Source: Phreatobacter sp. (GTDB lineage Bacteria > Pseudomonadota > Alphaproteobacteria > Rhizobiales > Phreatobacteraceae). Taken from it: 64,000 nucleotides of DNA. The position numbers were made by a program, and so were the translations under genes. The notes under the pieces were generated by a model. The model made no database searches. It had not been told where the DNA came from and saw nothing but the letters and a program-made list of their open reading frames with translations. Below are positions 1 to 64,000 of this stretch, piece after piece (positions within the stretch are counted from its first letter, which is position 1; each line of letters begins with the position of its first letter). The stretch lies in contig NZ_JALHMP010000005.1 of assembly GCF_022843985.1 (NCBI RefSeq), positions 1 through 64,000 on the forward strand. Direction: 5' to 3'.

Positions 1-213
1 GGGCGCCGGGGTCGGCGCGGTCGTGCGCTGCAGGGGGGCGGCGGTGGTCGGCGCGGTGTTGGTGGTTGGCGGCGGCGCAGCGGTGCGCGCGCCGCGGCTG
101 CCGCCACTGCGGGGTGCCGCTTCGGCCACGACACCGCCGAGCATGATGGCGACGCCGGCGACGGCGAAGGCGCGAATGAGCTTCTTGGACCTGAAAAGGG
201 TCTTGGTCGACAT
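1..213 (-). CDS. Tim44-like domain protein, N-terminal part (runs off the window)
   Basis: Only the first 71 codons are present; the gene continues past base 1. The start is the ATG at 213-211, with GGGGAAA just upstream. The visible part has a basic N-terminus, a hydrophobic stretch at about residues 13-30 and a small-residue cleavage site near residue 32, followed by a low-complexity Ala/Pro/Thr-rich segment. This layout is that of the exported Tim44-like proteins of Rhizobiales, in which a Pro/Thr linker precedes a C-terminal Tim44-like domain. The diagnostic domain lies outside the window, so the name rests on resemblance of the N-terminus only; any other exported Pro/Thr-rich protein would look similar. 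Confidence 0.55.
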   Translation of the reverse strand, partial: MSTKTLFRSKKLIRAFAVAGVAIMLGGVVAEAAPRSGGSRGARTAAPPPTTNTAPTTAAPLQRTTAPTPAP

Positions 214-311
214 GGTTTCCCCACGAATGGCGCGGCGTTTACGCCGCCGCTGCTAGAACGTTAGCAGCATATGGGAACCGTGTCGCCGCGAGACAATGCC
301 GCAGCGGCAAT

Positions 312-345
312 GCGAAAACCGGCGATGGTTTCGCCTCGCCGGTTT
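312..345 (-). terminator. Rho-independent terminator of rpmB
   Basis: On the minus strand, 26 bases past the rpmB stop, AAACCGGCGA pairs perfectly with TCGCCGGTTT (10 bp stem, plus-strand arms 316-325 and 336-345, 10-base loop), ending in a short T run and TTCGC. Position and form fit the end of the rpmB transcript. Confidence 0.7.
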
Positions 346-370
346 ACACAGGTCTCGGACAGAACCGCGA

Positions 371-661
371 TCAGGCGGCTTCGGCGCGCTTCTTGGCAAT
401 GGCCGACTTCAGCTGCCGCGCCTTCGGCGACAGGTCCTCGGCATTGGCCTTCTGCAGGAAGGCATCCAGTCCACCATTGTGGTCGACCGAGCGCAGGGCG
501 TGGGTCGACACGCGCAGCGACACCGTCTGACCGAGCAGGTCGGAGGCGAAAGAGATATTCTGCAGGTTCGGCAAGAAGCGGTGCTTCGTCTTGATGTTCG
601 AATGGCTGACCCGGTGGCCAACCTGAACACCCTTGCCGGTGAGTTCACAACGACGCGACAT
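371..661 (-). CDS. rpmB: 50S ribosomal protein L28
   Basis: Encodes 96 residues beginning [11 protein letters not shown], the standard L28 opening, followed by the basic [11 protein letters not shown] segment that is highly conserved in the family. L28 is a component of the large ribosomal subunit. The ATG at 661-659 is chosen because it gives the canonical L28 N-terminus; the reading frame stays open far upstream but that extension is not L28-like. It is expressed alone: a sigma-70-type promoter lies upstream and a hairpin terminator downstream. Length is within the normal alphaproteobacterial range. Confidence 0.97.
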
Positions 662-736
662 CTGTCGGATCCCAAAGGTAAAGTGCGACGGCGTCGGCCG
701 GCCGCTGGACAAAATGGTCCTGTTCGGAGACGCGAC

Positions 737-765
737 GGCATAGTGACAGGACCCGGGCCTGTCAA
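737..765 (-). promoter_or_regulatory. Promoter of rpmB
   Basis: Reading the minus strand: TTGACA (765-760), a 17-base spacer, then TATGCC (742-737). The -35 is a perfect consensus and the spacing is ideal. Transcription would begin near 730, about 70 bases before the rpmB ATG. A 21-bp inverted repeat (TGACAGG, 7-base spacer, CCTGTCA; 744-764) sits across the spacer and -35. Confidence 0.6.
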
Positions 766-814
766 GCAAAACCGGCACTGCCGACGTCCCCCGCCTCAAG
801 AAGGATCCTGCCGC

Positions 815-1906
815 ATGCCCATCGCCCGTGTCCACCGCATCATCGCGCAAGCGCCCGACGACGTCTCGGGCCTCGAGGCGGCAATCAGCGCCGGCCGGCT
901 CGACCCCGCCGGGATTCTCGCGATCTTCGGCAAGACCGAGGGCAATGGCTGCGTCAACGACTTCACCCGCGGCTTTGCCACCCAGTCGCTGACCCTGGCC
1001 CTCGCCCGCCATGTCGGGGCCGAGCGCGCCGCTTCCGTCTGCTATGTGATGTCGGGCGGCACGGAAGGCGCGATGGCGCCGCACTGGACGGTCTTCGAGC
1101 GGGTGGAAGGCGAGGGGGCCCCCGGCCCGGCCCTGGCCATCGGCCGGGTCCACACGCCGGCGCTGCCGGCCGGGCATCTTGGCCGGATGGGCCAGGTCGA
1201 GCAGGTGGCGGCCGGGGTGCGCGCGGCCATGCGGCAGGCCGGTCTCGACGATCCCCGCGATGTCCATTTCGTCCAGGTGAAATGCCCGCTGCTCACGGCC
1301 CAGCGCATCGGCGAGGCGGAGGCGCGGGGCGCCACCGTCGCCGTCCGCGACACGCTGAAGTCGATGGGCCTGTCGCGCGGCGCCTCCTCGCTCGGGGTGG
1401 CGGTGGCGCTGGGGGAAATCCCGGCCGAGGCGCTTGCCGATGCGGCGATCGGGCGGGACCTCGCCCTTCATTCCGGGCGCGCCAGCGCCTCGGCGGGGGT
1501 GGAGCTTCTCGGCCACGAGATCGTCGTGCTTGGCATGTCAGCTGCCTGGTCCGGGCCGCTGGCCATCGACCATGCGGTGATGGCCGATGCCATCGATGTC
1601 GAGCCGGTAAGGGCGGCGCTCGGCCGGCTCGGCCTCGGCGCGGCCGGCCAGCTCGGACCTGTGGCCCGCGACCGGCTCGTGGCGCTGCTCGCCAAGGCGG
1701 AGGCCGCGCCCGACGGGGCCGTCCGCGGGGTGCGTCACACCATGCTGGACGATTCAGACATTTCCTCCACCCGTCACGCGCGGGCCTTCGTGGCCGGGGC
1801 GCTCGCCGGCCTGGTCGGGCGGACGGACCTCTATGTTTCCGGCGGTGCGGAGCACCAGGGTCCCCCCGGGGGCGGGCCGGTGGCCGTCATCGCCGCGCGG
1901 GGCTGA
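815..1906 (+). CDS. Ring-opening amidohydrolase, cyanuric acid amidohydrolase type
   Basis: A 363-residue protein of the AtzD/TrzD/barbiturase family, which opens cyclic ureides such as cyanuric acid. Family members have three structural repeats, each giving a Lys-Ser pair. All three are visible: K40 with S80 (SGGTEG), K156 with S220 (SGRAS) and K294 with S342 (SGGAEHQGP). Length equals that of characterised cyanuric acid hydrolases. The ATG at 815 is preceded by AAGGAT and gives the usual N-terminus; the frame is open further upstream but overlaps the rpmB promoter. No biuret or allophanate hydrolase gene lies nearby, so downstream degradation must be encoded elsewhere, or the true substrate differs (barbiturase is the main alternative). 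Confidence 0.87.
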
Positions 1907-2725
1907 TCAGGCGGCGGCGACCATGGCGGCGACGAAATCCTTCGTCGACTGGCCGATGGCGCCGCCGCGCCGTTCGGCAATGCCGTTGACGGCGCTGACA
2001 TAGCCGTCGTTCCACACCGAGAGGCCGTCGCCGATCCGGGCGGAGAAGATGGAGACCATGGCGCCGGCGATGCCGCGGGCCTCCAGCGCGGGCAGGCGTG
2101 AGATGCCGGCATCGTCGAGGCCGCGGTCGGCGTCGACATAGACGGCCGCCCTGACGGCGGACTTCACCGCTGTCTCCGGCCTGCCGGCGAGCAGGCCGCC
2201 ATGGGAGGCGGTGACAACAATGTGGCCGGCATCCTCGCTGCCCACGAGGCCGTTGGAATCGAGCACGAAGACGCGGATGCCCTTGCCCCCCGCCTCGGTG
2301 ATCTCGTGGCGCGCCTCGTCGAGCGCGGCAGGGCTAGGCGACGGCGCAAGCGCGGCGCGTGCCAGCCGATCGAGCCCCTCGGCGCAGGTCATGCCGCGCC
2401 GCAGGCCGAGGCTCGCCGCGGCAGCGTTGACGAAGGACAGGACCCCGCGTGCGGGCATGTCGGCGCCCCAGCCGATCCGCGCTGAGCTGTGGGCGACCGT
2501 CGCGCCGGGCACGCCGAGGCCATCGAGCCAGGCAAGGCCGGAAATGCCCGCCTGTTCCCGGCCGATGCCGGCATCGTTGAGGATGAGGGCGGAAACCCCT
2601 TTCTTCGCCCCGTACCAGGCGGCATAGACCGCGCCATGCGAGGCGCAGACGGCGATGCGCCCGCGCGCCTCGGCGGGGAGATGGGTGACGCTGTCGAGAA
2701 CGAGGGGCGGCGGCATGGACGTCAT
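1907..2725 (-). CDS. Unrecognised protein with two tandem homologous halves
   Basis: A 272-residue soluble protein that I cannot assign to a characterised family. It is internally duplicated. Half 1 has SHG at 29-31, NDAGIG at 50-55, AGISGL at 59-64, SARIG at 81-85 and a G-x-x-S-x-VN motif near 94-100. Half 2 repeats these as SHGG at 174-177, VDADRG at 197-202, AGISRL at 206-211, SARIG at 228-232 and a matching VN motif. No signal peptide or membrane segment is seen. Its stop codon abuts that of the amidohydrolase on the other strand (stop-to-stop, no gap), so the two are convergent and not one operon. Conserved Ser-His and Asp/Asn positions suggest an enzyme or ligand-binding protein, but this is only inference. 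Confidence 0.8.
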   Translation of the reverse strand: MTSMPPPLVLDSVTHLPAEARGRIAVCASHGAVYAAWYGAKKGVSALILNDAGIGREQAGISGLAWLDGLGVPGATVAHSSARIGWGADMPARGVLSFVNAAAASLGLRRGMTCAEGLDRLARAALAPSPSPAALDEARHEITEAGGKGIRVFVLDSNGLVGSEDAGHIVVTASHGGLLAGRPETAVKSAVRAAVYVDADRGLDDAGISRLPALEARGIAGAMVSIFSARIGDGLSVWNDGYVSAVNGIAERRGGAIGQSTKDFVAAMVAAA

Positions 2726-2922
2726 CCGGTTCGGCTGTCGCGAGAACGGCGACTGTTCCAGTCCCGGTGGCGGGCGGCAATCGGCCGAGCCAAGCCGTTC
2801 GTCGGAGGCCAGTCATGCCGGCCCTCGCCTTGACAGGTCCGGCCTCGTCCCCACACTCGCGGGCAACGACCCGCCAGACGGGCGCAAGGCCGGCGCAGAC
2901 CGGCGACCGGGAGGATGACGAC

Positions 2923-2967
2923 ATGACGGCTCCGGCCGGGCGCGCGCAGCGCCGTCCGCACCGCTGA
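2923..2967 (+). other. Possible 14-codon upstream ORF before the acyl-CoA dehydrogenase
   Basis: ATG at 2923 follows a strong ribosome-binding sequence (GGGAGGA, 5-6 bases before) and opens a 14-residue Arg-rich ORF ending at TGA 2965-2967, seven bases before the dehydrogenase ATG, which itself has only a weak GGCGG immediately before it. This looks suited to translational coupling. Too short to call a gene. Confidence 0.25.
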
Positions 2968-2974
2968 CCGGCGG

Positions 2975-4141
2975 ATGGACTTTTCCCTGACCGCGGACCA
3001 GCAGGCCCTGCGAGCGGCGGTGGAGCGCCTGTGCGCGCGCTTTCCCGACGCCTACTGGCTGGACCGCGACATCGCGGGCGGCTTTCCCCACGACTTCCAT
3101 GCCGCCTTCGCCGAGGCCGGGTTCCTCGGCATCGCCATGCCCGCGGCCTTCGGCGGCGCCGGTCTCGGCATCACCGAAGCCGCCCTCATGATGGAGGCGA
3201 TCGCCGCCTCCGGGGCCGGCATGTCGGGCGCCTCGGCCATTCACCTCAACATCTTCGGGCTCCATCCTGTCGTGGTGAAGGGGACGCAGGCCCAGAAGGC
3301 GCGGATGCTCACCCCGCTGATCGCCGGCCGGGAGAAGGCCTGTTTCGGGGTCACCGAGCCCGATGCGGGCCTCGACACGCTGAAGATCACGACGCGGGCC
3401 GAGCGCCAAGGCGACGTCTACATGGTCACCGGCCAGAAGATCTGGACCTCGTCGGCGCAGGTCGCCGACAAGATCCTGCTGCTGGCCCGCACCACGCCGC
3501 TCGCCGAGGTGGAGAAGCGCACCGAGGGTCTGTCGCTGTTCTACACCAGGCTGGACCGCGCCCATGTCGAGGTGCGCGAGATCGCCAAGATGGGTCGCAA
3601 GGCCGTCGATTCCAACCAGGTCTTCTTCGACCGCCTGCCGGTGCCGGCCGACGATCTGATCGGCGAAGAAGGCAAGGGTTTCGAGATCATCCTGCACGGG
3701 CTCAATCCCGAGCGCATCCTCATCGCGGCGGAAGCCGTCGGGCTGGGGCGCGCGGCGCTGCGGCGCGCCTGCGCCTATGCCGGCGAGCGCATCGTCTTCG
3801 ACCGTCCGATCGGCCGGAACCAGGCGATCCAGCATCCGCTCGCCGAGCGCTGGATGGAACTGGAGGCGGCCGAGCTGATGATGCTGAAAGCCGCCAGCCT
3901 CTATGACCGCGGCGAACCCTGCGGGCCCTATGCCAATGCCGCCAAATACCTGGCGGCGGAGGCCGGCTACCGGGCCTGCGAGACGGCGGTGATGACGCTC
4001 GGCGGCATGGGCTATGCCCGCGCGTTCCATGTCGAGCGCTATCTGCGCGAGGCCTGGATCCCGCGCCTCGCGCCCGTCTCGGCGCAACTCATCCTCTCCT
4101 ACATCGCCGAGAAGGTCCTCGGCCTGCCGAAATCCTACTGA
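2975..4141 (+). CDS. Acyl-CoA dehydrogenase family protein
   Basis: 388 residues with the complete three-domain acyl-CoA dehydrogenase fold: N-terminal helical domain, middle beta domain with the FAD-contact motif GVTEPDAG and KIWTSSA, and C-terminal helical domain. It should oxidise an acyl-CoA at the alpha-beta bond, passing electrons to electron-transfer flavoprotein (etfAB lie at 50-52 kb). The usual catalytic Glu near the C-terminus (YEGT motif) is replaced: the aligned stretch reads RLAPVSA, with Pro at about 367. A Glu is instead present at 246 in NPERI, the position used as base by isovaleryl-CoA and long-chain dehydrogenases. It is followed 36 bases later by E1 alpha/beta genes, suggesting a joint catabolic operon. 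Substrate unknown. Confidence 0.9.
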   Translation: MDFSLTADQQALRAAVERLCARFPDAYWLDRDIAGGFPHDFHAAFAEAGFLGIAMPAAFGGAGLGITEAALMMEAIAASGAGMSGASAIHLNIFGLHPVVVKGTQAQKARMLTPLIAGREKACFGVTEPDAGLDTLKITTRAERQGDVYMVTGQKIWTSSAQVADKILLLARTTPLAEVEKRTEGLSLFYTRLDRAHVEVREIAKMGRKAVDSNQVFFDRLPVPADDLIGEEGKGFEIILHGLNPERILIAAEAVGLGRAALRRACAYAGERIVFDRPIGRNQAIQHPLAERWMELEAAELMMLKAASLYDRGEPCGPYANAAKYLAAEAGYRACETAVMTLGGMGYARAFHVERYLREAWIPRLAPVSAQLILSYIAEKVLGLPKSY

Positions 4142-4177
4142 ACCAAGACCAGACCGACAGCGGGGAACGACGACAAG

Positions 4178-5173
4178 ATGGAACCCACCCACAATATCCG
4201 GCGGCTGATGGACCTCTACCGGACCATGAGCCGCATCCGCGCCTTCGAGACCGCCGCCCTGAACGCCCACAAGGAGGGTGTTGTGCCGGGGCCGCTGCAT
4301 GTGTCGATCGGGCAGGAGGGCGTCGCGGCCGGCGTCTGCCTCAACCTGACCACCGAGGATCGCATCACCTCGAACCATCGCGGCCACGGCCATGCCCTCG
4401 CCAAGGGCGCCGGCGTGCAGGGCATGATGCGCGAACTCTTCGGCCGCGAGGGCGGCCATTGCCGCGGCAAGGGCGGCTCCATGCATATTGCCGACTTCTC
4501 CGTCGGCATGCTCGGGGCGAACGGGGTCGTCTCCGGCGGCATTCCCATCGCTGTCGGCGCGGCCCAGGGCCTGAAGATGTTGCGCTCCAGCGCCATCGCG
4601 GTCTGCTTCTTCGGCGACGGTGCCATCAATCGCGGTCCCTTCCTCGAGGGCCTCAACTGGGCGGCGCTCTACAATCTGCCGGTGCTCTTCATCTGCGAGG
4701 ATAACGGCGTCTCCGCCTTCACTGCCACCGACACCGTGACCGCCGGCCCCGGTGTCATCGCCCGCGCGGCCTCTCTCGGCGTGCCCGGCGTCACCGTCGA
4801 CGGCAATGATGCCCTGGCGGTGGACGAGGCGGCTGGCCGGCTGGTGGCCGAGGTGCGCGGCGGCAAGGGGCCGCGGCTGCTCCATGCCAAGACCTTCCGC
4901 ATCACCGGCCACACCTCGACCGATGCCGCGGCCTGGCGGGATCCGGCCGATGTCGCGGCGGCGAAGGCCCGCGATCCGATCGACCGGCTCGGCCTCCTCC
5001 TCGCCGACCGGGGCGTTGCCACCGCCGATCTCGATGCGCTGCGCCTTGCCGTCTTCGAGGAGATGGAGGCCGCCGTCAACGATGCCAAGGCCGCCCCCTG
5101 GCCCGACGAGGCCATCGCCTACGAGGACGTGCAGGATGTCGGCGCGGTCCGTTTTTCGGGAGTTTCGGCATGA
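4178..5173 (+). CDS. Thiamine-diphosphate-dependent dehydrogenase E1, alpha subunit (acetoin/2-oxoacid type)
   Basis: 331 residues of the E1 alpha family. The thiamine diphosphate-Mg site is visible as GDGAINRG followed some 25 residues later by EDN. RGHGHALAKG and GKGGSMHIAD are the segments typical of acetoin dehydrogenase and related short E1 alpha subunits. Together with the next gene it would form an alpha2-beta2 E1 that decarboxylates a 2-oxoacid or cleaves acetoin. Start ATG 4178 follows GGGGAACGACGACAAG. The gene overlaps the beta subunit by four bases (ATGA), indicating coupled translation. No E2 lipoyl acyltransferase or E3 gene follows, so the partner components must come from elsewhere or an artificial-acceptor type reaction is used. 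Confidence 0.9.
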   Translation: MEPTHNIRRLMDLYRTMSRIRAFETAALNAHKEGVVPGPLHVSIGQEGVAAGVCLNLTTEDRITSNHRGHGHALAKGAGVQGMMRELFGREGGHCRGKGGSMHIADFSVGMLGANGVVSGGIPIAVGAAQGLKMLRSSAIAVCFFGDGAINRGPFLEGLNWAALYNLPVLFICEDNGVSAFTATDTVTAGPGVIARAASLGVPGVTVDGNDALAVDEAAGRLVAEVRGGKGPRLLHAKTFRITGHTSTDAAAWRDPADVAAAKARDPIDRLGLLLADRGVATADLDALRLAVFEEMEAAVNDAKAAPWPDEAIAYEDVQDVGAVRFSGVSA

Positions 5174-6147
5174 GCATGCATCAGGTCACCCTGGTCGAGG
5201 CGGTGCGCCTCGCCGCCCTGCAGGAGATGCGCCGCGACCCCACCGTCTGGGTCATGGGCGAGGATGTCGCCCGTGGCGGCCTCTACGGTCAGTACAGGGA
5301 CTTCCTGCCCGAATTCGGGGCCGAGCGCGTCGTCTCCACGCCGATCTCGGAATCGACGATCATGGGCGCCGGCCTCGGCGCGGCGCTGGTCGGCACGCGG
5401 CCGATCATCGAGATGCGCATCTTCGACTTCGTCATGTGCGCCATGGACGAACTGGTGAACCAGATCGCCAAGATCCGCTACATGTTCGGCGGTCAGGCGC
5501 GGCCCTCCGTGGTCGTGCGGATGCCCCACGGCATCTGGCGCAACTCGGCCGCCCAGCACAGCCAGATGCTGGAATCCTGGTTCGTCCATCTGCCGGGCGT
5601 CATCGTCGTGACGCCGTCGACGCCGGCGGATGCGGCGGGGCTGCTGGTCAATGCCATCCGCTCCGACGACCCGGTGCTGTTCTTCGACCCGAAGAACCTC
5701 TTTCCGGCGACAGGTGACGTGGCCTCGGTGATCGAACCGATCCCCTTCGGCAAGGCGCGCCTCGCCCGCGAGGGCCGCGACCTTACCATCGTCTCGTGGT
5801 CGGCCATCATGCCGGCGGTTGAACAGGCGGCGGCGACGCTGGCGGCGGATGGCATCGCCGCCGATGTCATCGACCTCAGGACGCTCTGGCCCTGGGACCA
5901 GGAGGCCGTCTGCGCCTCTGTCGCCAGGACCGGCCGGCTGCTGGTGGTGCAGGAGGCCGTCTCGGTGGCCGGTTTCGGTGCCGAAGTGGTCGCGACCGTG
6001 CTCGAGACGCTGGGACCGGCCCGGGTCAAGGCGGCCCGCCGGCTCGGCGCGCCGCGCATTCCCATCCCCTTCTCGCCACCCCTCGAGGATGCCGTCAAAG
6101 TGACGCCGGCCAAGATCGTCGCGGCGGCGAAGGCGGCGATGGGATAG
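5170..6147 (+). CDS. Thiamine-diphosphate-dependent dehydrogenase E1, beta subunit
   Basis: 325 residues of the transketolase-like E1 beta family, with the pyrimidine-binding domain (GEDVARGGLYGQ, TPISE, GAGLGAALVGTRPIIE) followed by the C-terminal transketolase domain (IVSWSAIMPAVEQAA, DLRTLWPWD, VVQEAVSVAGFGAE). It completes the heterotetrameric E1 with the preceding gene, with which it overlaps by four bases. Length is normal. It is the last gene of the block beginning with the acyl-CoA dehydrogenase; a GC-rich hairpin sequence follows. Substrate specificity (acetoin, pyruvate or branched-chain 2-oxoacids) cannot be read from the sequence. Confidence 0.92.
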   Translation: MSMHQVTLVEAVRLAALQEMRRDPTVWVMGEDVARGGLYGQYRDFLPEFGAERVVSTPISESTIMGAGLGAALVGTRPIIEMRIFDFVMCAMDELVNQIAKIRYMFGGQARPSVVVRMPHGIWRNSAAQHSQMLESWFVHLPGVIVVTPSTPADAAGLLVNAIRSDDPVLFFDPKNLFPATGDVASVIEPIPFGKARLAREGRDLTIVSWSAIMPAVEQAAATLAADGIAADVIDLRTLWPWDQEAVCASVARTGRLLVVQEAVSVAGFGAEVVATVLETLGPARVKAARRLGAPRIPIPFSPPLEDAVKVTPAKIVAAAKAAMG

Positions 6148-6171
6148 GGCGCGGCGCTTCAGGACCCCACC

Positions 6172-6215
6172 CGTACCCTCCCCGCTGTGCGCGGAGAGGG
6201 TGGGGGAAGGGTACC
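6172..6215. repeat. GC-rich imperfect inverted repeat between operons
   Basis: ACCCTCCCCGC (6175-6185) pairs with GCGGAGAGGGT (6191-6201) with a single mismatch and a 5-base loop; flanking CGTACCCT and AGGGTACCG allow an alternative outer pairing. It lies 25 bases after the E1 beta stop with no T run. It resembles the dispersed intergenic hairpin repeats of GC-rich Rhizobiales; only one copy is in this window. Confidence 0.4.
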
Positions 6216-6367
6216 GCGAAGCGCTCCGCCCGGCCGGGGCCGTCAGCCTCCGTCCACCTTCCGCTTAGGGGAATTACGTATCAGCCCTTATTGTTCCGGT
6301 CGCAAGCGGGTGGGACAGTCCGGGTCCGCGGACGATGGGGCGTCGGACCGCAACGAGGACGTTCGCC

Positions 6368-9300
6368 ATGCGCATCCCGGGTCTTGTGGCGGCCGCGGGG
6401 CCGTTTGTCGTCATGGTTCTTGTCGGGCTGGCCGGCCCGCAGAGCGTCAGGGCGCAGACTGCTGCGCCCGAACGGATCGATCTCGCGCAGGTGCCGCCAC
6501 GTCCCCAGCCGCGCCCCGAATCCGCCCAGCCGCAGCGGGCCCCGGTGCAAGAGCTGCCGCCGCTGCGCGTCTTCCAGCGCGACGATCTCGCAGAACAGGC
6601 CCGCCGCTTCGAGACCACCGTCGCCAACAGACAGGCGGGCGATACCCGTCCCATTCCCGAGGTGCGCCGTGATGCCGATGCCGCCTCGACCCGTGGTGAT
6701 TTCCGCAACGCGGCCCGCCACTGGGAGACGATCGCGCTGCGCTCTGGCATGGATTCGGCGCCCTGGGTGCGGTTTTCGCAGGCCCTTGCCGGCGTCCGCA
6801 CCAATGACTGGCGCGAGCGCCAGCAGTTGCAAACCGACATTCTCGCCTCCGCCTATATGGCCTATCGGCGCGCTGCCAACCGCAACGAGGAGGCCTTCGC
6901 CCTTGCCCATATCCGGCAGATCATGGTGGCGCGCCAGCAATGGCGCCCGGCCATCGACATTGCCCGCGCCGTGGTCGAGACCCGCGACACGCCGGAGGCG
7001 CGCGAGGCCTATAACCGGCTGCGCGACCAGCACGGTTTCCGCTTCCGCGAGACCAAGGTGGATTCCGACGCGACGCGCCCGCGCGCCTGTTTCGTCTTCA
7101 GCGAGAACCTGCGCGCCGGCCGCACCGATTTCGCCCCCTATATCCGCCAGACCGGCGTCAACGCCCCGCCGATCACGGTCGAGGACCGGCAGATCTGCGT
7201 CGACGGCCTGAGGCACGGTGAGCGCTACACGTTCCAGTTGCGCGAGGGCCTGCCCTCGGCGATCCCGAGCGAGAGCCTGACGCGCAATGTCGACGTCACC
7301 GTCTATGTCCGCGACCGCACGCCCGCGGTGCGCTTCTCCGGCCGGTCCTACGTGCTGCCGCGCACCGGCCAGCGCGGCCTGCCGGTCGTCACCGTCAACC
7401 TGCAGTCGGTGGATGTGGAGATCATCCGCATGGGTGACCGCTCCATCGCCCAGACAATCCAGGAGGACTTCCCCAAGCCGCTGGAAAGCTACGAGATGCA
7501 GCAGCTCATTGCCGAGCGCGGCATTTCCGTCTGGAAGGGGCAGCTGGAGACGGAAAACCGGCTCAATGCCGATGTGACCACCGCCCTGCCGGTGGACGAG
7601 GCGGTGCGGACGCTGGAGCCCGGCGTCTATGTCGTCACCGCCAAGCCGACCAATGCCCAACGCCGTGCCGACGATGATTATGGCGGCGACGGTCGCGTCG
7701 CCCAGTGGTTCATCGTCTCCGATCTCGGACTCACGGCCCTGTCCGGCGTCGACGGCGTCCACGGCTATGTCCATTCGCTGAACTCGGCAAAGCCCCTGGC
7801 CGATGTGGAGGTGCGTCTCATCGCCCGCAACAACGAGGTGCTGGGCACGGCGCGGACCGATGGCTCCGGCCGCGCGCGCTTTGCGGCGGGCCTTACCCGC
7901 GGCGAGGGTTCGCTGGCGCCGTCCCTCATCGTCGCTTCGACGGTTCAGGGCGACTATTCCTTCCTCAACCTGCGGCAGCCGGCCTTCGATCTCTCCGACC
8001 GGGGCGTCGCGGGACGCGAGGTGACCGGACCGCTCGATGCCTTCCTCGTGCCGGAACGCGGCATCTACCGGCCCGGCGAGACGGTCTATCTCACCGCGCT
8101 GCTCCGCGACGCCAAGGGCGACGCGGTGCCGAACCTGCCGCTGACGCTGATCGTTGAACGCCCGGACGGGGTCGAATATCGCCGCGTCGTCACGCAGGAC
8201 CAGGGCGCCGGCGCGCGCGCCGTGCCGATCCCGATCGTCTCCTCGGCGCCGACCGGGACCTGGCGGGTCAGGGCGGTCACCGATCCGCGCAGCCCCACGG
8301 CCGGGGAGGTGCGCTTCATGGTCGAGGACTTCGTGCCCGACCGGATCGCCTTTGACCTCGCCCCGACAGCGCCGCGCCTGACCCGCGACGAGCCCTTCGC
8401 AGCCACCGTCGATGCCCGCTACCTCTTCGGCATGCCCGGCGCCGGCCTTGCCGTCGAGGGCGAGGTCGTCATGGAGACGACCCCGAGCCTGCCCGATTTC
8501 CCCGGTTTCCGCTTCGGCCTCGGCGACGAGGAGGTGAAGCGCGACCGCGAGCCCCTGCCCGAGGGCATCACCACCGACGATGCCGGCAAAGCGACGATTG
8601 CCGCCCGCCTGCCGCGCATGGAGGACACGACCCGGCCGCTCTCGGCCCGCCTGCAGGTCCGCGTCGCCGAGCCCGGCGGCCGCGCCGTCGAGCGCACCGC
8701 GACGGTACCGGTTCTGCCGGGGACGCCGCTCATCGGCGTCAAGCCGCTGTTCGAGGGCGACCGCGTCTCGGAGAATGAGACCGCGTCCTTCGAGCTCATT
8801 GCCGTGGCGCCGGACGGGCGCACGCGGCGCCCCGGGCCGCTGACCTGGCAATTGCTGCGTCTGGAGACGCGCTGGATCTGGACACGGGGCACCTCCGGCT
8901 GGGCGAGCCAGGCCATCGTCTCGACACGGCGCATCGCCGATGGCGAGGTGCAGGCTTCCGCCTCGGGCGCCGCGCCGCGCATCGGCGCGCCGGTGCCCTG
9001 GGGCCGATATCGCCTTGAGGTGACGGCCGGTGGCGACGTCGCCGGACCGATGACCACGGTCATCTTCGAATCCGGCTACGGCGCCGGCGGGACCGCCGAT
9101 ACGCCGGATGTCCTGGAGATGAGCCTCGACAAACCCTCCTATCGCTCCGGCGAGACGCTGACCGTGGCGATCAATGCGCGCTTCGCCGGCTCTGCGACGG
9201 TGGCGGTGATGGGCGACCGTCTTTTGGCCGAGCGTACGGTGGACGTGCCGCAGGGCCGCTCGACCATCCAGATCCCGGTCGGCAGCGACTGGGGTGCCGG

Positions 9301-11731
9301 TGCCTATGCGACCGTGTTCATGCGCCGGCCTCTCGATGCCGCGGCCTCACGCATGCCCGGCCGCGCCATCGGCCTGGCCTGGTTCGGCATCGACACGGCC
9401 GAGCGCCGCCTCTCCGTGACCCTCACCGCGCCGGAGAAGATGGCACCGCGCACGGCGTTGCGGGTGCCCGTCAAGGTCGATGGCCTGTCGCCCGGCGAAC
9501 AGGCCCATGTGACCGTGGCCGCCGTCGATCTGGGCATCCTCACCATCACCAACTACCAGCCGCCGAAGCCGGACGAGCACTATCTCGGCCAGCGTCGCCT
9601 GTCGGCCGAGGTGCGCGACCTCTACGGTCTGCTGATCGACGGCATGTCGGCGGTGCGCGGCTCCATCCGTTCCGGCGGCGACGGGCCGACGAACCGCTTC
9701 TCCGGCGCGCCGCCGGCGCAGCAGCCGCTGTCGCTGTTCTCCGGCATCCTGACGGTCGGAGCCGATGGCACCGCGGAAGCCGTCTTCGACATCCCCGACT
9801 TCAACGGCACCGTGCGCCTGATGGCCATGGCCTGGACGACGAAGAAGCACGGTTCGGCCTCGCGCGACGTCATCGCCCGCGATCCCGTCGTGGTGACCGC
9901 CACTCTGCCGCGGGTGCTCGGCCATGCCGACAGCGCCACGGCGCGGCTCGACTTCGTCAATGCCGAGGGCCCCCCCGGCGCCTATCGCGTCACCGTCAGG
10001 CCGGAGGGCCCGCTGCGGCTGACGCAGACGCAGGCGACGGTGCAGCTCGGCGCCGCCGGCGGCCGCGGCTCGGTATCGCTGCCCCTGTCGGCCTCCGGCC
10101 TCGGGGTCGGGCATCTGTCCGTGCAGCTCACCGGTCCCGACGGCCTGGACGTCACCTCGCGCTATGCGCTCGGCGTCAGGCCGGCCCTGCCGGACATCGC
10201 CCGCCGCACGGTCCTCACCATGGAACCGGGCCAGTCGGTAACAGTGACGAACGACCTTCTCGGTGACTTCCTGCCCGGTTCTGCCCGGGTCTCCGTCTCG
10301 GTCGGTCCTTCCACGGCAATGGACGTGCCCGGCCTGATCCTGGCGCTGGACCGCTATCCCTTCGGCTGCACCGAGCAGATCACCTCGCGGGCGCTGCCGC
10401 TGCTTTACCTCGACGTCCTCGCGGCGGCCGAGGGCGGCCTCGGCCTCGAGACGCCGGTGCGCGAGCGCGTCGCCGATTCGATCGAGCGCATCCTGTCTCG
10501 CTCCTCGGGCTCGGGCTCGTTCGGCTTATGGAATGCCGGATCCAACGAGGACGCCTGGATCGACGCCTATGTGACGGACTTCCTGTCGCGGGCGAAGGAG
10601 CGCGGCTATGGCGTGCCGACGGCGGCCTTCAACCTGGCCATCGAGCGGCTGCGAACGCTGGTCGTCTCGACCAACGGCGTCGGCGACAACAAGGGCATGG
10701 ACCTCGCCTATGCCCATTATGTGCTGGCGCGCAACGGTCGCGGCTCGCTGTCCGAACTGCGCTGGCTCGCCGATACCCAGCTGAACGAGATCGCCACCCC
10801 CGTGGCCCGCGGCCAGCTCGGCGCGGCGCTCGCCCTGATGGGCGATATGGGCCGGGCCGAGCGGGTCATGGCCTCGGCGGTGACTCTGCTCACCGCCCGC
10901 GGCCAGGTCGACATGGGCCGCTTCGACTATGGCTCGCGGCTGCGTGACGCCGCCGCGCTGATGGCGCTCGGAGTTGAGGCACGCGTCACCCGCCGCATCG
11001 TCGCCGACGCCCAGCGCGTCGTCGAGGACCTGCGCGGGCGCACCCGATACCTGTCGACCCAGGAGAAGGTCTGGCTCGTGCTCGCCGCCCAGGCGCTGAT
11101 CGAGGACGCCAAGCGCATCCGCCTGGATGTCGGCGGCAGCCCGCATGAGGGGGCGCTGGCGCGGACCATCCGGTCCGATGAACTCGGTGCGGGCCTCGCC
11201 CTGCGCAATACCGGCCCGGAGACGGTGCGCGCGGTCGTCGCGGTCACCGGCACGCCGGCGACGCCTGAACCCGCCGCGGCCAATGGCTTTACCCTGCAAC
11301 GGCGTTACATGACGCTGACCGGCCAGCCTGCGGACATCAGCCGCGTCGCCCAGGGCACCCGCCTCGTCGTGGTGCTGCAGGTGACGGAGGCCAGTCCGCA
11401 GCTCGGCCAGATCATGCTCGTGGACCGGCTGCCGGCCGGTTTCGAGATCGACAATCCCAGCCTCATCGCCTCGGCTGAGACCTCCGCGCTGAAGTGGCTG
11501 CCGGCGGAAGCGGTCCAGCCCGACTACAAGGCCTTCCGCGATGACCGCTTCCTGGCTGCCTACAGCCGCACCAGCGGGTCCAATGGCACCTGGCAGGTGG
11601 CCTATATGATCCGCGCCGTGACGCCCGGACGCTATCTCGTGCCCCCGGCCACCATCGAGGACATGTACCGGCCCGAGCGGGCGGCGCGCACCGCGGTCGG
11701 CCAGACCGAGGTGACGGCCGGCGCCCGGTAG
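6368..11731 (+). CDS. Alpha-2-macroglobulin family protein (bacterial protease trap)
   Basis: A very large exported protein of 1787 residues. It has a signal peptide (hydrophobic residues about 5-24, cleavage near VRAQ at residue 29-30), MG-type beta domains, a bait region, and the thioester motif GCTEQ with C1334 and Q1337, followed by the alpha-helical complement-like domain. Bacterial members trap external proteases in the periplasm and are co-encoded with PBP1C, as here (11-base gap), which is thought to repair peptidoglycan when the wall is breached. Unlike the E. coli protein there is no lipobox Cys after the signal peptide, so it is predicted to be soluble periplasmic. ATG 6368 follows GAGGACGTTCGCC and directly starts the signal peptide; the in-frame ATG at 6335 would spoil it. 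Confidence 0.93.
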   Translation: MRIPGLVAAAGPFVVMVLVGLAGPQSVRAQTAAPERIDLAQVPPRPQPRPESAQPQRAPVQELPPLRVFQRDDLAEQARRFETTVANRQAGDTRPIPEVRRDADAASTRGDFRNAARHWETIALRSGMDSAPWVRFSQALAGVRTNDWRERQQLQTDILASAYMAYRRAANRNEEAFALAHIRQIMVARQQWRPAIDIARAVVETRDTPEAREAYNRLRDQHGFRFRETKVDSDATRPRACFVFSENLRAGRTDFAPYIRQTGVNAPPITVEDRQICVDGLRHGERYTFQLREGLPSAIPSESLTRNVDVTVYVRDRTPAVRFSGRSYVLPRTGQRGLPVVTVNLQSVDVEIIRMGDRSIAQTIQEDFPKPLESYEMQQLIAERGISVWKGQLETENRLNADVTTALPVDEAVRTLEPGVYVVTAKPTNAQRRADDDYGGDGRVAQWFIVSDLGLTALSGVDGVHGYVHSLNSAKPLADVEVRLIARNNEVLGTARTDGSGRARFAAGLTRGEGSLAPSLIVASTVQGDYSFLNLRQPAFDLSDRGVAGREVTGPLDAFLVPERGIYRPGETVYLTALLRDAKGDAVPNLPLTLIVERPDGVEYRRVVTQDQGAGARAVPIPIVSSAPTGTWRVRAVTDPRSPTAGEVRFMVEDFVPDRIAFDLAPTAPRLTRDEPFAATVDARYLFGMPGAGLAVEGEVVMETTPSLPDFPGFRFGLGDEEVKRDREPLPEGITTDDAGKATIAARLPRMEDTTRPLSARLQVRVAEPGGRAVERTATVPVLPGTPLIGVKPLFEGDRVSENETASFELIAVAPDGRTRRPGPLTWQLLRLETRWIWTRGTSGWASQAIVSTRRIADGEVQASASGAAPRIGAPVPWGRYRLEVTAGGDVAGPMTTVIFESGYGAGGTADTPDVLEMSLDKPSYRSGETLTVAINARFAGSATVAVMGDRLLAERTVDVPQGRSTIQIPVGSDWGAGAYATVFMRRPLDAAASRMPGRAIGLAWFGIDTAERRLSVTLTAPEKMAPRTALRVPVKVDGLSPGEQAHVTVAAVDLGILTITNYQPPKPDEHYLGQRRLSAEVRDLYGLLIDGMSAVRGSIRSGGDGPTNRFSGAPPAQQPLSLFSGILTVGADGTAEAVFDIPDFNGTVRLMAMAWTTKKHGSASRDVIARDPVVVTATLPRVLGHADSATARLDFVNAEGPPGAYRVTVRPEGPLRLTQTQATVQLGAAGGRGSVSLPLSASGLGVGHLSVQLTGPDGLDVTSRYALGVRPALPDIARRTVLTMEPGQSVTVTNDLLGDFLPGSARVSVSVGPSTAMDVPGLILALDRYPFGCTEQITSRALPLLYLDVLAAAEGGLGLETPVRERVADSIERILSRSSGSGSFGLWNAGSNEDAWIDAYVTDFLSRAKERGYGVPTAAFNLAIERLRTLVVSTNGVGDNKGMDLAYAHYVLARNGRGSLSELRWLADTQLNEIATPVARGQLGAALALMGDMGRAERVMASAVTLLTARGQVDMGRFDYGSRLRDAAALMALGVEARVTRRIVADAQRVVEDLRGRTRYLSTQEKVWLVLAAQALIEDAKRIRLDVGGSPHEGALARTIRSDELGAGLALRNTGPETVRAVVAVTGTPATPEPAAANGFTLQRRYMTLTGQPADISRVAQGTRLVVVLQVTEASPQLGQIMLVDRLPAGFEIDNPSLIASAETSALKWLPAEAVQPDYKAFRDDRFLAAYSRTSGSNGTWQVAYMIRAVTPGRYLVPPATIEDMYRPERAARTAVGQTEVTAGAR

Positions 11732-11741
11732 GAGCGGGCCC

Positions 11742-13796
11742 ATGCGCAAGGCGCGGATGGCGGCGCTGGCAGCCGGCGGGCTGGCGCTCGCCGGGATCGG
11801 CTCCGGCGTCGCGCTGCACCGCGCCGGTGCGGGGCCCGACGGCAGCGAGACGCCGTTCTCCCGCGAGGTGGTGGACCGGAACGGGCGGCTTCTCAGGCCG
11901 TTCCAGACCGATGACGACATGTGGCGCTTTCCCGGCGCCGCCGCCGATGTCGACCCGCTGTTCCTGCGCATGCTGACCGCCTACGAGGACCGCCGCTTCG
12001 CCCGGCATCCCGGCGTCGACCCGCTGGCGCTGCTGCGGGCGGCGGGACAGTGGGCGACGAGCGGGCGCATCGTCTCCGGGGGTTCGACGCTGTCCATGCA
12101 GGTCGCCCGCCTCATCGACAAGCGCGAGGGCGGCCGCTCCATCGCCGTCAAGTTGCGCGAGATGGCCCGGGCCGTCAGGCTGGAGCGCGATCTCGGCAAG
12201 GCACGGGTCATCGATCTCTATCTGTCGCTGGCGCCCTATGGCGGCAATGTCGAGGGCATCCGCGCCGCCTCGCTCGCCTATTTCGGCAAGGAACCGCGCC
12301 GCCTGTCCCCGGGTGAGGCGGCATTGCTGGTCGCCATCCCGCAATCGCCCGAAGCGCGGCGTCCCGATCGCCATCCCGAGGCCGCCCGCCGCGCCCGCGA
12401 CCGCGTGCTCGACCGCATGCTCGCGGCGGGCGTTCTCAAGCCGGAACAGGCCGCCTCAGGCAAAGCCGAACGGGTTCCCCTTGCCCGCCGCCAGATGCCG
12501 ACCTTCGCCTGGCATGCGAGCGGCGAGGCGACCGCCGCCAGACCGGGCGAGCGCGTGCACCGGATGGCCTATGACCGTACGGCACAGGAGGCCCTGGAGG
12601 CGCTATTGCGCGAGCGGGTGCGGGCGCTCGGCACGCGGCTGTCCGGCGCGCTCATCGCCGTCGATCACCGTAGCGGCGATGTCATCGCCCGCATCGGCGC
12701 GGCCGATCCGCTCGACCATGAGCGGCAGGGGGCGGTCGACATGACCCGCGCGGTGCGCTCGCCGGGATCGACGCTGAAACCTTTCATCTACGCCATGGCC
12801 TATGAGGCCGGTCTCGCCCACCCCGAGACGCTGATCGAGGATCGCCCATCGCGCTTCGGCACCTATGCGCCGGCCAATTTCGACCGTGGCTATCAGGGCA
12901 CGGTGCCGACGCGCCTCGCGCTGCAGATGTCGCTCAACGTGCCGGCGGTGGCGCTGCTGGAGGCCGTCGGGCCGCAGCGCTTCTTTTCCCGCCTCCAGCA
13001 GGCGGGCATCCGCCCCGTCCTGCCACGCGGCGAGGTGCCGGGACTGGCTGTCGGGCTCGGCGGGGTCGGCCTGCGACTCGCCGATCTCGCGGCTCTCTAT
13101 GCCGGTCTTGCCCGCGGCGGTGAGATGGCGGACTTCGTCGAGCGGCTGGGCGCGCCGCAGTCGGCGGGACGGCCGCTCACCGACGAGGCCGCGGCCTGGC
13201 ATGTCGGTGACATCCTCACCGAGGCGCCGGCCCCCGATGCCGCCCTGACCGGCCGCCTCGCCTACAAGACCGGCACGTCCTACGGCTTTCGCGACGCCTG
13301 GGCCGTCGGTTTCGACGGCCGCCGTACGGTCGCCGTCTGGGTTGGCCGGCCCGACGGATCCTCGGTGCCGGGCATTACCGGCCGCACCGCCGCGGCGCCG
13401 ATCCTTTTCGATGCCTTCGCCCGCCTCGGGTCTCCGGCAGCGATGCCGGCCCGGCCGGTGGCCGCGCCGGCGCTCACCCATCCGCAATTGCCGGCGCCGC
13501 TGCGCCGCTTCGGCCCGGCGCGCGAGGCGGCGGGCGACACGCGCGACCTGAAGATCGCCTTCCCGCCGGATGGCGTGCGCGTCGATCTGGGCGCGGCGCG
13601 GGGCGAGATGGAGCAGTTGGTGGTGCGCACGACAGGTGGGCGGCCGCCCTTCACCGTGCTGGTGGACGGGCGACCCGCGGCCCGGTTCGGGGCGCAGCGG
13701 CAGGCCAATGTCCTGCCCGACGGGCCCGGCTTCACCACCCTCTCGGTGGTGGATGGCGAGGGTCGCAGCGCTTCGGTGACGGTCAGGGTCGAATAG
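11742..13796 (+). CDS. pbpC: Penicillin-binding protein 1C (bifunctional glycosyltransferase/transpeptidase)
   Basis: 684 residues. One N-terminal membrane anchor (about residues 5-25), a GT51 glycosyltransferase domain with catalytic E82 in EDRRFARHPG and the GGSTLSMQVARL motif, a transpeptidase domain with S343-T-L-K346, an SLN motif near residue 396 and K509-T-G, and a C-terminal BiPBP_C beta domain from about 600. This order is specific to PBP1C. It polymerises and cross-links peptidoglycan at the outer face of the inner membrane. Eleven bases after the alpha-2-macroglobulin gene, with GGAG before the ATG; the two form the well-known defence pair and are surely co-transcribed. Confidence 0.95.
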   Translation: MRKARMAALAAGGLALAGIGSGVALHRAGAGPDGSETPFSREVVDRNGRLLRPFQTDDDMWRFPGAAADVDPLFLRMLTAYEDRRFARHPGVDPLALLRAAGQWATSGRIVSGGSTLSMQVARLIDKREGGRSIAVKLREMARAVRLERDLGKARVIDLYLSLAPYGGNVEGIRAASLAYFGKEPRRLSPGEAALLVAIPQSPEARRPDRHPEAARRARDRVLDRMLAAGVLKPEQAASGKAERVPLARRQMPTFAWHASGEATAARPGERVHRMAYDRTAQEALEALLRERVRALGTRLSGALIAVDHRSGDVIARIGAADPLDHERQGAVDMTRAVRSPGSTLKPFIYAMAYEAGLAHPETLIEDRPSRFGTYAPANFDRGYQGTVPTRLALQMSLNVPAVALLEAVGPQRFFSRLQQAGIRPVLPRGEVPGLAVGLGGVGLRLADLAALYAGLARGGEMADFVERLGAPQSAGRPLTDEAAAWHVGDILTEAPAPDAALTGRLAYKTGTSYGFRDAWAVGFDGRRTVAVWVGRPDGSSVPGITGRTAAAPILFDAFARLGSPAAMPARPVAAPALTHPQLPAPLRRFGPAREAAGDTRDLKIAFPPDGVRVDLGAARGEMEQLVVRTTGGRPPFTVLVDGRPAARFGAQRQANVLPDGPGFTTLSVVDGEGRSASVTVRVE

Positions 13797-14411
13797 TCAG
13801 CGCGGCGAAACTGCGCCCGGGAGCCCGAGAACCCAGCCGCGTGTCATCACCACCAGTGCCTGGGCGATGACCTCGTCCGGGGCCGGGCCGAGCTTCTCCT
13901 CAAGCCCCAGCGAAACGATGCCGTGGGTGGCCGAGAACAGGGTGCGGGCGAGGCCGCCGCGCACCTCCGGCGTGGCATCGGGCAGCAGTGTGGCCAGCGG
14001 GCCCTCGATGTGGCGGAAGAGCTTGCCGACAACGCCGAGATACCAGTCCGGCGGCGAGGATCCGTCCGGAATCTGATGGGCGAAGACGGCCGTCCAGCGC
14101 CGTCGTTCGGCGCGCGAGAAGCCGTGATAGGCGAGGGCGAGGCGGCGCATGGCGGTCTCGGGATCGGTGTCGGGCCTGACGGTGGCGGCCAGGACCGCGT
14201 CCAGCTTCTCCAGCGTGCGGGCATTGACCGCAAAGATCAGTGCATCGAGGTCCGGGAAGACGTTGTAGATCGCCCCGACGGCGCAGCCCGCCGTCTCCGC
14301 GAGCGTGCGCGCCTTCAGGGCGGAGAGCCCGCCCTTGGCGATGGCTGTCTCGGCCGCCAGGATCAGATCGTCGCGCAGCCTGGCGCGCTTGGCCGGCAGG
14401 TCCGTTGTCAT
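13797..14411 (-). CDS. TetR/AcrR family transcriptional repressor
   Basis: 204 residues from the ATG at 14411-14409. The N-terminal helix-turn-helix runs about residues 10-55 (RDDLILAAETAIAKGG ... TLAETAGCAVGAIYNVFPD), followed by a helical ligand/dimer domain with a TetR C-terminal motif. An in-frame ATG at 14450 would extend the protein into the first operator, so the shorter start is preferred. It is transcribed divergently from a PspA-family gene; three copies of a TGAAC-N3-GTTCA palindrome fill the space between them, so it most likely represses both itself and the PspA gene. Its stop abuts the pbpC stop on the other strand. Confidence 0.92.
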   Translation of the reverse strand: MTTDLPAKRARLRDDLILAAETAIAKGGLSALKARTLAETAGCAVGAIYNVFPDLDALIFAVNARTLEKLDAVLAATVRPDTDPETAMRRLALAYHGFSRAERRRWTAVFAHQIPDGSSPPDWYLGVVGKLFRHIEGPLATLLPDATPEVRGGLARTLFSATHGIVSLGLEEKLGPAPDEVIAQALVVMTRGWVLGLPGAVSPR

Positions 14412-14436
14412 GCAGATACCGCCTTCCGAGAAAATT

Positions 14437-14449
14437 TGAACGGCGTTCA
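14437..14449. promoter_or_regulatory. TetR operator, site 1
   Basis: Perfect palindrome TGAAC-GGC-GTTCA, extended by one more matched pair (TTGAAC...GTTCAA, 14436-14450). It lies 26 bases before the tetR start. Same arms as sites 2 and 3. Confidence 0.75.
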
Positions 14450-14459
14450 AAAAATGGCT

Positions 14460-14472
14460 TGAACGACGTTCA
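14460..14472. promoter_or_regulatory. TetR operator, site 2
   Basis: Perfect palindrome TGAAC-GAC-GTTCA. Its centre is 23 bases from that of site 1, about two helical turns, so both dimers would sit on nearly the same face. Confidence 0.75.
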
Positions 14473-14489
14473 CGGCCTTGCTAGAAATC

Positions 14490-14507
14490 GTTCATGAACA
14501 ACGTTCA
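14490..14507. promoter_or_regulatory. TetR operator, site 3 with an overlapping half-site
   Basis: Perfect palindrome TGAAC-AAC-GTTCA at 14495-14507, preceded by an extra GTTCA (14490-14494) that creates a second overlapping palindrome GTTCATGAAC. It ends 17 bases before the PspA-family start, so a bound repressor would block the promoter or early transcript of that gene. Confidence 0.72.
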
Positions 14508-14524
14508 TAGCGAGGGGGTCGCCC

Positions 14525-15214
14525 ATGTTCAAGTCGATGTTCAGGGTCATGCATGGCCAGTTTCGCGTCGGCGCCGGCTGCGTCGACGACCGTAACGCGC
14601 TGGCGCTGATCGACCATCAGGCGCGGGTCGCGACCCGTGATCTCGCCCTGGCGCGTCGGGAACTGGCCGCCGCAGTGGCCTCCGAGCGCTCGGAGGCGCA
14701 CCGGCTGCGCAACCTCGCGAGCCGCATGGCGACGCTCGACGGCCGCGCCGTCGCGGCGGTCCGCGCCGGTTTCGCCGACATGGCGGAAGAGGCTGCGGCG
14801 GATATCGCGGTGATCTCGACGGATTGCATCGTCGGCACCCAGTGCCTGAAGGTGCTGGCGGCTGAGATCGAGCGGCAGAAGCAGAAGATCGCCGATGCCG
14901 AAATCAGGCTGGCGCGCTGCGAGCGTGGCCGGCGGATCGTCATGGCGGAACAGGCGGTGCGGGCCCTGCGTGAAAGGACGACCGGCCGACCCGGGGACGA
15001 GGGGTTGCTGCTCGCCGAGGCCGAGGCGACGCTTGCCTGTCTCAGGCGCAGCCAGATGCAGCGCCTCTCCACCCGTCCGGCGACGGCGCGGTCCGCCGCA
15101 GCCCCCTTGCCTGGCGTCTTCGCCGGAGCCCCCGGCCAGCGGCGGAGCCCGAGCGCCGCCGAGGTCCTCGTCAGCATCCGCAACCGGGCGATGATGCCAA
15201 GCCGCGTGGCCTGA
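14525..15214 (+). CDS. PspA/IM30 family membrane-stress protein
   Basis: 229 residues, largely alpha-helical and charged, with the PspA-type opening MFKSMFRVMHGQ and the DRNALALIDHQARVATRDL segment. The coiled-coil region runs about residues 30-150; the last 50 residues are low-complexity and probably disordered. PspA family proteins bind and stabilise stressed inner membranes. Start ATG 14525 follows GAGGGGG at 14512. It is divergent from a tetR gene with shared operators, so a small-molecule-responsive repressor rather than the classical PspF system is the likely control. Similar tetR-pspA pairs occur in other alphaproteobacteria. Confidence 0.82.
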   Translation: MFKSMFRVMHGQFRVGAGCVDDRNALALIDHQARVATRDLALARRELAAAVASERSEAHRLRNLASRMATLDGRAVAAVRAGFADMAEEAAADIAVISTDCIVGTQCLKVLAAEIERQKQKIADAEIRLARCERGRRIVMAEQAVRALRERTTGRPGDEGLLLAEAEATLACLRRSQMQRLSTRPATARSAAAPLPGVFAGAPGQRRSPSAAEVLVSIRNRAMMPSRVA

Positions 15215-15226
15215 GGCCGGCGCCGT

Positions 15227-16810
15227 TCAGGCGCCGGGATGGTACTGGTAAAGCCAGCTCTCGGAAGCGACCTGGTCGCCGACCCGGAGATAGCAACGCA
15301 TCTCAACGGGTTCATTGCCTTCGACCCTGAGGTCGAACTGGGTGCGCCAGTGGCCCGGCACGTCGTTGGGCACCGCTTCGGTATATTGATAGTCCCCGAA
15401 GGTGCCGCGCGAGGTCCAGAGAACCGGTTTTGGGATGGTGCCCTTGGGCAGGTTGACCAGCGGCCCGCCCTTGAACTCGACGAGGAACTTGCGCACGCCC
15501 TGCGGCCGGGGCTGGCCCGGCTGGCCGCCCCGGCCGAGGCGCGTGGCGACGACCCGGGCGAGCGGCGTCGGATAGGGCTCGTCGGCGAGCCAGTGCAGCC
15601 GGTAGCGGAATTCGAGCGGCCGGCCCGGTTCGGCGGGGGCCTCCGGCACCCACATGGCGACGATATTGTCGTGGATCTCGTCGTCAGTGTTGAGCTCGAC
15701 GAGCTGCACCGCGCCACGCCCCCAGTCGCCCTGCGGCTCGACCCAGGCCGAGGGGCGCTTCTCGTATTTGACGCCGTCGAGATAGTGCAGGAACTCGCGG
15801 TCGCGCTGCAGCAGGCCGAAGCCGCGCGGCGTCCGGTCGACGAAGCTCGAGGTCATGGTCCGCGGCGGGTTGTTGAGCGGCCGCCAGATGCGCTCGCCCT
15901 GGCCGGTCCAGATGGCGAGACCGTCGGAATCGTGGACTTCCGGACGCCAGTCGATGGTGCGCGAGCTGACGGTTTCCGAATACCAGTACATGGAGGTCAG
16001 CGGCGCGATGCCGACATGGGTGACGGTGCGGCGGAAATGCAGCGTCGCCTCGATGTCCATGACGACCCCGCTGGTGCGCCGGCATAGGAAGCGGTAGGCG
16101 CCGGTCAGCGAGGGCGAATCCATCAGCGCATAGAGCGTGACGGGATCGGCTTCGCTCGCCGCCGGGGCGACCCAGAATCCCACGAAATCGGGGAATTCCT
16201 CCGGGCCGGGCGCCTGGCCAGGGGAAAGGGCGAGGCCGCGCGCCGACAGGCCGACCTGGCCGAGTTCGCCGACGCCGCGGAAATAGGAGGCGCCGAGCCA
16301 GGTGGCCCAGGGCTCCTGCGTCTTCCACGGGCCGGACTTCGCCTCCTGCAGCCACAGGCCGGCGAAGGCCGAGGGTTCGGGCGGCAAGGCGGCGGCGGGG
16401 TGGTCGGGCAGAATGGTGAAATAGCGCGGATCGTAGACGATCTCGCGCGCCGTCTGGCCTTCGACAACGTGCATGTGGACCGTCTTCGGGAAGAACTGAC
16501 CGACATGCTGGAAGGTGACGGGATAGGCGCCCGGCCCCTCGGCGAACAGCGCCACGTCCTTGTCGAAGCGCAGCTTGCCGTGATTGTCGTAGTCGATGCG
16601 GCTGACGACCTGCGGGTTCGGGCGGGACGGCGGAACATAGGGCTTGCCGGCAGCGGCCAGAGCCATCTGTTTCAGGACGTCGTAGGAAAATGGCTTCGCC
16701 GTCCCGAAGCGCAGGGCGGTGGCGGCGGTCGCCCCACCGGGCAGGGCAGGGGCGAGGCCCGCTGCCGCAGCGATGGTCAGGAGGTTCCGGCGGGACAGGG
16801 TGTGGATCAT
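15227..16810 (-). CDS. Periplasmic glucan biosynthesis protein, OpgG/OpgD (MdoG/MdoD) family
   Basis: 527 residues with a twin-arginine signal (SRRNLL near residue 7, hydrophobic stretch, cleavage near GATAA), then the OpgG beta-sandwich domain starting TALRFGTAKPFSYDVLKQMA and continuing to the C-terminal immunoglobulin-like domain. The family shapes the backbone of osmoregulated periplasmic glucans. A Tat rather than Sec signal is typical of the OpgD branch, but the alphaproteobacterial single-copy protein is usually called OpgG/MdoG. No glycosyltransferase opgH gene lies alongside. Its end is 13 bases from the convergent PspA-family gene. Confidence 0.9.
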   Translation of the reverse strand: MIHTLSRRNLLTIAAAAGLAPALPGGATAATALRFGTAKPFSYDVLKQMALAAAGKPYVPPSRPNPQVVSRIDYDNHGKLRFDKDVALFAEGPGAYPVTFQHVGQFFPKTVHMHVVEGQTAREIVYDPRYFTILPDHPAAALPPEPSAFAGLWLQEAKSGPWKTQEPWATWLGASYFRGVGELGQVGLSARGLALSPGQAPGPEEFPDFVGFWVAPAASEADPVTLYALMDSPSLTGAYRFLCRRTSGVVMDIEATLHFRRTVTHVGIAPLTSMYWYSETVSSRTIDWRPEVHDSDGLAIWTGQGERIWRPLNNPPRTMTSSFVDRTPRGFGLLQRDREFLHYLDGVKYEKRPSAWVEPQGDWGRGAVQLVELNTDDEIHDNIVAMWVPEAPAEPGRPLEFRYRLHWLADEPYPTPLARVVATRLGRGGQPGQPRPQGVRKFLVEFKGGPLVNLPKGTIPKPVLWTSRGTFGDYQYTEAVPNDVPGHWRTQFDLRVEGNEPVEMRCYLRVGDQVASESWLYQYHPGA

Positions 16811-16910
16811 CGGGCTCTCGGGCAGGCGGTGGGGCGTCCCTCATGGCACGGCATTCCCGGCGAATCTTGGGCGCCGTCGTGCCATTGCCAGCCTGTCCGC
16901 CATAGCGCGA

Positions 16911-16939
16911 TTGACATTTCGCCGCACCTGGTGTTTTTC
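16911..16939 (+). promoter_or_regulatory. Candidate asd promoter
   Basis: TTGACA at 16911-16916 is a perfect -35; 17 bases later the -10 position reads TTTTTC, which is poor. If used, transcription would start near 16946, about 35 bases before the leader ORF and 214 before asd. Confidence 0.35.
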
Positions 16940-16981
16940 GCTGCCCTCACGGCACTTTCGCCGAGGACACCTCTCCGCGCC

Positions 16982-17050
16982 ATGGCTTTCGGTCGCACCA
17001 AAACGACGACGAAAACCAAGCCGGCCGCCACAGGCGGCACGGCAGGCTGA
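16982..17050 (+). CDS. Putative Thr/Lys-rich leader peptide of asd
   Basis: A 22-codon ORF (ATG 16982, TGA 17048-17050) whose residues 6-13 are only Thr and Lys (TKTTTKTK); in all it has 7 Thr and 3 Lys. Asd makes aspartate semialdehyde, the common precursor of threonine, lysine and methionine. Classical attenuation leader peptides, such as ThrL of enterobacteria, are short ORFs rich in the codons of the pathway products and placed just upstream. The ribosome-binding sequence is not strong (GAGGA about 14 bases before the ATG) and no U-rich terminator follows, so function is inferred only. It could be a chance ORF. Confidence 0.4.
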   Translation: MAFGRTKTTTKTKPAATGGTAG

Positions 17051-17065
17051 CGCTTCGTCCTCGCA

Positions 17066-17133
17066 ACCGGGTGCTCCCCCGACGGGGAGATGGGCGCCAC
17101 GGGACCCGGTGACGGGCCCCGATCCCGGGGGAG
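17066..17133 (+). promoter_or_regulatory. Competing hairpins in the asd leader
   Basis: CTCCCCC (17074-17080) can pair locally, CTCCCC with GGGGAG (17084-17089, 4-base loop), or with GGGGGAG further on (17127-17133). ACCGGGT (17066-17072) can pair with ACCCGGT (17104-17110). The first two pairings exclude each other. They begin 15 bases after the leader ORF stop and end 26 bases before the asd ATG. No run of T follows, so a transcription terminator is not evident. Confidence 0.3.
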
Positions 17134-17159
17134 AGTTGCAAGCCAAAGAGGCCAGAATC

Positions 17160-18197
17160 ATGGGTTACAAGGTCGCGATCGCCGGCGCCACGGGCAATGT
17201 GGGCCGCGAAATGCTCTCCATCCTCGAGGAGCGCGGGTTCCCCGTCTCGGAGGTCGTGCCGCTGGCCTCGCGCCGCTCCCTCGGCCAGGAGGTCTCCTTC
17301 GGCACCAAAACGCTGAAGGTCAAGGCACTGGAGAATTACGACTTTTCCGACACCGACATCTGCCTGATGTCCGCGGGCGGCGCGGTGTCGAAGGAGTGGT
17401 CGCCCAGGATCGCCGCCGCCGGCTGCGTCGTGATCGATAATTCCTCGGCCTGGCGCTATGAGTCGGATGTGCCGCTGATCGTGCCGGAGGTCAATGCCGA
17501 TGCCATCACCGGCTTCGCCAAGCGCAACATCATCGCCAATCCGAACTGTTCGACCGCCCAGCTTGTCGTGGCGCTGAAGCCGCTGCACGACCGTTTCGGC
17601 ATCAAGCGGGTGGTGGTCTCGACCTACCAGTCGGTCTCCGGCGCTGGCAAGGACGGCATGGACGAACTCGATCGCCAGACCAAGGCGCTCTATTCGATGA
17701 AGGACCCGGAGACCAAGAAGTTCCCGGCCCGCATCGCCTTCAACGTCATTCCGCACATCGACGTCTTCATGGAGGACGGCTCGACGAAGGAAGAGTGGAA
17801 GATGACGGTCGAGACCAAGAAGATCCTCGACCCGAAGATCCGGCTCACCGCGACCTGCGTGCGCGTGCCGGTGTTCATCGGCCATTCGGAGGCCGTCAAC
17901 ATCGAGTGCGAGCAGCCGATCACGGCGGATGAGGCCCGCGAGATCCTGCGGGCGGCGCCGGGCATCCTTGTCATCGACAAGCAGGAGAATGCCGGCTATG
18001 CGACGCCGCTCGATGCCGCCGGCGAGGACGCGACCTACATCTCGCGCATCCGCGAGGACGCGACCGTGGAGAACGGCCTCGCCTTCTGGTGCGTCTCCGA
18101 CAACCTGCGCAAGGGCGCGGCGCTGAACGCGGTGCAGATCGCCGAGGTGCTGGTCAACCGCAAGCTGATCCAGCCCCGGGCGAAAGCGGCGGCCTGA
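17160..18197 (+). CDS. asd: Aspartate-semialdehyde dehydrogenase
   Basis: 345 residues. N-terminal Rossmann motif (VAIAGATGNVGREML), catalytic cysteine in NPNCSTAQ (about residue 132), and the CVRVPVFIGHSEAVNIE segment of the catalytic/dimer domain. It reduces aspartyl-4-phosphate to aspartate 4-semialdehyde with NADPH, the branch point to lysine, threonine and methionine; lysA, which acts at the end of the lysine branch, lies 1 kb downstream on the other strand. The ATG at 17160 follows AAAGAGG with 8-base spacing. A strong hairpin terminator follows the gene. Confidence 0.96.
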   Translation: MGYKVAIAGATGNVGREMLSILEERGFPVSEVVPLASRRSLGQEVSFGTKTLKVKALENYDFSDTDICLMSAGGAVSKEWSPRIAAAGCVVIDNSSAWRYESDVPLIVPEVNADAITGFAKRNIIANPNCSTAQLVVALKPLHDRFGIKRVVVSTYQSVSGAGKDGMDELDRQTKALYSMKDPETKKFPARIAFNVIPHIDVFMEDGSTKEEWKMTVETKKILDPKIRLTATCVRVPVFIGHSEAVNIECEQPITADEAREILRAAPGILVIDKQENAGYATPLDAAGEDATYISRIREDATVENGLAFWCVSDNLRKGAALNAVQIAEVLVNRKLIQPRAKAAA

Positions 18198-18234
18198 CCG
18201 CCGCCCTTTCCTTCGCTTGAACCCATTGGTAGCG

Positions 18235-18268
18235 ACGGCGGGCCCTGACGGCCCGCCGTTCGTCTTTT
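18235..18268 (+). terminator. Terminator of asd
   Basis: ACGGCGGGCC pairs perfectly with GGCCCGCCGT (10 bp, loop CTGAC) and is followed by TCGTCTTTT. It ends 11 bases before the next gene start, whose ribosome-binding GGAG lies just beyond. Confidence 0.85.
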
Positions 18269-18279
18269 GGGGAGCCGTC

Positions 18280-18579
18280 ATGGCCCGCTGGATCGCTCTG
18301 TTCGACGACAATCCCGATGCCGCCTGGGTCCGGAAGGACCATGGCCAGGCACATTTCGACTACCTTGCCGCTCACGCCGACCGCATCCTGATCGGCGGTG
18401 GCCTGCGATCCGAGCCGGGCGCCTGGTGGGAGGGCGGGCTCTGGGTCCTGGAGGTGGAGAGCCGCGAGGAGGCTGTGGGCCTCGTCGAAGCCGACCCCTA
18501 TTTCACGCACGGCCTGCGCAAGGGCTACCGGCTCGCGGTGTGGGGCAAGGCACCCTGTTATGGCGAGGTGAGGCTGTAG
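18280..18579 (+). CDS. YCII-family protein
   Basis: 99 residues with the ferredoxin-like alpha-beta fold of the YCII (YciI) family: MARWIALFDD, ADRILIGGG, GGLWVLEVESREEAVGLVEADPYF, and a final strand. The conserved Asp in the ADPYF motif and an upstream His (H22 in KDHGQAHFDYL) are those proposed as active-site residues in the family. The biochemical role is unknown for nearly all members. The start ATG 18280 follows GGAG at 18271; an in-frame upstream ATG lies before the asd terminator and is rejected. Confidence 0.85.
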   Translation: MARWIALFDDNPDAAWVRKDHGQAHFDYLAAHADRILIGGGLRSEPGAWWEGGLWVLEVESREEAVGLVEADPYFTHGLRKGYRLAVWGKAPCYGEVRL

Positions 18580-18580
18580 C

Positions 18581-19252
18581 TCACCCCACCGCGCTGCAAG
18601 CGAAGATCCGGCCAGGACGGTCCATCACCGGCTGGAACAGGCCGGTGGCCTCGTCAAGCCAGCTCAGCACGCCGGTGGCGACGCCGAAGAAGGCGCCGTG
18701 CAGCTTCAGCTTGCCACGCTGCTCGAGGATGCGCACGCAGGGGAAGGTGCGCAGGTTGTTGAGGGTGCTGGCGACGGAAGCGAATTCGAGCAGGCGCAGA
18801 TAGTCCTCCATCCTCCGCGCGCCGCGCGGCCCGACCTTGTCGATGGCCGGGGCGACGAGGCCCATCCAGCGGCCGATGAAATCGCCCGGCGAGAGCGGCT
18901 CGGCATCCTCGGCGACGGCAGCGCGGATCCCGCCGCACTGGGCATGGCCGAGCACGACGATGTCGGTGACGCGCAGGGCCTGGACGGCGAATTCGAGGGC
19001 CGCCGAGGTGCCGTGATAATTCTCGTCCGGCGCATAGGGCGGCACGAGATTGGCGACGTTGCGCACGATGAAGAGCTCGCCCGGGCCGACGTCGAAGATC
19101 ACTTCCGGCGAGACGCGGCTGTCGCAGCAGGAGACGACCATGGTCTTCGGGCTCTGGCCGCTCTCGGCGAGGACGCGATAACGCTCCGAGACTTCGGGAA
19201 ACCGTCCATCCAGAAAGGCGGCGTAGCCGTCGACCAGGCGTTGCGGCAGCAT
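18581..19252 (-). CDS. Beta-class carbonic anhydrase
   Basis: 223 residues of the beta-carbonic anhydrase family. The zinc site is visible as CCDSRV (Cys-Asp-x-Arg) followed by GHAQCGG (His-x-x-Cys), with the intervening NVANLVPP segment. It interconverts CO2 and bicarbonate in the cytoplasm, supplying bicarbonate for carboxylases. Length is normal. It stands alone: convergent with the YCII gene (one-base gap between stops) and followed upstream by a 83-base gap to lysA, transcribed the same way. Confidence 0.94.
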   Translation of the reverse strand: MLPQRLVDGYAAFLDGRFPEVSERYRVLAESGQSPKTMVVSCCDSRVSPEVIFDVGPGELFIVRNVANLVPPYAPDENYHGTSAALEFAVQALRVTDIVVLGHAQCGGIRAAVAEDAEPLSPGDFIGRWMGLVAPAIDKVGPRGARRMEDYLRLLEFASVASTLNNLRTFPCVRILEQRGKLKLHGAFFGVATGVLSWLDEATGLFQPVMDRPGRIFACSAVG

Positions 19253-19335
19253 GGTGGGGCTCCTGCACGGGGTGAAGCCCGCGCATCAAGACCCTCTGGG
19301 CCTTGAGGTCAATCCCGCTTTTGGCAGTGCAGCAC

Positions 19336-20601
19336 CTACAGCCAGTCGGGCAGGCGATCCATGGCAATGATGGCCTCGACGTCGAATCTCGGCCGCACCA
19401 CCGCATAGTCGGCGCCGCGTACCAGCACTTCCGGCGACAGGGGCCGCGTGTTGTACGTGCCGGCCTGGACTGCGCCATAGGCGCCGGCCGTCATCACCGC
19501 GAGCAGGTCGCCGGGCCCGACCGCGGGAAGCTTGCGGCCGAGGGCGAGATAGTCGCCGCTCTCGCAGATGGGACCGACCACGTCCACTTTCGGCTTCGGC
19601 GCGCCGGGAGCGGGTTCGCGCACCGGCCGGATCTCGTGGTGGGCGTCATAGAGGGTCGGGCGGATGAGGTCGTTCATGGCGCCGTCGACGATGACGAAGG
19701 TGTGCCCCTCCGTCTCCTTCACATAGATGACGCGGGTGACGAGAATGCCGGCATTGCCGACCATCATGCGGCCGGGTTCCATGATGACCCTGGCGCCGAG
19801 GCTTGCCGTGTGGCGTTTCACCACCTCGGCATAGCGGATGGGATCGGGCGGCGGGGCATTGTCGTCGCGGTAGGGGATGCCGAGGCCTCCGCCGACATCG
19901 ACATGGTCGATGGCGTGGCCGTCGGCCCTGAGCGTCCCGACGAATTCCGCCAGCAGGGCATAGGCGTCGTCGAAAGGCTGCAGGTCGGTGATCTGCGAGC
20001 CGATATGCATGTCGACGCCGGCGATGTGGATGCCGGGGAGCTTGGCGGCGCGGGCATAGGCCTCGCGGGCGGTGGAGATCGGAATGCCGAACTTGTCGCC
20101 CTTCTTGCCCGTGGAGATCTTGGCGTGGGTCCGGGCGTCGACGTCGGGATTGACGCGGAAGGAGACATGCGCCGTGCGTCCGAGCGCCGTGGCGACGCGG
20201 GAGAGCTGGGCGACCTCCGGCTCGCTCTCGACATTGATGCAGAAGACGCCGGCCTCAAGGGCCGCGGCATGTTCGGCCTCGGTCTTGCCGACACCGGAGA
20301 ACATGATCCGGTCCCCGGGCACCCCGGCCGCCAGCGCCCGCTTCAGCTCGCCGCCGGAGACCACGTCCATGCCGGCGCCGAGCCGCGCCAGGGTCTTGAT
20401 GACGGCCTGGTTGGAATTGGCCTTCATCGCGTAACAGACGAGGAAATCGAGCCCGGCAAAGGCCTCCGAGAAGACGCGATAGTGCCGCTCCAGCGTCGCC
20501 GTGGAATAGCAGTAGAAGGGCGTGCCGACCTCGGCCGCGATGGTGTCCAGCGGCACGTCCTCGGCGTGAAGGCGGCCGTCACGATAGGCGAAATGATGCA
20601 T
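19336..20601 (-). CDS. lysA: Diaminopimelate decarboxylase
   Basis: 421 residues of the fold-III PLP decarboxylases. The PLP lysine is in CYAMKANSNQ (about residue 60); HIGSQ, the glycine-rich phosphate loop DVGGGLGIPY, and CESGDYLA at the dimer-completing site are all present. It converts meso-diaminopimelate to lysine in the cytoplasm. It is preceded on the same strand by lptM with a 46-base gap, the usual alphaproteobacterial order (argH-lptM-lysA), but argH is not here. Confidence 0.96.
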   Translation of the reverse strand: MHHFAYRDGRLHAEDVPLDTIAAEVGTPFYCYSTATLERHYRVFSEAFAGLDFLVCYAMKANSNQAVIKTLARLGAGMDVVSGGELKRALAAGVPGDRIMFSGVGKTEAEHAAALEAGVFCINVESEPEVAQLSRVATALGRTAHVSFRVNPDVDARTHAKISTGKKGDKFGIPISTAREAYARAAKLPGIHIAGVDMHIGSQITDLQPFDDAYALLAEFVGTLRADGHAIDHVDVGGGLGIPYRDDNAPPPDPIRYAEVVKRHTASLGARVIMEPGRMMVGNAGILVTRVIYVKETEGHTFVIVDGAMNDLIRPTLYDAHHEIRPVREPAPGAPKPKVDVVGPICESGDYLALGRKLPAVGPGDLLAVMTAGAYGAVQAGTYNTRPLSPEVLVRGADYAVVRPRFDVEAIIAMDRLPDWL

Positions 20602-20647
20602 GGCGGGGATGTTCGGCTTCGGTGTCGCGCCCTTGCAGCGGGCAGGT

Positions 20648-20941
20648 CTAGAGCAGCGGGTCGAGGATGAACTGACCGGAGGGGATCAGCTGGCCGCCAC
20701 CGACGGGTCTGTTGCGGTCATAGTCACGGCGCGCCGACGTCTCCGCCTGACGCTGGTTGGGGTTGGCGGGATCCGCCGGGACTTCCGCCCGCGGCGGCAG
20801 GTTCGGCGGCGTCGGCCCGCCGATGGGCGAGGGGGTCTCTCCAGGGAGTTCCAGGCCACCCCGCCGGCCACATCCGCCGAGCGCCGCCGCGCCCGCAAGG
20901 ACAGCAAGGAGAGCAGTGCGGCGGGACAGCGATGGGGTCAA
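20648..20941 (-). CDS. lptM: Small LptM-like lipoprotein
   Basis: 97 residues starting from TTG at 20941-20939, supported by GAGGA seven bases upstream and by giving a complete lipoprotein signal (SLSRRTALLAVLAG, lipobox LGGC with the acylated Cys at about residue 22). After the Cys come GRRGGLELPGETPSP, like the CGLKGPLYFP motif of LptM (YifL), and a Pro/Asn-rich tail. LptM is an outer-membrane lipoprotein that assists maturation of the LptD translocon. The position directly upstream of lysA is the usual place for it. No ATG start fits; the assignment rests on the Cys-proximal motif and context. Confidence 0.75.
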   Translation of the reverse strand: MTPSLSRRTALLAVLAGAAALGGCGRRGGLELPGETPSPIGGPTPPNLPPRAEVPADPANPNQRQAETSARRDYDRNRPVGGGQLIPSGQFILDPLL

Positions 20942-21044
20942 TGAAGGGTCCTCGGCGAATGAGCGTCCGAACCATAACGGAAGCGGCGGGGGACTGCGAG
21001 AGGGGGCGGCCTGGCATTCTTGCGGGATGTCGGGTGTTGCGGCC

Positions 21045-21959
21045 TCAGGCCGGTGCCGGGGGGCTCTCGCCAGCCGGTCCGCCGCCAAGCTGCGCGCCGG
21101 CCCTGGCAAAGGCAAGGACCGCAGGCGAGGTTTCGCCCCGCCGGGTGCCGATACAGACCTCCACCGGTTCGGGACCGTCGCTGACCACGAGAAAGCGCAC
21201 GCCCTTGACGCCGAGGCGGGCGGCGACTTCCGGGACGAGCGCGACGCCGAGGCCGGCCGAGACAAGGCCGACGACCGTGTGGATCTGCGTCGCCTCCTGG
21301 ACGATGACCGGCGTCACCCCGGCTCGGTCGAGGGCGCCGGTGATGCGGGCATGGAACAGCGGGCTGGTCAGCCGCGGGAAGCCGATCATCGGCGTGGTGA
21401 CGAGGTCGCGGAGCGACACCCTTGGTCGGGCGGACAGCGTCATGTCCTCGGGCACGGCGAGGAGGAAATGCTCGCGGCGGATCGTCTCGAAACAGAGGCC
21501 ATCGACTCCCGCCACGGGCCTGAGGATGCCGACGTCGATGTCGCCCGCGGCGAGCGCGGCCGCCTGCTCGGCCATGGTCATCTCGGCGAGGTCGAGCCCC
21601 ACCTGCGGGTGATCGCGGCTGAACAGGCGCAGCAGTTCCGGCAGGGTGCCGTAGGTGGCGGAATGGATGAAGCCGATGCGCAGCCGGCCCGACTTGCCCT
21701 CGGCGATCGCCCGCGTCTCGTCACCGGCGCGCCGGAGATCGTCGAGGAGGCGTCGCGCACGCGCGAGGAGAGCGGTCCCGGCGCGGGTCAGCGCGACGCG
21801 CCGTTGGGTCCGTTCGAACAGGACGGCGCCGAGGTCCTTTTCGAGATCGCGGATGCGGCGGCTCAGATGCGGCTGGGCAATGCCGAGCCGCCCGGCCGCC
21901 CGGCCGAAATGCAGGTCCTCGGCGAGGACGACGAAACTGCGCAGCCCGACAATGTCCAC
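21045..21959 (-). CDS. LysR family transcriptional regulator
   Basis: 304 residues. N-terminal winged helix-turn-helix (SFVVLAEDLHFGRAAGRLGIAQPHLSRRIRDLE, residues about 8-40), then the two-lobed periplasmic-binding-like effector domain. Start codon is GTG at 21959. It faces the catabolic genes at 22056-25738 and is transcribed divergently, the usual arrangement in which a LysR protein activates the neighbouring operon in response to a pathway metabolite. The short Ala/Pro-rich C-terminal tail is unremarkable. Confidence 0.92.
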   Translation of the reverse strand: MDIVGLRSFVVLAEDLHFGRAAGRLGIAQPHLSRRIRDLEKDLGAVLFERTQRRVALTRAGTALLARARRLLDDLRRAGDETRAIAEGKSGRLRIGFIHSATYGTLPELLRLFSRDHPQVGLDLAEMTMAEQAAALAAGDIDVGILRPVAGVDGLCFETIRREHFLLAVPEDMTLSARPRVSLRDLVTTPMIGFPRLTSPLFHARITGALDRAGVTPVIVQEATQIHTVVGLVSAGLGVALVPEVAARLGVKGVRFLVVSDGPEPVEVCIGTRRGETSPAVLAFARAGAQLGGGPAGESPPAPA

Positions 21960-21968
21960 GTCGATACG

Positions 21969-22004
21969 GATAGCGCATCAATCAGCATCTATCAATTTAT
22001 TGGA
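21969..22004. promoter_or_regulatory. Candidate LysR binding region
   Basis: The AT-rich patch between the divergent lysR and aldolase genes contains GATAG-N15-CTATC (21969-21993) and a T-N11-A dyad, TCAAT-TTA-TTGGA (21992-22004). T-N11-A dyads are the general LysR recognition pattern. Placement 50-90 bases before the aldolase start is right; specificity is unproven. Confidence 0.4.
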
Positions 22005-22055
22005 CGTCTTTTGAACGATCCCCATACTTCCGGAAAAGACGGTCCGGGAGGACAG

Positions 22056-22724
22056 ATGAGCATCGGATTTCGGGTGCAGCCACGGGTGGCGGCCAGCAAA
22101 GACCTCGTCGGCGGCCTGGCGGGGGTTCCGACCTCCATTGCCTCCGACAACATGGCGCGGCTCTTTGCCGGCGGCTGCGGCCTCAGGCCCCATCACCGCG
22201 GTGGGGCTCTGCTCGGGACGGCCTTCACCGTCCGCACCCGCCCGGGCGACAACCTCATGGTTCACAAGGCGATCGACATGGCCGAACCGGGCGACGTGGT
22301 GGTCGTCGATGCCGGTGGCGACCTGACCAATGCGATCATCGGCGAGATCATGCTGTCGATCGCCGCCCGCCGCGGCCTCGCCGGCTTCGTCATCGACGGG
22401 GCCGTGCGCGACACCGATCATATCGCCGCCTCGCCGCTGCCGGTCTATGCGCGCGGCGTCACCCATCGCGGGCCCTACAAGGACGGGCCGGGCGAGCTCA
22501 ACGGCCCGGTCAGCATCGGCGGCATGCCGGTCATGCCGGGCGACATCATCATCGGCGACGCCGACGGCGTCTTGGCGATCCCGCAGGCGGAAGCGGCTGA
22601 GGTGGCGCGGCTCAGCCGCGCCCAGATGGCGCGCGAACAGGCGATCCTCGCCTCCATCGCCGACGGCAGCATCGACAGGTCCTGGGTCGATGCGACGCTG
22701 AAGGCGCGGGGCTGCATGCTATGA
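22056..22724 (+). CDS. RraA family protein (4-hydroxy-4-methyl-2-oxoglutarate aldolase-like)
   Basis: 222 residues of the RraA/HMG aldolase family. The metal and substrate motif is visible: GDVVVVDAGG, GEIMLSIAARRGLAGFVIDGAVRD, ending in the Arg-Asp pair found in aldolases and oxaloacetate decarboxylases of this family. RNase E inhibition is unlikely because the gene lies in a catabolic operon. Probably cleaves a 4-hydroxy-2-oxo acid to pyruvate plus another carbonyl product, in the cytoplasm. ATG 22056 follows GGGAGGACAG. It overlaps the next gene by four bases. Confidence 0.88.
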   Translation: MSIGFRVQPRVAASKDLVGGLAGVPTSIASDNMARLFAGGCGLRPHHRGGALLGTAFTVRTRPGDNLMVHKAIDMAEPGDVVVVDAGGDLTNAIIGEIMLSIAARRGLAGFVIDGAVRDTDHIAASPLPVYARGVTHRGPYKDGPGELNGPVSIGGMPVMPGDIIIGDADGVLAIPQAEAAEVARLSRAQMAREQAILASIADGSIDRSWVDATLKARGCML

Positions 22725-23812
22725 CCCAGTTTGCGCCGGAGGCCCTCACCGACTTCTGCACGGCGGCGCTCGTCGCCGGCGGCGTGCGGCAGCAGGTGGC
22801 CATGTCGGTGGCCGCCTCGCTCGTCTATGCCGATGTGCGCGGCGTCGAGTCCCACGGTATTCTGCGCCTGCCCATTTATCTCCGCCGTGTCAGGGAAGGC
22901 ATGGTGGACGTCGTCCGCGAGCCCGCTGTCGTGCAGGATCGCGGCGCGACGGCGCTGGTCGACGGCGGCAACAATTTCGGCGCCTATGTCGGCCAGAAGG
23001 CGCTGGATCTGGCCATCGAGAGGGCGCGCCACTATGGCGTGGCGACTGTCGGCGTGTGTCGCTCCAACCATTTCGGCACCGCCGCCTATTTCGCCGAACA
23101 GGCGGCCGCGGCGGGCCTCATCGCCGTCATCGTTTCGAATGCCTCCCAGACCATGCCTCCCACCGGCGGGGTGCGGCCGTTCCTCGGCACCAATCCGCTG
23201 GCGATCGCCGCCCCCACCGGCGGCCCGACACCGTTCCTCCTCGACATGGCGACCAGCCAGGTGGCCCGCGGCAAGATCATCGCGGCGGCGCGGCGCGGCG
23301 AGGCGATACCCGAGGGCTGGGCCATCGATGCGGCCGGACAGCCGACGCGCGATGCGGAGGCCGGGCTCGCCGGGGCCGTTCTGCCGCTCGGCGGCGCCAA
23401 GGGCTATGGGCTGTCCATGGCCATCGACATCCTCGCCGGCGTTCTAACCGGCGCCGGTTACGGTCCGCATGTGCGCAACATGTACGAGGACTGGGGGAAC
23501 CCGCAGGATGTCGGCCACAGTTTCATCCTGATCGACATCACCGCCTTCATGCCGTTGTCCATCTTCCTCGCCCGCATGCAGGACTATGTGGAGTTGCTGA
23601 AGGCCGAGCCGCGGGCCCCCGGCATTCCGGAGATCCTGTTTGCCGGAGAATATGAACATCGCCTCGCACAGGGGCGCCGCGAGACCGGAATCTTCCTCGT
23701 TCCCGCGGTGGTGGGGGAACTGTCGGAGCTGGCGGCGGATCTCGCCGTCCCGATGCCGTACCCCATCGACCTCGTCGATCTCCGGAACGGGAGGGCCGCC
23801 GCTGGCGCCTGA
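22721..23812 (+). CDS. Ldh family oxidoreductase (malate/L-lactate/ureidoglycolate dehydrogenase type)
   Basis: 363 residues of the non-Rossmann Ldh2/malate dehydrogenase family. Recognised from DVRGVESHGILRLPIYLRR with the catalytic His, GTNPLAIAAPT, DMATSQVARGKI and GGAKGYGLSMAIDIL. It would reversibly oxidise a 2-hydroxy acid with NAD(P). Starts within the end of the aldolase gene (ATGA overlap), so the two are translationally coupled: a dehydrogenase producing the 2-oxo acid for the aldolase, or the reverse, is a natural pairing. The exact substrate cannot be read; malate, sulfolactate and ureidoglycolate enzymes all belong here. Confidence 0.9.
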   Translation: MTQFAPEALTDFCTAALVAGGVRQQVAMSVAASLVYADVRGVESHGILRLPIYLRRVREGMVDVVREPAVVQDRGATALVDGGNNFGAYVGQKALDLAIERARHYGVATVGVCRSNHFGTAAYFAEQAAAAGLIAVIVSNASQTMPPTGGVRPFLGTNPLAIAAPTGGPTPFLLDMATSQVARGKIIAAARRGEAIPEGWAIDAAGQPTRDAEAGLAGAVLPLGGAKGYGLSMAIDILAGVLTGAGYGPHVRNMYEDWGNPQDVGHSFILIDITAFMPLSIFLARMQDYVELLKAEPRAPGIPEILFAGEYEHRLAQGRRETGIFLVPAVVGELSELAADLAVPMPYPIDLVDLRNGRAAAGA

Positions 23813-23863
23813 CCGCTCCATTATCAAGTCGCCGCAGCGCGACGTCGCCAAGGGAGGATTCAC

Positions 23864-24817
23864 ATGTTGCACCGCCGTCATCTTCTGAGCCTTGCCGGTT
23901 CTGCCCTCGCCCTGCCGGTCCTGTCGGCGCGGGCCCAGTCCGGCTGGACGCCGAGCCGTCCGATCACGCTGCTTGTGGGCTTTCAGCCCGGCGGTGGCAC
24001 CGACGTCACCGCCCGGACCGTCGCCCAGGCTGCCGAAGGCGTCTCGCCTGTGCCGGTCCTGGTGGTGAACCGGCCCGGTGCAGCCGGCGCCATCGCAGCC
24101 GAGTTCGTCGCCCGGGGCGAGCCCGACGGCTATACAATGCTCGTTGGTGGCGGCAGCGAGAGCACGACCCTGCCGCATTACAACCGCCTCAACTACAAGC
24201 TCGAGGACTTCCGCGGCATCGCGCGGGTCAACCGCGAGCACATGGTGCTGGTCACCTTTCGCAAGGGCGGCATCAACTCCGTCGCCGGACTGGTGAAGCG
24301 GGCCAAGGCCGAGCCTGGCAAGCTGACCTACGGGTCTTCCGGCCAGGGCGGGATCCTGCATGCCGCTTTCCAGGCACTGGAGAAGACGGCCGGCATCCAG
24401 ATGACCCACGTCGCCTATCGTGGCGGTGCCCATGCGCTGCAGGACCTGCTTGGCGGCCGGCTGGACATGACGCTGCTGACGCCGGCCGAGGCCAAGAACC
24501 AGTCCGATGCCGGCCATGTCTTCATTCTCGCCACCACCTCCAACCGGAGCAGCATCCTTCCCGATACGCCCTCTCTCACCGAGGCGGGCGTACCGGTCAA
24601 TATCGAGAACATGAAGGGATTGATGGTCTCGGCACGCACGCCGGCGCCGATCATCGCCTATTATGATGCGCTCTTCGCTCGCATCCTGCAGAGCGAAAAG
24701 ATGAAGGAACTCGCCCAGCGCACCAATCTGGACCTCGCCTATCTCGACGGTGCCGGTTTCATGAAGGCGATGGAGGACACGTCGCGGGCCGTGCTTGCCG
24801 CCAAGGGCGATTCCTGA
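23864..24817 (+). CDS. Tripartite tricarboxylate transporter receptor (Bug/TctC family)
   Basis: 317 residues. Signal peptide with a twin-arginine-like start (HRRHLLSLAGSALALPVLSARA, cleavage near ARA-Q at 25). Mature protein has the Bug hallmarks PITLLVGFQPGGGTDVTAR, NRPGAAGAIAAEFVA and GYTMLV, and the YGSSGQGGILH segment. Such proteins bind carboxylates in the periplasm with high affinity. No TctA or TctB membrane gene is nearby; orphan Bug receptors are common in alpha- and betaproteobacteria. Its place in this operon suggests it captures the acid degraded by the neighbouring enzymes. Fifty-one bases after the Ldh gene, with GGGAGGATTCAC before the ATG. Confidence 0.92.
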   Translation: MLHRRHLLSLAGSALALPVLSARAQSGWTPSRPITLLVGFQPGGGTDVTARTVAQAAEGVSPVPVLVVNRPGAAGAIAAEFVARGEPDGYTMLVGGGSESTTLPHYNRLNYKLEDFRGIARVNREHMVLVTFRKGGINSVAGLVKRAKAEPGKLTYGSSGQGGILHAAFQALEKTAGIQMTHVAYRGGAHALQDLLGGRLDMTLLTPAEAKNQSDAGHVFILATTSNRSSILPDTPSLTEAGVPVNIENMKGLMVSARTPAPIIAYYDALFARILQSEKMKELAQRTNLDLAYLDGAGFMKAMEDTSRAVLAAKGDS

Positions 24818-24820
24818 CTC

Positions 24821-25738
24821 ATGATGGAATCGGCAGGCAGGGTTGCCTTCATCGGCCTTGGGATCATGGGGGCGGGCATGGCCGCCAACCTGGCACGCAA
24901 GGGGTTTGACACGACGGTGTTCAACCGCGGCGCGGCCAAAGCAGTCCCGGTCGCCGCTTGCGGCGCCCGGGTGGCGGCCACGGCGCGGGAGGCGGTCGGC
25001 GGTGCTGACGTGGTGTTCCTCTGCCTGCCGGCGACCGGCGACGTCGCGGCTGTGCTGTTCGGTGCCGCAGGCATCGCCGACAGCCTCGCCGCTGGGACGG
25101 TGGTGGTCGACACCAGCACCATCGACCCGGTCGCGACCCGTGACTTTGCCGGCCGCCTCGCCGCCCTGGGCGTCTCCCTGCTCGACGCGCCAGTCTCGGG
25201 CGGCCAGAAGGGCGCGGACGACGGCACTCTGACCTGCATGGTCGGCGGCCCGGCGGAGGCCCTCGCCACAGCGCGGCCCTTTCTTGCGGCGATGGCGACG
25301 ACGATCGTCCATGTCGGCGCGAGCGGTGCCGGCCAGGTCGCCAAGGCCTGCAACCAGATCTGCGTCTCCGCCAATCTGGTCGGCGCCAGCGAGGCCATGG
25401 CGCTGGCCATGAAGATGGGCGTCGACCCGTCGCGCGTGCGCGAGGCGCTGCTCGGCGGTGCCGCCCGCAGCGTCGTTCTCGAGCGCCATGTCCAGAAACT
25501 GCTCGACCGCGACTTCCGGCCCGGATTCCGCACGGCGCTGATCACCAAGGACCTCACCATCGCCGCGAAGGCCCTCAACGACGCCCAGGTCTTCGCGCCG
25601 GTCGCTGCCGCCGTCCTGCAGGTCCTCAAAGGCCTCGGCGCCTCCGGCCGCCAGGATGACGACTGGTGCGCCGTCGGCGATCTGATCCAGCAATTGTCGG
25701 CCGTCGCGCCGCCAGAGGGCACCCCTCCCGCGGCCTGA
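24821..25738 (+). CDS. NAD(P)-dependent beta-hydroxyacid dehydrogenase (HIBADH/GarR family)
   Basis: 305 residues. N-terminal Rossmann motif FIGLGIMGAGMAANLARKG, substrate motif DAPVSGGQKGADDGTL, and catalytic Lys in GQVAKACNQI (about residue 173). The family reduces or oxidises beta-hydroxy acids such as 3-hydroxyisobutyrate, tartronate semialdehyde or 2-hydroxymethylglutarate. It begins three bases after the Bug gene stop and is the last gene of the operon. Together with the aldolase and Ldh enzyme this suggests a pathway for a hydroxy-dicarboxylic or aldaric acid, with pyruvate as one product; that is inference. Confidence 0.92.
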   Translation: MMESAGRVAFIGLGIMGAGMAANLARKGFDTTVFNRGAAKAVPVAACGARVAATAREAVGGADVVFLCLPATGDVAAVLFGAAGIADSLAAGTVVVDTSTIDPVATRDFAGRLAALGVSLLDAPVSGGQKGADDGTLTCMVGGPAEALATARPFLAAMATTIVHVGASGAGQVAKACNQICVSANLVGASEAMALAMKMGVDPSRVREALLGGAARSVVLERHVQKLLDRDFRPGFRTALITKDLTIAAKALNDAQVFAPVAAAVLQVLKGLGASGRQDDDWCAVGDLIQQLSAVAPPEGTPPAA

Positions 25739-26132
25739 GGGACGCTGTCCCGCGTCCCGCCTCGGCTCTCCGTTCCCGGCGTCGCCAGGTGTCCGGGCAG
25801 GTCCCGGCACCCCTGCGGTGCCGGCTGCGGCACCGGGGGGCCGGGAGCGGAGACGTGGCATCTTGATCTTCGCAAGGCTTTCGCTATTTTCAGGAATATC
25901 TGAAAATAAAGAAAGCCTGGTTCCCCCGATGCCCTGGCCCGTTCCCCGTCCTGCCATTACGGCCGCCCCGCCGCTTGTCTTTCCGTACCGGCCCGGTGCT
26001 GCCCCGTGCCGCCGTCGCGAAGGCGTTCCCGCTCACGCAAGGCAACAGATGCCTGCCCTCCCCGGCTTGGCCGTTGCGGCGGTTTCCGCCAGTCTGCCGG
26101 CGCGGCCGTCTCAGGCTCAGGAGGTCTGACCC
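25739..26132. other. 394-base intergenic region before cydA
   Basis: The first half is GC-rich without recognisable signals. At 25875-25918 an AT-rich nested palindrome stands out (listed separately). A 26-codon ORF at 26049-26129 encodes an Ala-rich, signal-like peptide that ends three bases before the cydA ATG, inside its ribosome-binding site AGGAGGT; it has no strong start signal and I do not call it a gene. Confidence 0.6.
25875..25918. promoter_or_regulatory. 44-bp nested palindrome upstream of cydAB
   Basis: Inner arms TATTTTCAG (25885-25893) and CTGAAAATA (25900-25908) are perfect over 9 bp around GAATAT. Two unpaired bases on each side (GC, AA) separate them from outer arms AGGCTTTC (25875-25882) and GAAAGCCT (25911-25918), perfect over 8 bp. 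It is the only AT-rich patch in the region, 215 bases before cydA. It is not an FNR/FixK box. Probably an operator for a dimeric repressor or activator of the oxidase genes; a structured RNA end of the preceding operon is possible but no T run follows. Confidence 0.6.
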
Positions 26133-27485
26133 ATGGATCCGATCCTTCTCGCGCGCATCCAGTTCGGCGCCAATATCTCGTTTCACATCCTCTTCCCGAC
26201 CATCACGATCGCGCTGGGCTGGGCCCTGGTGTTCTTCAAGCTGCGCTACCGGGCAACGCAAGACCTCAAGTGGATGGACGTCTACCATTTCTGGGTGAAG
26301 ATCTTCGCGCTGAGCTTCGCCCTCGGTGTTGTCTCCGGCATCACCATGAGCTTCCAGTTCGGCACGAACTGGCCCGGCTTCATGGAGCGCGTCGGCAATG
26401 TCGCCGGTCCGCTCCTCGCCTATGAGGTGCTGACGGCCTTCTTCCTGGAGGCGGTGTTCCTCGGCATCATGCTGTTCGGCTTCCGCAAGGTGCCGGGCTG
26501 GGTCCACACCCTTGCCACCGTGCTGGTGGCGGGCGCCACGACCCTGTCCGCCTTCTGGATTCTCGTTCTCAATTCGTGGATGCACACGCCGACCGGCTTC
26601 GAGATCCGCAACGGGGTTGTGCATGCCACCAACTGGATGGAGATCATCTTCAATCCGTCCATGCCCTACCGGCTGACGCATATGCTGCTGGCCTCGGGTC
26701 TGACCACCGCCTTCCTGATCGCCGGCCTGTCGGCCTATCGCTGGCTGCGCAACGACCGCACGCCGGCCGTGCTTGCGGCGCTGCGCTTCGGCGTGGCTGT
26801 CGCCGCCATTCTCATCCCCTTGCAGATCCTTGCCGGCGACATGCACGGGCTCAATACGCTGGAGCACCAGCCGCAGAAGGTCGCCGCCATGGAGGGCAAT
26901 TGGGAGACCGGTCCGGCAAAGCCGCTGATCCTCTTCGCCTGGCCGGACGAGGCGACCCGCTCCAACCGGTTCGAGATCGGCATTCCCTATGGGGCGAGCC
27001 TGATCCTCAAGCACGATCCGCAGGGTGTCGTTCCCGGCCTCAATGATTTCGCGGGACAGCATCCGCCGGTGGCGCCGGTCTTCTTCGCCTTCCGCATCAT
27101 GATCGGCGTCGGCCTGCTCATGCTGGCGGTGTCCTGGATCGCCGCCTGGTGGCTCTGGCGCCGCGGCGATCCCCATCCCTGGCTCGCGCGGGTGCTGGTC
27201 GGCATGACCTTCTCGGGATGGGTTGCGACCCTCGCCGGCTGGTATGTCACGGAGATTGGACGTCAGCCCTGGCTGGTGTCCGGCGTGCTGCGCACGTCGG
27301 AGGCGGTGTCGGCGGTTCCCGCGGCGATGATCGCCGCCACGCTCGCCGCCTATCTCGCGGTCTATGCCCTGCTGCTGGCGGCCTATGTGGCGACGCTGTT
27401 CCTGCTGGCGCGCAAGGGGGCGAAGCCCCAGACGATCGAGACCGGCCCGACATCCCATCCCACCGCCTTCGTCCCCGCGGAGTGA
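26133..27485 (+). CDS. cydA: Cytochrome bd-type quinol oxidase subunit I (cyanide-insensitive subtype)
   Basis: 450 residues with nine predicted membrane helices. Conserved features are the heme-ligand His in ISFHILFPTITIALGWAL near the N-terminus and the GRQPW quinol-site motif (about residue 375). The Q loop is short and the length is about 450, both typical of the CioA subtype rather than the long-loop E. coli CydA. With subunit II it oxidises ubiquinol and reduces oxygen to water without proton pumping. A strong AGGAGGT precedes the ATG. The following subunit II gene starts 6 bases later. No cydX or cydDC is seen here. Confidence 0.94.
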   Translation: MDPILLARIQFGANISFHILFPTITIALGWALVFFKLRYRATQDLKWMDVYHFWVKIFALSFALGVVSGITMSFQFGTNWPGFMERVGNVAGPLLAYEVLTAFFLEAVFLGIMLFGFRKVPGWVHTLATVLVAGATTLSAFWILVLNSWMHTPTGFEIRNGVVHATNWMEIIFNPSMPYRLTHMLLASGLTTAFLIAGLSAYRWLRNDRTPAVLAALRFGVAVAAILIPLQILAGDMHGLNTLEHQPQKVAAMEGNWETGPAKPLILFAWPDEATRSNRFEIGIPYGASLILKHDPQGVVPGLNDFAGQHPPVAPVFFAFRIMIGVGLLMLAVSWIAAWWLWRRGDPHPWLARVLVGMTFSGWVATLAGWYVTEIGRQPWLVSGVLRTSEAVSAVPAAMIAATLAAYLAVYALLLAAYVATLFLLARKGAKPQTIETGPTSHPTAFVPAE

Positions 27486-27491
27486 GCGACC

Positions 27492-28496
27492 ATGTTCGAT
27501 GATCCCGCCGTCTGGCTGCCCGTCGCCTTCGCCGCCCTCATGGGCCTGTCGATCCTGATCTACGTGATCCTCGACGGCTATGATCTTGGCGTTGGCATCC
27601 TCTTCCCCATCGCCCGGCCCGAGGAACACGACCGGATGATCGCCTCGATCGGGCCCTTCTGGGATGCCAACGAGACCTGGCTGGTGCTCGCCGTCGGCCT
27701 TCTCCTCGTCGCCTTCCCGGTGGCGCACGGGGCGATCCTCTCGGCGCTCTACCTGCCGGTGACGGTGATGCTCATCGCCCTCATCATGCGCGGCGTGGCC
27801 TTCGAGTTCCGCGCCAAGGCCGAGGCCGGCTGGAAGCCGACCTGGGACCGCATCTTCTTCGCCGGATCGCTGCTGACGGCGCTGTCGCAGGGCTACATGC
27901 TGGGGCTTTACGTGATGGGTCTGGACCGCAGCCTGGCGACGGTCGGTTTCGGGCTGGTCACCGCGGTCTGCGTGGCGGCCGGCTACACGCTGATGGGCGC
28001 GACCTGGCTGATCATCAAGACCGACGGCGACCTGCAGCGGCGGGCCGTGCGCCGGGCCCGGGTCGCGCTGGTCGTCACGATGATCGGTTTCGCGGTGATC
28101 TCGGTGGTGACCCCGCTCGTCTCGGGGCGAATCTTCGATCGTTGGTTCTCGTTGCCCGAGTTCCTGTTCCTGTCACCCCTGCCGCTGATGGCCCTGGTGC
28201 TGGCCACGGTGGTCTGGGTCGTGCTGGCCAACCAGCCGCATGCGCGGGACCGTTTTTCCTGGGTGCCCTTTGCCGGCTCGGCGGGAATCTTCACCCTGGC
28301 CTTCTTCGGCCTCGCCTATTCGTTCTATCCCTTCATCGTGCCGGACCGGCTGACCATCTATGCGGCGGCGTCGGCGCCCGAGAGCCTGCTCATCATCCTG
28401 GTCGGGGCCCTGGTCGTGGTGCCGGTCATCGTCGCCTATTCGGCCTTCAGCTACTGGGTGTTCCGCGGCAAGGCGACGGAGCTGCGCTACGACTGA
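27492..28496 (+). CDS. cydB: Cytochrome bd-type quinol oxidase subunit II
   Basis: 334 residues with eight or nine membrane helices. Recognised from LIYVILDGYDLGVGILFP, IGPFWDANETWLVLAVGLL, and FRAKAEAGWKPTWDRIFFAGSL, all standard for CydB/CioB. It pairs with the preceding subunit I in the inner membrane. Normal length. No small CydX-like ORF follows; the downstream gene is convergent. Operon with subunit I only. Confidence 0.95.
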   Translation: MFDDPAVWLPVAFAALMGLSILIYVILDGYDLGVGILFPIARPEEHDRMIASIGPFWDANETWLVLAVGLLLVAFPVAHGAILSALYLPVTVMLIALIMRGVAFEFRAKAEAGWKPTWDRIFFAGSLLTALSQGYMLGLYVMGLDRSLATVGFGLVTAVCVAAGYTLMGATWLIIKTDGDLQRRAVRRARVALVVTMIGFAVISVVTPLVSGRIFDRWFSLPEFLFLSPLPLMALVLATVVWVVLANQPHARDRFSWVPFAGSAGIFTLAFFGLAYSFYPFIVPDRLTIYAAASAPESLLIILVGALVVVPVIVAYSAFSYWVFRGKATELRYD

Positions 28497-28547
28497 TGCA
28501 CGGTTGCGGCCCGGACCTTTCTGGCCCGAACCGCTTTGCTGGCAGAC

Positions 28548-29372
28548 TCATGCGCCGGGATAGTCGGCATCGCGCAGGAAGGGGTAGGGGCCCGGCGCCT
28601 TCTCGACATAGGCAGTGTGGCTGACAAGGCCGGCGGCCTCGGTCCACAGGTGCAGGTGGAAGGCTGCCGGTTCGAAGTTGAACTGCCCTGACGGCCGGTC
28701 GTGCAGGTCCAGCACCACCTGATGGGCGACGCTCGGTGCCACCATGGCGAGGGTTCCGGCGAAGAGCGCCTGGATCGGCCGGTGATGGTGACCGGAGAGG
28801 ACGCGCACGACCTGGGTGTGACGGCGGATGATCGCCTCGAACTCGGCCTTGCCCTCGATCAGGTTGATGCGGTCCATGTGGTGGATGCCGCAGACGAAGG
28901 CGGGGTGGTGCAGGGCAACGATGGTCGGCTTGGCGCTGTCCTCCGACAGGCGGGCGTCCAGCCAGGCGAGGCGCTCGGCGCAGAGGCGCCCCGCGCCGGA
29001 TCCGGGAACGACGGTGTCGAGACCGATCATGCGGACGGGACCGAGATCGGTCGCCCAGTGGGCGAAATCGGGATCGTCGGAGAGGCCGGGATACGAGCCG
29101 AAGATGCTCTTCAGATTTTCGCGGCGGTCATGGTTGCCGGGGATGAGCCAGACCGGCATGGGCAGGCGGGAGAGCATGCGCTTGAGGTTCTCGTATTCTG
29201 CCGGCAGTCCGTTATCGGTGAGGTCGCCGGTGATCAGCACGCAATCCGGGCGTGGGTCGAGCGCCAGCACCGCGTCGATGGCGCGCTCGGTCAGCATGTT
29301 GGTCTCGGCCGTCCGATAGGCGGGAAGACCGTGCGGACGGACATGAAGATCGGTCAGATGGGCGATGAGCAT
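28548..29372 (-). CDS. Class III metallophosphodiesterase (CpdA/GpdQ-like)
   Basis: 274 residues of the calcineurin-like fold: AHLTDLHV (metal ligands Asp and His), GDLTDNG, GNHDRRE, LHHPAF and SGHHHRP, the full class III cyclic-nucleotide/glycerophosphodiester phosphodiesterase signature. ATG is at 29372-29370, giving the standard MLIAHLTDLH opening. It is divergent from a Ugp-like ABC transporter and a PhoB-box pair faces it, so release of glycerol phosphate or phosphate from imported glycerophosphodiesters (GpdQ-like) is more likely than cAMP hydrolysis. No signal peptide; cytoplasmic. Confidence 0.88.
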   Translation of the reverse strand: MLIAHLTDLHVRPHGLPAYRTAETNMLTERAIDAVLALDPRPDCVLITGDLTDNGLPAEYENLKRMLSRLPMPVWLIPGNHDRRENLKSIFGSYPGLSDDPDFAHWATDLGPVRMIGLDTVVPGSGAGRLCAERLAWLDARLSEDSAKPTIVALHHPAFVCGIHHMDRINLIEGKAEFEAIIRRHTQVVRVLSGHHHRPIQALFAGTLAMVAPSVAHQVVLDLHDRPSGQFNFEPAAFHLHLWTEAAGLVSHTAYVEKAPGPYPFLRDADYPGA

Positions 29373-29419
29373 GGGGGCCTTCCCTGGGATGCGGTTCGCC
29401 GGCTGACTAGGCGCCCTCC

Positions 29420-29437
29420 ATGACAGCGCGACGACAG
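29420..29437 (-). promoter_or_regulatory. PhoB box for the phosphodiesterase gene
   Basis: On the minus strand CTGTCGT-CGCG-CTGTCAT: two 7-base half-sites with a 4-base spacer, the exact geometry of the Pho box (CTGTCAT-N4-CTGTCAT). One half-site is perfect, the other has one change. It lies 48-65 bases before the phosphodiesterase ATG. Confidence 0.7.
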
Positions 29438-29454
29438 GTGCAGCCGCTGCGGCG

Positions 29455-29516
29455 CTGTCATCGCGCCGTCGTCCAAACGTCGGCGAAGCGTCATTCGTGC
29501 GTTGCCGCGCTGTCGT
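29455..29516 (+). promoter_or_regulatory. Phased PhoB-box array for the Ugp-like operon
   Basis: Half-sites recur every 11 bases: CTGTCAT (29455), CCGTCGT (29466), ACGTCGG (29477), GCGTCAT (29488), GCGTTGC (29499), CTGTCGT (29510). Five of the six carry the central GTC at the same place. The 11-base repeat is the known spacing of PhoB half-sites. The last ends 42 bases before the ATP-binding protein ATG, leaving room for a -10 element (CGTAAC near 29525). Confidence 0.68.
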
Positions 29517-29558
29517 GAAAGCCGCGTAACCCGGCCACACCAAGGGAGTTGGGTGGCC

Positions 29559-30743
29559 ATGGCCGGAATCGTCCTCGACCGGATCGAGAAGTCTTTTGGC
29601 GAGACGCGCGTCCTGAAGGGTGTGTCGCTCGCCTTCGATGCCGGGTCCTTCATCTCGCTGGTCGGCCCGTCCGGCTGCGGCAAGACCACCCTCCTGCGCA
29701 TCATCGCCGGTCTCGAACAGGCGGACCGCGGACAGGTGTCGATCGGCGGTCGCGACGTCACCGGCATCCGCGCCGCCGACCGCGACGTCGCGATGGTGTT
29801 CCAGAACTATGCGCTTTATCCGCATATGACGGTCGAGCAGAACATGGCGCTGCCGCTGGTCATGCGCCGGCTCACGACCCTGGAGCGCGCGCCGTTCCTC
29901 GGGCGTCTCGTGGCGGGCACGGGCACCCGCCGCGCGGCGATCCGGGAGGAGGTCGCGCAGGCGGCAAGGCTTCTATCCATCGGCCACCTGATGGAGCGTC
30001 GGCCCGGGCAGCTCTCGGGCGGCCAACGCCAGCGCGTCGCCCTCGGCCGCGCCATTGTGCGCCATCCCAAAGCCTTCCTGATGGACGAGCCGCTGTCGAA
30101 TCTCGACGCCGCCCTGCGCCACGACATGCGTCGCGAACTCGTCGACCTGCACAAGCGCATCGGCGTCACCACCGTCTACGTGACCCATGACCAGGCCGAG
30201 GCGATGACCATGTCGGACAGGGTCGCGGTCATGCTTGGCGGCCATGTCCTGCAGTTCGGCTCGCCGCGCGAGGTCTACGAGCAGCCCGCGACGATCGACG
30301 TCGCCAAGTTCATCGGCTCGCCGCGGATCAACATCCTGGCCGGCGAGGCCGACGGCGAGGGCCGGGTCTCCGTCACCGGGGTCGCCACAGGCCTCGTTGC
30401 GCCGCGCCTGACCGGAAAGCTCTCCATCGGTGTCCGTCCGGAACATCTGACACTGGCCGCCCAAGGCATCGCGGTGACGGTCGGTCATGTCGAGTTCCTC
30501 GGATCGGAGGTGCTTGTCTATGCGCGCGAGACCCGCGCGGGATCCGACCTCATCCTTCGCCTTGCTCCGGAGGCCTGGGAGGCCGCGCCGTCGCGCCAGA
30601 ACTTGACCGTCGCCCCTCTCGCCGGGCGGCTCCTCGCCTTCGATCCCGTCGGCAACCGCGTCGGTCTCATCGGCAGCGAGACGGCGGCTCGCATCGGAGC
30701 CGGCGGTACGCGGCCCCTGCGCACGGGGGCGGCGCATGTCTGA
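29559..30743 (+). CDS. ABC transporter ATP-binding protein, UgpC/MalK type
   Basis: 394 residues. Walker A GPSGCGKTT, Q-loop FQNYALYPHM, signature LSGGQRQRVALGRA, Walker B AFLMDEPLSNLD, H-loop VTHDQ, then the C-terminal OB-type regulatory domain (residues from about 240). It energises import by the two following permeases. Between the Q-loop and signature there is an insertion relative to MalK/UgpC (TLERAPFLGRLVAGTGTRR region, about 20 extra residues). ATG 29559 follows AAGGGAG. It overlaps the next gene by 8 bases. PhoB boxes upstream and a divergent phosphodiesterase suggest sn-glycerol-3-phosphate or glycerophosphodiesters as substrate. Confidence 0.92.
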   Translation: MAGIVLDRIEKSFGETRVLKGVSLAFDAGSFISLVGPSGCGKTTLLRIIAGLEQADRGQVSIGGRDVTGIRAADRDVAMVFQNYALYPHMTVEQNMALPLVMRRLTTLERAPFLGRLVAGTGTRRAAIREEVAQAARLLSIGHLMERRPGQLSGGQRQRVALGRAIVRHPKAFLMDEPLSNLDAALRHDMRRELVDLHKRIGVTTVYVTHDQAEAMTMSDRVAVMLGGHVLQFGSPREVYEQPATIDVAKFIGSPRINILAGEADGEGRVSVTGVATGLVAPRLTGKLSIGVRPEHLTLAAQGIAVTVGHVEFLGSEVLVYARETRAGSDLILRLAPEAWEAAPSRQNLTVAPLAGRLLAFDPVGNRVGLIGSETAARIGAGGTRPLRTGAAHV

Positions 30744-31668
30744 CGTTGCGCTTCCCCTTGGCCATGCCGCTGCCGAACCGGCCGGCGAGCGGACCCATCG
30801 TGGTGAGGCGCTGGCCGCCTGGCTGCTGACGGCACCAGCCATCCTCGCCTTCGTGCTGATGCTGCTGATCCCGACGGCGGCGGTCGTCGCCATCGCCTTC
30901 ACCGACTATGAACTCGGCGCGCCGGCGCTGCGCTTCGTTGGCCTCGCCAATTTCGCCGAGTTGCTGGAGGACCGCGGCTTCGTTACCTCGTTCCGCAATA
31001 CGGCCTTCTTCGTCGCCGTGACGACGCCGGTCTCGATCATCGGCGGGCTGATGCTGGCGCTGCTCATCGAGAGCGGCACGCGCGGCCGCGCCTTCTTCCG
31101 CGCCGTGTTCTTCCTGCCGGTCGTGTCGCTGATGGTCGCGATGGCGACCGCCTTCCAGTACATGTTCCACCCGACGATCGGCCCGGTGAATGCGGCGCTC
31201 CGCGGTCTCGGCATCGTCGGCCCGAACTGGCTCGGCTCCTCCGACAGCGTCATGTGGACGCTCGCCATCATCGGTGTCTGGGAGCAGATCGGCTTCAACA
31301 TGGTGCTGTTCCTGGCGGGCCTGACCGCCATTCCGCGCGACCTCTATGCGGCAGCGGAAGTGGACGGAGTGCGCTCGGCCTGGTCGCGCTTCTGGACGGT
31401 GACCTGGCCGCTGCTCGGCCCTACCAGCCTCTTTGTCCTGACCATCACGATGATCCGCTCGCTCCGCGTCTTCGACATCGTCGCGACACTGACCCAGGGC
31501 GGTCCGAACAAGGCCTCCGAGGTGCTGCTCTATACTATGTACACGGAGGGCTTCACCTTCTTCCGCATGGGCTATTCGGCGGCGATCACCGTCGTCTTCC
31601 TCGGCGCTGTCGTCGTCCTCATGCTCCTGCAGACGCGCGTGCTCGACCGCCGCGTCCATTACGGGTGA
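30736..31668 (+). CDS. ABC transporter permease, UgpA/MalF type
   Basis: 310 residues with six predicted helices; the first 30 residues are cytoplasmic. The EAA loop that docks the ATPase is visible as EVDGVRSAWSRFWTVTWPLLGPT. Belongs to the carbohydrate CUT1 permeases (UgpA/MalF). Overlaps the ATPase gene by 8 bases and is followed 7 bases later by the partner permease, so the operon is tightly coupled. Substrate inferred from context only. Confidence 0.93.
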   Translation: MSDVALPLGHAAAEPAGERTHRGEALAAWLLTAPAILAFVLMLLIPTAAVVAIAFTDYELGAPALRFVGLANFAELLEDRGFVTSFRNTAFFVAVTTPVSIIGGLMLALLIESGTRGRAFFRAVFFLPVVSLMVAMATAFQYMFHPTIGPVNAALRGLGIVGPNWLGSSDSVMWTLAIIGVWEQIGFNMVLFLAGLTAIPRDLYAAAEVDGVRSAWSRFWTVTWPLLGPTSLFVLTITMIRSLRVFDIVATLTQGGPNKASEVLLYTMYTEGFTFFRMGYSAAITVVFLGAVVVLMLLQTRVLDRRVHYG

Positions 31669-31675
31669 GGCGCCG

Positions 31676-32527
31676 ATGACCCCCTCCTCCCCGCATGACA
31701 AGAGCCTCCTCGCCGACCTGCCGCGGCTGGCCCTGCTCTCCGTCCTCGGCCTGATCTTCCTGATGCCCTATATCTGGATGATCTCGGTCTCGCTGAAGCC
31801 GCTGGACGAGGTCTGGCGCGCCTCGATGTCGCTGATCCCGCAGACCTTCGCCTTCGAGAAGAACTATGGCCGGGTGCTGAGCGAGGTGCCGATCGGGCGC
31901 TACCTGCTCAACGGCGCCATTGTCTGCTTCGGCATCCTGGTCTTCCAGCTCGCCTTCGCCCTGCCGGCCGGCTATGCGCTCGCCAAGCTCAATTTCCGCG
32001 GCCGCGAGACGCTCTTCGCCTTCGTCATGCTCGGCCTGCTGATCCCGGCCCATGTGCCGGCGATCCCGCTCTACATCGCCTTCGCGCAGACCGGCATCCT
32101 CAACACCTATGCGGCGCTGATCGCGCCCTCGACCATCTCGGTTTTCGCCATCTTCATGTTCCGCCAGTTCTTCCGGGCCATGCCGGACGAGCTGATCCAC
32201 GCCGCCCGCATGGACGGGCTCGGCGAATGGTCCATCGTCTGGCGCATCATCGTCCCCAATGCCTGGCCGGCCGCCACCGCCTTCGCGATCTTTTCGGTAG
32301 TGGCTCACTGGAACGACCTGTTCTGGCCGCTCATCGCCGTCTCCGGCAAGGGCGAACTGGCGACTCCGGCGCTCGGCGTCATCTATTTCCGCACCGAAGA
32401 GGCGGGCGACGATTTCGGCGCCCTTATGGCGGCGGCGACCATCACCACGATCCCGCTGGTGGCTGCCTTCCTCATCGCCCAGCGGCGCTTCATCGAAGGC
32501 ATCACCATGACCGGCCTCAAGGGATGA
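31676..32527 (+). CDS. ABC transporter permease, UgpE/MalG type
   Basis: 283 residues, six predicted helices, with the EAA loop ARMDGLGEWSIVWRIIVPNAWPA. CUT1 permease of the UgpE/MalG type; heterodimer partner of the preceding permease. Normal length. Followed 37 bases later by the first of two binding-protein genes. Confidence 0.93.
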   Translation: MTPSSPHDKSLLADLPRLALLSVLGLIFLMPYIWMISVSLKPLDEVWRASMSLIPQTFAFEKNYGRVLSEVPIGRYLLNGAIVCFGILVFQLAFALPAGYALAKLNFRGRETLFAFVMLGLLIPAHVPAIPLYIAFAQTGILNTYAALIAPSTISVFAIFMFRQFFRAMPDELIHAARMDGLGEWSIVWRIIVPNAWPAATAFAIFSVVAHWNDLFWPLIAVSGKGELATPALGVIYFRTEEAGDDFGALMAAATITTIPLVAAFLIAQRRFIEGITMTGLKG

Positions 32528-32564
32528 GGCCGGTCTCCTGTCCGCTGCAGAACCGGAGATCGTC

Positions 32565-33839
32565 ATGACGATCCGCCTGACCCGTCGCACGGTGCTCGCC
32601 GCCTCGGCCGCCAGCCTCGCCGCCCCGCGCCTGGCGCTGGCCAATCCGGTGGAGATCGACGTCCACTACTCGATGCCGGCCGTCTTCAAGGACGTGCAGG
32701 AGCAGCTCGCCGCCGGCTTCATGGCCGCCCAGTCCGGGATCAAGGTCAGCTATCGCCAGGCGACGGCGAGCTATGACGACGGCACCCAGCTGGTGCTGCG
32801 CGAGGCGGTCACCGGCCGCCAGCCCGACCTGACCTTCCAGGGCCTTAACCGCCTCAGGGTCATTGCCGAGCGCGGCCTCGCCGTCGATCTTGCGCCTTTG
32901 CTGAAGCGCGAGGGCGATAGCGCGAAGCTCGGCTACACGCCCGAACTTCTCGGCATCGGGGCGGCGGGCGGCATCCAGGCGGGGCTCGCCTTCGCCACAT
33001 CCAATCCGATCGTCTTCGTCAATGCCGACCTGTTCCGGCGCGCCGGCCTCGATCCCGACAGGAAGCTGACGACCTGGGACGAGATCATCGCGGCGTCGAA
33101 GGCGATCTCGGCGCTCGGGGACGGCGTCCACGGCGCCTATTACCGCTGGCAGGGTGACTGGATCTATTCGGCGCTGCTCTTCGGCTTCGGTGGCCGCATG
33201 ATGGACGAGGCCGAACGGAATATCGGTTTCGCCGGGCCCGAAGGAAAGGCGTCCCTCACCGTACTCGACCGCCTGGTCAAGGAGGGCGGCATGCCGGCGC
33301 TCTCGGGCGAGGCGGGCGCCCAGGCCTTCGCCGCCGGCAAGGTCGGCATGTATTTCTGGTCGACCGCGTTCCTGCGTCAGGCGATGCGCTCGCTGGGCAA
33401 TAATTTCAAACTTACCACTTGGGAGTTCCCGCTGGGCGACCGCGCCCGCGGCCGCCTGCCGACCGGCGGTGCCGCCGGCATGGTTCTCGCCAGGGATCCG
33501 GCCAAGCAGCAGGCCGCCTATCGCTTCCTGCGTTACTGCACCTCGCCGGAGGGCACGGCCATCATGGTTAAGGGCACCGGCTATGTGCCGGTCAACCAGC
33601 TGGCCGCCGACGATCCGCGCCATCTCGGCGCCTTCTACCGCGACAATCCGCTGTTCATGACCGGCGTCCGGCAGATGCCGATCATGGTGCCCTGGTACGC
33701 CTTCCCGGGGCCGAACGGGGTGCGCATCTCCTCCACCATCACCGACAACGTCTCCCGCGTCGTCGAGCAGAAGGCCAGCGTCGATAGCGCGCTGGCCGAC
33801 ATGGCGCGCGACGTCGCGCGCCTCCTGCCCCGCGCCTGA
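32565..33839 (+). CDS. Extracellular solute-binding protein, family 1 (copy 1)
   Basis: 424 residues with a twin-arginine-type signal (LTRRTVLAASAASLAAPRLALA, cleavage near residue 25). Mature protein is a family-1 (UgpB/MalE-like) periplasmic binding protein: HYSMPAVFKD, DGTQLVLREAVTGRQPDLTFQGLNR split over the N-lobe, and the C-terminal helix region with the GTGYVPVNQ motif. It delivers substrate to the two permeases. The next gene is a clear paralogue of it. Its mature start NPVEIDVHYSM aligns directly with that of the second copy. Confidence 0.9.
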   Translation: MTIRLTRRTVLAASAASLAAPRLALANPVEIDVHYSMPAVFKDVQEQLAAGFMAAQSGIKVSYRQATASYDDGTQLVLREAVTGRQPDLTFQGLNRLRVIAERGLAVDLAPLLKREGDSAKLGYTPELLGIGAAGGIQAGLAFATSNPIVFVNADLFRRAGLDPDRKLTTWDEIIAASKAISALGDGVHGAYYRWQGDWIYSALLFGFGGRMMDEAERNIGFAGPEGKASLTVLDRLVKEGGMPALSGEAGAQAFAAGKVGMYFWSTAFLRQAMRSLGNNFKLTTWEFPLGDRARGRLPTGGAAGMVLARDPAKQQAAYRFLRYCTSPEGTAIMVKGTGYVPVNQLAADDPRHLGAFYRDNPLFMTGVRQMPIMVPWYAFPGPNGVRISSTITDNVSRVVEQKASVDSALADMARDVARLLPRA

Positions 33840-33918
33840 TCCCGCCCATGACCCGCTGCGCCGGAGGGGCCGGCCGGCGGGACCATTCCACACGCTCAGC
33901 CCCGGAACCGAGGTTGTC

Positions 33919-35208
33919 ATGTCTCAGAAGATCACCCGCCGCTCGACGCTCGGCCTGATGGCCGGCGCCGCCACGCTCGCCATGCCCAATGTCGTCCGCG
34001 CCCAGACGGTCGAGGTCGTCGCCCACTACTCCATGCCGCCGATTTTCAAGGCCGCCATGGATGCTGTCGCCGAGGCCTTCAACAAGAAGAGCGACAAGGT
34101 GAAGGTCACCTATGTCAATCCGACCCCCACTTACGAGGACGGCGCCCAGCTCGTGCTGCGCCAGGCGACCACCGGCGGCATGCCGGACGTCTCGTTCCAG
34201 GGCCTCAACCGCTTGCGGCTCTTCGCCGAGCGGTCGATCGCCGCCGATCTGAAGCCCTTCCTCGACCGCGAGGGCGACCTGGCGAAGATCGGCTATTCCA
34301 AGCCCATCCTCGGCCTCGGCTTCCATGGCGGCGTGCAGTGCGGCCTGCCCTTCGCCACCTCCAACCCGATCAGCTATCTCAATGTCGACCTCCTCAAGAA
34401 GGTCGGCGCCAGCGCCGAGGCCTTCCCGACGAACTGGGACGGTGTCATCGCCCTGGCGGCGAAGATTTCCGCCCTCGGCGACGGCAATTCCGGCATGTTC
34501 TTCCGCTGGCCCGGTGACGACTGGATGTTCTCGGCCCTGCTCTACGGCCATGGTGGCCGCATGCTGACCGAGGACGAAACCAAGGTTGCCTTCGACGGCG
34601 CCGAGGGCCTCGCCGCGCTCCGCCTGCTCGACCGCATGGTGAAGGAAGGCAAGATGCCCAACCTCACCGGCAACGCCGATCTCCAGTCTTTCGGCGCCGG
34701 CAAGATGGGCATGATGTTCCGCACCACGGCGCAGGTCCGCCAGGTCTCCGGAATGGTCGGCAGCAATTTCGAGCTGCAGACGACGACGCTGCCGGTCATC
34801 GATCCGGTGAAGGGCCGCCTGCCGACCGGTGGCGCCGGCGCCATGATGACCGCCAAGGATCCGGCCCGCCAGGCCGCTGCCTGGGAGTTCATCAAGTTCG
34901 CGACCTCGGCCGAGGGAACCACGCTGATGGTGAAGAACACCGGCTACGTGCCCTGCAACCAGCTCGCCATCGACGACCAGTCCTATCTCGCCGAGTTCTA
35001 CAAGGCGAACCCGCTCTTCGTCGCTGCCACCAAGCAGGTCCAACTGATGATCCCGTGGTACGCTTTCCCGGGCCAGAACTCGGTCCGCGTCACCCAGGTC
35101 ATGGTCGACAACCTCGCCCGTATCGTCGAGCAGAAGGCGTCGCCGGAAGAGGTGCTGCGCGACATGTCCCGCGAGGTCACCCGTCTGATCCCGCGCCGTC
35201 AGGGCTGA
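33919..35208 (+). CDS. Extracellular solute-binding protein, family 1 (copy 2)
   Basis: 429 residues with a twin-arginine-type signal (ITRRSTLGLMAGAATLA, cleavage near VRAQ). Aligns along its length with the preceding gene: HYSMPPIFKA against HYSMPAVFKD, FQGLNRLRLFAER against FQGLNRLRVIAER, KNTGYVPCNQLA against KGTGYVPVNQLA, and MIPWYAFPG against MVPWYAFPG. It is therefore a tandem duplicate that has diverged. Last gene of the operon; a strong bidirectional terminator follows. Two receptors could broaden the range of glycerophosphodiester-like ligands. Confidence 0.9.
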   Translation: MSQKITRRSTLGLMAGAATLAMPNVVRAQTVEVVAHYSMPPIFKAAMDAVAEAFNKKSDKVKVTYVNPTPTYEDGAQLVLRQATTGGMPDVSFQGLNRLRLFAERSIAADLKPFLDREGDLAKIGYSKPILGLGFHGGVQCGLPFATSNPISYLNVDLLKKVGASAEAFPTNWDGVIALAAKISALGDGNSGMFFRWPGDDWMFSALLYGHGGRMLTEDETKVAFDGAEGLAALRLLDRMVKEGKMPNLTGNADLQSFGAGKMGMMFRTTAQVRQVSGMVGSNFELQTTTLPVIDPVKGRLPTGGAGAMMTAKDPARQAAAWEFIKFATSAEGTTLMVKNTGYVPCNQLAIDDQSYLAEFYKANPLFVAATKQVQLMIPWYAFPGQNSVRVTQVMVDNLARIVEQKASPEEVLRDMSREVTRLIPRRQG

Positions 35209-35219
35209 TCCTGCGCCTC

Positions 35220-35261
35220 CACGACAGCCCGCCCGGAGCGATCCGGGCGGGCTTTGTCGTG
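35220..35261. terminator. Bidirectional terminator between the ABC operon and rsmB
   Basis: Arms CACGACA-GCCCGCCCGGA and TCCGGGCGGGC-TT-TGTCGTG form an 18-bp stem broken by a TT bulge, loop GCGA. It fills the space between the two convergent genes and abuts the methyltransferase stop at 35262. Confidence 0.8.
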
Positions 35262-36614
35262 TCAGGGGCCGCGGAAGACGAGACGGGCCGCAAAGAACCC
35301 GTCGAGGCCGGCACGGGCCGGGTCGGGGTCGGGCCAGTGCGATGGCAGGGTGCGCAGGTGGCCGGCCGCCGTGACGAAGGGGGCGATGCCGGGCAGCTCG
35401 TCGGGGCGGATCGGGTCAAGGGCGAGGCGCGGCTCGCGGGCGAGCAGGGCGGTTATCTGCGCCTCGCCCTCCTCCGGCTCCAGCGAGCAGGTGCAGTAGA
35501 CCGCGCGCCCGCCTGGCTTCAGGAGGACGGCGAGCCGGTCGAGGAGGCGCGCCTGCAGCCGGGCGAGGCCCTCGACATCGGCGGCCGACTTCAGGTGCAT
35601 GACGTCGGGATGGCCGCGCAGGGTGCCGGTGGCGGAGCAGGGCGCATCGATGAGGATCGCGTCGAACTGGCCTTCGAGGTCGAGGGCGTCGATGGTGCGC
35701 ACGGTGACGTCGAGCTTCAGGCGCGTCATGTTTTCCATCAGGCGCTCCAGCCGCCGCGGCGAGCGGTCGATGGCGGTGACGCGGGCCCCTGCGCGCGCGA
35801 GCTGTGCGGTCTTGCCTCCCGGCGCGGCGCAGAGGTCGGCGACGGCGAGGCCGGCAATGTCGCCGAGAAGGCGCGCCGGCAGGGCCGCGGCGGCGTCCTG
35901 CACCCACCAGGCGCCGTCGGTATAGCCGGTAAGGTCGGGGATGGCGCCCTCCGCCTTCAGCCGGACCGAGCCGGTCGGTGTCACGAAACCGCCGAGGCGG
36001 TCGGCCCAGCCGGCGGGGTCGGACGAGACCGTGAGGTCGAGGGGCGGCTCGGCGGTGATGATGGCGGCAATGGCAGACGTCGCCTCGGCGCCATAGACCG
36101 CCGTCCAGCGGTCGCGCAGCCAGGACGCGAGGTCGTCGAGGGGGTCAAGGGAGGCGAGTGCCTCCTCCCGGTCGCGGGCGAGGCCCCGCAGCACGGCGTT
36201 GGCGAGACCTGAAAAGCCCTTGGCCTTGCGATCGTTCTCCACCATACGCACGGCGCTGTCGACGGCGGCATAGTCCGGCACGTCGAGGAAGAGAATCTGG
36301 CAGGCGGCGGTCCTGAGGACGGTCTCCAGTCGCGGCAGGCCCTCAGGCAGGCCCTTGGCGAGCCGCTCGCCCAGCAGCCGGTCGATGGTGCCGAGGCGCC
36401 GCAGCGTGGTGGCGGCGATCTTGCGGGCGAGGGCCCGGTCGAGGCCGTCGAGCTCTGTCGGCAGTTCCAGCGCCTCGTCGAGCGGACGTCGGCGCAGCAG
36501 CACCGCCTCGACGAGATCGCAGGCACGGCGGCGGGCCGGCAGGCCCGGGTGGGCGGCGGGCTTCGGCTTGACGGTCTTCGGCCGGGCCTTGTGGAAAAAC
36601 GGGCGCTTGCTCAT
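35262..36614 (-). CDS. RsmB/NOP family RNA (cytosine-5) methyltransferase
   Basis: 450 residues. N-terminal NusB-like helical domain (about residues 25-160), then the SAM-binding methyltransferase domain with motif I near DLCAAPGGKTAQLA, motif IV DAPCSATGT and motif VI YCTCSLEPEEGE; the two cysteines of PCS and TCS are the pair used for catalysis and product release. RsmB methylates C967 of 16S rRNA. The basic N-terminal tail (KARPKTVKPKPAAH) is an addition common in alphaproteobacteria. Followed upstream, on the same strand, by htpX with a 52-base gap, an arrangement seen widely in Rhizobiales. Confidence 0.92.
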   Translation of the reverse strand: MSKRPFFHKARPKTVKPKPAAHPGLPARRRACDLVEAVLLRRRPLDEALELPTELDGLDRALARKIAATTLRRLGTIDRLLGERLAKGLPEGLPRLETVLRTAACQILFLDVPDYAAVDSAVRMVENDRKAKGFSGLANAVLRGLARDREEALASLDPLDDLASWLRDRWTAVYGAEATSAIAAIITAEPPLDLTVSSDPAGWADRLGGFVTPTGSVRLKAEGAIPDLTGYTDGAWWVQDAAAALPARLLGDIAGLAVADLCAAPGGKTAQLARAGARVTAIDRSPRRLERLMENMTRLKLDVTVRTIDALDLEGQFDAILIDAPCSATGTLRGHPDVMHLKSAADVEGLARLQARLLDRLAVLLKPGGRAVYCTCSLEPEEGEAQITALLAREPRLALDPIRPDELPGIAPFVTAAGHLRTLPSHWPDPDPARAGLDGFFAARLVFRGP

Positions 36615-36666
36615 CGCGCCCGTTTAGGCCCCGTGCGCCCCCGCGGCAACCCGCAAGGGCCGTGTG

Positions 36667-37590
36667 TCAGCCCCAGGGGCCGCCGCGGCGGGCATTGCTG
36701 CCCCAGGGGGCCGTCTGCGGCTGGCCATAGCCGATGTGACCGGCCATGCCCCAGGCCTGGGCGATCTGCTGCAGGGCGGCGATGCGGTTGCCGGTATCGG
36801 GATGGGTCGAGAACAGGTTGTCCATGCGCGCGCCCGACAGCGGGTTGATGATGAACATGTGCGCCGTCTGCGGATTGTGTTCGGCCGTATTGTTGACCGT
36901 GCGGTCATGGGCACCGGCGATCTTGGCCAGCGCCGAGGCCAGCCATATCGGATTGCCACAGATCTCGGCCCCCACCTTGTCCGCCTCGTATTCGCGCGAG
37001 CGCGAGATCGCCATCTGCACGATGGAGGCGGCGAGGGGCGCGAGGATCATCATGGCGATGGTCCCGATGACGCCAAAGCCGTTGCGGTTCTGGCTGTTGC
37101 CGCTGAAGGCGGCGAAATTCGCCAGCATCGACACGGCGCCGGCGAGCGTCGCTGTGATCGTCATGATGAGCGTGTCGCGGTTCTTGATGTGGGCGAGTTC
37201 ATGGGCGATCACGCCAGCCACCTCCTCGCGCGTCAGGGCGTTGAGAAGCCCGGTATTGACGGCGACGGCGGCGTTTTCCGGGTTGCGGCCGGTGGCGAAG
37301 GCGTTGGGCTGGTCCTCGTGGATAATGAACAGCCGCGGCATCGGCATGCCGGCGCGCTGGGCCATCTCCCAGGTCATCTGGTAAAGGTCCGGTGCCGAAT
37401 GCTGGTCGACCTCCTGGGCGCCATACATGTTGAGGACGGCTTTATCCGAACCCCAGTAGCTCCAGAAATTCATGGCGCAGGCGACGGCCAGTGCGATCAG
37501 CATGCCTGCCTGGCCACCTATGAGGAAGCCGACGCCCATGAACAGGGCGGTCATAGCGGCCAGGAGAATGGCGGTCTTCATGTAGTTCAT
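36667..37590 (-). CDS. htpX: Membrane zinc metalloprotease HtpX
   Basis: 307 residues. Two N-terminal membrane helices (about 5-45), the zinc motif H130-E131-L-A-H134, two further hydrophobic segments and the third-ligand motif SREYEAD, as in all HtpX proteases. It degrades damaged inner-membrane proteins. The ATG at 37590 gives MNYMKT; the ATG three codons later is an equally possible start. The Gly/Pro-rich C-terminus is typical. It lies just upstream of the rRNA methyltransferase and may be cotranscribed with it; divergent from fdxA. Confidence 0.95.
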
Positions 37591-37743
37591 GGCGCAAATC
37601 CCCGTGGAGGACGATCACTAGATCGTGTGGGTTCCGGTTGTGGACAAGAGGGCGCGTGCGCCGCACCACCCTATCGCTTGCGTACGAACGACCTCATCTG
37701 GTAATCGGCGAGGCCGACGCAGCCGTGCTTCCGGAGATCTGGC

Positions 37744-38079
37744 ATGACCTACGTGGTCACCGAGAACTGCATCAAGTGTAAATATACCGACTGCGTCGAA
37801 GTGTGCCCGGTCGACTGTTTCTATGAAGGCGAGAATTTTCTCGTCATCCATCCCGACGAATGCATCGATTGCGGCGTCTGCGAGCCCGAATGCCCGGCCG
37901 AGGCGATCAAGCCGGATACCGAGGCGGGCCTCGAAAAATGGCTCGGCATCAATGCCGATTTCGCGGCGCAATGGCCCAATATCACGCAGAAGCGCGATCC
38001 GCTTCCCGACGCCAAGGAGTGGGACGGCAAGCCGGGCAAGGAGCCGCTGCTGTCGTCCGCCCCCGGCACGGGCGACTAA
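37744..38079 (+). CDS. fdxA: Ferredoxin FdxA (7Fe type)
   Basis: 111 residues. N-terminal half binds a [3Fe-4S] and a [4Fe-4S] cluster through [19 protein letters not shown] and then [12 protein letters not shown]; the altered spacing in the first set is characteristic of the seven-iron FdxA proteins. The C-terminal extension of about 50 residues ([16 protein letters not shown]) is the usual one. Small soluble electron carrier. ATG follows GGAGATCTGGC. Located between htpX and carD, the usual alphaproteobacterial order (fdxA then carD). Confidence 0.95.
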
Positions 38080-38139
38080 AGCTCCCCTTGCGGTAACCAC
38101 GTGCGCAGAATCGGTCGCGGGTTCCCGGCGCGGGCCACC

Positions 38140-38153
38140 CTTGCGAGCGCAAG
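38140..38153. promoter_or_regulatory. 14-bp palindrome upstream of the carD promoter
   Basis: CTTGCG-AG-CGCAAG, perfect 6-bp arms, ending three bases before the candidate -35. Possible regulator site; the regulator is unknown. Confidence 0.35.
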
Positions 38154-38156
38154 CCT

Positions 38157-38184
38157 TTGAATTCGGCGAAAATTGTGGTAGGGT
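38157..38184 (+). promoter_or_regulatory. Candidate carD promoter
   Basis: TTGAAT (38157-38162), a 16-base spacer, then TAGGGT (38179-38184). Transcription would begin near 38191, about 295 bases before the carD ATG and 30 bases before a terminator-like hairpin. Confidence 0.4.
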
Positions 38185-38220
38185 TGTATCACAGTCGATC
38201 AGAAAAGCGGTCCCACCGGT

Positions 38221-38249
38221 ACGCTCCCCTCGTGCGGAGCGTTATTTTT
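38221..38249 (+). terminator. Terminator-like hairpin in the carD leader
   Basis: ACGCTCC pairs with GGAGCGT (7 bp, 8-base loop) and is followed at once by TTATTTTT. It lies 142 bases after fdxA and 236 bases before carD. It may end the fdxA transcript, end a short leader RNA, or act as an attenuator of carD. Confidence 0.55.
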
Positions 38250-38484
38250 CGGAAATCTCCGACAAATCGTCGCGACGGCCCGTGCCAAAGGGTTCTGATC
38301 GCGCCGCGGCAGGTCGTTTCTCATTGCCTGACGTCAGGGGCCGACCGGGCGATCATCCCGTGTCGATGTCCCTTTCGCGCACAACGCCACGGCGCCGCGA
38401 GGTGGCCGTGGGTCCGTCATCCGCGCCATGCGGGGCGGGCATCACCAGCGGCCGTCATCCGGCCGGCGAGGAGTAAGGCGCAGT

Positions 38485-39072
38485 ATGACCGTGAAGAAGA
38501 ACGCGCAGACCCGTCAGGGCTTCAAGACGAACGAGTTCATCGTCTATCCGTCCCACGGGGTCGGACAGATCGTGTCGATCGAGGAGCAGGACATCGCTGG
38601 GTTCAAGCTCGAACTGTTCGTCATCACCTTCGAAAAGGACAAGATGACCCTTCGGGTGCCGACCGCCAAGATCGCCCAGGTCGGAATGCGCAAGCTCGCC
38701 GAGCCCGAGGTCATGGCCAAGGCCATGGAGGTCCTCAAGGGTCGCGCCCGCGTCAAGCGCACGATGTGGTCGCGCCGCGCCCAGGAATATGAAGCGAAGA
38801 TCAATTCCGGCGACCTGATTGCCATTTCCGAGGTCGTCCGCGATCTCTTCCGCTCCGACGCCCAGCCCGAACAGTCCTATTCGGAGCGCCAGCTTTACGA
38901 ACAGGCCCTCGACCGCATGGCGCGCGAACTTGCCGCCGTCGAGCGGGTGGTCGAGACCGAGGCTGTCAAGCTGATCGAGGCGCAGCTTGCCAAGGGCCCG
39001 CGCCGCGGTCCGGCCAAGGCTGAGGCCGATGACGCCGACGAGAGCGACGAGCCCGAGGTCGAAGCCGCCTGA
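38485..39072 (+). CDS. carD: CarD family transcriptional regulator
   Basis: 195 residues. N-terminal RNA-polymerase interaction (TRCF-like) domain about residues 10-70 (NEFIVYPSHGVGQIVSIEEQ, FVITFEKDKMTLRVPT), C-terminal helical DNA-binding domain, then an acidic Ala/Glu/Asp-rich tail. CarD binds RNA polymerase beta and stabilises open complexes, with effects on rRNA promoters and stress. ATG 38485 follows GAGTAAGGCGC and gives the conserved start of the family. A strong terminator follows, separating it from the sigma factor gene. Confidence 0.94.
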   Translation: MTVKKNAQTRQGFKTNEFIVYPSHGVGQIVSIEEQDIAGFKLELFVITFEKDKMTLRVPTAKIAQVGMRKLAEPEVMAKAMEVLKGRARVKRTMWSRRAQEYEAKINSGDLIAISEVVRDLFRSDAQPEQSYSERQLYEQALDRMARELAAVERVVETEAVKLIEAQLAKGPRRGPAKAEADDADESDEPEVEAA

Positions 39073-39101
39073 CCGGCACAATCCCACCCATTCCTGCAGA
39101 G

Positions 39102-39130
39102 AGCCCGGCCATTGCGCCGGGCTTTTTGTT
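39102..39130 (+). terminator. Terminator of carD
   Basis: AGCCCGGC pairs with GCCGGGCT (8 bp, loop CATTGC) and runs into TTTTTGTT. It lies 30 bases after the carD stop. Confidence 0.88.
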
Positions 39131-39331
39131 GGGCGATGCGGTTCGCGCAGGGTTTTTTGTCACACGACCGGTTGCAGGCCAGATGCGCCGCCGATCCCCT
39201 GCCTCGGGCGAGCCTTGGGAGGCGGTCTGTTATGGCCGCTGCGGACCGTTGATCCGGCGCCGACGACGGGTCGTAAAGCGGGCACATCTATCAGGGAAAA
39301 CCTCTCCGGACGAGATCAGGGAAGGCATGTG

Positions 39332-40204
39332 ATGGCGCAGGTTTCCGGGATCGGTCAGAGCCTCGCAAAGGCGGCCCGCAACGCTCCGTTCCTCGATCGC
39401 GAGGAAGAACAGGCCCTTGCCACCCGCTGGAAGGACCGCCACGACGAGGTGGCGCTCCATCGCCTGGCGCAGGCGCATATGCGCCTCGTCATCTCGGTTG
39501 CAGCCCGTTTCCGCCATTATGGCCTGCCGATGGCCGACCTGATCCAGGAAGGCCATGTCGGCCTCCTTGAGGCCGCCTCCCGCTTCGAGCCCGAGCGGGA
39601 CGTCCGCTTTTCCACCTACGCGACCTGGTGGATCCGCGCGTCGATCCAGGACCACATCCTGCGCAACTGGTCGATCGTCCGCGGCGGCACCTCGTCGGCG
39701 CAGAAGGCGCTGTTCTTCAACCTGCGGCGCCTCAGGGCGCAGCTTTCGCAGACGCTGGGGGCCGGGATCGGCTCTGCGGTCCTTCACCAGCAGATCGCCG
39801 CGGCCATCGGTGTGTCGCAGGCCGATGTCGCGGTCATGGACGCCCGCATGTCCGGCTCCGATCTGTCACTCAACGCGCCCAGCCACGAAGCCGACGGTGG
39901 GGCCTCGTCGGAGCGGCTCGATCATCTCGTCGACGCGGCGCCGCTCCCCGACGAGGTGGTGGGCGAGACGATCGACAGCAGCCGTCGGGTCGCCTGGCTG
40001 CGCGACGTGCTGCACGTCCTGTCCGACCGTGAGCTCAACATCATCCGGGCGCGCCGGCTGAGTGAGGAGGCGGCGACGCTGGAATCGCTCGGCGAGCGGC
40101 TTGGCATCTCCAAGGAGCGGGTCCGGCAGATCGAGAACCGCGCCATCGAGAAGCTTCGGCAGGCGCTGGTGGAGCGCCACACCGACAGCTCGGCGCTGGT
40201 CTGA
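39332..40204 (+). CDS. rpoH: RNA polymerase sigma-32 family factor (RpoH type)
   Basis: 290 residues. Region 2 is complete (LIQEGHVGLLEAASRFEPERDVRFSTYATWWIRASIQDHIL split over 2.2-2.4), followed by the RpoH box KALFFNLRRLR that marks heat-shock sigma factors, and a region 4 helix-turn-helix (LESLGERLGISKERVRQIE). It directs RNA polymerase to stress promoters. Several Rhizobiales carry two rpoH paralogues; which one this is cannot be decided here. ATG 39332 follows AGGGAAGG; GTG one codon earlier is possible. Its stop is four bases from the convergent Trm112-like gene. Confidence 0.92.
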   Translation: MAQVSGIGQSLAKAARNAPFLDREEEQALATRWKDRHDEVALHRLAQAHMRLVISVAARFRHYGLPMADLIQEGHVGLLEAASRFEPERDVRFSTYATWWIRASIQDHILRNWSIVRGGTSSAQKALFFNLRRLRAQLSQTLGAGIGSAVLHQQIAAAIGVSQADVAVMDARMSGSDLSLNAPSHEADGGASSERLDHLVDAAPLPDEVVGETIDSSRRVAWLRDVLHVLSDRELNIIRARRLSEEAATLESLGERLGISKERVRQIENRAIEKLRQALVERHTDSSALV

Positions 40205-40208
40205 GGAC

Positions 40209-40454
40209 TCAGTCGGCCAGCGGGCGGGCTTCCTCGGGCAACATGATCGGAATGCCCTCGCGGATCGGATAGACCAGCTTCGCGGCGCGGGAGATCAGCT
40301 CGCCGGCCTCGGCGTCATAGTCGAGGGGCCCCTTCGTCACCGGGCAGACCAGGACCTCGAGAAGGCGCGGGTCGACCGTTCCCGGCCGGGTCTGGGGCAC
40401 TGCTGTCCTGCTCTCGGCGGGCCTGGAATCGTCGTGATCGGTCGGCGTGGTCAT
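40209..40454 (-). CDS. Trm112 family small protein
   Basis: 81 residues. A variable, charged N-terminal 25 residues precede the Trm112/YcaR domain: [40 protein letters not shown]. Bacterial members are small beta-rich proteins, some associated with methyltransferases; the role here is unknown. Only one of the usual zinc cysteines is present (CPVTKG), as in many proteobacterial members. Same strand as the Lon-domain gene upstream, a pairing common in alphaproteobacteria. Confidence 0.9.
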
Positions 40455-40518
40455 GGGATGGTTCCCTCGGAAGCGGCCGCGACGGTCTAGCCGGTTGCGG
40501 CGCCCGCGGCCAGTGCGG

Positions 40519-41193
40519 TCAGTTCAGGGGCTGCTTGTCGTCGGCGGGCCGGTCCTTGGCGAGGGCGACCTCGGTGACGGCCACCAGCAGGGCGGCCCGC
40601 GTCTTCAGGTCGGGTGCCTCCAGCAGGGCCTGCTTCTCCTTCAGGCCCCAGGGCGACATCATGCAGAGGGCATTGACAAGGATCTCCGTCGGGGCCCGGC
40701 GGATACCGTCCCAGTCCGCCTCCATGTCGTTGACCTCGAGGAACTCCTTCAGGGTCTTGAGCAGGCCGTCCCGGTCAACGTCGTCCTCGCCGACCCGCGC
40801 CTCGAAATCCCCCTGATAGGGTTCGCAGTCGATCTTGCACTGGCGATAGGGCGTGGTGACCGCCAGTTCCTCGACGATGCGGAAGCGGGTGATGCCGGTC
40901 AGGCTCAGCATGTAGCGGCCGTCGCCCGACTCGGCGAGCTGGGTGATCCGGCCGACGCAGCCGACCGCCGACAGGGCCGGGCGCTTGGCGTCTTCGTCGG
41001 CGGGAACCGGCTGCACCATGCCGATCAGGCGGCGACCCGACAGGAACGCGTCGTCGATCATCGCCAGATAGCGTGGCTCGAAGATGTTGAGCGGCAGCTG
41101 GCCGCGCGGCAGCAGCAGCGCACCCGGCAGGGGGAAGACGGGGATCACGTCCGGAAGATCGGCCGGACCGAGATAGGGGGTGTTGGTGGCCAT
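40519..41193 (-). CDS. LON N-terminal (substrate-binding) domain protein
   Basis: 224 residues made only of the Lon N-domain: [35 protein letters not shown] is the classic opening, followed by [29 protein letters not shown] and a helical C-terminal part. No ATPase or protease domain is present, so this is the stand-alone type whose function is not established. ATG at 41193. Gap to the Trm112-like gene is 64 bases; probably one operon. Confidence 0.92.
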
Positions 41194-41278
41194 GGCTGGC
41201 TCCGTGGCACGATGACGAACACTGATCCCGTGTCATCTAGGCGCGCGCGGCCGCGCTGCCAGTCCCGGGTGCCGCAAA

Positions 41279-41977
41279 TCAGCGCGCCGTCCCGTGATAG
41301 GCGCCGTTGGGCCGCATGTCGGTGGCCGATGCCATCCGGTTGGACATGTTGTAAAAGGCGGCGGTGGCCGAGATGTCCCAGATGTCGCGTTCGGAAAAGC
41401 CGACCTTACGCAGCGCGTCGCGGTCGGGATCGTCAATCGTCCAGGGCGTCTCCGTCAGTTTGACGGCGAAATCGAGCATGGCGCGCTGGCGCGCATCCAG
41501 GCGGGCGGCGCGGTAGTTCATCACCATCATCTCGCCGAGTTCGGGGTCGCCCGAGAGCTGGCGCACCGCCGCGCCATGGGCGGTGAGGCAGTAGAAGCAG
41601 CGGTTCACCGCCGACACCGCCACGGCGATCATCTCGCGCTCCAGCTTGCTGAGGCCGGACGGCGCCAGCATCAGGTCGTTGTACATGGCCGAGAAGGCCT
41701 TCAGCTTGGCCAGGTCGTGGGTATAGGCGAGCAGCACGTTCGGCACGAAGCCGATCTTGTCGCGGCATTTCTGGAAAAAGACCTCGATCTCGGCATCGAG
41801 CGGCGCCGCGGGCAGGTCGAGGGCGATGATCGCCTCGGCGGCGGCCTTTGTCCGCCCGGCCGGCTTTTCGGCACTCTTCGCGCTCTTGGCGCTCTTGGCG
41901 CTCTTGGCGGGCGGAGCGGCCTTGGCGGGCGGAGCGGTCTTGGCTGCGCTCTTCGTCTTCGATGGCGATGCCGGCAT
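41279..41977 (-). CDS. AhpD-like peroxidase-related protein (carboxymuconolactone decarboxylase fold)
   Basis: 232 residues. The core from about residue 50 is an AhpD-like helical domain with the redox motif C127-F-Y-C130 and H134 (CFYCLTAHG), and the family pattern seen in uncharacterised peroxidase-related proteins. The CxxC pair suggests a peroxide- or thiol-linked role in the cytoplasm. The first 45 residues are a Lys/Ala/Ser/Pro-rich tail built from DNA repeats (KSA units, then PPAKA units), looking like a histone H1-style basic tail. ATG 41977 is the first in-frame ATG that gives this tail; the next conserved Met lies inside the fold. Confidence 0.87.
   Translation of the reverse strand: MPASPSKTKSAAKTAPPAKAAPPAKSAKSAKSAKSAEKPAGRTKAAAEAIIALDLPAAPLDAEIEVFFQKCRDKIGFVPNVLLAYTHDLAKLKAFSAMYNDLMLAPSGLSKLEREMIAVAVSAVNRCFYCLTAHGAAVRQLSGDPELGEMMVMNYRAARLDARQRAMLDFAVKLTETPWTIDDPDRDALRKVGFSERDIWDISATAAFYNMSNRMASATDMRPNGAYHGTAR
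41881..41943. repeat. Coding tandem repeats in the AhpD-like gene
   Basis: Three exact 9-base copies of CGCTCTTGG (41881-41907) are followed by two 18-base units starting CGGGCGGAGCGG (41908-41925 and 41926-41943, one base different). Unit lengths are multiples of three, so copy changes would lengthen or shorten the KSA and PPAKA runs without frameshift. Confidence 0.85.
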
Positions 41978-42158
41978 GGCGCTGTCTCCCGAATCCGACC
42001 CGGTGACCCGCCGGTTCCGGCCGGCGTCATCACCGCGTCGCAGGGTGGTAGCATGGCCCATCGGGCCGGCGAAATTGACTTTACGGCCGAGGGGCCGCGT
42101 GATCATCCTGCCCGCAAGGCGCCAACAACCAAGACGAATCTGCCGCAAGGAGACAAGC

Positions 42159-45100
42159 ATGAGCAATCGGGCCGAGGATGCGCGGGGGGCCGCGGCCATC
42201 ATCGAGCAGGCGGGCATCATCCTGCGCGGCACCGAGGCCAGCGTCCCCGGCGATTATGCGACCGACCTGTTCGGCCGTGCCGACCCGGAGGACGTCGTCG
42301 CCTATGATGCGCGCGATCTCGCGGCGCTGGCGGTCGCCAGCCATGCCGCCTTCACCCGGCGGGTTCCCGGCCGTTCCTCGATCCGCCTCACCGATCCCGA
42401 GCCGACCTCCGTCGCCTCGCGGCTCGCCGCCGTCACGGTCATCGAGGTGGTCAATGACAACATGCCCTTCCTCGTCGATTCCGTGCTCGGCGTCCTGGCC
42501 GAGCAGGGCCTGAAGATCGGCCTGGTCGTCCATCCCATCCTCACCGTCGAGCGCGAGCCGGACGGGACCCTGTCCGCCTATCGGGGCCTCGACGCCGAGC
42601 AGGCCACGACCCGCGAGAGCCTCATCCACGTCCATGTCGACAGAATCGGCGGCGAGGGCCGCCGCGCCGCGCTGGTCGAGGAATTGGAGGCGACCCTTGC
42701 CGACGTGCGGATCTGCGTCGCCGACTGGAAGCCGATGCAGGCGCGCGTGCGGGCCATCATCGAGGACCTGAAGTCCAATCCCGTCCTGCCGGTCACCGAG
42801 ATGGCCGAGGGAATCCAGTTCCTGGAATGGCTCGCCGCCAACAACTTCACCCTGCTCGGCGTCCGCGACTACGCCTATGTGGGCGGCGTCGCCGAAGGCC
42901 AGCTCGAACCGGAATTCACTTCCGGCCTCGGCATCCTGCGCGACGAGAACGTGCGCATCCTGCGGCGCGGCACCGATCTCGTCACCATGACGCCGGAACT
43001 GCGCGAATTCCTCATGCAGCCTGTGCCGCTGATCATCACCAAGGCCAATGTCCGCTCGCGCGTGCATCGGCGGATCCACATGGACTATGTCGGGGTGAAG
43101 CGCTTCGACCGGCACGGCCAGCTCGTCGGCGAGGCCCGCATCGTCGGGCTCTTCACCTCCACCGCCTATACGCGCTCGACGCGGACGATCCCCTATCTCA
43201 GGCGCAAGGTCGACCGCGTGCTGACGCGGGCGGGCTTCGATCCCGACGGCCATTCCGGCAAGGCGCTGGTCAACGTGCTGGAAAGCTACCCGCGGGACGA
43301 GCTGTTCCAGATCGACGACGACACGCTGTTCAGCCACGCCATGGCGGTGATGCAGCTCGAGGACCGGCCGCGCGTCAGGGTTCTGCCGCGCGAGGACCGC
43401 TTCCACCGCTTCGTGTCGGTGATGGTCTATGTGCCGCGCGACCGGTTCGACACGACGGTGCGGCTGGCCATCGGCAACTACCTGGCCGGGGTCTACAACG
43501 GTCGCGTCTCGGCCTTCTATCCGTTTTTCCCGGACGGGCCGCTGACGCGGGTCCATTTCATCATCGGCCGGGACGAGGGCGAGACCCCGCGCATCGACCG
43601 GTCGACGCTCGAGGCCGCGGTCTCGCGGATCGTGCGGACCTGGAGCGACGGGCTCGGCGAGGCCCTGGCACTGATCCACGGTCCCGCCCGGGCCGGCGAC
43701 CTCGCGGTGCGCTACCGCGAGGCCTTCTCCGCCGCCTATCGCGAGGCGGTGCCGGCGGAAGATGCGATCGGCGACATCCGGATCTTCGAAGGCCTCAGCG
43801 AGGCCCGCTCCCTCGCCATCGACTTCTACCGGCCCAACGCGGCCGAACGCACGGAAGCCGGCCTCAAGGTCTTCGCCCGCGGGCGGCCGATCCCGCTCTC
43901 CGAGCGCGTCCCGATCCTTGAGGCCATGGGTTTCGCCGTGGTCGACGAGCGCACCTATGAGATCGCGCCGGCCGGCACGGCGCCGGTCTGGCTGCACGAC
44001 ATGTCGCTCGCCCGCCCCGGGGGCCAGGTCATCGACCTCGAGGCGCTGGACGAAAAGCTCGGCTCCGCCCTCATGGCGGTGATGCGCGGCGATGCGGAAA
44101 GCGACGGTTTCAATGCCCTGACGCTGGAGGCCGGTCTCGCCTGGCGCGACGTGGCGGTCATCCGCACCCTCGCTCGCACCCTCAGGCAGATCCGGGCTCC
44201 GTTCAGCCAGGACTATCTGTGGGCGACATTGCGCAAACATGCGACGATCGCCAAAGGCATCGTGCTGATGTTCCACCTGCGCTTCGATCCGCGGCTCGGC
44301 CTGACGCCGGAGGAGCGCAATACCAAGCTCACCGATCTCCTGGCGCGGTTCGAGGAGAGCCTGGCGCAGGTCAGTTCACTGGACGAGGACCGCATCCTGC
44401 GAGCCTTCATCAACCTGATCCAGGCGGCGGTGCGGACCAATTTCTACCAGACCGGCGAGGACGGGCAGGTCCGGCCGACGATCGCCGTGAAGTTCGAGTC
44501 GAAGAAGATCGACAACCTGCCGGCACCGCGCCCGCTCTACGAGATCTTCGTCTATTCGCCGCGGGTCGAGGGCGTGCACATGCGCTTCGGCAAGGTGGCG
44601 CGCGGTGGCCTGCGCTGGTCCGACCGGCCGCAGGACTTCCGTACCGAGGTCCTCGGCCTCGTCAAGGCGCAGCAGGTGAAGAACGCCGTCATCGTGCCGG
44701 TGGGCGCCAAGGGCGGCTTCGTGCCGAAGCGCCTGCCGCCGGCGAGCCAGCGCGACGCCTGGCTGGCCGAGGGGACCGAGGCCTATCGCATCTTCGTCCG
44801 CTCGCTGCTGCAGATCACCGACAATATCGACGGCGCGACCATCGTGCCGCCACCGGAGACCGTCCGGCACGACGGCGATGATCCCTATCTCGTCGTCGCT
44901 GCCGACAAGGGCACGGCAACCTTCTCCGACATCGCCAACCAGCTCTCCCTCGACAAGGGCCACTGGCTTGGCGACGCCTTCGCCTCCGGTGGCAGCCAGG
45001 GCTACGACCACAAGGGCATGGGCATCACCGCCCGCGGCGCCTGGGAGGCCGTTAAGCGGCATTTCCGCGAGATGGGCACCGACATTTCCGCGACGCCCTT

Positions 45101-46985
45101 CACGGTGGCCGGGGTCGGCGACATGTCCGGCGACGTCTTCGGCAACGGCATGCTGCTGGAGAAGACCATCAAGCTGGTCGCGGCCTTCGACCATCGCGAC
45201 ATCTTCCTCGATCCCGCGCCCGATCCGGCGGCGGCCTGGACCGAGCGCAAGCGCCTGTTCGACCTGCCGCGCTCGTCCTGGGCCGACTACGACAAGAGCC
45301 TGATCTCTGCCGGCGGCGGCGTCTTCTCCCGCTCGGCCAAGTCCATCGCCCTGGCGCCGGAGGTGCAGGCGATGCTCGACCTGCCGAAGGCGCAGGCGAC
45401 TCCCCAGGAAGTGATGAACGCCATTCTGAAAGCGCGGGTCGATCTCCTGTGGTTCGGCGGAATCGGTACCTATGTGCGCTCCGGCGCAGAGACCGACGAC
45501 CAGGCCGGCGACCGCGCCAACGATGCCATCCGCATCACCGGCGCCGACATCCGGGCGAAGGTGGTGGGCGAGGGCGCCAATCTCGGCATGACCCAGCGGG
45601 GCCGCATCGAGGCCGGGCGCGCCGGGGTTCGCCTCAACACGGACGCCATCGACAATTCGGCGGGGGTGAACACATCGGACGTCGAGGTCAATATCAAGAT
45701 CGCCCTGACGACGCCGGAGCGCGACGGCCGGCTGGACGGTGCCGCGCGCAACGCGCTGCTGGCGGCCATGACGGACGAGGTCGGGCAGCTGGTGCTGCGC
45801 AACAATTATCTGCAGACCCTGGCGCTCTCGCTGTCGCAGCGGCGCGGCCTGGAGGATCTGGGTTTCCAGCAAAGGCTGATGCAGAGCCTGGAAACCCAGG
45901 GCAAGCTCGACCGGGCGGTGGAATACCTGCCGGACGAGACGGACCTGGCCGACCGGCGCCGGCGCGGTGATCCCTTGACCCGCCCCGAGATCGCCGTGCT
46001 GCTGGCCTATGCCAAGATCGATCTCTACGACCACCTTCTCGCCTCGTCGGTGCCGGACGATCCCTATCTGGCGCGCGAGCTTGTCCGCTATTTCCCGCGC
46101 CCGATGCAGGAGAAATTCCCCGACGCGGTGGAGAGCCACAGGCTGCGCCGCGAGATCATCGCCACGGGCCTCGCCAATTCGATGATCAACCGCGGCGGCC
46201 CCGCCTTCGTCGCCCGGCTGATCGACCAGACCGGTGCCGACGTCGCCACCATCGCCTCGGCCTTCGCGGCGGTGCGGGATTCCTACGGGATGACCGCACT
46301 GAACACCGAACTCGACAGCCTCGACAACCGCGTGGCGGGGACATTGCAGCTCGAGCTCTATGCGGCGATCCAGGACCTGCTGATCGACCGGGTCATCTGG
46401 TTCATCCGCAATGTCGACCTGACCCACGGCCTTGCCGACGTCGTCGCCCACCATCGCGCCGGCATCGAGACCGTGGCCGCGAGCCTCGACACGGCGCTGC
46501 CGCCCGAGGCCGCCGCGGCGCGCGCTGCCCGCACCGCCGAACTCCGGACCGCCGGGCTGCCGGACCCGCTGGCCGGTGTGCTGGCGAGCCTCGACCACCT
46601 CGCCGCCGCCCCCGACATCGTCGCGGTGGCCGACCAGACCGGACGCAGCGTCGCCGATGTCGCTGCCACCGCCTTCGCGGCCTCCGCCGTCTTCCGCCTC
46701 GACCAGATGAAGGGCGCGGCCAAGGCGATCACCGTTACCGACTATTTCGACCGGCTGGCGCTCGACCGGGCGCTTGATTCGATCGCCGATGCCGAGCGCC
46801 GAATCACGGCGGACATGGTCTCCGGCCATGCTTCCGGGGCCGCGGCAGTCGAGGCCTGGATGGCCGTGCATGGCGGGCGGGCCGAACGCATCAGGAAGGC
46901 GGTCGCGGAGATCGCCGGCTCGGGGCTCACCGTCTCCAAGGCGACGGTGGCGGCGAGCCTGCTCGGCGATCTGGTGCGCGCATGA
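42159..46985 (+). CDS. NAD-specific glutamate dehydrogenase, large (GDH180-type)
   Basis: 1608 residues, the length of the large NAD-dependent glutamate dehydrogenases of proteobacteria. Long N-terminal regulatory part with ACT-like segments (VIEVVNDNMPFLVDSVLGVL near residue 90), catalytic core with RGGLRWSDRPQDFRTEVLGL and PVGAKGGF (catalytic Lys region around residue 850), then the Rossmann domain (VAGVGDMSGDVFGNG, KVVGEGANLG) and a helical C-terminus. It oxidatively deaminates glutamate to 2-oxoglutarate in the cytoplasm. ATG 42159 follows GCAAGGAGA. The next gene overlaps the stop by four bases. Confidence 0.96.
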   Translation: MSNRAEDARGAAAIIEQAGIILRGTEASVPGDYATDLFGRADPEDVVAYDARDLAALAVASHAAFTRRVPGRSSIRLTDPEPTSVASRLAAVTVIEVVNDNMPFLVDSVLGVLAEQGLKIGLVVHPILTVEREPDGTLSAYRGLDAEQATTRESLIHVHVDRIGGEGRRAALVEELEATLADVRICVADWKPMQARVRAIIEDLKSNPVLPVTEMAEGIQFLEWLAANNFTLLGVRDYAYVGGVAEGQLEPEFTSGLGILRDENVRILRRGTDLVTMTPELREFLMQPVPLIITKANVRSRVHRRIHMDYVGVKRFDRHGQLVGEARIVGLFTSTAYTRSTRTIPYLRRKVDRVLTRAGFDPDGHSGKALVNVLESYPRDELFQIDDDTLFSHAMAVMQLEDRPRVRVLPREDRFHRFVSVMVYVPRDRFDTTVRLAIGNYLAGVYNGRVSAFYPFFPDGPLTRVHFIIGRDEGETPRIDRSTLEAAVSRIVRTWSDGLGEALALIHGPARAGDLAVRYREAFSAAYREAVPAEDAIGDIRIFEGLSEARSLAIDFYRPNAAERTEAGLKVFARGRPIPLSERVPILEAMGFAVVDERTYEIAPAGTAPVWLHDMSLARPGGQVIDLEALDEKLGSALMAVMRGDAESDGFNALTLEAGLAWRDVAVIRTLARTLRQIRAPFSQDYLWATLRKHATIAKGIVLMFHLRFDPRLGLTPEERNTKLTDLLARFEESLAQVSSLDEDRILRAFINLIQAAVRTNFYQTGEDGQVRPTIAVKFESKKIDNLPAPRPLYEIFVYSPRVEGVHMRFGKVARGGLRWSDRPQDFRTEVLGLVKAQQVKNAVIVPVGAKGGFVPKRLPPASQRDAWLAEGTEAYRIFVRSLLQITDNIDGATIVPPPETVRHDGDDPYLVVAADKGTATFSDIANQLSLDKGHWLGDAFASGGSQGYDHKGMGITARGAWEAVKRHFREMGTDISATPFTVAGVGDMSGDVFGNGMLLEKTIKLVAAFDHRDIFLDPAPDPAAAWTERKRLFDLPRSSWADYDKSLISAGGGVFSRSAKSIALAPEVQAMLDLPKAQATPQEVMNAILKARVDLLWFGGIGTYVRSGAETDDQAGDRANDAIRITGADIRAKVVGEGANLGMTQRGRIEAGRAGVRLNTDAIDNSAGVNTSDVEVNIKIALTTPERDGRLDGAARNALLAAMTDEVGQLVLRNNYLQTLALSLSQRRGLEDLGFQQRLMQSLETQGKLDRAVEYLPDETDLADRRRRGDPLTRPEIAVLLAYAKIDLYDHLLASSVPDDPYLARELVRYFPRPMQEKFPDAVESHRLRREIIATGLANSMINRGGPAFVARLIDQTGADVATIASAFAAVRDSYGMTALNTELDSLDNRVAGTLQLELYAAIQDLLIDRVIWFIRNVDLTHGLADVVAHHRAGIETVAASLDTALPPEAAAARAARTAELRTAGLPDPLAGVLASLDHLAAAPDIVAVADQTGRSVADVAATAFAASAVFRLDQMKGAAKAITVTDYFDRLALDRALDSIADAERRITADMVSGHASGAAAVEAWMAVHGGRAERIRKAVAEIAGSGLTVSKATVAASLLGDLVRA

Positions 46986-47848
46986 GGCGGCTTTCGGTTC
47001 TGGTCCTCGCCGCCGCGCTCCTCTGCGGCTCACCGGTGGCTGCCCAGGCGCCCCGCCCGGAGGGTGGCGAGGGCACGGTTCACCGCGAGCAGGTCTGGCG
47101 CCTGCCGCACAATGCCGACGAGGGCCGCGAGATCGCGGCGATCGTCTTCCGGCCGGCGGGCGACACGCCGCGCCCGCTGGTGGTGATGACCCACCACACG
47201 TCGGGCGACAATGCCCGCAATGGCGAGCCCCGCCATGGTGTCTATCCCCACGTGGTCTCCTGGTTCGTCGAGCGCGGCTATGTCGTGGCCGTCGTCCACC
47301 GGCGCGGCTACGGCCTGACCGGCGGTGAACGCGCCGAGCGTTTCGCCTGCCGCAGGCCCAACCATTTCGCCGCCGGGCGGGCCGACGCGGCCGATCTCGC
47401 CGTGGTCATCGATGGGCTGACCGGGCTGCCCTTCGTGCGCAAGGACGGCGTCATCGTCGTCGGGCAGTCGACGGGAGGCTGGGCGGCTGCCGCGCTCGCG
47501 GCCGAGAACCATCCGGCCGTCGCCGGGACGATCAATTTCGGTGGCGGCCGCCGCGGCCGGTCAGGCGAAACCGGCCAGGCTTGCGCCCTCGACGAACTGG
47601 TGCGCGACGCACGGTTCATGGGACGGCGGGCACGCACGCCGGCCCTGTGGATCTACACGGAGAACGACCAGTCCTTCGGCCCGGAGCTGACCCGCCGCAT
47701 GGCGGATGCCTATCGCCTTGCCGGTGGCACACTCGACTTCCAGCTGCTACCGGCGTTTGGACGTGACGGCCATGCGCTGCTGCCCAATCCGGGCGGCATC
47801 CGCATCTGGGGGCCGCTGGTGGAGCCCTTCATCCAGAAAGTCAGGTAG
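46982..47848 (+). CDS. Exported alpha/beta hydrolase (dienelactone hydrolase-like)
   Basis: 288 residues. Signal peptide (RRLSVLVLAAALLCGSPVAA, cleavage near residue 21), then an alpha/beta hydrolase domain: nucleophile Ser in VVGQSTGGWAAA, an Asp in WIYTENDQSFG and a His in GRDGHALLPN complete the triad. Serine esterase or lipase-like enzyme of unknown substrate, predicted periplasmic. Its ATG lies in the last codons of the glutamate dehydrogenase gene (ATGA), so it is translationally coupled, though no functional link is obvious. Confidence 0.85.
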   Translation: MRRLSVLVLAAALLCGSPVAAQAPRPEGGEGTVHREQVWRLPHNADEGREIAAIVFRPAGDTPRPLVVMTHHTSGDNARNGEPRHGVYPHVVSWFVERGYVVAVVHRRGYGLTGGERAERFACRRPNHFAAGRADAADLAVVIDGLTGLPFVRKDGVIVVGQSTGGWAAAALAAENHPAVAGTINFGGGRRGRSGETGQACALDELVRDARFMGRRARTPALWIYTENDQSFGPELTRRMADAYRLAGGTLDFQLLPAFGRDGHALLPNPGGIRIWGPLVEPFIQKVR

Positions 47849-47852
47849 GCGG

Positions 47853-48038
47853 TCAGGCCGTCTTGTCGACGGTCAGTCCGGTGCCGGGGGCAGGGCTCGC
47901 CTGCACTGCCGATGCCAGCAGGTCGACGACGCCCTGGTCGGCCTGGACCTGCTGCTTCACCATGGCGGTCTGGATGCCCATGCGGGTCTGCTCGCTCTGC
48001 ATGGCGATCATCGTGCTGGCGATACCGACTGTCGACAT
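47853..48038 (-). CDS. YjfB-like putative motility protein
   Basis: 61 residues, helical, Met/Gln-rich (STMIAMQSEQTRMGIQTAMVKQQ, then a small Ala/Pro tail). The pattern of short helices with Q-x-Q and the VDLLASAVQ segment fits the YjfB family of small proteins linked to motility in Bacillus and found in many flagellated bacteria; the function is unknown. ATG at 48038. It stands alone, with its stop four bases from the convergent hydrolase gene. Confidence 0.65.
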   Translation of the reverse strand: MSTVGIASTMIAMQSEQTRMGIQTAMVKQQVQADQGVVDLLASAVQASPAPGTGLTVDKTA

Positions 48039-48238
48039 GGGTCGTCTCCTGTCCCGGATTCCATCTCTCGCACGGCGCGGTTAATGAAGCCTCTCGGGCC
48101 GGTGCGCCTGTCAAGATGTGGATACCTCCGCCCGGCCGGACAAATATGTGGTCGGCGATGATCGCGGCCCCTAGACTTAGAGTTGCATCGGGTGGCAACC
48201 GATTCTTTTCCCTTACCGTCCAAGGCACGGTTCTCGGT

Positions 48239-49426
48239 GTGATCGACAGATTTCCCCTCCTGCTGGGTACCGACGTCTTCGACGAGCGGCAGAAGCGCGA
48301 AGTTCTCTCGGAGCTTTTCGACTACCGACCCCATCTGATGGCCAGTGCTGCATTGCTGCTGGTGATCGTCCAGGTGTTCCTGGCCGGCGCTCGCCTCGAG
48401 GCCGCGATCTCTGGGCTGCTGGTTGTGGTCGGGACGCTCCTGCGCACCCTCGTCGGCCGGCGCTACCAGACGGACGAGGCTTTCGGTGATGCCGGCAAGT
48501 GCGCCAGGGCGTTTGCTGTTACATGCGTGGGTGTCGCGCTGTTCTGGGGTGTCACGGGGGCGATTCTCTACCGGGCTGCCGATGACAACATGCGAATCGT
48601 CGTGCTCGCGATTGGCTGCGTGTTTGTCCAGGCCGTGACGCTGCGCACCTATATGGCACCGGGCCCAACGATGGCCCAGGTCGCCATTCTCATTGCCTTC
48701 CATGCGGCGGCGATCGTCTATGACGGGCTCTATGCCCTCATCCCGGTCTGCATCCTCTACACCCTCTTCCAGGGCATGTGCATTCTCGCCCTCGGCCGGG
48801 TCCGGATCCGTCAGATGCGGGCGGAACGCGAGACCTTGCGGCTGCTGGACGAGCTCCAACGCACCAATACCGAACTGACCCGTGCCAATCTGCGACTTGC
48901 CGACTCCGCGCTGAGCGACCCCCTGACCGGGGTCGGCAACCGGCGACGTTTCGATGAGGCGCTCGCCACCATGGCTGCGGCAGCCGTGCGCCAGGACCGA
49001 CCGCTGTCGTTACTGCTGATCGATGTCGATCACTTCAAAAGCTTCAACGACGAACACGGCCATGTCGCTGGCGACGAGGCGTTGCGGCGCGTTGCGGCGC
49101 GGCTGCGATCGATCGCCGCAGGCCCGGACCATGTGGTGGCCAGGTTCGGCGGCGAGGAGTTCGCGGTGCTTCTCGCCGGGGTCGATGCGGCGGCGGCACG
49201 CGGAATTGCCGACACGATCCTGGTCTCGATTGGCGATCACGGGGCGGAACGACCCCTGACGGTCAGCGTGGGGGTTGCGACGGCGCGCGGGCCGGACGGT
49301 ACGGCGGCCCTCGTGGGCGAGGCCGATCGTGCGCTCTACGCCGCCAAGCGCGCCGGCCGCAACCGGGTGCTGAGCCACAGCGACTTTGCCGATCTGCAGC
49401 AGGCTCCGGATAGCCTCAGTGCCTGA
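48239..49426 (+). CDS. Membrane-bound diguanylate cyclase (GGDEF)
   Basis: 395 residues from the GTG at 48239. Five or six membrane helices (about residues 35-180), a short coiled linker (ERETLRLLDELQRTNTELTRANLRLAD) and a GGDEF domain with the active motif G304-G-E-E-F308 and the metal site DVDHFK. It should make cyclic di-GMP. The allosteric I-site Arg normally found five residues before GGEEF is absent (AGPDHVV), so product inhibition may be missing. No clear ribosome-binding site precedes the GTG; an ATG at 48146 in the same frame is an alternative. It neighbours a YjfB-like gene, which fits a motility theme. Confidence 0.88.
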   Translation: MIDRFPLLLGTDVFDERQKREVLSELFDYRPHLMASAALLLVIVQVFLAGARLEAAISGLLVVVGTLLRTLVGRRYQTDEAFGDAGKCARAFAVTCVGVALFWGVTGAILYRAADDNMRIVVLAIGCVFVQAVTLRTYMAPGPTMAQVAILIAFHAAAIVYDGLYALIPVCILYTLFQGMCILALGRVRIRQMRAERETLRLLDELQRTNTELTRANLRLADSALSDPLTGVGNRRRFDEALATMAAAAVRQDRPLSLLLIDVDHFKSFNDEHGHVAGDEALRRVAARLRSIAAGPDHVVARFGGEEFAVLLAGVDAAAARGIADTILVSIGDHGAERPLTVSVGVATARGPDGTAALVGEADRALYAAKRAGRNRVLSHSDFADLQQAPDSLSA

Positions 49427-49435
49427 CGGCGTTGC

Positions 49436-50311
49436 TCAGCGGGTGGGAACCGGTCGCTCGCCGCGATAGTCGTAGAAGCCGCGCTGCGTCTTCCGGCCGA
49501 GCCAGCCGGCTTCGACATATTTGACCAGAAGCGGGCAGGGGCGGTATTTTGAATCGGCGAGCCCCTCGTAGAGCACCTGCATCACCGACAGGCAGGTGTC
49601 CAGGCCGATGAAGTCGGCAAGCTGCAGGGGCCCCATCGGGTGGTTGGCACCGAGCCGCATGGCGGTGTCGATGGCCTCGACCGAGCCGACGCCCTCGTAG
49701 AGCGTGTAGATCGCCTCGTTGATCATCGGCAGCAGGATGCGGTTGACGATGAAGGCGGGAAAGTCTTCGGCCACGGCGATGGTCTTGCCGAGCTTGGTGC
49801 AGAGCGCGCGGGAGGCCTCGAAGGTCTCGTCCTCGGTGGCGATGCCGCGGATCAGTTCGACCAGCTGCATGACCGGCACCGGATTCATGAAGTGAATGCC
49901 GATGAAGCGTTCGGGCCGGTCGGTGGTCGAGGCGAGGCGGGTGATCGAAATCGACGACGTGTTGGTGGCCAGGATGGCGTCCGGACGCAGGACCGGGCAG
50001 ACGGACTGGAAGATCTTGACCTTGACCTGCTCGTTCTCGGTGGCGGCCTCGATGACGAGGTCGCAGTCGGCGAGGTCGTCCACCTTGGGGGCGCCGCCGA
50101 TGCGCAGCAGGGCGTTCTGGCGCTCCTCCTCGGAAATGAGGTTCTTCGACAGCTGGCGGCTCATATTGCCGTTGATGGTCGCCAGGCCGGACTTGATGCG
50201 GTCCTCGGAGATGTCGTGCAGGGACACATCGATGCCGGCGAGAGCCGCCACATGCGCGATGCCGTTGCCCATCTGCCCGGCGCCGATCACGCCGATCTTG
50301 CGAATTTCCAT
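49436..50311 (-). CDS. hbd: 3-hydroxyacyl-CoA (3-hydroxybutyryl-CoA) dehydrogenase
   Basis: 291 residues. N-terminal Rossmann motif GVIGAGQMGNGIAHVAALAG; the catalytic His-Glu pair is in IGIHFMNPVPVMQLVELI; C-terminal domain with the dimer helix and RKTQRGFYDY. Length and sequence match bacterial 3-hydroxybutyryl-CoA dehydrogenases, which interconvert acetoacetyl-CoA and 3-hydroxybutyryl-CoA with NAD(P). Located downstream of etfBA on the same strand, the classic etfB-etfA-hbd order. A terminator-like hairpin lies between etfA and this gene, so it may have its own promoter. Confidence 0.94.
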   Translation of the reverse strand: MEIRKIGVIGAGQMGNGIAHVAALAGIDVSLHDISEDRIKSGLATINGNMSRQLSKNLISEEERQNALLRIGGAPKVDDLADCDLVIEAATENEQVKVKIFQSVCPVLRPDAILATNTSSISITRLASTTDRPERFIGIHFMNPVPVMQLVELIRGIATEDETFEASRALCTKLGKTIAVAEDFPAFIVNRILLPMINEAIYTLYEGVGSVEAIDTAMRLGANHPMGPLQLADFIGLDTCLSVMQVLYEGLADSKYRPCPLLVKYVEAGWLGRKTQRGFYDYRGERPVPTR

Positions 50312-50429
50312 GGTTCCACCCGGTGGACGGCCCGGCGCAAGGCGTCGGGCGGCGGTGCGATCAAAACGAACTGGCGGACATCTCTACGACGGTCCTGCCG
50401 CCGACGCCATCCCGACCGCGTACAAGAAC

Positions 50430-50455
50430 GCGGGCGGAGGTCGTTCCCCGCCCGC
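50430..50455 (-). terminator. Hairpin after etfA
   Basis: On the minus strand GCGGGCGG pairs with CCGCCCGC (8 bp, 10-base loop), 14 bases after the etfA stop, followed by GTTCTTGT. The T run is weak, so termination may be partial. Confidence 0.5.
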
Positions 50456-50468
50456 ATCGCGTCTCGAC

Positions 50469-51404
50469 TTATTTGCCGAGCTCTTTCTCAAGCTCGGGCA
50501 GGATGGTGAAGAGGTCGCCGACGAGTCCGTAATCGGCCACCTGGAAGATCGGCGCCTCCTCGTCCTTGTTGATGGCCACGATCACCTTGGAGTCCTTCAT
50601 GCCAGCGAGGTGCTGGATAGCGCCCGAAATGCCGACGGCGATGTAGAGATCCGGTGCGACGACCTTGCCGGTCTGGCCAACCTGCCAGTCGTTCGGCGCA
50701 TAGCCGGCATCCACTGCGGCGCGCGAGGCACCCATGGCGGCGCCGAGCCGGTCGGCGACGGGTTCGATCACCTTGGCGAAGTTCTCCTTGGAGCCGAGTG
50801 CGCGGCCGCCGGAGATGATGATCTTGGCGGCGCCGAGTTCGGGACGGTCCGATTTGGCGATCTCCTCTCCGGCGAAGGTCGACAGGCCGGGATCGGCGAC
50901 GGCCGCGACAGCCTCGATCGGGGCGCTGCCGCCCGTGCCGGCCGCCTGGAAGGAGGCGGTGCGCACGGTGATGACCTTCTTGGCATCGGTCGACTGCACG
51001 GTCTGGATCGCATTGCCGGCATAGATCGGCCGCTCGAACGTGTCGGGCGAGATCACCTTGACGATGTCGGAGATCTGCATGACGTCGAGAAGGGCAGCAA
51101 CGCGCGGCATGATGTTCTTGCCGTTGGCGGTGGACGGCGCGACGAGCGCACCATAGCCGCCGGCGAGCGAGACGATCAGCGCCGCTGTGGGCTCGGCCAG
51201 GAGGTTCGCATAGGCCTTGTCGTCGGCGACCAGCACCTTGGCGACGCCGGCCAGCTTGGACGCGGCTTCCGCCGCACCCTGGCAGCCCGAGCCGGCGACG
51301 AGCACGGCGACCGGCGCGCCGAGCGCGACGGCGGCGGTCAGCGCCTTCAGGGTCGGGTCCTTCAGTGAGGCGTTGTCGTGTTCTGCGAGAAGGAGCGTGG
51401 CCAT
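50469..51404 (-). CDS. etfA: Electron transfer flavoprotein, alpha subunit
   Basis: 311 residues. N-terminal domain ([21 protein letters not shown]) and the C-terminal FAD domain with [45 protein letters not shown] and [11 protein letters not shown], all strictly conserved in EtfA. It carries the FAD that takes electrons from acyl-CoA dehydrogenases (one is encoded at 2975) and passes them to ETF-ubiquinone oxidoreductase. Its start overlaps the etfB stop by one base. Confidence 0.96.
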
Positions 51405-52156
51405 CAGAGCACCCCGGCTTCGTTCTTGAGCTTGCCGACGAGTTCGGCGACAGAGCCGACCTTGACGCCGGCCTGGCGGCCGCCGGGCTCGGCGGTCTTG
51501 AGGACATTGAGGCGGGGGGTGACGTCGACGCCATAGGCGTCGGGCGCCTTCTCGTCGATCGGCTTCTTCTTCGCCTTCATGATGTTGGGCAGCGAGGCGT
51601 AGCGCGGCTCGTTGAGGCGCAGATCGGTGGTGACGATGGCGGGCGTCTTCAGGGCGACCGTCTGCAGGCCGCCGTCGACCTCGCGGGTGACCGAGACGGT
51701 GTCGCCGGCCAGTTCCACCCTGGAGGCGAAGGTGCCCTGTGGCCAGCCGAGGAGGGCGGCGAGCATCTGCCCGGTCTGGTTGGCGTCGTCGTCGATGGCC
51801 TGCTTGCCGAGAATGACGAGACCCGGGGCCTCCTCGCCGACCACACCCTTCAGGATCTTGGCGACGGCGAGCGGCTCGACGGTGGAGTCGGTCTTCACGT
51901 GGATGCCGCGATCGGCGCCCATGGCAAGGGCCGTGCGGATCGTTTCCGCCGCGCCCTGCGCGCCGATGGAGACCACGACGATTTCGGTGGCCGCGCCCTT
52001 TTCCTTCAGACGGATGGCTTCCTCGACGGCGATCTCGTCGAAGGGATTCATCGACATCTTCACATTGGCGAGTTCGACCCCGGAGCCGTCGGGCTTCACG
52101 CGGATCTTCACATTGTAATCGACGACCCGTTTGACGGGCACAAGGATCTTCATCAC
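51404..52156 (-). CDS. etfB: Electron transfer flavoprotein, beta subunit
   Basis: 250 residues. [25 protein letters not shown] opening, the family motif around [26 protein letters not shown]-binding region and the [17 protein letters not shown] segment. Binds AMP and pairs with EtfA. First gene of etfB-etfA, with GGGAGGGAC before the ATG. A small inverted repeat lies just upstream in the leader. Confidence 0.96.
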
Positions 52157-52164
52157 GTCCCTCC

Positions 52165-52188
52165 CCGAGCGGATGATTTCGCGCTCGG
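52165..52188 (-). promoter_or_regulatory. Inverted repeat in the etfB leader
   Basis: CCGAGCG (52165-52171) and CGCTCGG (52182-52188) are perfect 7-bp arms with a 10-base spacer, just upstream of the etfB ribosome-binding site. It could be an operator or a leader hairpin. Confidence 0.35.
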
Positions 52189-52319
52189 ATAATCGGATTT
52201 GAAAGTCATTTCGACCGGGCCGGCACCCTAGAAGCGGCCCCGCGGGGTGTCAACGAAACCGCCCCGGCGCCGCCATAGGGCCTTCGGGTGATGCAGCGCA
52301 ACACGATCCGCCGCTTGCA

Positions 52320-53132
52320 TCAGATCGCCAGCGTCGCGACCACCGGCACGTGGTCCGAGGGGCGCTCCCAGCCGCGTGCGGCGCGCAGGATGTCGACGGC
52401 GCGCATGGCGGGGGCGAGAGCGGGGCTCAGCCAGACATGGTCGAGGCGGCGGCCCTTGTCGGCACTGTCCCAGTCCGGCGAGCGGTAGCTCCACCAGGTG
52501 TAGAGCTTCTGCGGTTCGGGGGTCAGGGCGCGCATCATGTCGACCCAGCCGCCGGCGGTTGCCACCTCGGTCAGGCGGCGGCGTTCCAGCGGGGTGTGGG
52601 AGACGACCTTGGCGAGCTGTTTGGAGCTCCAGACGTCGTGTTCGAGCGGGGCGATGTTGAGGTCGCCGACGAGCACGGTCTTTGCCGAGCCGCCGCCGAC
52701 CCTCAGCGCGTCCCAGGCCTCCATCTCCTCAAGGAAGCCGAGCTTGTGGGCGAATTTCTCGTTGACCGCCGGGTCCGGCTCGTCACCGCCGGCCGGAACA
52801 TAGAAATTATGGATGCGGGTGCCGGCAGCCGGCCCCTCGGCGAGGGTGACGGCGATGTGCCGCGCGTCATTCTTGCCGCAGAAGGCGCGGCGGTCGATGT
52901 CGGCGAGGCCGTAGCGGGAAAAGACGGCGACGCCGTGATAGCCCTTCTGACCATGAATGGCGGTGTGCTCGTAGCCCATGCGCTTGACGTCGGCGAGCGG
53001 GAACTGCCCGTCGATGCACTTGGTCTCCTGCAGGCACAGGACGTCGGGCTGGTGCTCGGCGACGAAACGGGCGACCGTCTCGATGCGGAGGCGGACGGAG
53101 TTGATGTTCCAGGTGGCGATCTTGAGCGTCAT
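52320..53132 (-). CDS. xthA: Exodeoxyribonuclease III
   Basis: 270 residues of the endonuclease/exonuclease/phosphatase fold: ATWNINSVRLR, CLQETKCIDGQFP, FYVPAGGDEPDP, VLVGDLNIAP, RRLDHVWLS and PSDHVPVVATL, covering all active-site residues of the ExoIII/APE1 family. It repairs abasic sites and 3' blocks in DNA. ATG 53132 gives the canonical MTLKIATWNINS. Not obviously in an operon; 163 bases separate it from etfB downstream of it on the same strand. Confidence 0.95.
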   Translation of the reverse strand: MTLKIATWNINSVRLRIETVARFVAEHQPDVLCLQETKCIDGQFPLADVKRMGYEHTAIHGQKGYHGVAVFSRYGLADIDRRAFCGKNDARHIAVTLAEGPAAGTRIHNFYVPAGGDEPDPAVNEKFAHKLGFLEEMEAWDALRVGGGSAKTVLVGDLNIAPLEHDVWSSKQLAKVVSHTPLERRRLTEVATAGGWVDMMRALTPEPQKLYTWWSYRSPDWDSADKGRRLDHVWLSPALAPAMRAVDILRAARGWERPSDHVPVVATLAI

Positions 53133-53309
53133 GGGTCCTCGCGGGCCGGACCATAGAAGGCCGCCGTCCTCCCTGGAAGCGGCAGGACCGTCCTGTCCAC
53201 GGTTTGCAACGGCGGCGGGAGAGGCCCCTTGCGGACCACCGCCAGCTTGCGGCTTGCCTGGAACGAGCTTTGATGGTCCAAACCGATTCGGACAAGGACG
53301 CCTTCCGTC

Positions 53310-53459
53310 ATGCCGACGCTGTTCCGCTTCGTGACGATCCTGATCGTGCTCGCCGGCCTCGGCTTCTCGGGCATGCTGGCGCTCGCCTATCTGGTGGAAC
53401 CGGAGGCGCGGGAGATGAGTGTGCAGGTCCCGCCCGCCCGCCTGCAGCCGCGCCGGTAG
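53310..53459 (+). CDS. Small single-span membrane protein upstream of xerD
   Basis: 49 residues: a basic start (MPTLFRFVT), one hydrophobic helix (about residues 8-28, LIVLAGLGFSGMLALAYLV) and a short polar tail EPEAREMSVQVPPARLQPRR. ATG 53310 is preceded by GGACAAGGACG. It ends five bases before the xerD ATG, so the two are very likely cotranscribed. From memory, similar small proteins with a VEP-x-REM-x-V-x-P tail precede xerD in other Rhizobiales, which supports it being real. The tail would lie in the periplasm or cytoplasm depending on orientation; function unknown. Confidence 0.7.
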   Translation: MPTLFRFVTILIVLAGLGFSGMLALAYLVEPEAREMSVQVPPARLQPRR

Positions 53460-53463
53460 GGCG

Positions 53464-54387
53464 ATGGCCGGGGAGATCGCCCTCTTTCTCGACATGATGG
53501 CCGCCGAACGGGGCGCCGCGCGCAACACGCTCGAGGCCTATCGCCGCGATCTCGACGACTATTCCGGTTTCCTCGCCGCCATCGGGGCGAGCCCGAAGTC
53601 GGTCACTACCGCGACGATCCGCGACTATCTGGCAGATTGCCAGGCGCGCGGCCTGAAGGCGGCCTCCGTCGCCCGCCGGCTGTCGGCGGTTCGCCAGTTG
53701 CACCGCTTCCTCTATGGCGAAGGCCTGAGCGGCGAAGACCCCGCGGCCGTGCTCGAGGGTCCGCGGCGTGGCCGGCCGCTGCCCAAGACGCTGGCGCTGG
53801 GCGAGGTCGACCGCCTGCTCGCCACCGCCCGCGAAGGGCTGGAGGACGCGACGCGACCAGTCGGCGAGCGTCTCAGGGCGGCGCGGATCACCTGTCTTCT
53901 GGAGCTCCTCTATGCCACTGGCATGCGGGTGTCGGAGCTGATCGCGCTGCCGGTGACGGCGGCGCGCCGCGACCAGCGCTTCCTCGTGGTGCGCGGCAAG
54001 GGCGACAAGGAACGGATCGTTCCCCTGAACGGGGCCGCCAAGGACGCCATGGCCGCCTATCTTGCCCTGCGCGAGATGGCGGGCCTCGGGCCGTCGAAAT
54101 GGCTTTTCCCCTCGTCGGGCGAGAGCGGCCATCTGACGCGCCAGCATGTCGGCCGGGAACTCAAGGGGGTGGCCGGTGCAGCGGGCCTGTCTGCCGCCAA
54201 GGTCTCACCTCATGTCCTGCGCCACGCCTTCGCCAGCCACCTGCTGCAGAACGGGGCCGATCTGCGTGCCGTCCAGCAGCTTCTCGGCCATGCCGATATT
54301 GCGACGACACAGATCTATACCCATGTGCTGGATGAGCGGCTGAAAAGCCTGGTGCGGGACCTGCACCCCCTCGGCAACGACGGGTAG
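53464..54387 (+). CDS. xerD: Tyrosine recombinase XerD
   Basis: 307 residues. N-terminal SAM-like core-binding domain (EIALFLDMMAAERGAARNTLEAYRRDLDDY) and C-terminal catalytic domain with R155 (ATGMRVSEL), H250 and R253 (PHVLRHAF), the second His in LLGHADIATTQ and nucleophile Y285 (IYTHV). With XerC it resolves chromosome dimers at dif. Position before accA is the usual one in Rhizobiales, so this is the housekeeping enzyme and not an integrase of a mobile element. The N-terminal insertion around HRFLYGEGLSGEDPAAVLEGPRRGRPLPK is normal for XerD. Confidence 0.93.
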   Translation: MAGEIALFLDMMAAERGAARNTLEAYRRDLDDYSGFLAAIGASPKSVTTATIRDYLADCQARGLKAASVARRLSAVRQLHRFLYGEGLSGEDPAAVLEGPRRGRPLPKTLALGEVDRLLATAREGLEDATRPVGERLRAARITCLLELLYATGMRVSELIALPVTAARRDQRFLVVRGKGDKERIVPLNGAAKDAMAAYLALREMAGLGPSKWLFPSSGESGHLTRQHVGRELKGVAGAAGLSAAKVSPHVLRHAFASHLLQNGADLRAVQQLLGHADIATTQIYTHVLDERLKSLVRDLHPLGNDG

Positions 54388-54401
54388 GGACAGGTCCGTC
54401 C

Positions 54402-54430
54402 TTGACTTGCCCTGCCCCGAAAGGCATGTG
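54402..54430 (+). promoter_or_regulatory. Candidate accA promoter
   Basis: TTGACT (54402-54407), a 17-base spacer, CATGTG (54425-54430). The -35 is good and the -10 poor. Predicted start near 54437, ten bases before a perfect hairpin. Confidence 0.4.
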
Positions 54431-54446
54431 CTCGCGCTTCGTCGGG

Positions 54447-54477
54447 CCCTTAGGGGCCGTCCCCCGGCCCCTAAGGG
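54447..54477 (+). repeat. Perfect 13-bp hairpin between xerD and accA
   Basis: CCCTTAGGGGCCG pairs perfectly with CGGCCCCTAAGGG around the loop TCCCC; one G-U and one G-C pair extend the stem. No T run follows. It lies 60 bases after xerD and 35 bases before accA, probably at the very start of the accA messenger. Confidence 0.75.
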
Positions 54478-54511
54478 TCGCCGTTCACAGGTCCTGGGCC
54501 GCACCTTGCCG

Positions 54512-55465
54512 ATGCGCAGCTACCTCGATTTTGAAAAACCCATCGCCGAACTCGAATCCAAGGTCGAGGAACTGCGCGAGGTCGCGGCGCGTGACGGCGG
54601 GGTTTCCATCACCGAAGAGGTGACGCGCCTCGAGCAGAAGGCCGGTCAGGCGCTCAAGGATCTCTACCAGGCCCTGACGCCGTGGCAGAAGACGCTGGTT
54701 GCCCGCCATCCGGGCCGCCCCCACACCCTCGACTATATCGGCAAGCTCGTCGAGGACTTCACGCCGCTCGCCGGTGACCGCGTCTTCGGCGAGGACGAGG
54801 CCATCATCGGCGGGTTCGGCCGGTTTCGCGGCCAGAGCCTCTGCATCATGGGCCACGAACGCGGCGACACGACCGAGACGCGCATCCGGCACAATTTCGG
54901 CATGGCCCGGCCGGAGGGCTACCGCAAGGCGGTACGCCTGATGGAGACGGCCCAGCGCTTCGACATCCCGGTGGTTTCGCTGGTCGATACGGCGGGTGCC
55001 TATCCCGGTATCGGCGCCGAGGAACGCGGCCAGGCCGAGGCCATCGCCCGGTCCACCGATTGCAGCCTCGGCCTCGGCGTGCCGAACATCGCCATCATCA
55101 TCGGCGAGGGTGGGTCGGGCGGGGCCATCGCCATCGCTACAGCCAACCGGGTGATGATGCTGGAACATGCCATCTACAGCGTGATCTCGCCGGAAGGGGC
55201 CGCCTCGATCCTGTGGCGCGACACGACCAAGGCGCAGGAAGCCGCCACCAACATGAAGATCACTGCGCAGGACCTGATGCGGTTCGGCGTCATCGACCAG
55301 ATCGTGCCAGAGCCGCTGGGCGGCGCCCACCGTGATCCCGACCTCGCCGTGGCGCGGGTGGGCGATGCGATCGAGGCGGCGTTGCAGGGCATGGCCGGCC
55401 TGCCGCCGGACGAGGTCCGCAGGCTCCGGCGCGAGAAATTCCTCGCCATCGGTCGGACGATCTGA
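54512..55465 (+). CDS. accA: Acetyl-CoA carboxylase carboxyltransferase, alpha subunit
   Basis: 317 residues. MRSYLDFEKPIAELESKVEELRE opening, LARHPGRPHTLDYI region, GRFRGQSLCIMGHERGD, and the crotonase-like core VVSLVDTAGAYPGIGAEERGQ and GEGGSGGAIAIATANRV, all typical of AccA. With AccD it transfers the carboxyl group from biotin to acetyl-CoA to make malonyl-CoA. ATG 54512 gives the conserved start; the frame is open for 105 bases upstream through the hairpin but that stretch is not AccA-like. Ribosome-binding site is weak. Confidence 0.96.
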   Translation: MRSYLDFEKPIAELESKVEELREVAARDGGVSITEEVTRLEQKAGQALKDLYQALTPWQKTLVARHPGRPHTLDYIGKLVEDFTPLAGDRVFGEDEAIIGGFGRFRGQSLCIMGHERGDTTETRIRHNFGMARPEGYRKAVRLMETAQRFDIPVVSLVDTAGAYPGIGAEERGQAEAIARSTDCSLGLGVPNIAIIIGEGGSGGAIAIATANRVMMLEHAIYSVISPEGAASILWRDTTKAQEAATNMKITAQDLMRFGVIDQIVPEPLGGAHRDPDLAVARVGDAIEAALQGMAGLPPDEVRRLRREKFLAIGRTI

Positions 55466-55693
55466 AAACCGGCCGGCTGAGCTGCCTGCCATGGTTCCGC
55501 CGTGTTCCTTGCCGCACCATCACCGACCTGTGACCAGCCTGAGGATTTCATTAACCTTCGGCGTGGTTTCCGGCGGGTTGCGGTAACCGCAGGTTGACGC
55601 TATCGGTCGTTTTCAAGGGTCCGTTAAGGATCATCAGCGCCAAGCTGATACCGTTCGAGGGGTCCTTTTTCGCCCTGTTTCGGGAGCATCGCA

Positions 55694-57370
55694 TTGCAGC
55701 AGACGGCCGGTATGTCCCAGGTGGCAATCTCGCGGTCCAACCGTTTCGGCGGCTGGCGGCTGGCGCTTTCCGTCGCCGCATGCGCCGTCCTGCTCGCCGG
55801 CTGCCAGAGCCAGACCGTGTCGCGCAATGATCCCAACCGCGGCAATGTGCCGATCGCCCAGGCCGTGCTTGAGGAACTGAACGTCAAGGGCATGACGCGC
55901 AGCTCGCCGGTGCTGATGCGGATCTTCAAGGAAGAGGCCGAGCTGGAGGTCTGGAAGCGGGACGCGACCGGCCGCTTCGCCCATTTCAAGACCTATCCGA
56001 TCTGCAACTATTCGGGTGATCTCGGCCCGAAGGTGCGGGAGGGAGACCGGCAATCGCCGGAAGGCTTCTACCAGGTCAATATGGGTCTGATGAATCCGCG
56101 TTCGTCCTTCTACCTCGCCTTCAACATGGGCTTCCCCAACCAGTTCGATCGCTCGCACGGCCGGACCGGCTCGCATCTGATGGTGCATGGCGACTGCTCG
56201 TCGCGCGGCTGCTACGCCATGACGGACGAGGCCATCGCCGAGGTCTATGCGCTGGCCCGCGAGGCGCTGCAGGCCGGCCAGGAGAGCTTCCAGGTCCAGG
56301 CCTTCCCCTTCCGCATGACGCCGCGGAACATGGCCCGCCACCGCAACAATCCGAACATGGCCTTCTGGAAGAACCTGAAGGAAGGCCACGATCATTTCGA
56401 GGTGACGCGCCTGGAGCCGCAGGTCGACGTCTGCGAGCGCCGCTACGTCTTCAATGCCGTGTCGCCGCAATCGGTGCTGGCGCAGGCCGGCGGCACGGGC
56501 GAGACACGCGAGATGATCGCCGTGAACGATCCCTGGGCCGGTACCCGCCGCACCGGCGCGACGCGCGCCAACGTCACGACCGTACCGGCGCCGCGCACGC
56601 CGGTGCCGACCTCGCTGAACCAGCCGGTCACGACCATGGCGCCGGTGACGCGCGAGGCACCGGCCACCGCGCGGTCGATCCGCACGCGCTTCACCGCCAT
56701 CGGCGACGACACGTCGGCGCCGCGTCCGAGCTTCCAGGCCGCCGGCCGCTGCCCGGCCTATGTCGTGCCGCCGGCCATCCGCCAGGCGGTGGCGGCCAAA
56801 CATGCCCGCGACATGGCGCAGGTCGCCCTGCTGTCGCGTGAGCTGCCGGCCGCCCCGGCTCGCTCCGGCATCGATGGCGGCACGCATCGCACCTTCGCGG
56901 ACCGTTTTGCTCATCGCCAGATCCGCGTCGGCTCGTCGGAGCCGCACTTCTCGCTTGCCAGCCAGCAGAGCCAGCCGGTGACGCTGGTCTCGGCACGGTC
57001 GCCGATCGTTGCGGAGGCGGCACCGGCCCCCGCTCCGGCCGCTGGGGCTGCGGCCCCCGCCCTTGCTGCCGCCACATCGACGCCGGTGACCCTGGAAGCC
57101 TCCATCGCCACGACCATGATGAGCGCGCCGGTGCCGCAGCCCTCGCCGATGCGCACGACGATCGCCCAGCGGCAGAGCAGCGGTGAGGCGTCGCAAGTGC
57201 TGCCGGGCTCTGCCTTCGCTCCCGTCCAGCCGGTGGCTCAGCCGGCACAGCCCCAGGGCAACTGGTTTTCGCGTGCCATGGGCGCGCTTGGCGGCGGCAA
57301 TGCCGAGACTGCGCCGGCCCAGCAGCAGGTGGCGCCGCAGGTGGCGAACCAGGGGTCCGCCCGCAACTGA
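55694..57370 (+). CDS. YafK-type L,D-transpeptidase family lipoprotein
   Basis: 558 residues. A lipoprotein signal (WRLALSVAACAVLLAGC, lipidated Cys near residue 38) is followed by a YkuD-like catalytic domain with H165 and C173 in HGDCSSRGCYAMT, the YafK signature. The last 250 residues are Ala/Pro/Thr-rich, low complexity, with no recognisable domain. YafK-type enzymes cut or form bonds to meso-DAP in peptidoglycan, in E. coli the Braun lipoprotein link. Start is TTG 55694, chosen because GGGAG sits seven bases upstream; ATG at 55712 is the alternative and lacks one. The lipidated form would be anchored to the outer or inner membrane. Confidence 0.85.
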   Translation: MQQTAGMSQVAISRSNRFGGWRLALSVAACAVLLAGCQSQTVSRNDPNRGNVPIAQAVLEELNVKGMTRSSPVLMRIFKEEAELEVWKRDATGRFAHFKTYPICNYSGDLGPKVREGDRQSPEGFYQVNMGLMNPRSSFYLAFNMGFPNQFDRSHGRTGSHLMVHGDCSSRGCYAMTDEAIAEVYALAREALQAGQESFQVQAFPFRMTPRNMARHRNNPNMAFWKNLKEGHDHFEVTRLEPQVDVCERRYVFNAVSPQSVLAQAGGTGETREMIAVNDPWAGTRRTGATRANVTTVPAPRTPVPTSLNQPVTTMAPVTREAPATARSIRTRFTAIGDDTSAPRPSFQAAGRCPAYVVPPAIRQAVAAKHARDMAQVALLSRELPAAPARSGIDGGTHRTFADRFAHRQIRVGSSEPHFSLASQQSQPVTLVSARSPIVAEAAPAPAPAAGAAAPALAAATSTPVTLEASIATTMMSAPVPQPSPMRTTIAQRQSSGEASQVLPGSAFAPVQPVAQPAQPQGNWFSRAMGALGGGNAETAPAQQQVAPQVANQGSARN

Positions 57371-57425
57371 GCGGTTTCCTTCTGTTCAAAGTCATGACAA
57401 GGCGGCCTGCGGGCCGGCTACCCCG

Positions 57426-57965
57426 TCACGCCGCCAGCGGATAGGTCTCTTCGACGAGATAGGGGCCGCCACCGACGGATTCCTTCGACGAGAAGAGCGC
57501 GAAGCTCGGCACGATGAAGGTGCGGCTCATGAACAGGCCGCGCAGCGCCAGCCAGTCGGCCACGGTGCGGGCGGTGGCGTCGCGACCGAGGCGCGCCAGC
57601 GTGATGTGGGGCACGAATTTCCGCGGTTCGGGCGACAGGCCGACGCGGCGCATGATGCGCTCGTGCTCGGCCTGCAGTTCCATCAGCGGCTGGGTCTGCC
57701 GGACCGCGACAAAGATGGAGCGCGGACGGTCACCGCCGAAGGCGCCGAGCCCGGTCAGCGTCACCTCGATGGAGCGCTTGCGCACGGCATAGAGCAGATC
57801 GGCGATCTCGTTGGCGGTGCGCTCATCGACGTCGCCGACGAAGCGCAGGGTGAGGTGATAGTCCTCCGGTTCTATCCACCGGGCGCTCATCAGGCCGCCG
57901 CGCAAACTCGCCAGATCCTCGCGCAAGGCCTCGGGAACCTCGAGACCGGTGAAGATGCGGGGCAT
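57426..57965 (-). CDS. thpR: RNA 2',3'-cyclic phosphodiesterase
   Basis: 179 residues of the 2H phosphoesterase fold with both catalytic motifs: HLTL in DYHLTLRFVGDV and HITL in VPHITLARLGR. Begins MPRIFTGLEVPEALREDLA, the normal family start; ATG 57965 follows GGGAGGT. The enzyme opens 2',3'-cyclic phosphates at RNA ends (formerly 2'-5' RNA ligase). Convergent with the YafK-type gene. Confidence 0.93.
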   Translation of the reverse strand: MPRIFTGLEVPEALREDLASLRGGLMSARWIEPEDYHLTLRFVGDVDERTANEIADLLYAVRKRSIEVTLTGLGAFGGDRPRSIFVAVRQTQPLMELQAEHERIMRRVGLSPEPRKFVPHITLARLGRDATARTVADWLALRGLFMSRTFIVPSFALFSSKESVGGGPYLVEETYPLAA

Positions 57966-58158
57966 GGCGACCTCCCTGCGCTGCACGTCGCCGCCCTTGC
58001 GGGCGGCGCAACCCTTCGTTCCCGACCGCCGCCGCGGGCGCGCCCCCGGCGAAACCGTCCGGCGACGCGGCCCCCGGCGAATCGGCTGCGGGACCCGTCG
58101 AGTGTGACGCTCGTCCCGCTCGATGTCATGACCATGACGCGGTCATGGCGCCGATCGA

Positions 58159-58944
58159 TCAGGCGACCTTCAGCGCCGTCCAGTGATCCAGGAAAGCGTC
58201 GAGCCAGAGTCGCACGCCCGGGTCATGGAGATAGCGCCCGTCGAAATGGTCCTGCCGGGGGCGGGCATTGGGGGATGCCATCCGCTCATGCGCCCGCGTC
58301 GTCCAGCGGTTCATCATCCAGTGCGTCACCTCGGGGTGGAACTGGATGCCATAGGCCGCCTTGCCGACCCGGATCGCCTGGTTGGCGAAGCAGTCGCCGG
58401 TGGCGAGCAGTTCGGCGCCCGCCGGCACGTCGAAGCCCTCGCGGTGCCACTGGTAGACATGGTCCGGCCAGGGCAGTTCCCGTTGCGCTGCCTCGGTGGC
58501 GTGGAGCGGATAATAGCCGACCTCGACCTGGCCCTCGGGGTGGAAGGCGACCTTGGCGCCGAGATGGCGTGCCAGCATCTGCGCGCCGAGGCAGATGCCG
58601 AGAAAGGGCAACTCATCCTTCAGCGCGACGCCGATCCAGTCGGTCTCGGCCTTGATGAAGTCGTCGGGGTCATTGGCGCTCATCGGACCGCCGAAGATGA
58701 CGGCGCCGGCGAGACTGCGCGTGTCGGTCGGCAGCGGGTCGCCGAAACGCGGCCGGCGGATGTCGAGGCGAAAGCCGCGCTCCTCAAGCAGGCGGCCGAC
58801 CCGGCCGGGCGTCGAATGCTCCTGGTGCAGGACGATGAGGATGTCCTTCGGTCGACCGGCGCGGGACACCGACCGTTTCTGCACGACCGGCACCAGCGGT
58901 CCGGAAATCGTCGCGTCGGGTCGCAACAGGGGACGCACGGACAT
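58159..58944 (-). CDS. Class I glutamine amidotransferase (GMP synthase-like domain)
   Basis: 261 residues. Triad visible: Cys in PFLGICLGAQMLAR, His-Glu in GIQFHPEVT. The AVIFGGPMSANDPD segment and the domain alone, without a synthase, place it among stand-alone GATase-like proteins of unknown substrate. The first 30 residues (SVRPLLRPDATISGPLVPV) lie before the fold and may be overextended; an internal start is possible. The protein stands alone on its strand. Confidence 0.87.
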   Translation of the reverse strand: MSVRPLLRPDATISGPLVPVVQKRSVSRAGRPKDILIVLHQEHSTPGRVGRLLEERGFRLDIRRPRFGDPLPTDTRSLAGAVIFGGPMSANDPDDFIKAETDWIGVALKDELPFLGICLGAQMLARHLGAKVAFHPEGQVEVGYYPLHATEAAQRELPWPDHVYQWHREGFDVPAGAELLATGDCFANQAIRVGKAAYGIQFHPEVTHWMMNRWTTRAHERMASPNARPRQDHFDGRYLHDPGVRLWLDAFLDHWTALKVA

Positions 58945-59062
58945 GGCGCGGAATCACCTCGGGGCCTGATCAACGGCCGTCAGTGTGATGAAATGATGGG
59001 CTTGCTTAAAGATGGCTGAACAAATGGCAGATGTGCGTTGCACAACTGTCACAGAGGGACGC

Positions 59063-59446
59063 TCAGCCTGCCAGCGCCCGGGCCAGGACAGCGGCCTCGA
59101 CAGGTTTCTGCAGCACGATGTCGAAAAGGCCGGGCAGCATGTCGGCAGGATCGTCGCCGGAGAGCGCCACGAGGCGGGGATGGCGGGGATGGGCCCGCAT
59201 CGCCAGGGCGACGGCGGTGCCGTCCATGTCGGGCATCCGGCGGTCGATGACGGCGACATCGAAATGGTTGGCGGCGGCCGCTTCAAGGGCGGCATGACCG
59301 CCTTCGACCGAGGTCACCTGATGCCCGAGCGCGCTGGCAATGCGTGCCACGACCTCGCGCGAGAAGGCATGGTCATCGGCGATCAGAACCTTCAGGGACG
59401 GTCCCCTCGCGGCGGTCGCGGCTTTTCCGGCGGGCATGGCGGGCAT
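59063..59446 (-). CDS. Stand-alone response regulator receiver protein
   Basis: 127 residues with only a CheY-like domain: acidic pair D24-D25 in VLIADDHAFSRE, phospho-acceptor D68 in VAVIDRRMPDMDG, Thr/Ser at VALSGDD and Lys in VLQKP. No output domain. The first 17 residues are an Ala/Gly-rich extension; an internal start is possible. Its kinase is not encoded nearby. Lone receivers of this sort often act in phosphorelays or bind partner proteins. Confidence 0.88.
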   Translation of the reverse strand: MPAMPAGKAATAARGPSLKVLIADDHAFSREVVARIASALGHQVTSVEGGHAALEAAAANHFDVAVIDRRMPDMDGTAVALAMRAHPRHPRLVALSGDDPADMLPGLFDIVLQKPVEAAVLARALAG

Positions 59447-59519
59447 GCGACAGCCCTAACGCCGAATGACGAAGAAATGGTTTATTGCGCGGTTTCCGTT
59501 CAGGGAGTTGCGCATCCCC

Positions 59520-60452
59520 ATGGTCGAACTCCTGCTGCTCGTCGCCCCGGTCTTCGGGCTCGTCGCCCTCGGCTACGCGGCGGCCCTGGCCGGGCTGATC
59601 GGCGAGCGGGCCAATGAAGGCCTGACGTCCTATCTCTTCGTCATCGGTGCTCCGGCGCTGATGTTCAAGCTGCTCACCGCCGCCGTCTTTCCCGGTGTTT
59701 TCCCCTGGGGCTATTGGATCGCCTACTATGCCGGCATGGCCCTCGTCTGGGGCCTCGCGACGGTCCTGGCTGCCGGCCTGTTCCGCCGCTCCCGCGGCGA
59801 TGCAGTGATCGCCGGCCTTGCCGCAGGCCAGGCCAATACCGTGCTGATCGGCATCCCGATCATCCTCAAGGCGTATGGCGATGAGGCAGCCTTCCCCATT
59901 GCCATGCTGCTGGCGGTCAACCTGCCGATCACCATGACGCTGGCGACCCTGATGCTGGAGGGCACCCGGGCTGCCACCGGCGGCGCGCTTTTCGCCAAGC
60001 TCGGCCGGGGGCTGGCAACCCATCCCCTGATCATCGCCATGGCAGCAGGTGTCGCTTTCCAGTTTCTCGGCATTCGCCCGTCCGGCGTCGCGGCAACCAT
60101 GCTCGACATGGTGGCCAACACGACCATCCCCCTGTCCCTCATCGCGCTGGGACTGTCGCTGAAGACCTATGGTGTACGCGCCGACGTGCCGGTGGCGCTG
60201 ATGATCTGCCTGTTGCGGCTTCTGGTGCATCCCGCCATCGCCTATGTCGTCGCCCATCACGTCTTCGCGCTGCCGCCGTCCTGGACCGGGACCGTCGTGC
60301 TCTTCGCCGCCATGCCCGCGGGCATCAACGCCTATCTGTTCGCGGCGCGCTACGGGCAGGGCGTCGGCATCGCCTCGACGACGGTGGCGCTGTCCACCCT
60401 GCTGTCGGCTTTGACGTCACTCGTCTGGCTGCGGGTGCTCGGTATCGGCTGA
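59520..60452 (+). CDS. AEC family auxin-efflux-carrier-like transporter
   Basis: 310 residues, about ten predicted helices, of the auxin efflux carrier / malonate-type transporter family. LLLLVAPVFGLVALGYAAAL at the start, the GQANTVLIGIPIILKAYGDEA motif after helix 4 and the FAAMPAGINAYLFAARYG motif near the end are the conserved family segments. Bacterial members carry small organic anions across the inner membrane. ATG 59520; GGGAG 12 bases upstream is a modest match. It stands between a lone receiver gene and an ABC transporter gene without an obvious link. Confidence 0.9.
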   Translation: MVELLLLVAPVFGLVALGYAAALAGLIGERANEGLTSYLFVIGAPALMFKLLTAAVFPGVFPWGYWIAYYAGMALVWGLATVLAAGLFRRSRGDAVIAGLAAGQANTVLIGIPIILKAYGDEAAFPIAMLLAVNLPITMTLATLMLEGTRAATGGALFAKLGRGLATHPLIIAMAAGVAFQFLGIRPSGVAATMLDMVANTTIPLSLIALGLSLKTYGVRADVPVALMICLLRLLVHPAIAYVVAHHVFALPPSWTGTVVLFAAMPAGINAYLFAARYGQGVGIASTTVALSTLLSALTSLVWLRVLGIG

Positions 60453-60571
60453 GACGGTTCATCGCCAGTTCATGCGCCGCAAGGCGAAATCGGGGGAATT
60501 GCGTCAGGTCTCCGGATGGTGGATTGTGACGCTCACGATTTCGTGTTCAGCCGTTCGCGGGTGCCCCAGCG

Positions 60572-62377
60572 TTGAATCTCACACCCGCCTCCGCAGCTGA
60601 CGGTCTCGACCGCAAGGTCTTCCGTGACTTCTTCGTCCTCGCCGCGGGCTGGTGGACGGGAGCGACGGCGCGTCGGGCCTGGTTCCTGACGGCGGCGCTG
60701 GCCGCCTGCCTGATCGTCAATGTCGGCATCAATTTCGCAGTCAATACCTGGAACCGCCGGTTCTTTGACGCCCTCGAGAATACCGACACCCAGACGGTGT
60801 TCTGGGCTGTCATCGTCTTCTTCGGCCTCGTGGTCTGCGCTGCCGCCATCGGCGTCGGCATCGTCCTGTCGCGCGAGACGCTGCAAGTGCGCTGGCGCGA
60901 GTGGCTGATCGGGTCGCTGATCGACCGCTGGATCGGCGGTCAGCGCTATTACCGCATGGGCCTGGCGCGGACCGAGCCGGCCAATCCCGAATACCGCATC
61001 GCCGACGATACCCGCCTGGCGACGGAACCGATCGTCGACTTCGCCATCGGCCTGCTCTCCTCCATCGTCTCGGCCCTCACCTTTGTCGGCGTCCTCTGGG
61101 TGGTGGGCGGGGCGCTGACGGTCCAGGTCGGCGGCGCAACGCTGTGGATCCCCGGCTATATGGTGCTGGCGGCCCTGGTATATGGCATCTCCATGTCGCT
61201 CCTGATGCTGTGGGTCGGCCATCGTCTGCCCGGCGCGGTGGCCCGTCGCAACGAGGCTGAGGCCAAGCTGCGCTTCGAGCTGACACGGCTGCGCGAGAAT
61301 TCGGAGAGCGTCGCGCTGATCCGCGGCGAGGCGGATGAACGTCGGGCCCTCGGCACCACCTATCAGGAGCTCGTGCGCCGCTGGCTCGGCGTCGTGCGCC
61401 GGCATGGACACATCACCTGGCTGACCAACGGCAGCGGCGTCTTCGTGCCTGTCCTGCCGCTGCTGCTGGCGGCGCCGAAATATCTGTCGGGCGAATTCAC
61501 CCTCGGCCAGGTGACGCAGCTCGCCGGCGCCTTCCTGCAGGTCCAGGTGGCCATCGCCTGGCTGGTCGACAATTTCCGTGCGCTCGCCCAGTGCTATGCG
61601 TCGATGCAGCGCGTCACCGAACTGACCAATGCCATCGACGATATCGACGGCGATTTCGATCGCAACCGTCAAGGCGGCCAGGGCGGCGTCGTCCTCACCC
61701 CGTCCACGTCCGGCGCGGTGCGGCTCGACGCCCTGACAATCGCCGACCGTTCGGGGCGCGTGCTCATCGACCAGGCCAATGCCCGGATCGAGGCCGGCGA
61801 GAAGGTCATGGTCTCGGGCGAGAGCGGCACCGGCAAGTCGACGCTGGTGCGCGCGCTTGCTGGCCTGTGGCCATGGGGGGCCGGCACCATCGCCCTGCCG
61901 GCCGGCGGCACCATCGCCTTCGTTCCGGAGCGGGCCTATCTGCCCGCCGGGACGCTGCGCGACGCGCTGCTCTATCCCGCCCAGAGCCTCGCCGTCGACG
62001 ACGCCGTCCTCAGCGAGGCACTGACCGAGGCGGGGCTCGGCTATCTCAGCCGCCGCCTCGACGAGGTCGACCGCTGGGACCAGACCCTGTCCAACGGCGA
62101 ACGCCAGCGCCTCGCCATTGCACGCCTGCTGGTCCAGCGTCCCGACCTCGTCATTCTCGACGGCGCCACCAGCGCGCTCGACGAGGGTGGCGAGGCGCGG
62201 CTGATGGCGACCCTGGTCGCCGCTCTAGACCATTCGACGCTGATCAGTGTCGGTCTGCGGCCGGGGCTCGAGGCCCTGCACGACCGCAAGCTGCAGCTGT
62301 CGCGCAGCGACCACGGGGCCCACCTCGCCTCCGTCGCCCTCAGGCCGCCGGTGGCGGTGGCGACTTCCTCACCCTAG
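60572..62377 (+). CDS. SbmA/YddA-type ABC protein with a degenerate ATPase domain
   Basis: 601 residues. The N-terminal ABC_membrane_2 domain (six helices, about 30-340) is that of SbmA/BacA and YddA; a nucleotide-binding domain follows (about 385-575). Walker A is intact (GESGTGKST, K422) and a signature LSNGERQR (506-513) and D-loop SALD are present, but the Walker B catalytic Glu is Gly (LDGATSALD, G531), the H-loop His is Leu (SVGLRP, L562) and the Q-loop Gln is Glu (FVPERAYLP, E453). The domain probably binds but does not hydrolyse ATP normally. Start is TTG 60572 with only weak support. No partner half-transporter is nearby; substrate probably peptides or vitamin-like compounds, as for SbmA relatives. 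Confidence 0.88.
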   Translation: MNLTPASAADGLDRKVFRDFFVLAAGWWTGATARRAWFLTAALAACLIVNVGINFAVNTWNRRFFDALENTDTQTVFWAVIVFFGLVVCAAAIGVGIVLSRETLQVRWREWLIGSLIDRWIGGQRYYRMGLARTEPANPEYRIADDTRLATEPIVDFAIGLLSSIVSALTFVGVLWVVGGALTVQVGGATLWIPGYMVLAALVYGISMSLLMLWVGHRLPGAVARRNEAEAKLRFELTRLRENSESVALIRGEADERRALGTTYQELVRRWLGVVRRHGHITWLTNGSGVFVPVLPLLLAAPKYLSGEFTLGQVTQLAGAFLQVQVAIAWLVDNFRALAQCYASMQRVTELTNAIDDIDGDFDRNRQGGQGGVVLTPSTSGAVRLDALTIADRSGRVLIDQANARIEAGEKVMVSGESGTGKSTLVRALAGLWPWGAGTIALPAGGTIAFVPERAYLPAGTLRDALLYPAQSLAVDDAVLSEALTEAGLGYLSRRLDEVDRWDQTLSNGERQRLAIARLLVQRPDLVILDGATSALDEGGEARLMATLVAALDHSTLISVGLRPGLEALHDRKLQLSRSDHGAHLASVALRPPVAVATSSP

Positions 62378-62416
62378 GCCCATCGCCGCGATCGCGACGT
62401 CACAAGGACCAAAACC

Positions 62417-62992
62417 ATGTCACTGCACATCTGGGACCACTTCTGGGACCTCCGGGTCAAGGAATGCCCCTGCGACGTCCACTTCTGTGACTGGCTCGAC
62501 GAGAACGAGATCTCGGGCAAGGCCATCTTCCATTTCGGCACCGGTGGCCACCACATTCTCGGCCTGCACAATGTCGAGAAGGACCGCAAGAATGTCATTC
62601 TCGGCATCACCGCCTCGCCCGGCGAGATCCGCACCTACGAGACGATGATCGTCGAGAATCCCGAGCTTGGCTGGGGCTACAAGGCCTATTTCGGCGATAT
62701 CTACCAGCTCGATGCGCGGCTGCTGCCGATGTTCGACATTGTCACCCTGTTCCATGTGGGCGAGTTCCGCACCGAGGCGAACGACGCCTATGGCGGACTG
62801 ACCGACTATGCGATGGTGAAGCTCCTCGTCGGCCAGACCAGACCGGGCGGGACCGTCGCCTTCTATGCCGGCTCCTATGCCTATGACATCGCCAAGATCC
62901 AGCATGACAAGATGGTGGAGGAGGGGCTCCTGACGCCCAAGGGCCAGTACAAGACCCTGCCGCTGTTCGAGCGGACGGCCAAGCCTGTCTGA
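62417..62992 (+). CDS. Unrecognised protein, possibly methyltransferase-like
   Basis: 191 residues that I cannot assign. No signal peptide or membrane helix. The order FHFGTGGHHILGL, then a strand with VILGITASPGE, a second strand with FGDIYQLD and IVTLFHVGEFR resembles a Rossmann methyltransferase core, with GTGG in place of the usual GxGxG. The start has several Cys/His residues (KECPCDVHFCDWLDE), possibly metal-binding. ATG 62417. It lies 39 bases after the SbmA/YddA-type gene and could be cotranscribed with it. Confidence 0.72.
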   Translation: MSLHIWDHFWDLRVKECPCDVHFCDWLDENEISGKAIFHFGTGGHHILGLHNVEKDRKNVILGITASPGEIRTYETMIVENPELGWGYKAYFGDIYQLDARLLPMFDIVTLFHVGEFRTEANDAYGGLTDYAMVKLLVGQTRPGGTVAFYAGSYAYDIAKIQHDKMVEEGLLTPKGQYKTLPLFERTAKPV

Positions 62993-63091
62993 GCCCGCCG
63001 GACCGGTCGGCGGTCCCCGTCTTGCCAATCGCCCCGACCCGGTCGATCATGACCGGACCGTGACGCGAGCCGGAGCGCCGGAAGGAGCCTC

Positions 63092-63445
63092 ATGTCCGAC
63101 AGCGAGCCGTTTATGACCGGCACCGTCGTTCCCCTGAACGTCGGCGCCGCCCCCTCCCGGGTCTCGTTCGACCGTCGCGAATTGCAGGCGATCCTTCAGC
63201 TCTACGGGCGCATGGTCGCGGCGGGGGAATGGCGTGATTACGCCATCGATTTCCTCAAGGGCAAGGCGGTCTTCGCCATCTTCAGGCGTGCTTCGGAAAT
63301 GCCGCTCTATCGCGTCGAGAAGAACCCCGAGGCGAAGCAGGGCCCCTATGCCGTGATCAACACGGCCGGCCTCGTCCTGAAGCGCGGACATGATCTGCGG
63401 CGCGTGCTGGCCGTGCTGGAGAAGCCGGTCAAGCTGGTGCAATAG
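63092..63445 (+). CDS. DUF2794 domain protein
   Basis: 117 residues matching the alphaproteobacterial DUF2794 family: VSFDRRELQAILQLYGRMVAAGEWRDYAIDF split into its core, followed by FAIFRRASEMPLYRVEKNP and the GHDLRRVLAVLEKP end. Function unknown. ATG 63092 follows GGAAGGAGCCTC. Convergent with the Lrp-family gene, stop to stop with four bases between. Confidence 0.9.
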   Translation: MSDSEPFMTGTVVPLNVGAAPSRVSFDRRELQAILQLYGRMVAAGEWRDYAIDFLKGKAVFAIFRRASEMPLYRVEKNPEAKQGPYAVINTAGLVLKRGHDLRRVLAVLEKPVKLVQ

Positions 63446-63449
63446 GCGG

Positions 63450-63905
63450 TCAGGACGTGCCGCGTCCCCTGACGATGGTGCGGATCGCAAAGCTCGAATG
63501 GATGCGTGCCACGCCCGGCAGGCGCGACAGCACCTCCTTGTGGATGCGCTCGTAGCCGGCGGTGCCGTCGGTTTCGACCCGCAGGAGATAGTCGGCCGCG
63601 CCGCCCATCAGGTAGCATTCCCGCACCTCGGGACACCGCTTCACCGCCGCCTCGAAGCGGTTGAGGTGGTCCTCGGTCTGCCGCTCGAGCGTGATCTGGA
63701 TGACGACGACCGTCGGCAGGGCTTCTGTGGGGTCGTCGACGAGGGCGGCATAGCCGCGGATGACGCCCCCCGCCTCCAGGGCCCGCAGCCGCCGCAGGCA
63801 GGCCGACGGCGACAGGCCGACCTCGGCCGCCAGCGCCGCATTGCTGATGCGGCCGTCGACCCGCAGCACGCGCAGGATGCGATGGTCAAAGGCGTCGAGG
63901 TCCAT
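63450..63905 (-). CDS. Lrp/AsnC family transcriptional regulator
   Basis: 151 residues from the ATG at 63905-63903. N-terminal winged HTH (FDHRILRVLRVDGRISNAALAAEVGLSPSACLRRL) and C-terminal RAM/ACT domain with the GAADYLLRVETDG segment. The frame is open upstream with a start at 63962 but the shorter protein matches the family. It probably senses an amino acid. An AT-rich stretch upstream, running to the end of the window, is the likely regulatory region of this gene and an unseen divergent target. Confidence 0.93.
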   Translation of the reverse strand: MDLDAFDHRILRVLRVDGRISNAALAAEVGLSPSACLRRLRALEAGGVIRGYAALVDDPTEALPTVVVIQITLERQTEDHLNRFEAAVKRCPEVRECYLMGGAADYLLRVETDGTAGYERIHKEVLSRLPGVARIHSSFAIRTIVRGRGTS

Positions 63906-64000
63906 GTGGCGGATCCTTGCGTCAAGACGCCAGACTACTTCAATATTTTCAATTTCAAGCAAGAATATGCCTCATTTTGCAATGATGCACATGATTGTTG
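63906..64000. promoter_or_regulatory. AT-rich upstream region of the Lrp-family gene
   Basis: Bases 63930-64000 are much richer in A and T than the surrounding sequence, with near-palindromic runs (CAATATTTTCAATTTC, AAGAATATG). Lrp-family binding sites are AT-rich and often lie between the regulator and its divergent target; the target is outside the window. Confidence 0.35.

Follow-up and report, generated by a model that had tools for sequence, protein, structure and literature searches.

A threonine/lysine-rich leader upstream of asd in Phreatobacter and other Hyphomicrobiales, a likely ribosome-mediated attenuator that lacks a terminator

In Phreatobacter sp. (assembly GCF_022843985.1) the gene for aspartate-semialdehyde dehydrogenase, asd (17160..18197, forward strand; Pfam PF01118 and PF02774 matches), is preceded by a short ORF rich in Thr and Lys codons. 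We consider it likely that this ORF is the leader of a ribosome-mediated Thr/Lys attenuator of asd, which has no terminator in this organism and whose most likely point of action is the translation of asd. That an attenuator of some kind operates at asd is very probable, while a translational output is favored only somewhat above an even balance. Coordinates refer to the window, i.e., the whole stretch of DNA that was analyzed (64,000 nucleotides, positions 1 to 64,000 of contig NZ_JALHMP010000005.1).

The leader ORF (16982..17050, forward strand) encodes MAFGRTKTTTKTKPAATGGTAG and ends with TGA; it has 22 codons with 7 Thr and 3 Lys, and the asd ATG (17160) is 109 nt downstream of its end. 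Leader codons 6-13 (16997..17020, forward strand) read TKTTTKTK and are the presumed sensing codons. A preliminary description of this DNA had listed the 22-codon ORF, the octamer, the Thr and Lys counts and the 109-base gap, all of which are exact on the sequence, and the absence of a T run between the leader and asd was likewise confirmed. TKTTTKTK is the only in-frame Thr/Lys octamer in the genome. Across all 4.33 Mb, the genome contains three runs of eight A[C/A]N codons (encoding Thr, Lys or Asn); the two apart from the leader octamer are out-of-frame readings of His-rich coding stretches.

Upstream of the leader there is a promoter-like arrangement (16911..16939, forward strand) with TTGACA at 16911-16916, a 17-nt spacer and TTTTTC at 16934-16939, which may drive its transcription. 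The sequence TTGAC[A/T] and a GTGTT-rich stretch are conserved in the genus alignment and are also present in other families; a consensus promoter scan upstream of the leader called no promoter. The candidate Shine-Dalgarno sequence of the leader, GAGGA within CGAGGAC (16962..16968, forward strand), is conserved in the genus and sits 14 nt before the leader ATG, which is rather far. A divergent MdoG-family gene (15227-16810) lies on the opposite side of the leader from asd. About 1.1 kb beyond asd, behind a carbonic anhydrase gene, is a diaminopimelate-decarboxylase-like gene (lysA, lysine pathway; 19336-20601, reverse strand).

The Thr/Lys ORF, initially described from this one sequence, recurs in related genomes, both within the order and outside it. 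The nearest named relatives of this asd come from Phreatobacter MAGs. All 12 Phreatobacter genomes have a Thr/Lys ORF of 22-23 codons located 106-123 nt upstream of asd. The genus alignment shows that leader start, stop and spacing are kept and that Thr and Lys codons swap positions between species; an additional Thr codon, in frame, is present in one genome. In Phreatobacter the Thr/Lys run ends nine codons before the stop, and the codon third from the end is a conserved Thr codon; in many species the run extends to the leader stop. For broader comparisons, a locus was counted as positive if the 300 nt preceding asd contained a startable frame with at least 6 Thr/Lys in a stretch of 10 codons. 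Positive loci make up 112 of 197 in a set that counts some genomes twice; the same criterion selected 5 of 3940 dinucleotide shuffles and none of the 197 reverse strands. With near-duplicates removed, 68 of 138 Hyphomicrobiales asd loci are positive. These leaders are found in 28 of the 49 Hyphomicrobiales families, including that of Phreatobacter (one or few genomes were sampled per family), and the named genera that have them include Rhabdaerophilum, Bosea, Methylobacterium, Microvirga, Pinisolibacter and Mesorhizobium. Across the order, asd begins a median of 111 nt after the leader stop.

Some of the leaderless lineages (L160, L170, L181, L025 and others) have a LeuB-like C-terminus directly upstream of asd, and Bradyrhizobium-like loci share a different upstream motif, TCGCATAGAAGCGCTC. 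Three genomes of family f35 (G045, G120 and G150) each encode two asd homologues, the second being ~44-45% identical to the query.

The product of Asd is the precursor of both Thr and Lys. When amino-acid pairs upstream of asd are ranked, Lys+Thr is at the top (55 loci), followed by Ala+Thr (32 loci). In leaders picked by Thr alone, the remaining residues are 44.6% Lys, 7.4% Ile and 2.0% Met with no Asn; since Asn is absent, the enrichment is not merely a run of A-initial codons. Lys is present in every one of the 70 non-redundant positive leaders (picked by Thr plus Lys), and 65 of them contain two or more Lys within the last 16 codons. The leader peptides share a composition but not a sequence; conservation of composition rather than of the peptide indicates codon sensing, and by comparison of sequences the leader resembles a sensor of Thr and Lys that works through their codons. 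The preliminary description had read the ORF as a ThrL-like leader peptide, and this reading is supported by the order-wide enrichment of end-product codons upstream of asd.

Alternatively, the ORF might sense neither amino acid and either encode a small protein under conservation or arise as a side effect of a structured 5' UTR; RNA structure that is conserved in its own right (see below) would be compatible with this. We regard this explanation as scarcely credible: the peptide sequence is unconserved beyond its Thr/Lys content, the top-ranking pair, Lys+Thr, is that of the pathway to which the downstream gene belongs, and complete attenuators are present in other orders.

Thr/Lys leaders also precede asd in two other alphaproteobacterial orders, at 11 of 16 and 10 of 30 loci. 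A terminator-like hairpin with a U-run follows the leader at 19 of these 21 loci, but at only 1 of 70 leader loci in the Hyphomicrobiales (Fisher p ~2e-16) and in 0 of 210 shuffles. The terminator-bearing leaders are L245-L253, L255 and L258 in the order of G193, and L262, L265, L270, L271, L273, L275, L277 and L280 in the order of G199. In most of them a post-stop arm is complementary to the 5' arm of the terminator (2:3/3:4 logic). At L248, for example, the leader stop is followed by CGCGCGGCC and then by AAAGGCCGCATCCAGATGCGGCCTTTTTGTTTTT, and the post-stop GCGGCC can pair with the terminator 5' arm. A ribosome at the leader stop would cover the post-stop arm in these orders, allowing the terminator to form, and a ribosome stalled on the Thr/Lys codons would leave that arm free, preventing termination. 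The presence of both terminator and antiterminator strongly, albeit indirectly, supports an attenuator function for the Thr/Lys leader.

In Phreatobacter, an intrinsic terminator scan from the leader to asd identified neither a terminator nor a U-tract. The preliminary description had anticipated control through translation or Rho rather than through an intrinsic terminator, which fits the near absence of terminators from the 70 Hyphomicrobiales loci. There is an evenly balanced case for the idea that the Thr/Lys leader switched its output in evolution, with a terminator in some orders and a fold that engages the asd ribosome-binding site in the Hyphomicrobiales.

RNA structures between the leader and asd were evaluated with an alignment-free test, in which pairing between segments of the same species was compared with pairing to the partner segments of other species, with permutation. 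For three hairpins (H1, P2 and P3) and for the pairing of post-stop and pre-Shine-Dalgarno segments, 0 to 6 of 5000 permutations each were equally strong, with the caveats that base composition may correlate between segments and that related species are not independent. One segment pair without an evident role also reached z -3.4, so values near -3 are not decisive. Segments A and B overlapped by six bases in one permutation run; in the other they were disjoint and segment B overlapped D5, and pairs involving B and D5 together were excluded as evidence.

Hairpin H1 is predicted at the 3' end of the leader ORF (17020..17043, forward strand), folding as GCCGGCCGCC-ACA-GGCGGC-A-CGGC. Its species-matched pairing across the order is pronounced (z -6.2 and -7.0; 0/5000 permutations), and within the genus there is a G-C to A-T double change in L011 and a C-G to T-G change in four members. 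P2 (17074..17089, forward strand) joins CTCCCC (17074-17079) to GGGGAG (17084-17089) on the basis of sequence and fold and is invariant in the genus; its order-wide values are z -3.9 and -5.3 (0/5000). P3 (17100..17121, forward strand), which lies between P2 and a purine-rich segment, folds in 12 of 12 genus members with stems that differ among them (e.g., CGGATCGCC/GGCGATCCG and CGAAACCTT/AAGGTTTCG), and has an order-wide z of -5.7.

The purine-rich segment, CCCGGGGGAGAG (17124..17135, forward strand), is strongly conserved in the genus, is located ~24-25 nt before the asd ATG, and forms the 3' arm of a predicted long-range helix, P1, with CTCGCAACCGGG (17060..17071, forward strand) as the 5' arm. 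Its partner can be 17060-17071 or 17074-17081. Pairing between post-stop and pre-Shine-Dalgarno segments is species-matched across the order (z -3.4 and -4.5), and a long-range pairing test over 70 loci yielded 0 of 20000 permutations that were equally strong. A finer map of the two segments has an antidiagonal ridge of species-matched complementarity (z to -4.0), the pattern expected of a helix. P1 and P2 are nearly invariant within the genus, making the genus comparison uninformative for both. When 45 relatives were aligned by sequence and folded with RNAalifold, the long-range helix alone emerged; the hairpins shift register and are missed by this approach, hence the use of alignment-free permutation tests. 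The predicted fold energy of the leader-asd RNA is z -1.9 relative to shuffles, which by itself is no proof of structure. The classical 2:3 helix, between the H1 3' arm and the post-stop stretch, has no species-matched support in the Hyphomicrobiales (z +1.1 to +1.7).

Within the post-stop stretch, the anti-Shine-Dalgarno-like GTCCTCG (17057..17063, forward strand) shows conservation across Phreatobacter and in a number of related families and is within reach of a ribosome sitting at the leader stop. It is complementary to CGAGGAC (16962-16968) on the other side of the leader, and similar matches occur in L055, L161 and L091. In the species-matched pairing test, the leader-5' region and the post-stop segment gave z -3.4 (2/5000 permutations). 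Pairing of these two sequences across the leader is suggestive only; it might curb successive rounds of leader translation.

The Shine-Dalgarno sequence of asd is more likely AAAGAGG (17145..17151, forward strand) than GGGGGAG (17127-17133): the latter is ~25 nt away from the ATG, and a better fit is given by AAAGAGG or AAGGG. In the predicted fold, the last bases of AAAGAGG pair with 17045-17048 at the leader stop, and this outer helix is not uniformly kept among Phreatobacter. The preliminary description had proposed mutually exclusive pairings of CTCCCC with GGGGAG, or of CTCCCCC (17074-17080) with GGGGGAG (17127-17133). Both pairings are possible by sequence, but strict exclusivity is improbable, as GGGGGAG in predicted folds pairs mostly with CTC..CCGGG (17060-17071). 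The modeled folds suggest that the two pairings of the CTCCCC(C) region are probably partly compatible, and in the Hyphomicrobiales the post-stop pairing and P2 often are.

The sole one of the 70 Hyphomicrobiales loci with a terminator-like hairpin and U-run, L022 (G038), has P2 followed by the U-rich TTTGTTTT just before asd, and may represent an intermediate stage or a reversion to transcription attenuation. Both this arrangement and the location of P2, which occupies the place of the terminator in other orders, could be taken to mean that P2 is a terminator that works without a U-tract. Such transcription attenuation is very unlikely given how rarely a U-run follows the hairpin in the Hyphomicrobiales (1/70 loci) relative to the other orders (19/21).

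The main rival to a translational output is Rho-dependent termination governed by the same Thr/Lys leader, in which a C-rich Rho site after the stop would be exposed or hidden by the ribosome and by folding. Among leader-peptide systems, tnaC and mgtL are precedents for such an output. A C-rich stretch, CTTCGTCCTCGC...CTCCCCC, does occur right after the leader stop and is conserved in relatives, and there is no intrinsic terminator between the leader and asd. Rho termination alone, however, would not require the species-matched long-range pairing with sequence ahead of the asd Shine-Dalgarno, and we consider this explanation unlikely, though less so than termination at P2.

We favor control of translation, as follows. 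A promoter upstream of 16982 would produce an mRNA whose first ORF is the Thr/Lys-rich leader, which we infer to be translated in Phreatobacter. If charged tRNA-Thr or tRNA-Lys were scarce, ribosomes would stall within the leader; if both were plentiful, they would reach the leader stop and then depart. Ribosome position over the leader 3' end and the first post-stop nucleotides would set the fold of the leader-asd RNA. In the closed default state the post-stop stretch would pair with the purine-rich segment and the Shine-Dalgarno region of asd, and in the open state a ribosome held at the leader end would block this pairing, such that a shortage of Thr or Lys would raise asd output. Where the Thr/Lys run reaches the stop, the stalled ribosome would itself cover the post-stop stretch. 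Given the missing U-tract, translation initiation is the step at which the fold most probably acts, although the purine-rich segment is at the edge of the asd ribosome site (~25 nt before the ATG). In simulations that masked the RNA with a ribosome on the Thr/Lys codons, accessibility of the asd Shine-Dalgarno sequence changed little, and masking at or just past the leader stop opened it clearly in only about one-quarter of the loci. Since these simulations gave no clean switch, the direction of control and the translational step are proposed with reserve.

Like thrL, trpL and hisL, the asd leader is rich in codons for pathway end products and is followed by RNA that may adopt alternative structures and then by a biosynthetic gene. 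It differs in that Phreatobacter and 69 of 70 Hyphomicrobiales loci have no intrinsic terminator. Furthermore, thrL contains Thr plus Ile codons, whereas Thr plus Lys codons are found here, and before asd alone. The combination of a leader ORF with an RNA fold able to engage the downstream ribosome-binding-site region resembles ermC-type translational attenuators, although here the signal would be charged tRNA and not a drug, and masking of the Shine-Dalgarno sequence is partial in predicted folds. The Rfam 'asd' RNA motif of lactic acid bacteria is also located near asd; scans with Rfam covariance models yielded no match in the 64-kb window, nor in the leader-asd region even at E 5.

A related leader had already been proposed in Sinorhizobium meliloti. 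The sORF SEP5, with six Thr and three Lys codons clustered in the 5' UTR of an 'aspartate dehydrogenase' gene, is translated (based on Ribo-seq and Western blot) and was termed 'possibly a leader peptide' and 'conserved only in Sinorhizobium' (PMC10117765). The remark in the preliminary description that no leader peptide was known to it for alphaproteobacterial asd must be amended in view of that proposal (PMC10117765). The gene downstream of SEP5 is probably asd. The likeness, a short ORF with clustered Thr/Lys codons upstream of an asd-type gene, is drawn from the published description and presumes that the Phreatobacter leader is transcribed as part of a 5' UTR. SEP5 was reported from Sinorhizobium only and without RNA structure, whereas leaders of the Phreatobacter type occur in 28 of 49 families and in other orders and have a recognizable RNA anatomy. 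Literature searches on asd attenuation in alphaproteobacteria returned nothing beyond the SEP5 remark; subscription papers were mostly outside the search, and priority is uncertain.

Asd is the branch-point enzyme on the way to lysine, threonine, methionine and the diaminopimelate of the cell wall, and the attenuator, if real, would explain how asd is tuned in many alphaproteobacteria, including rhizobia and methylobacteria. To our knowledge, leader peptides that read Lys codons have hardly been described, and a leader reading Thr and Lys together would constitute a two-input sensor of a branched pathway. SEP5, an orphan sORF thought to be limited to Sinorhizobium, would join a wide family. 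With one type of leader that occurs with a terminator in some orders and without it in a sister order, the alphaproteobacteria would offer a natural experiment on how attenuation shifts from transcription to a different step.
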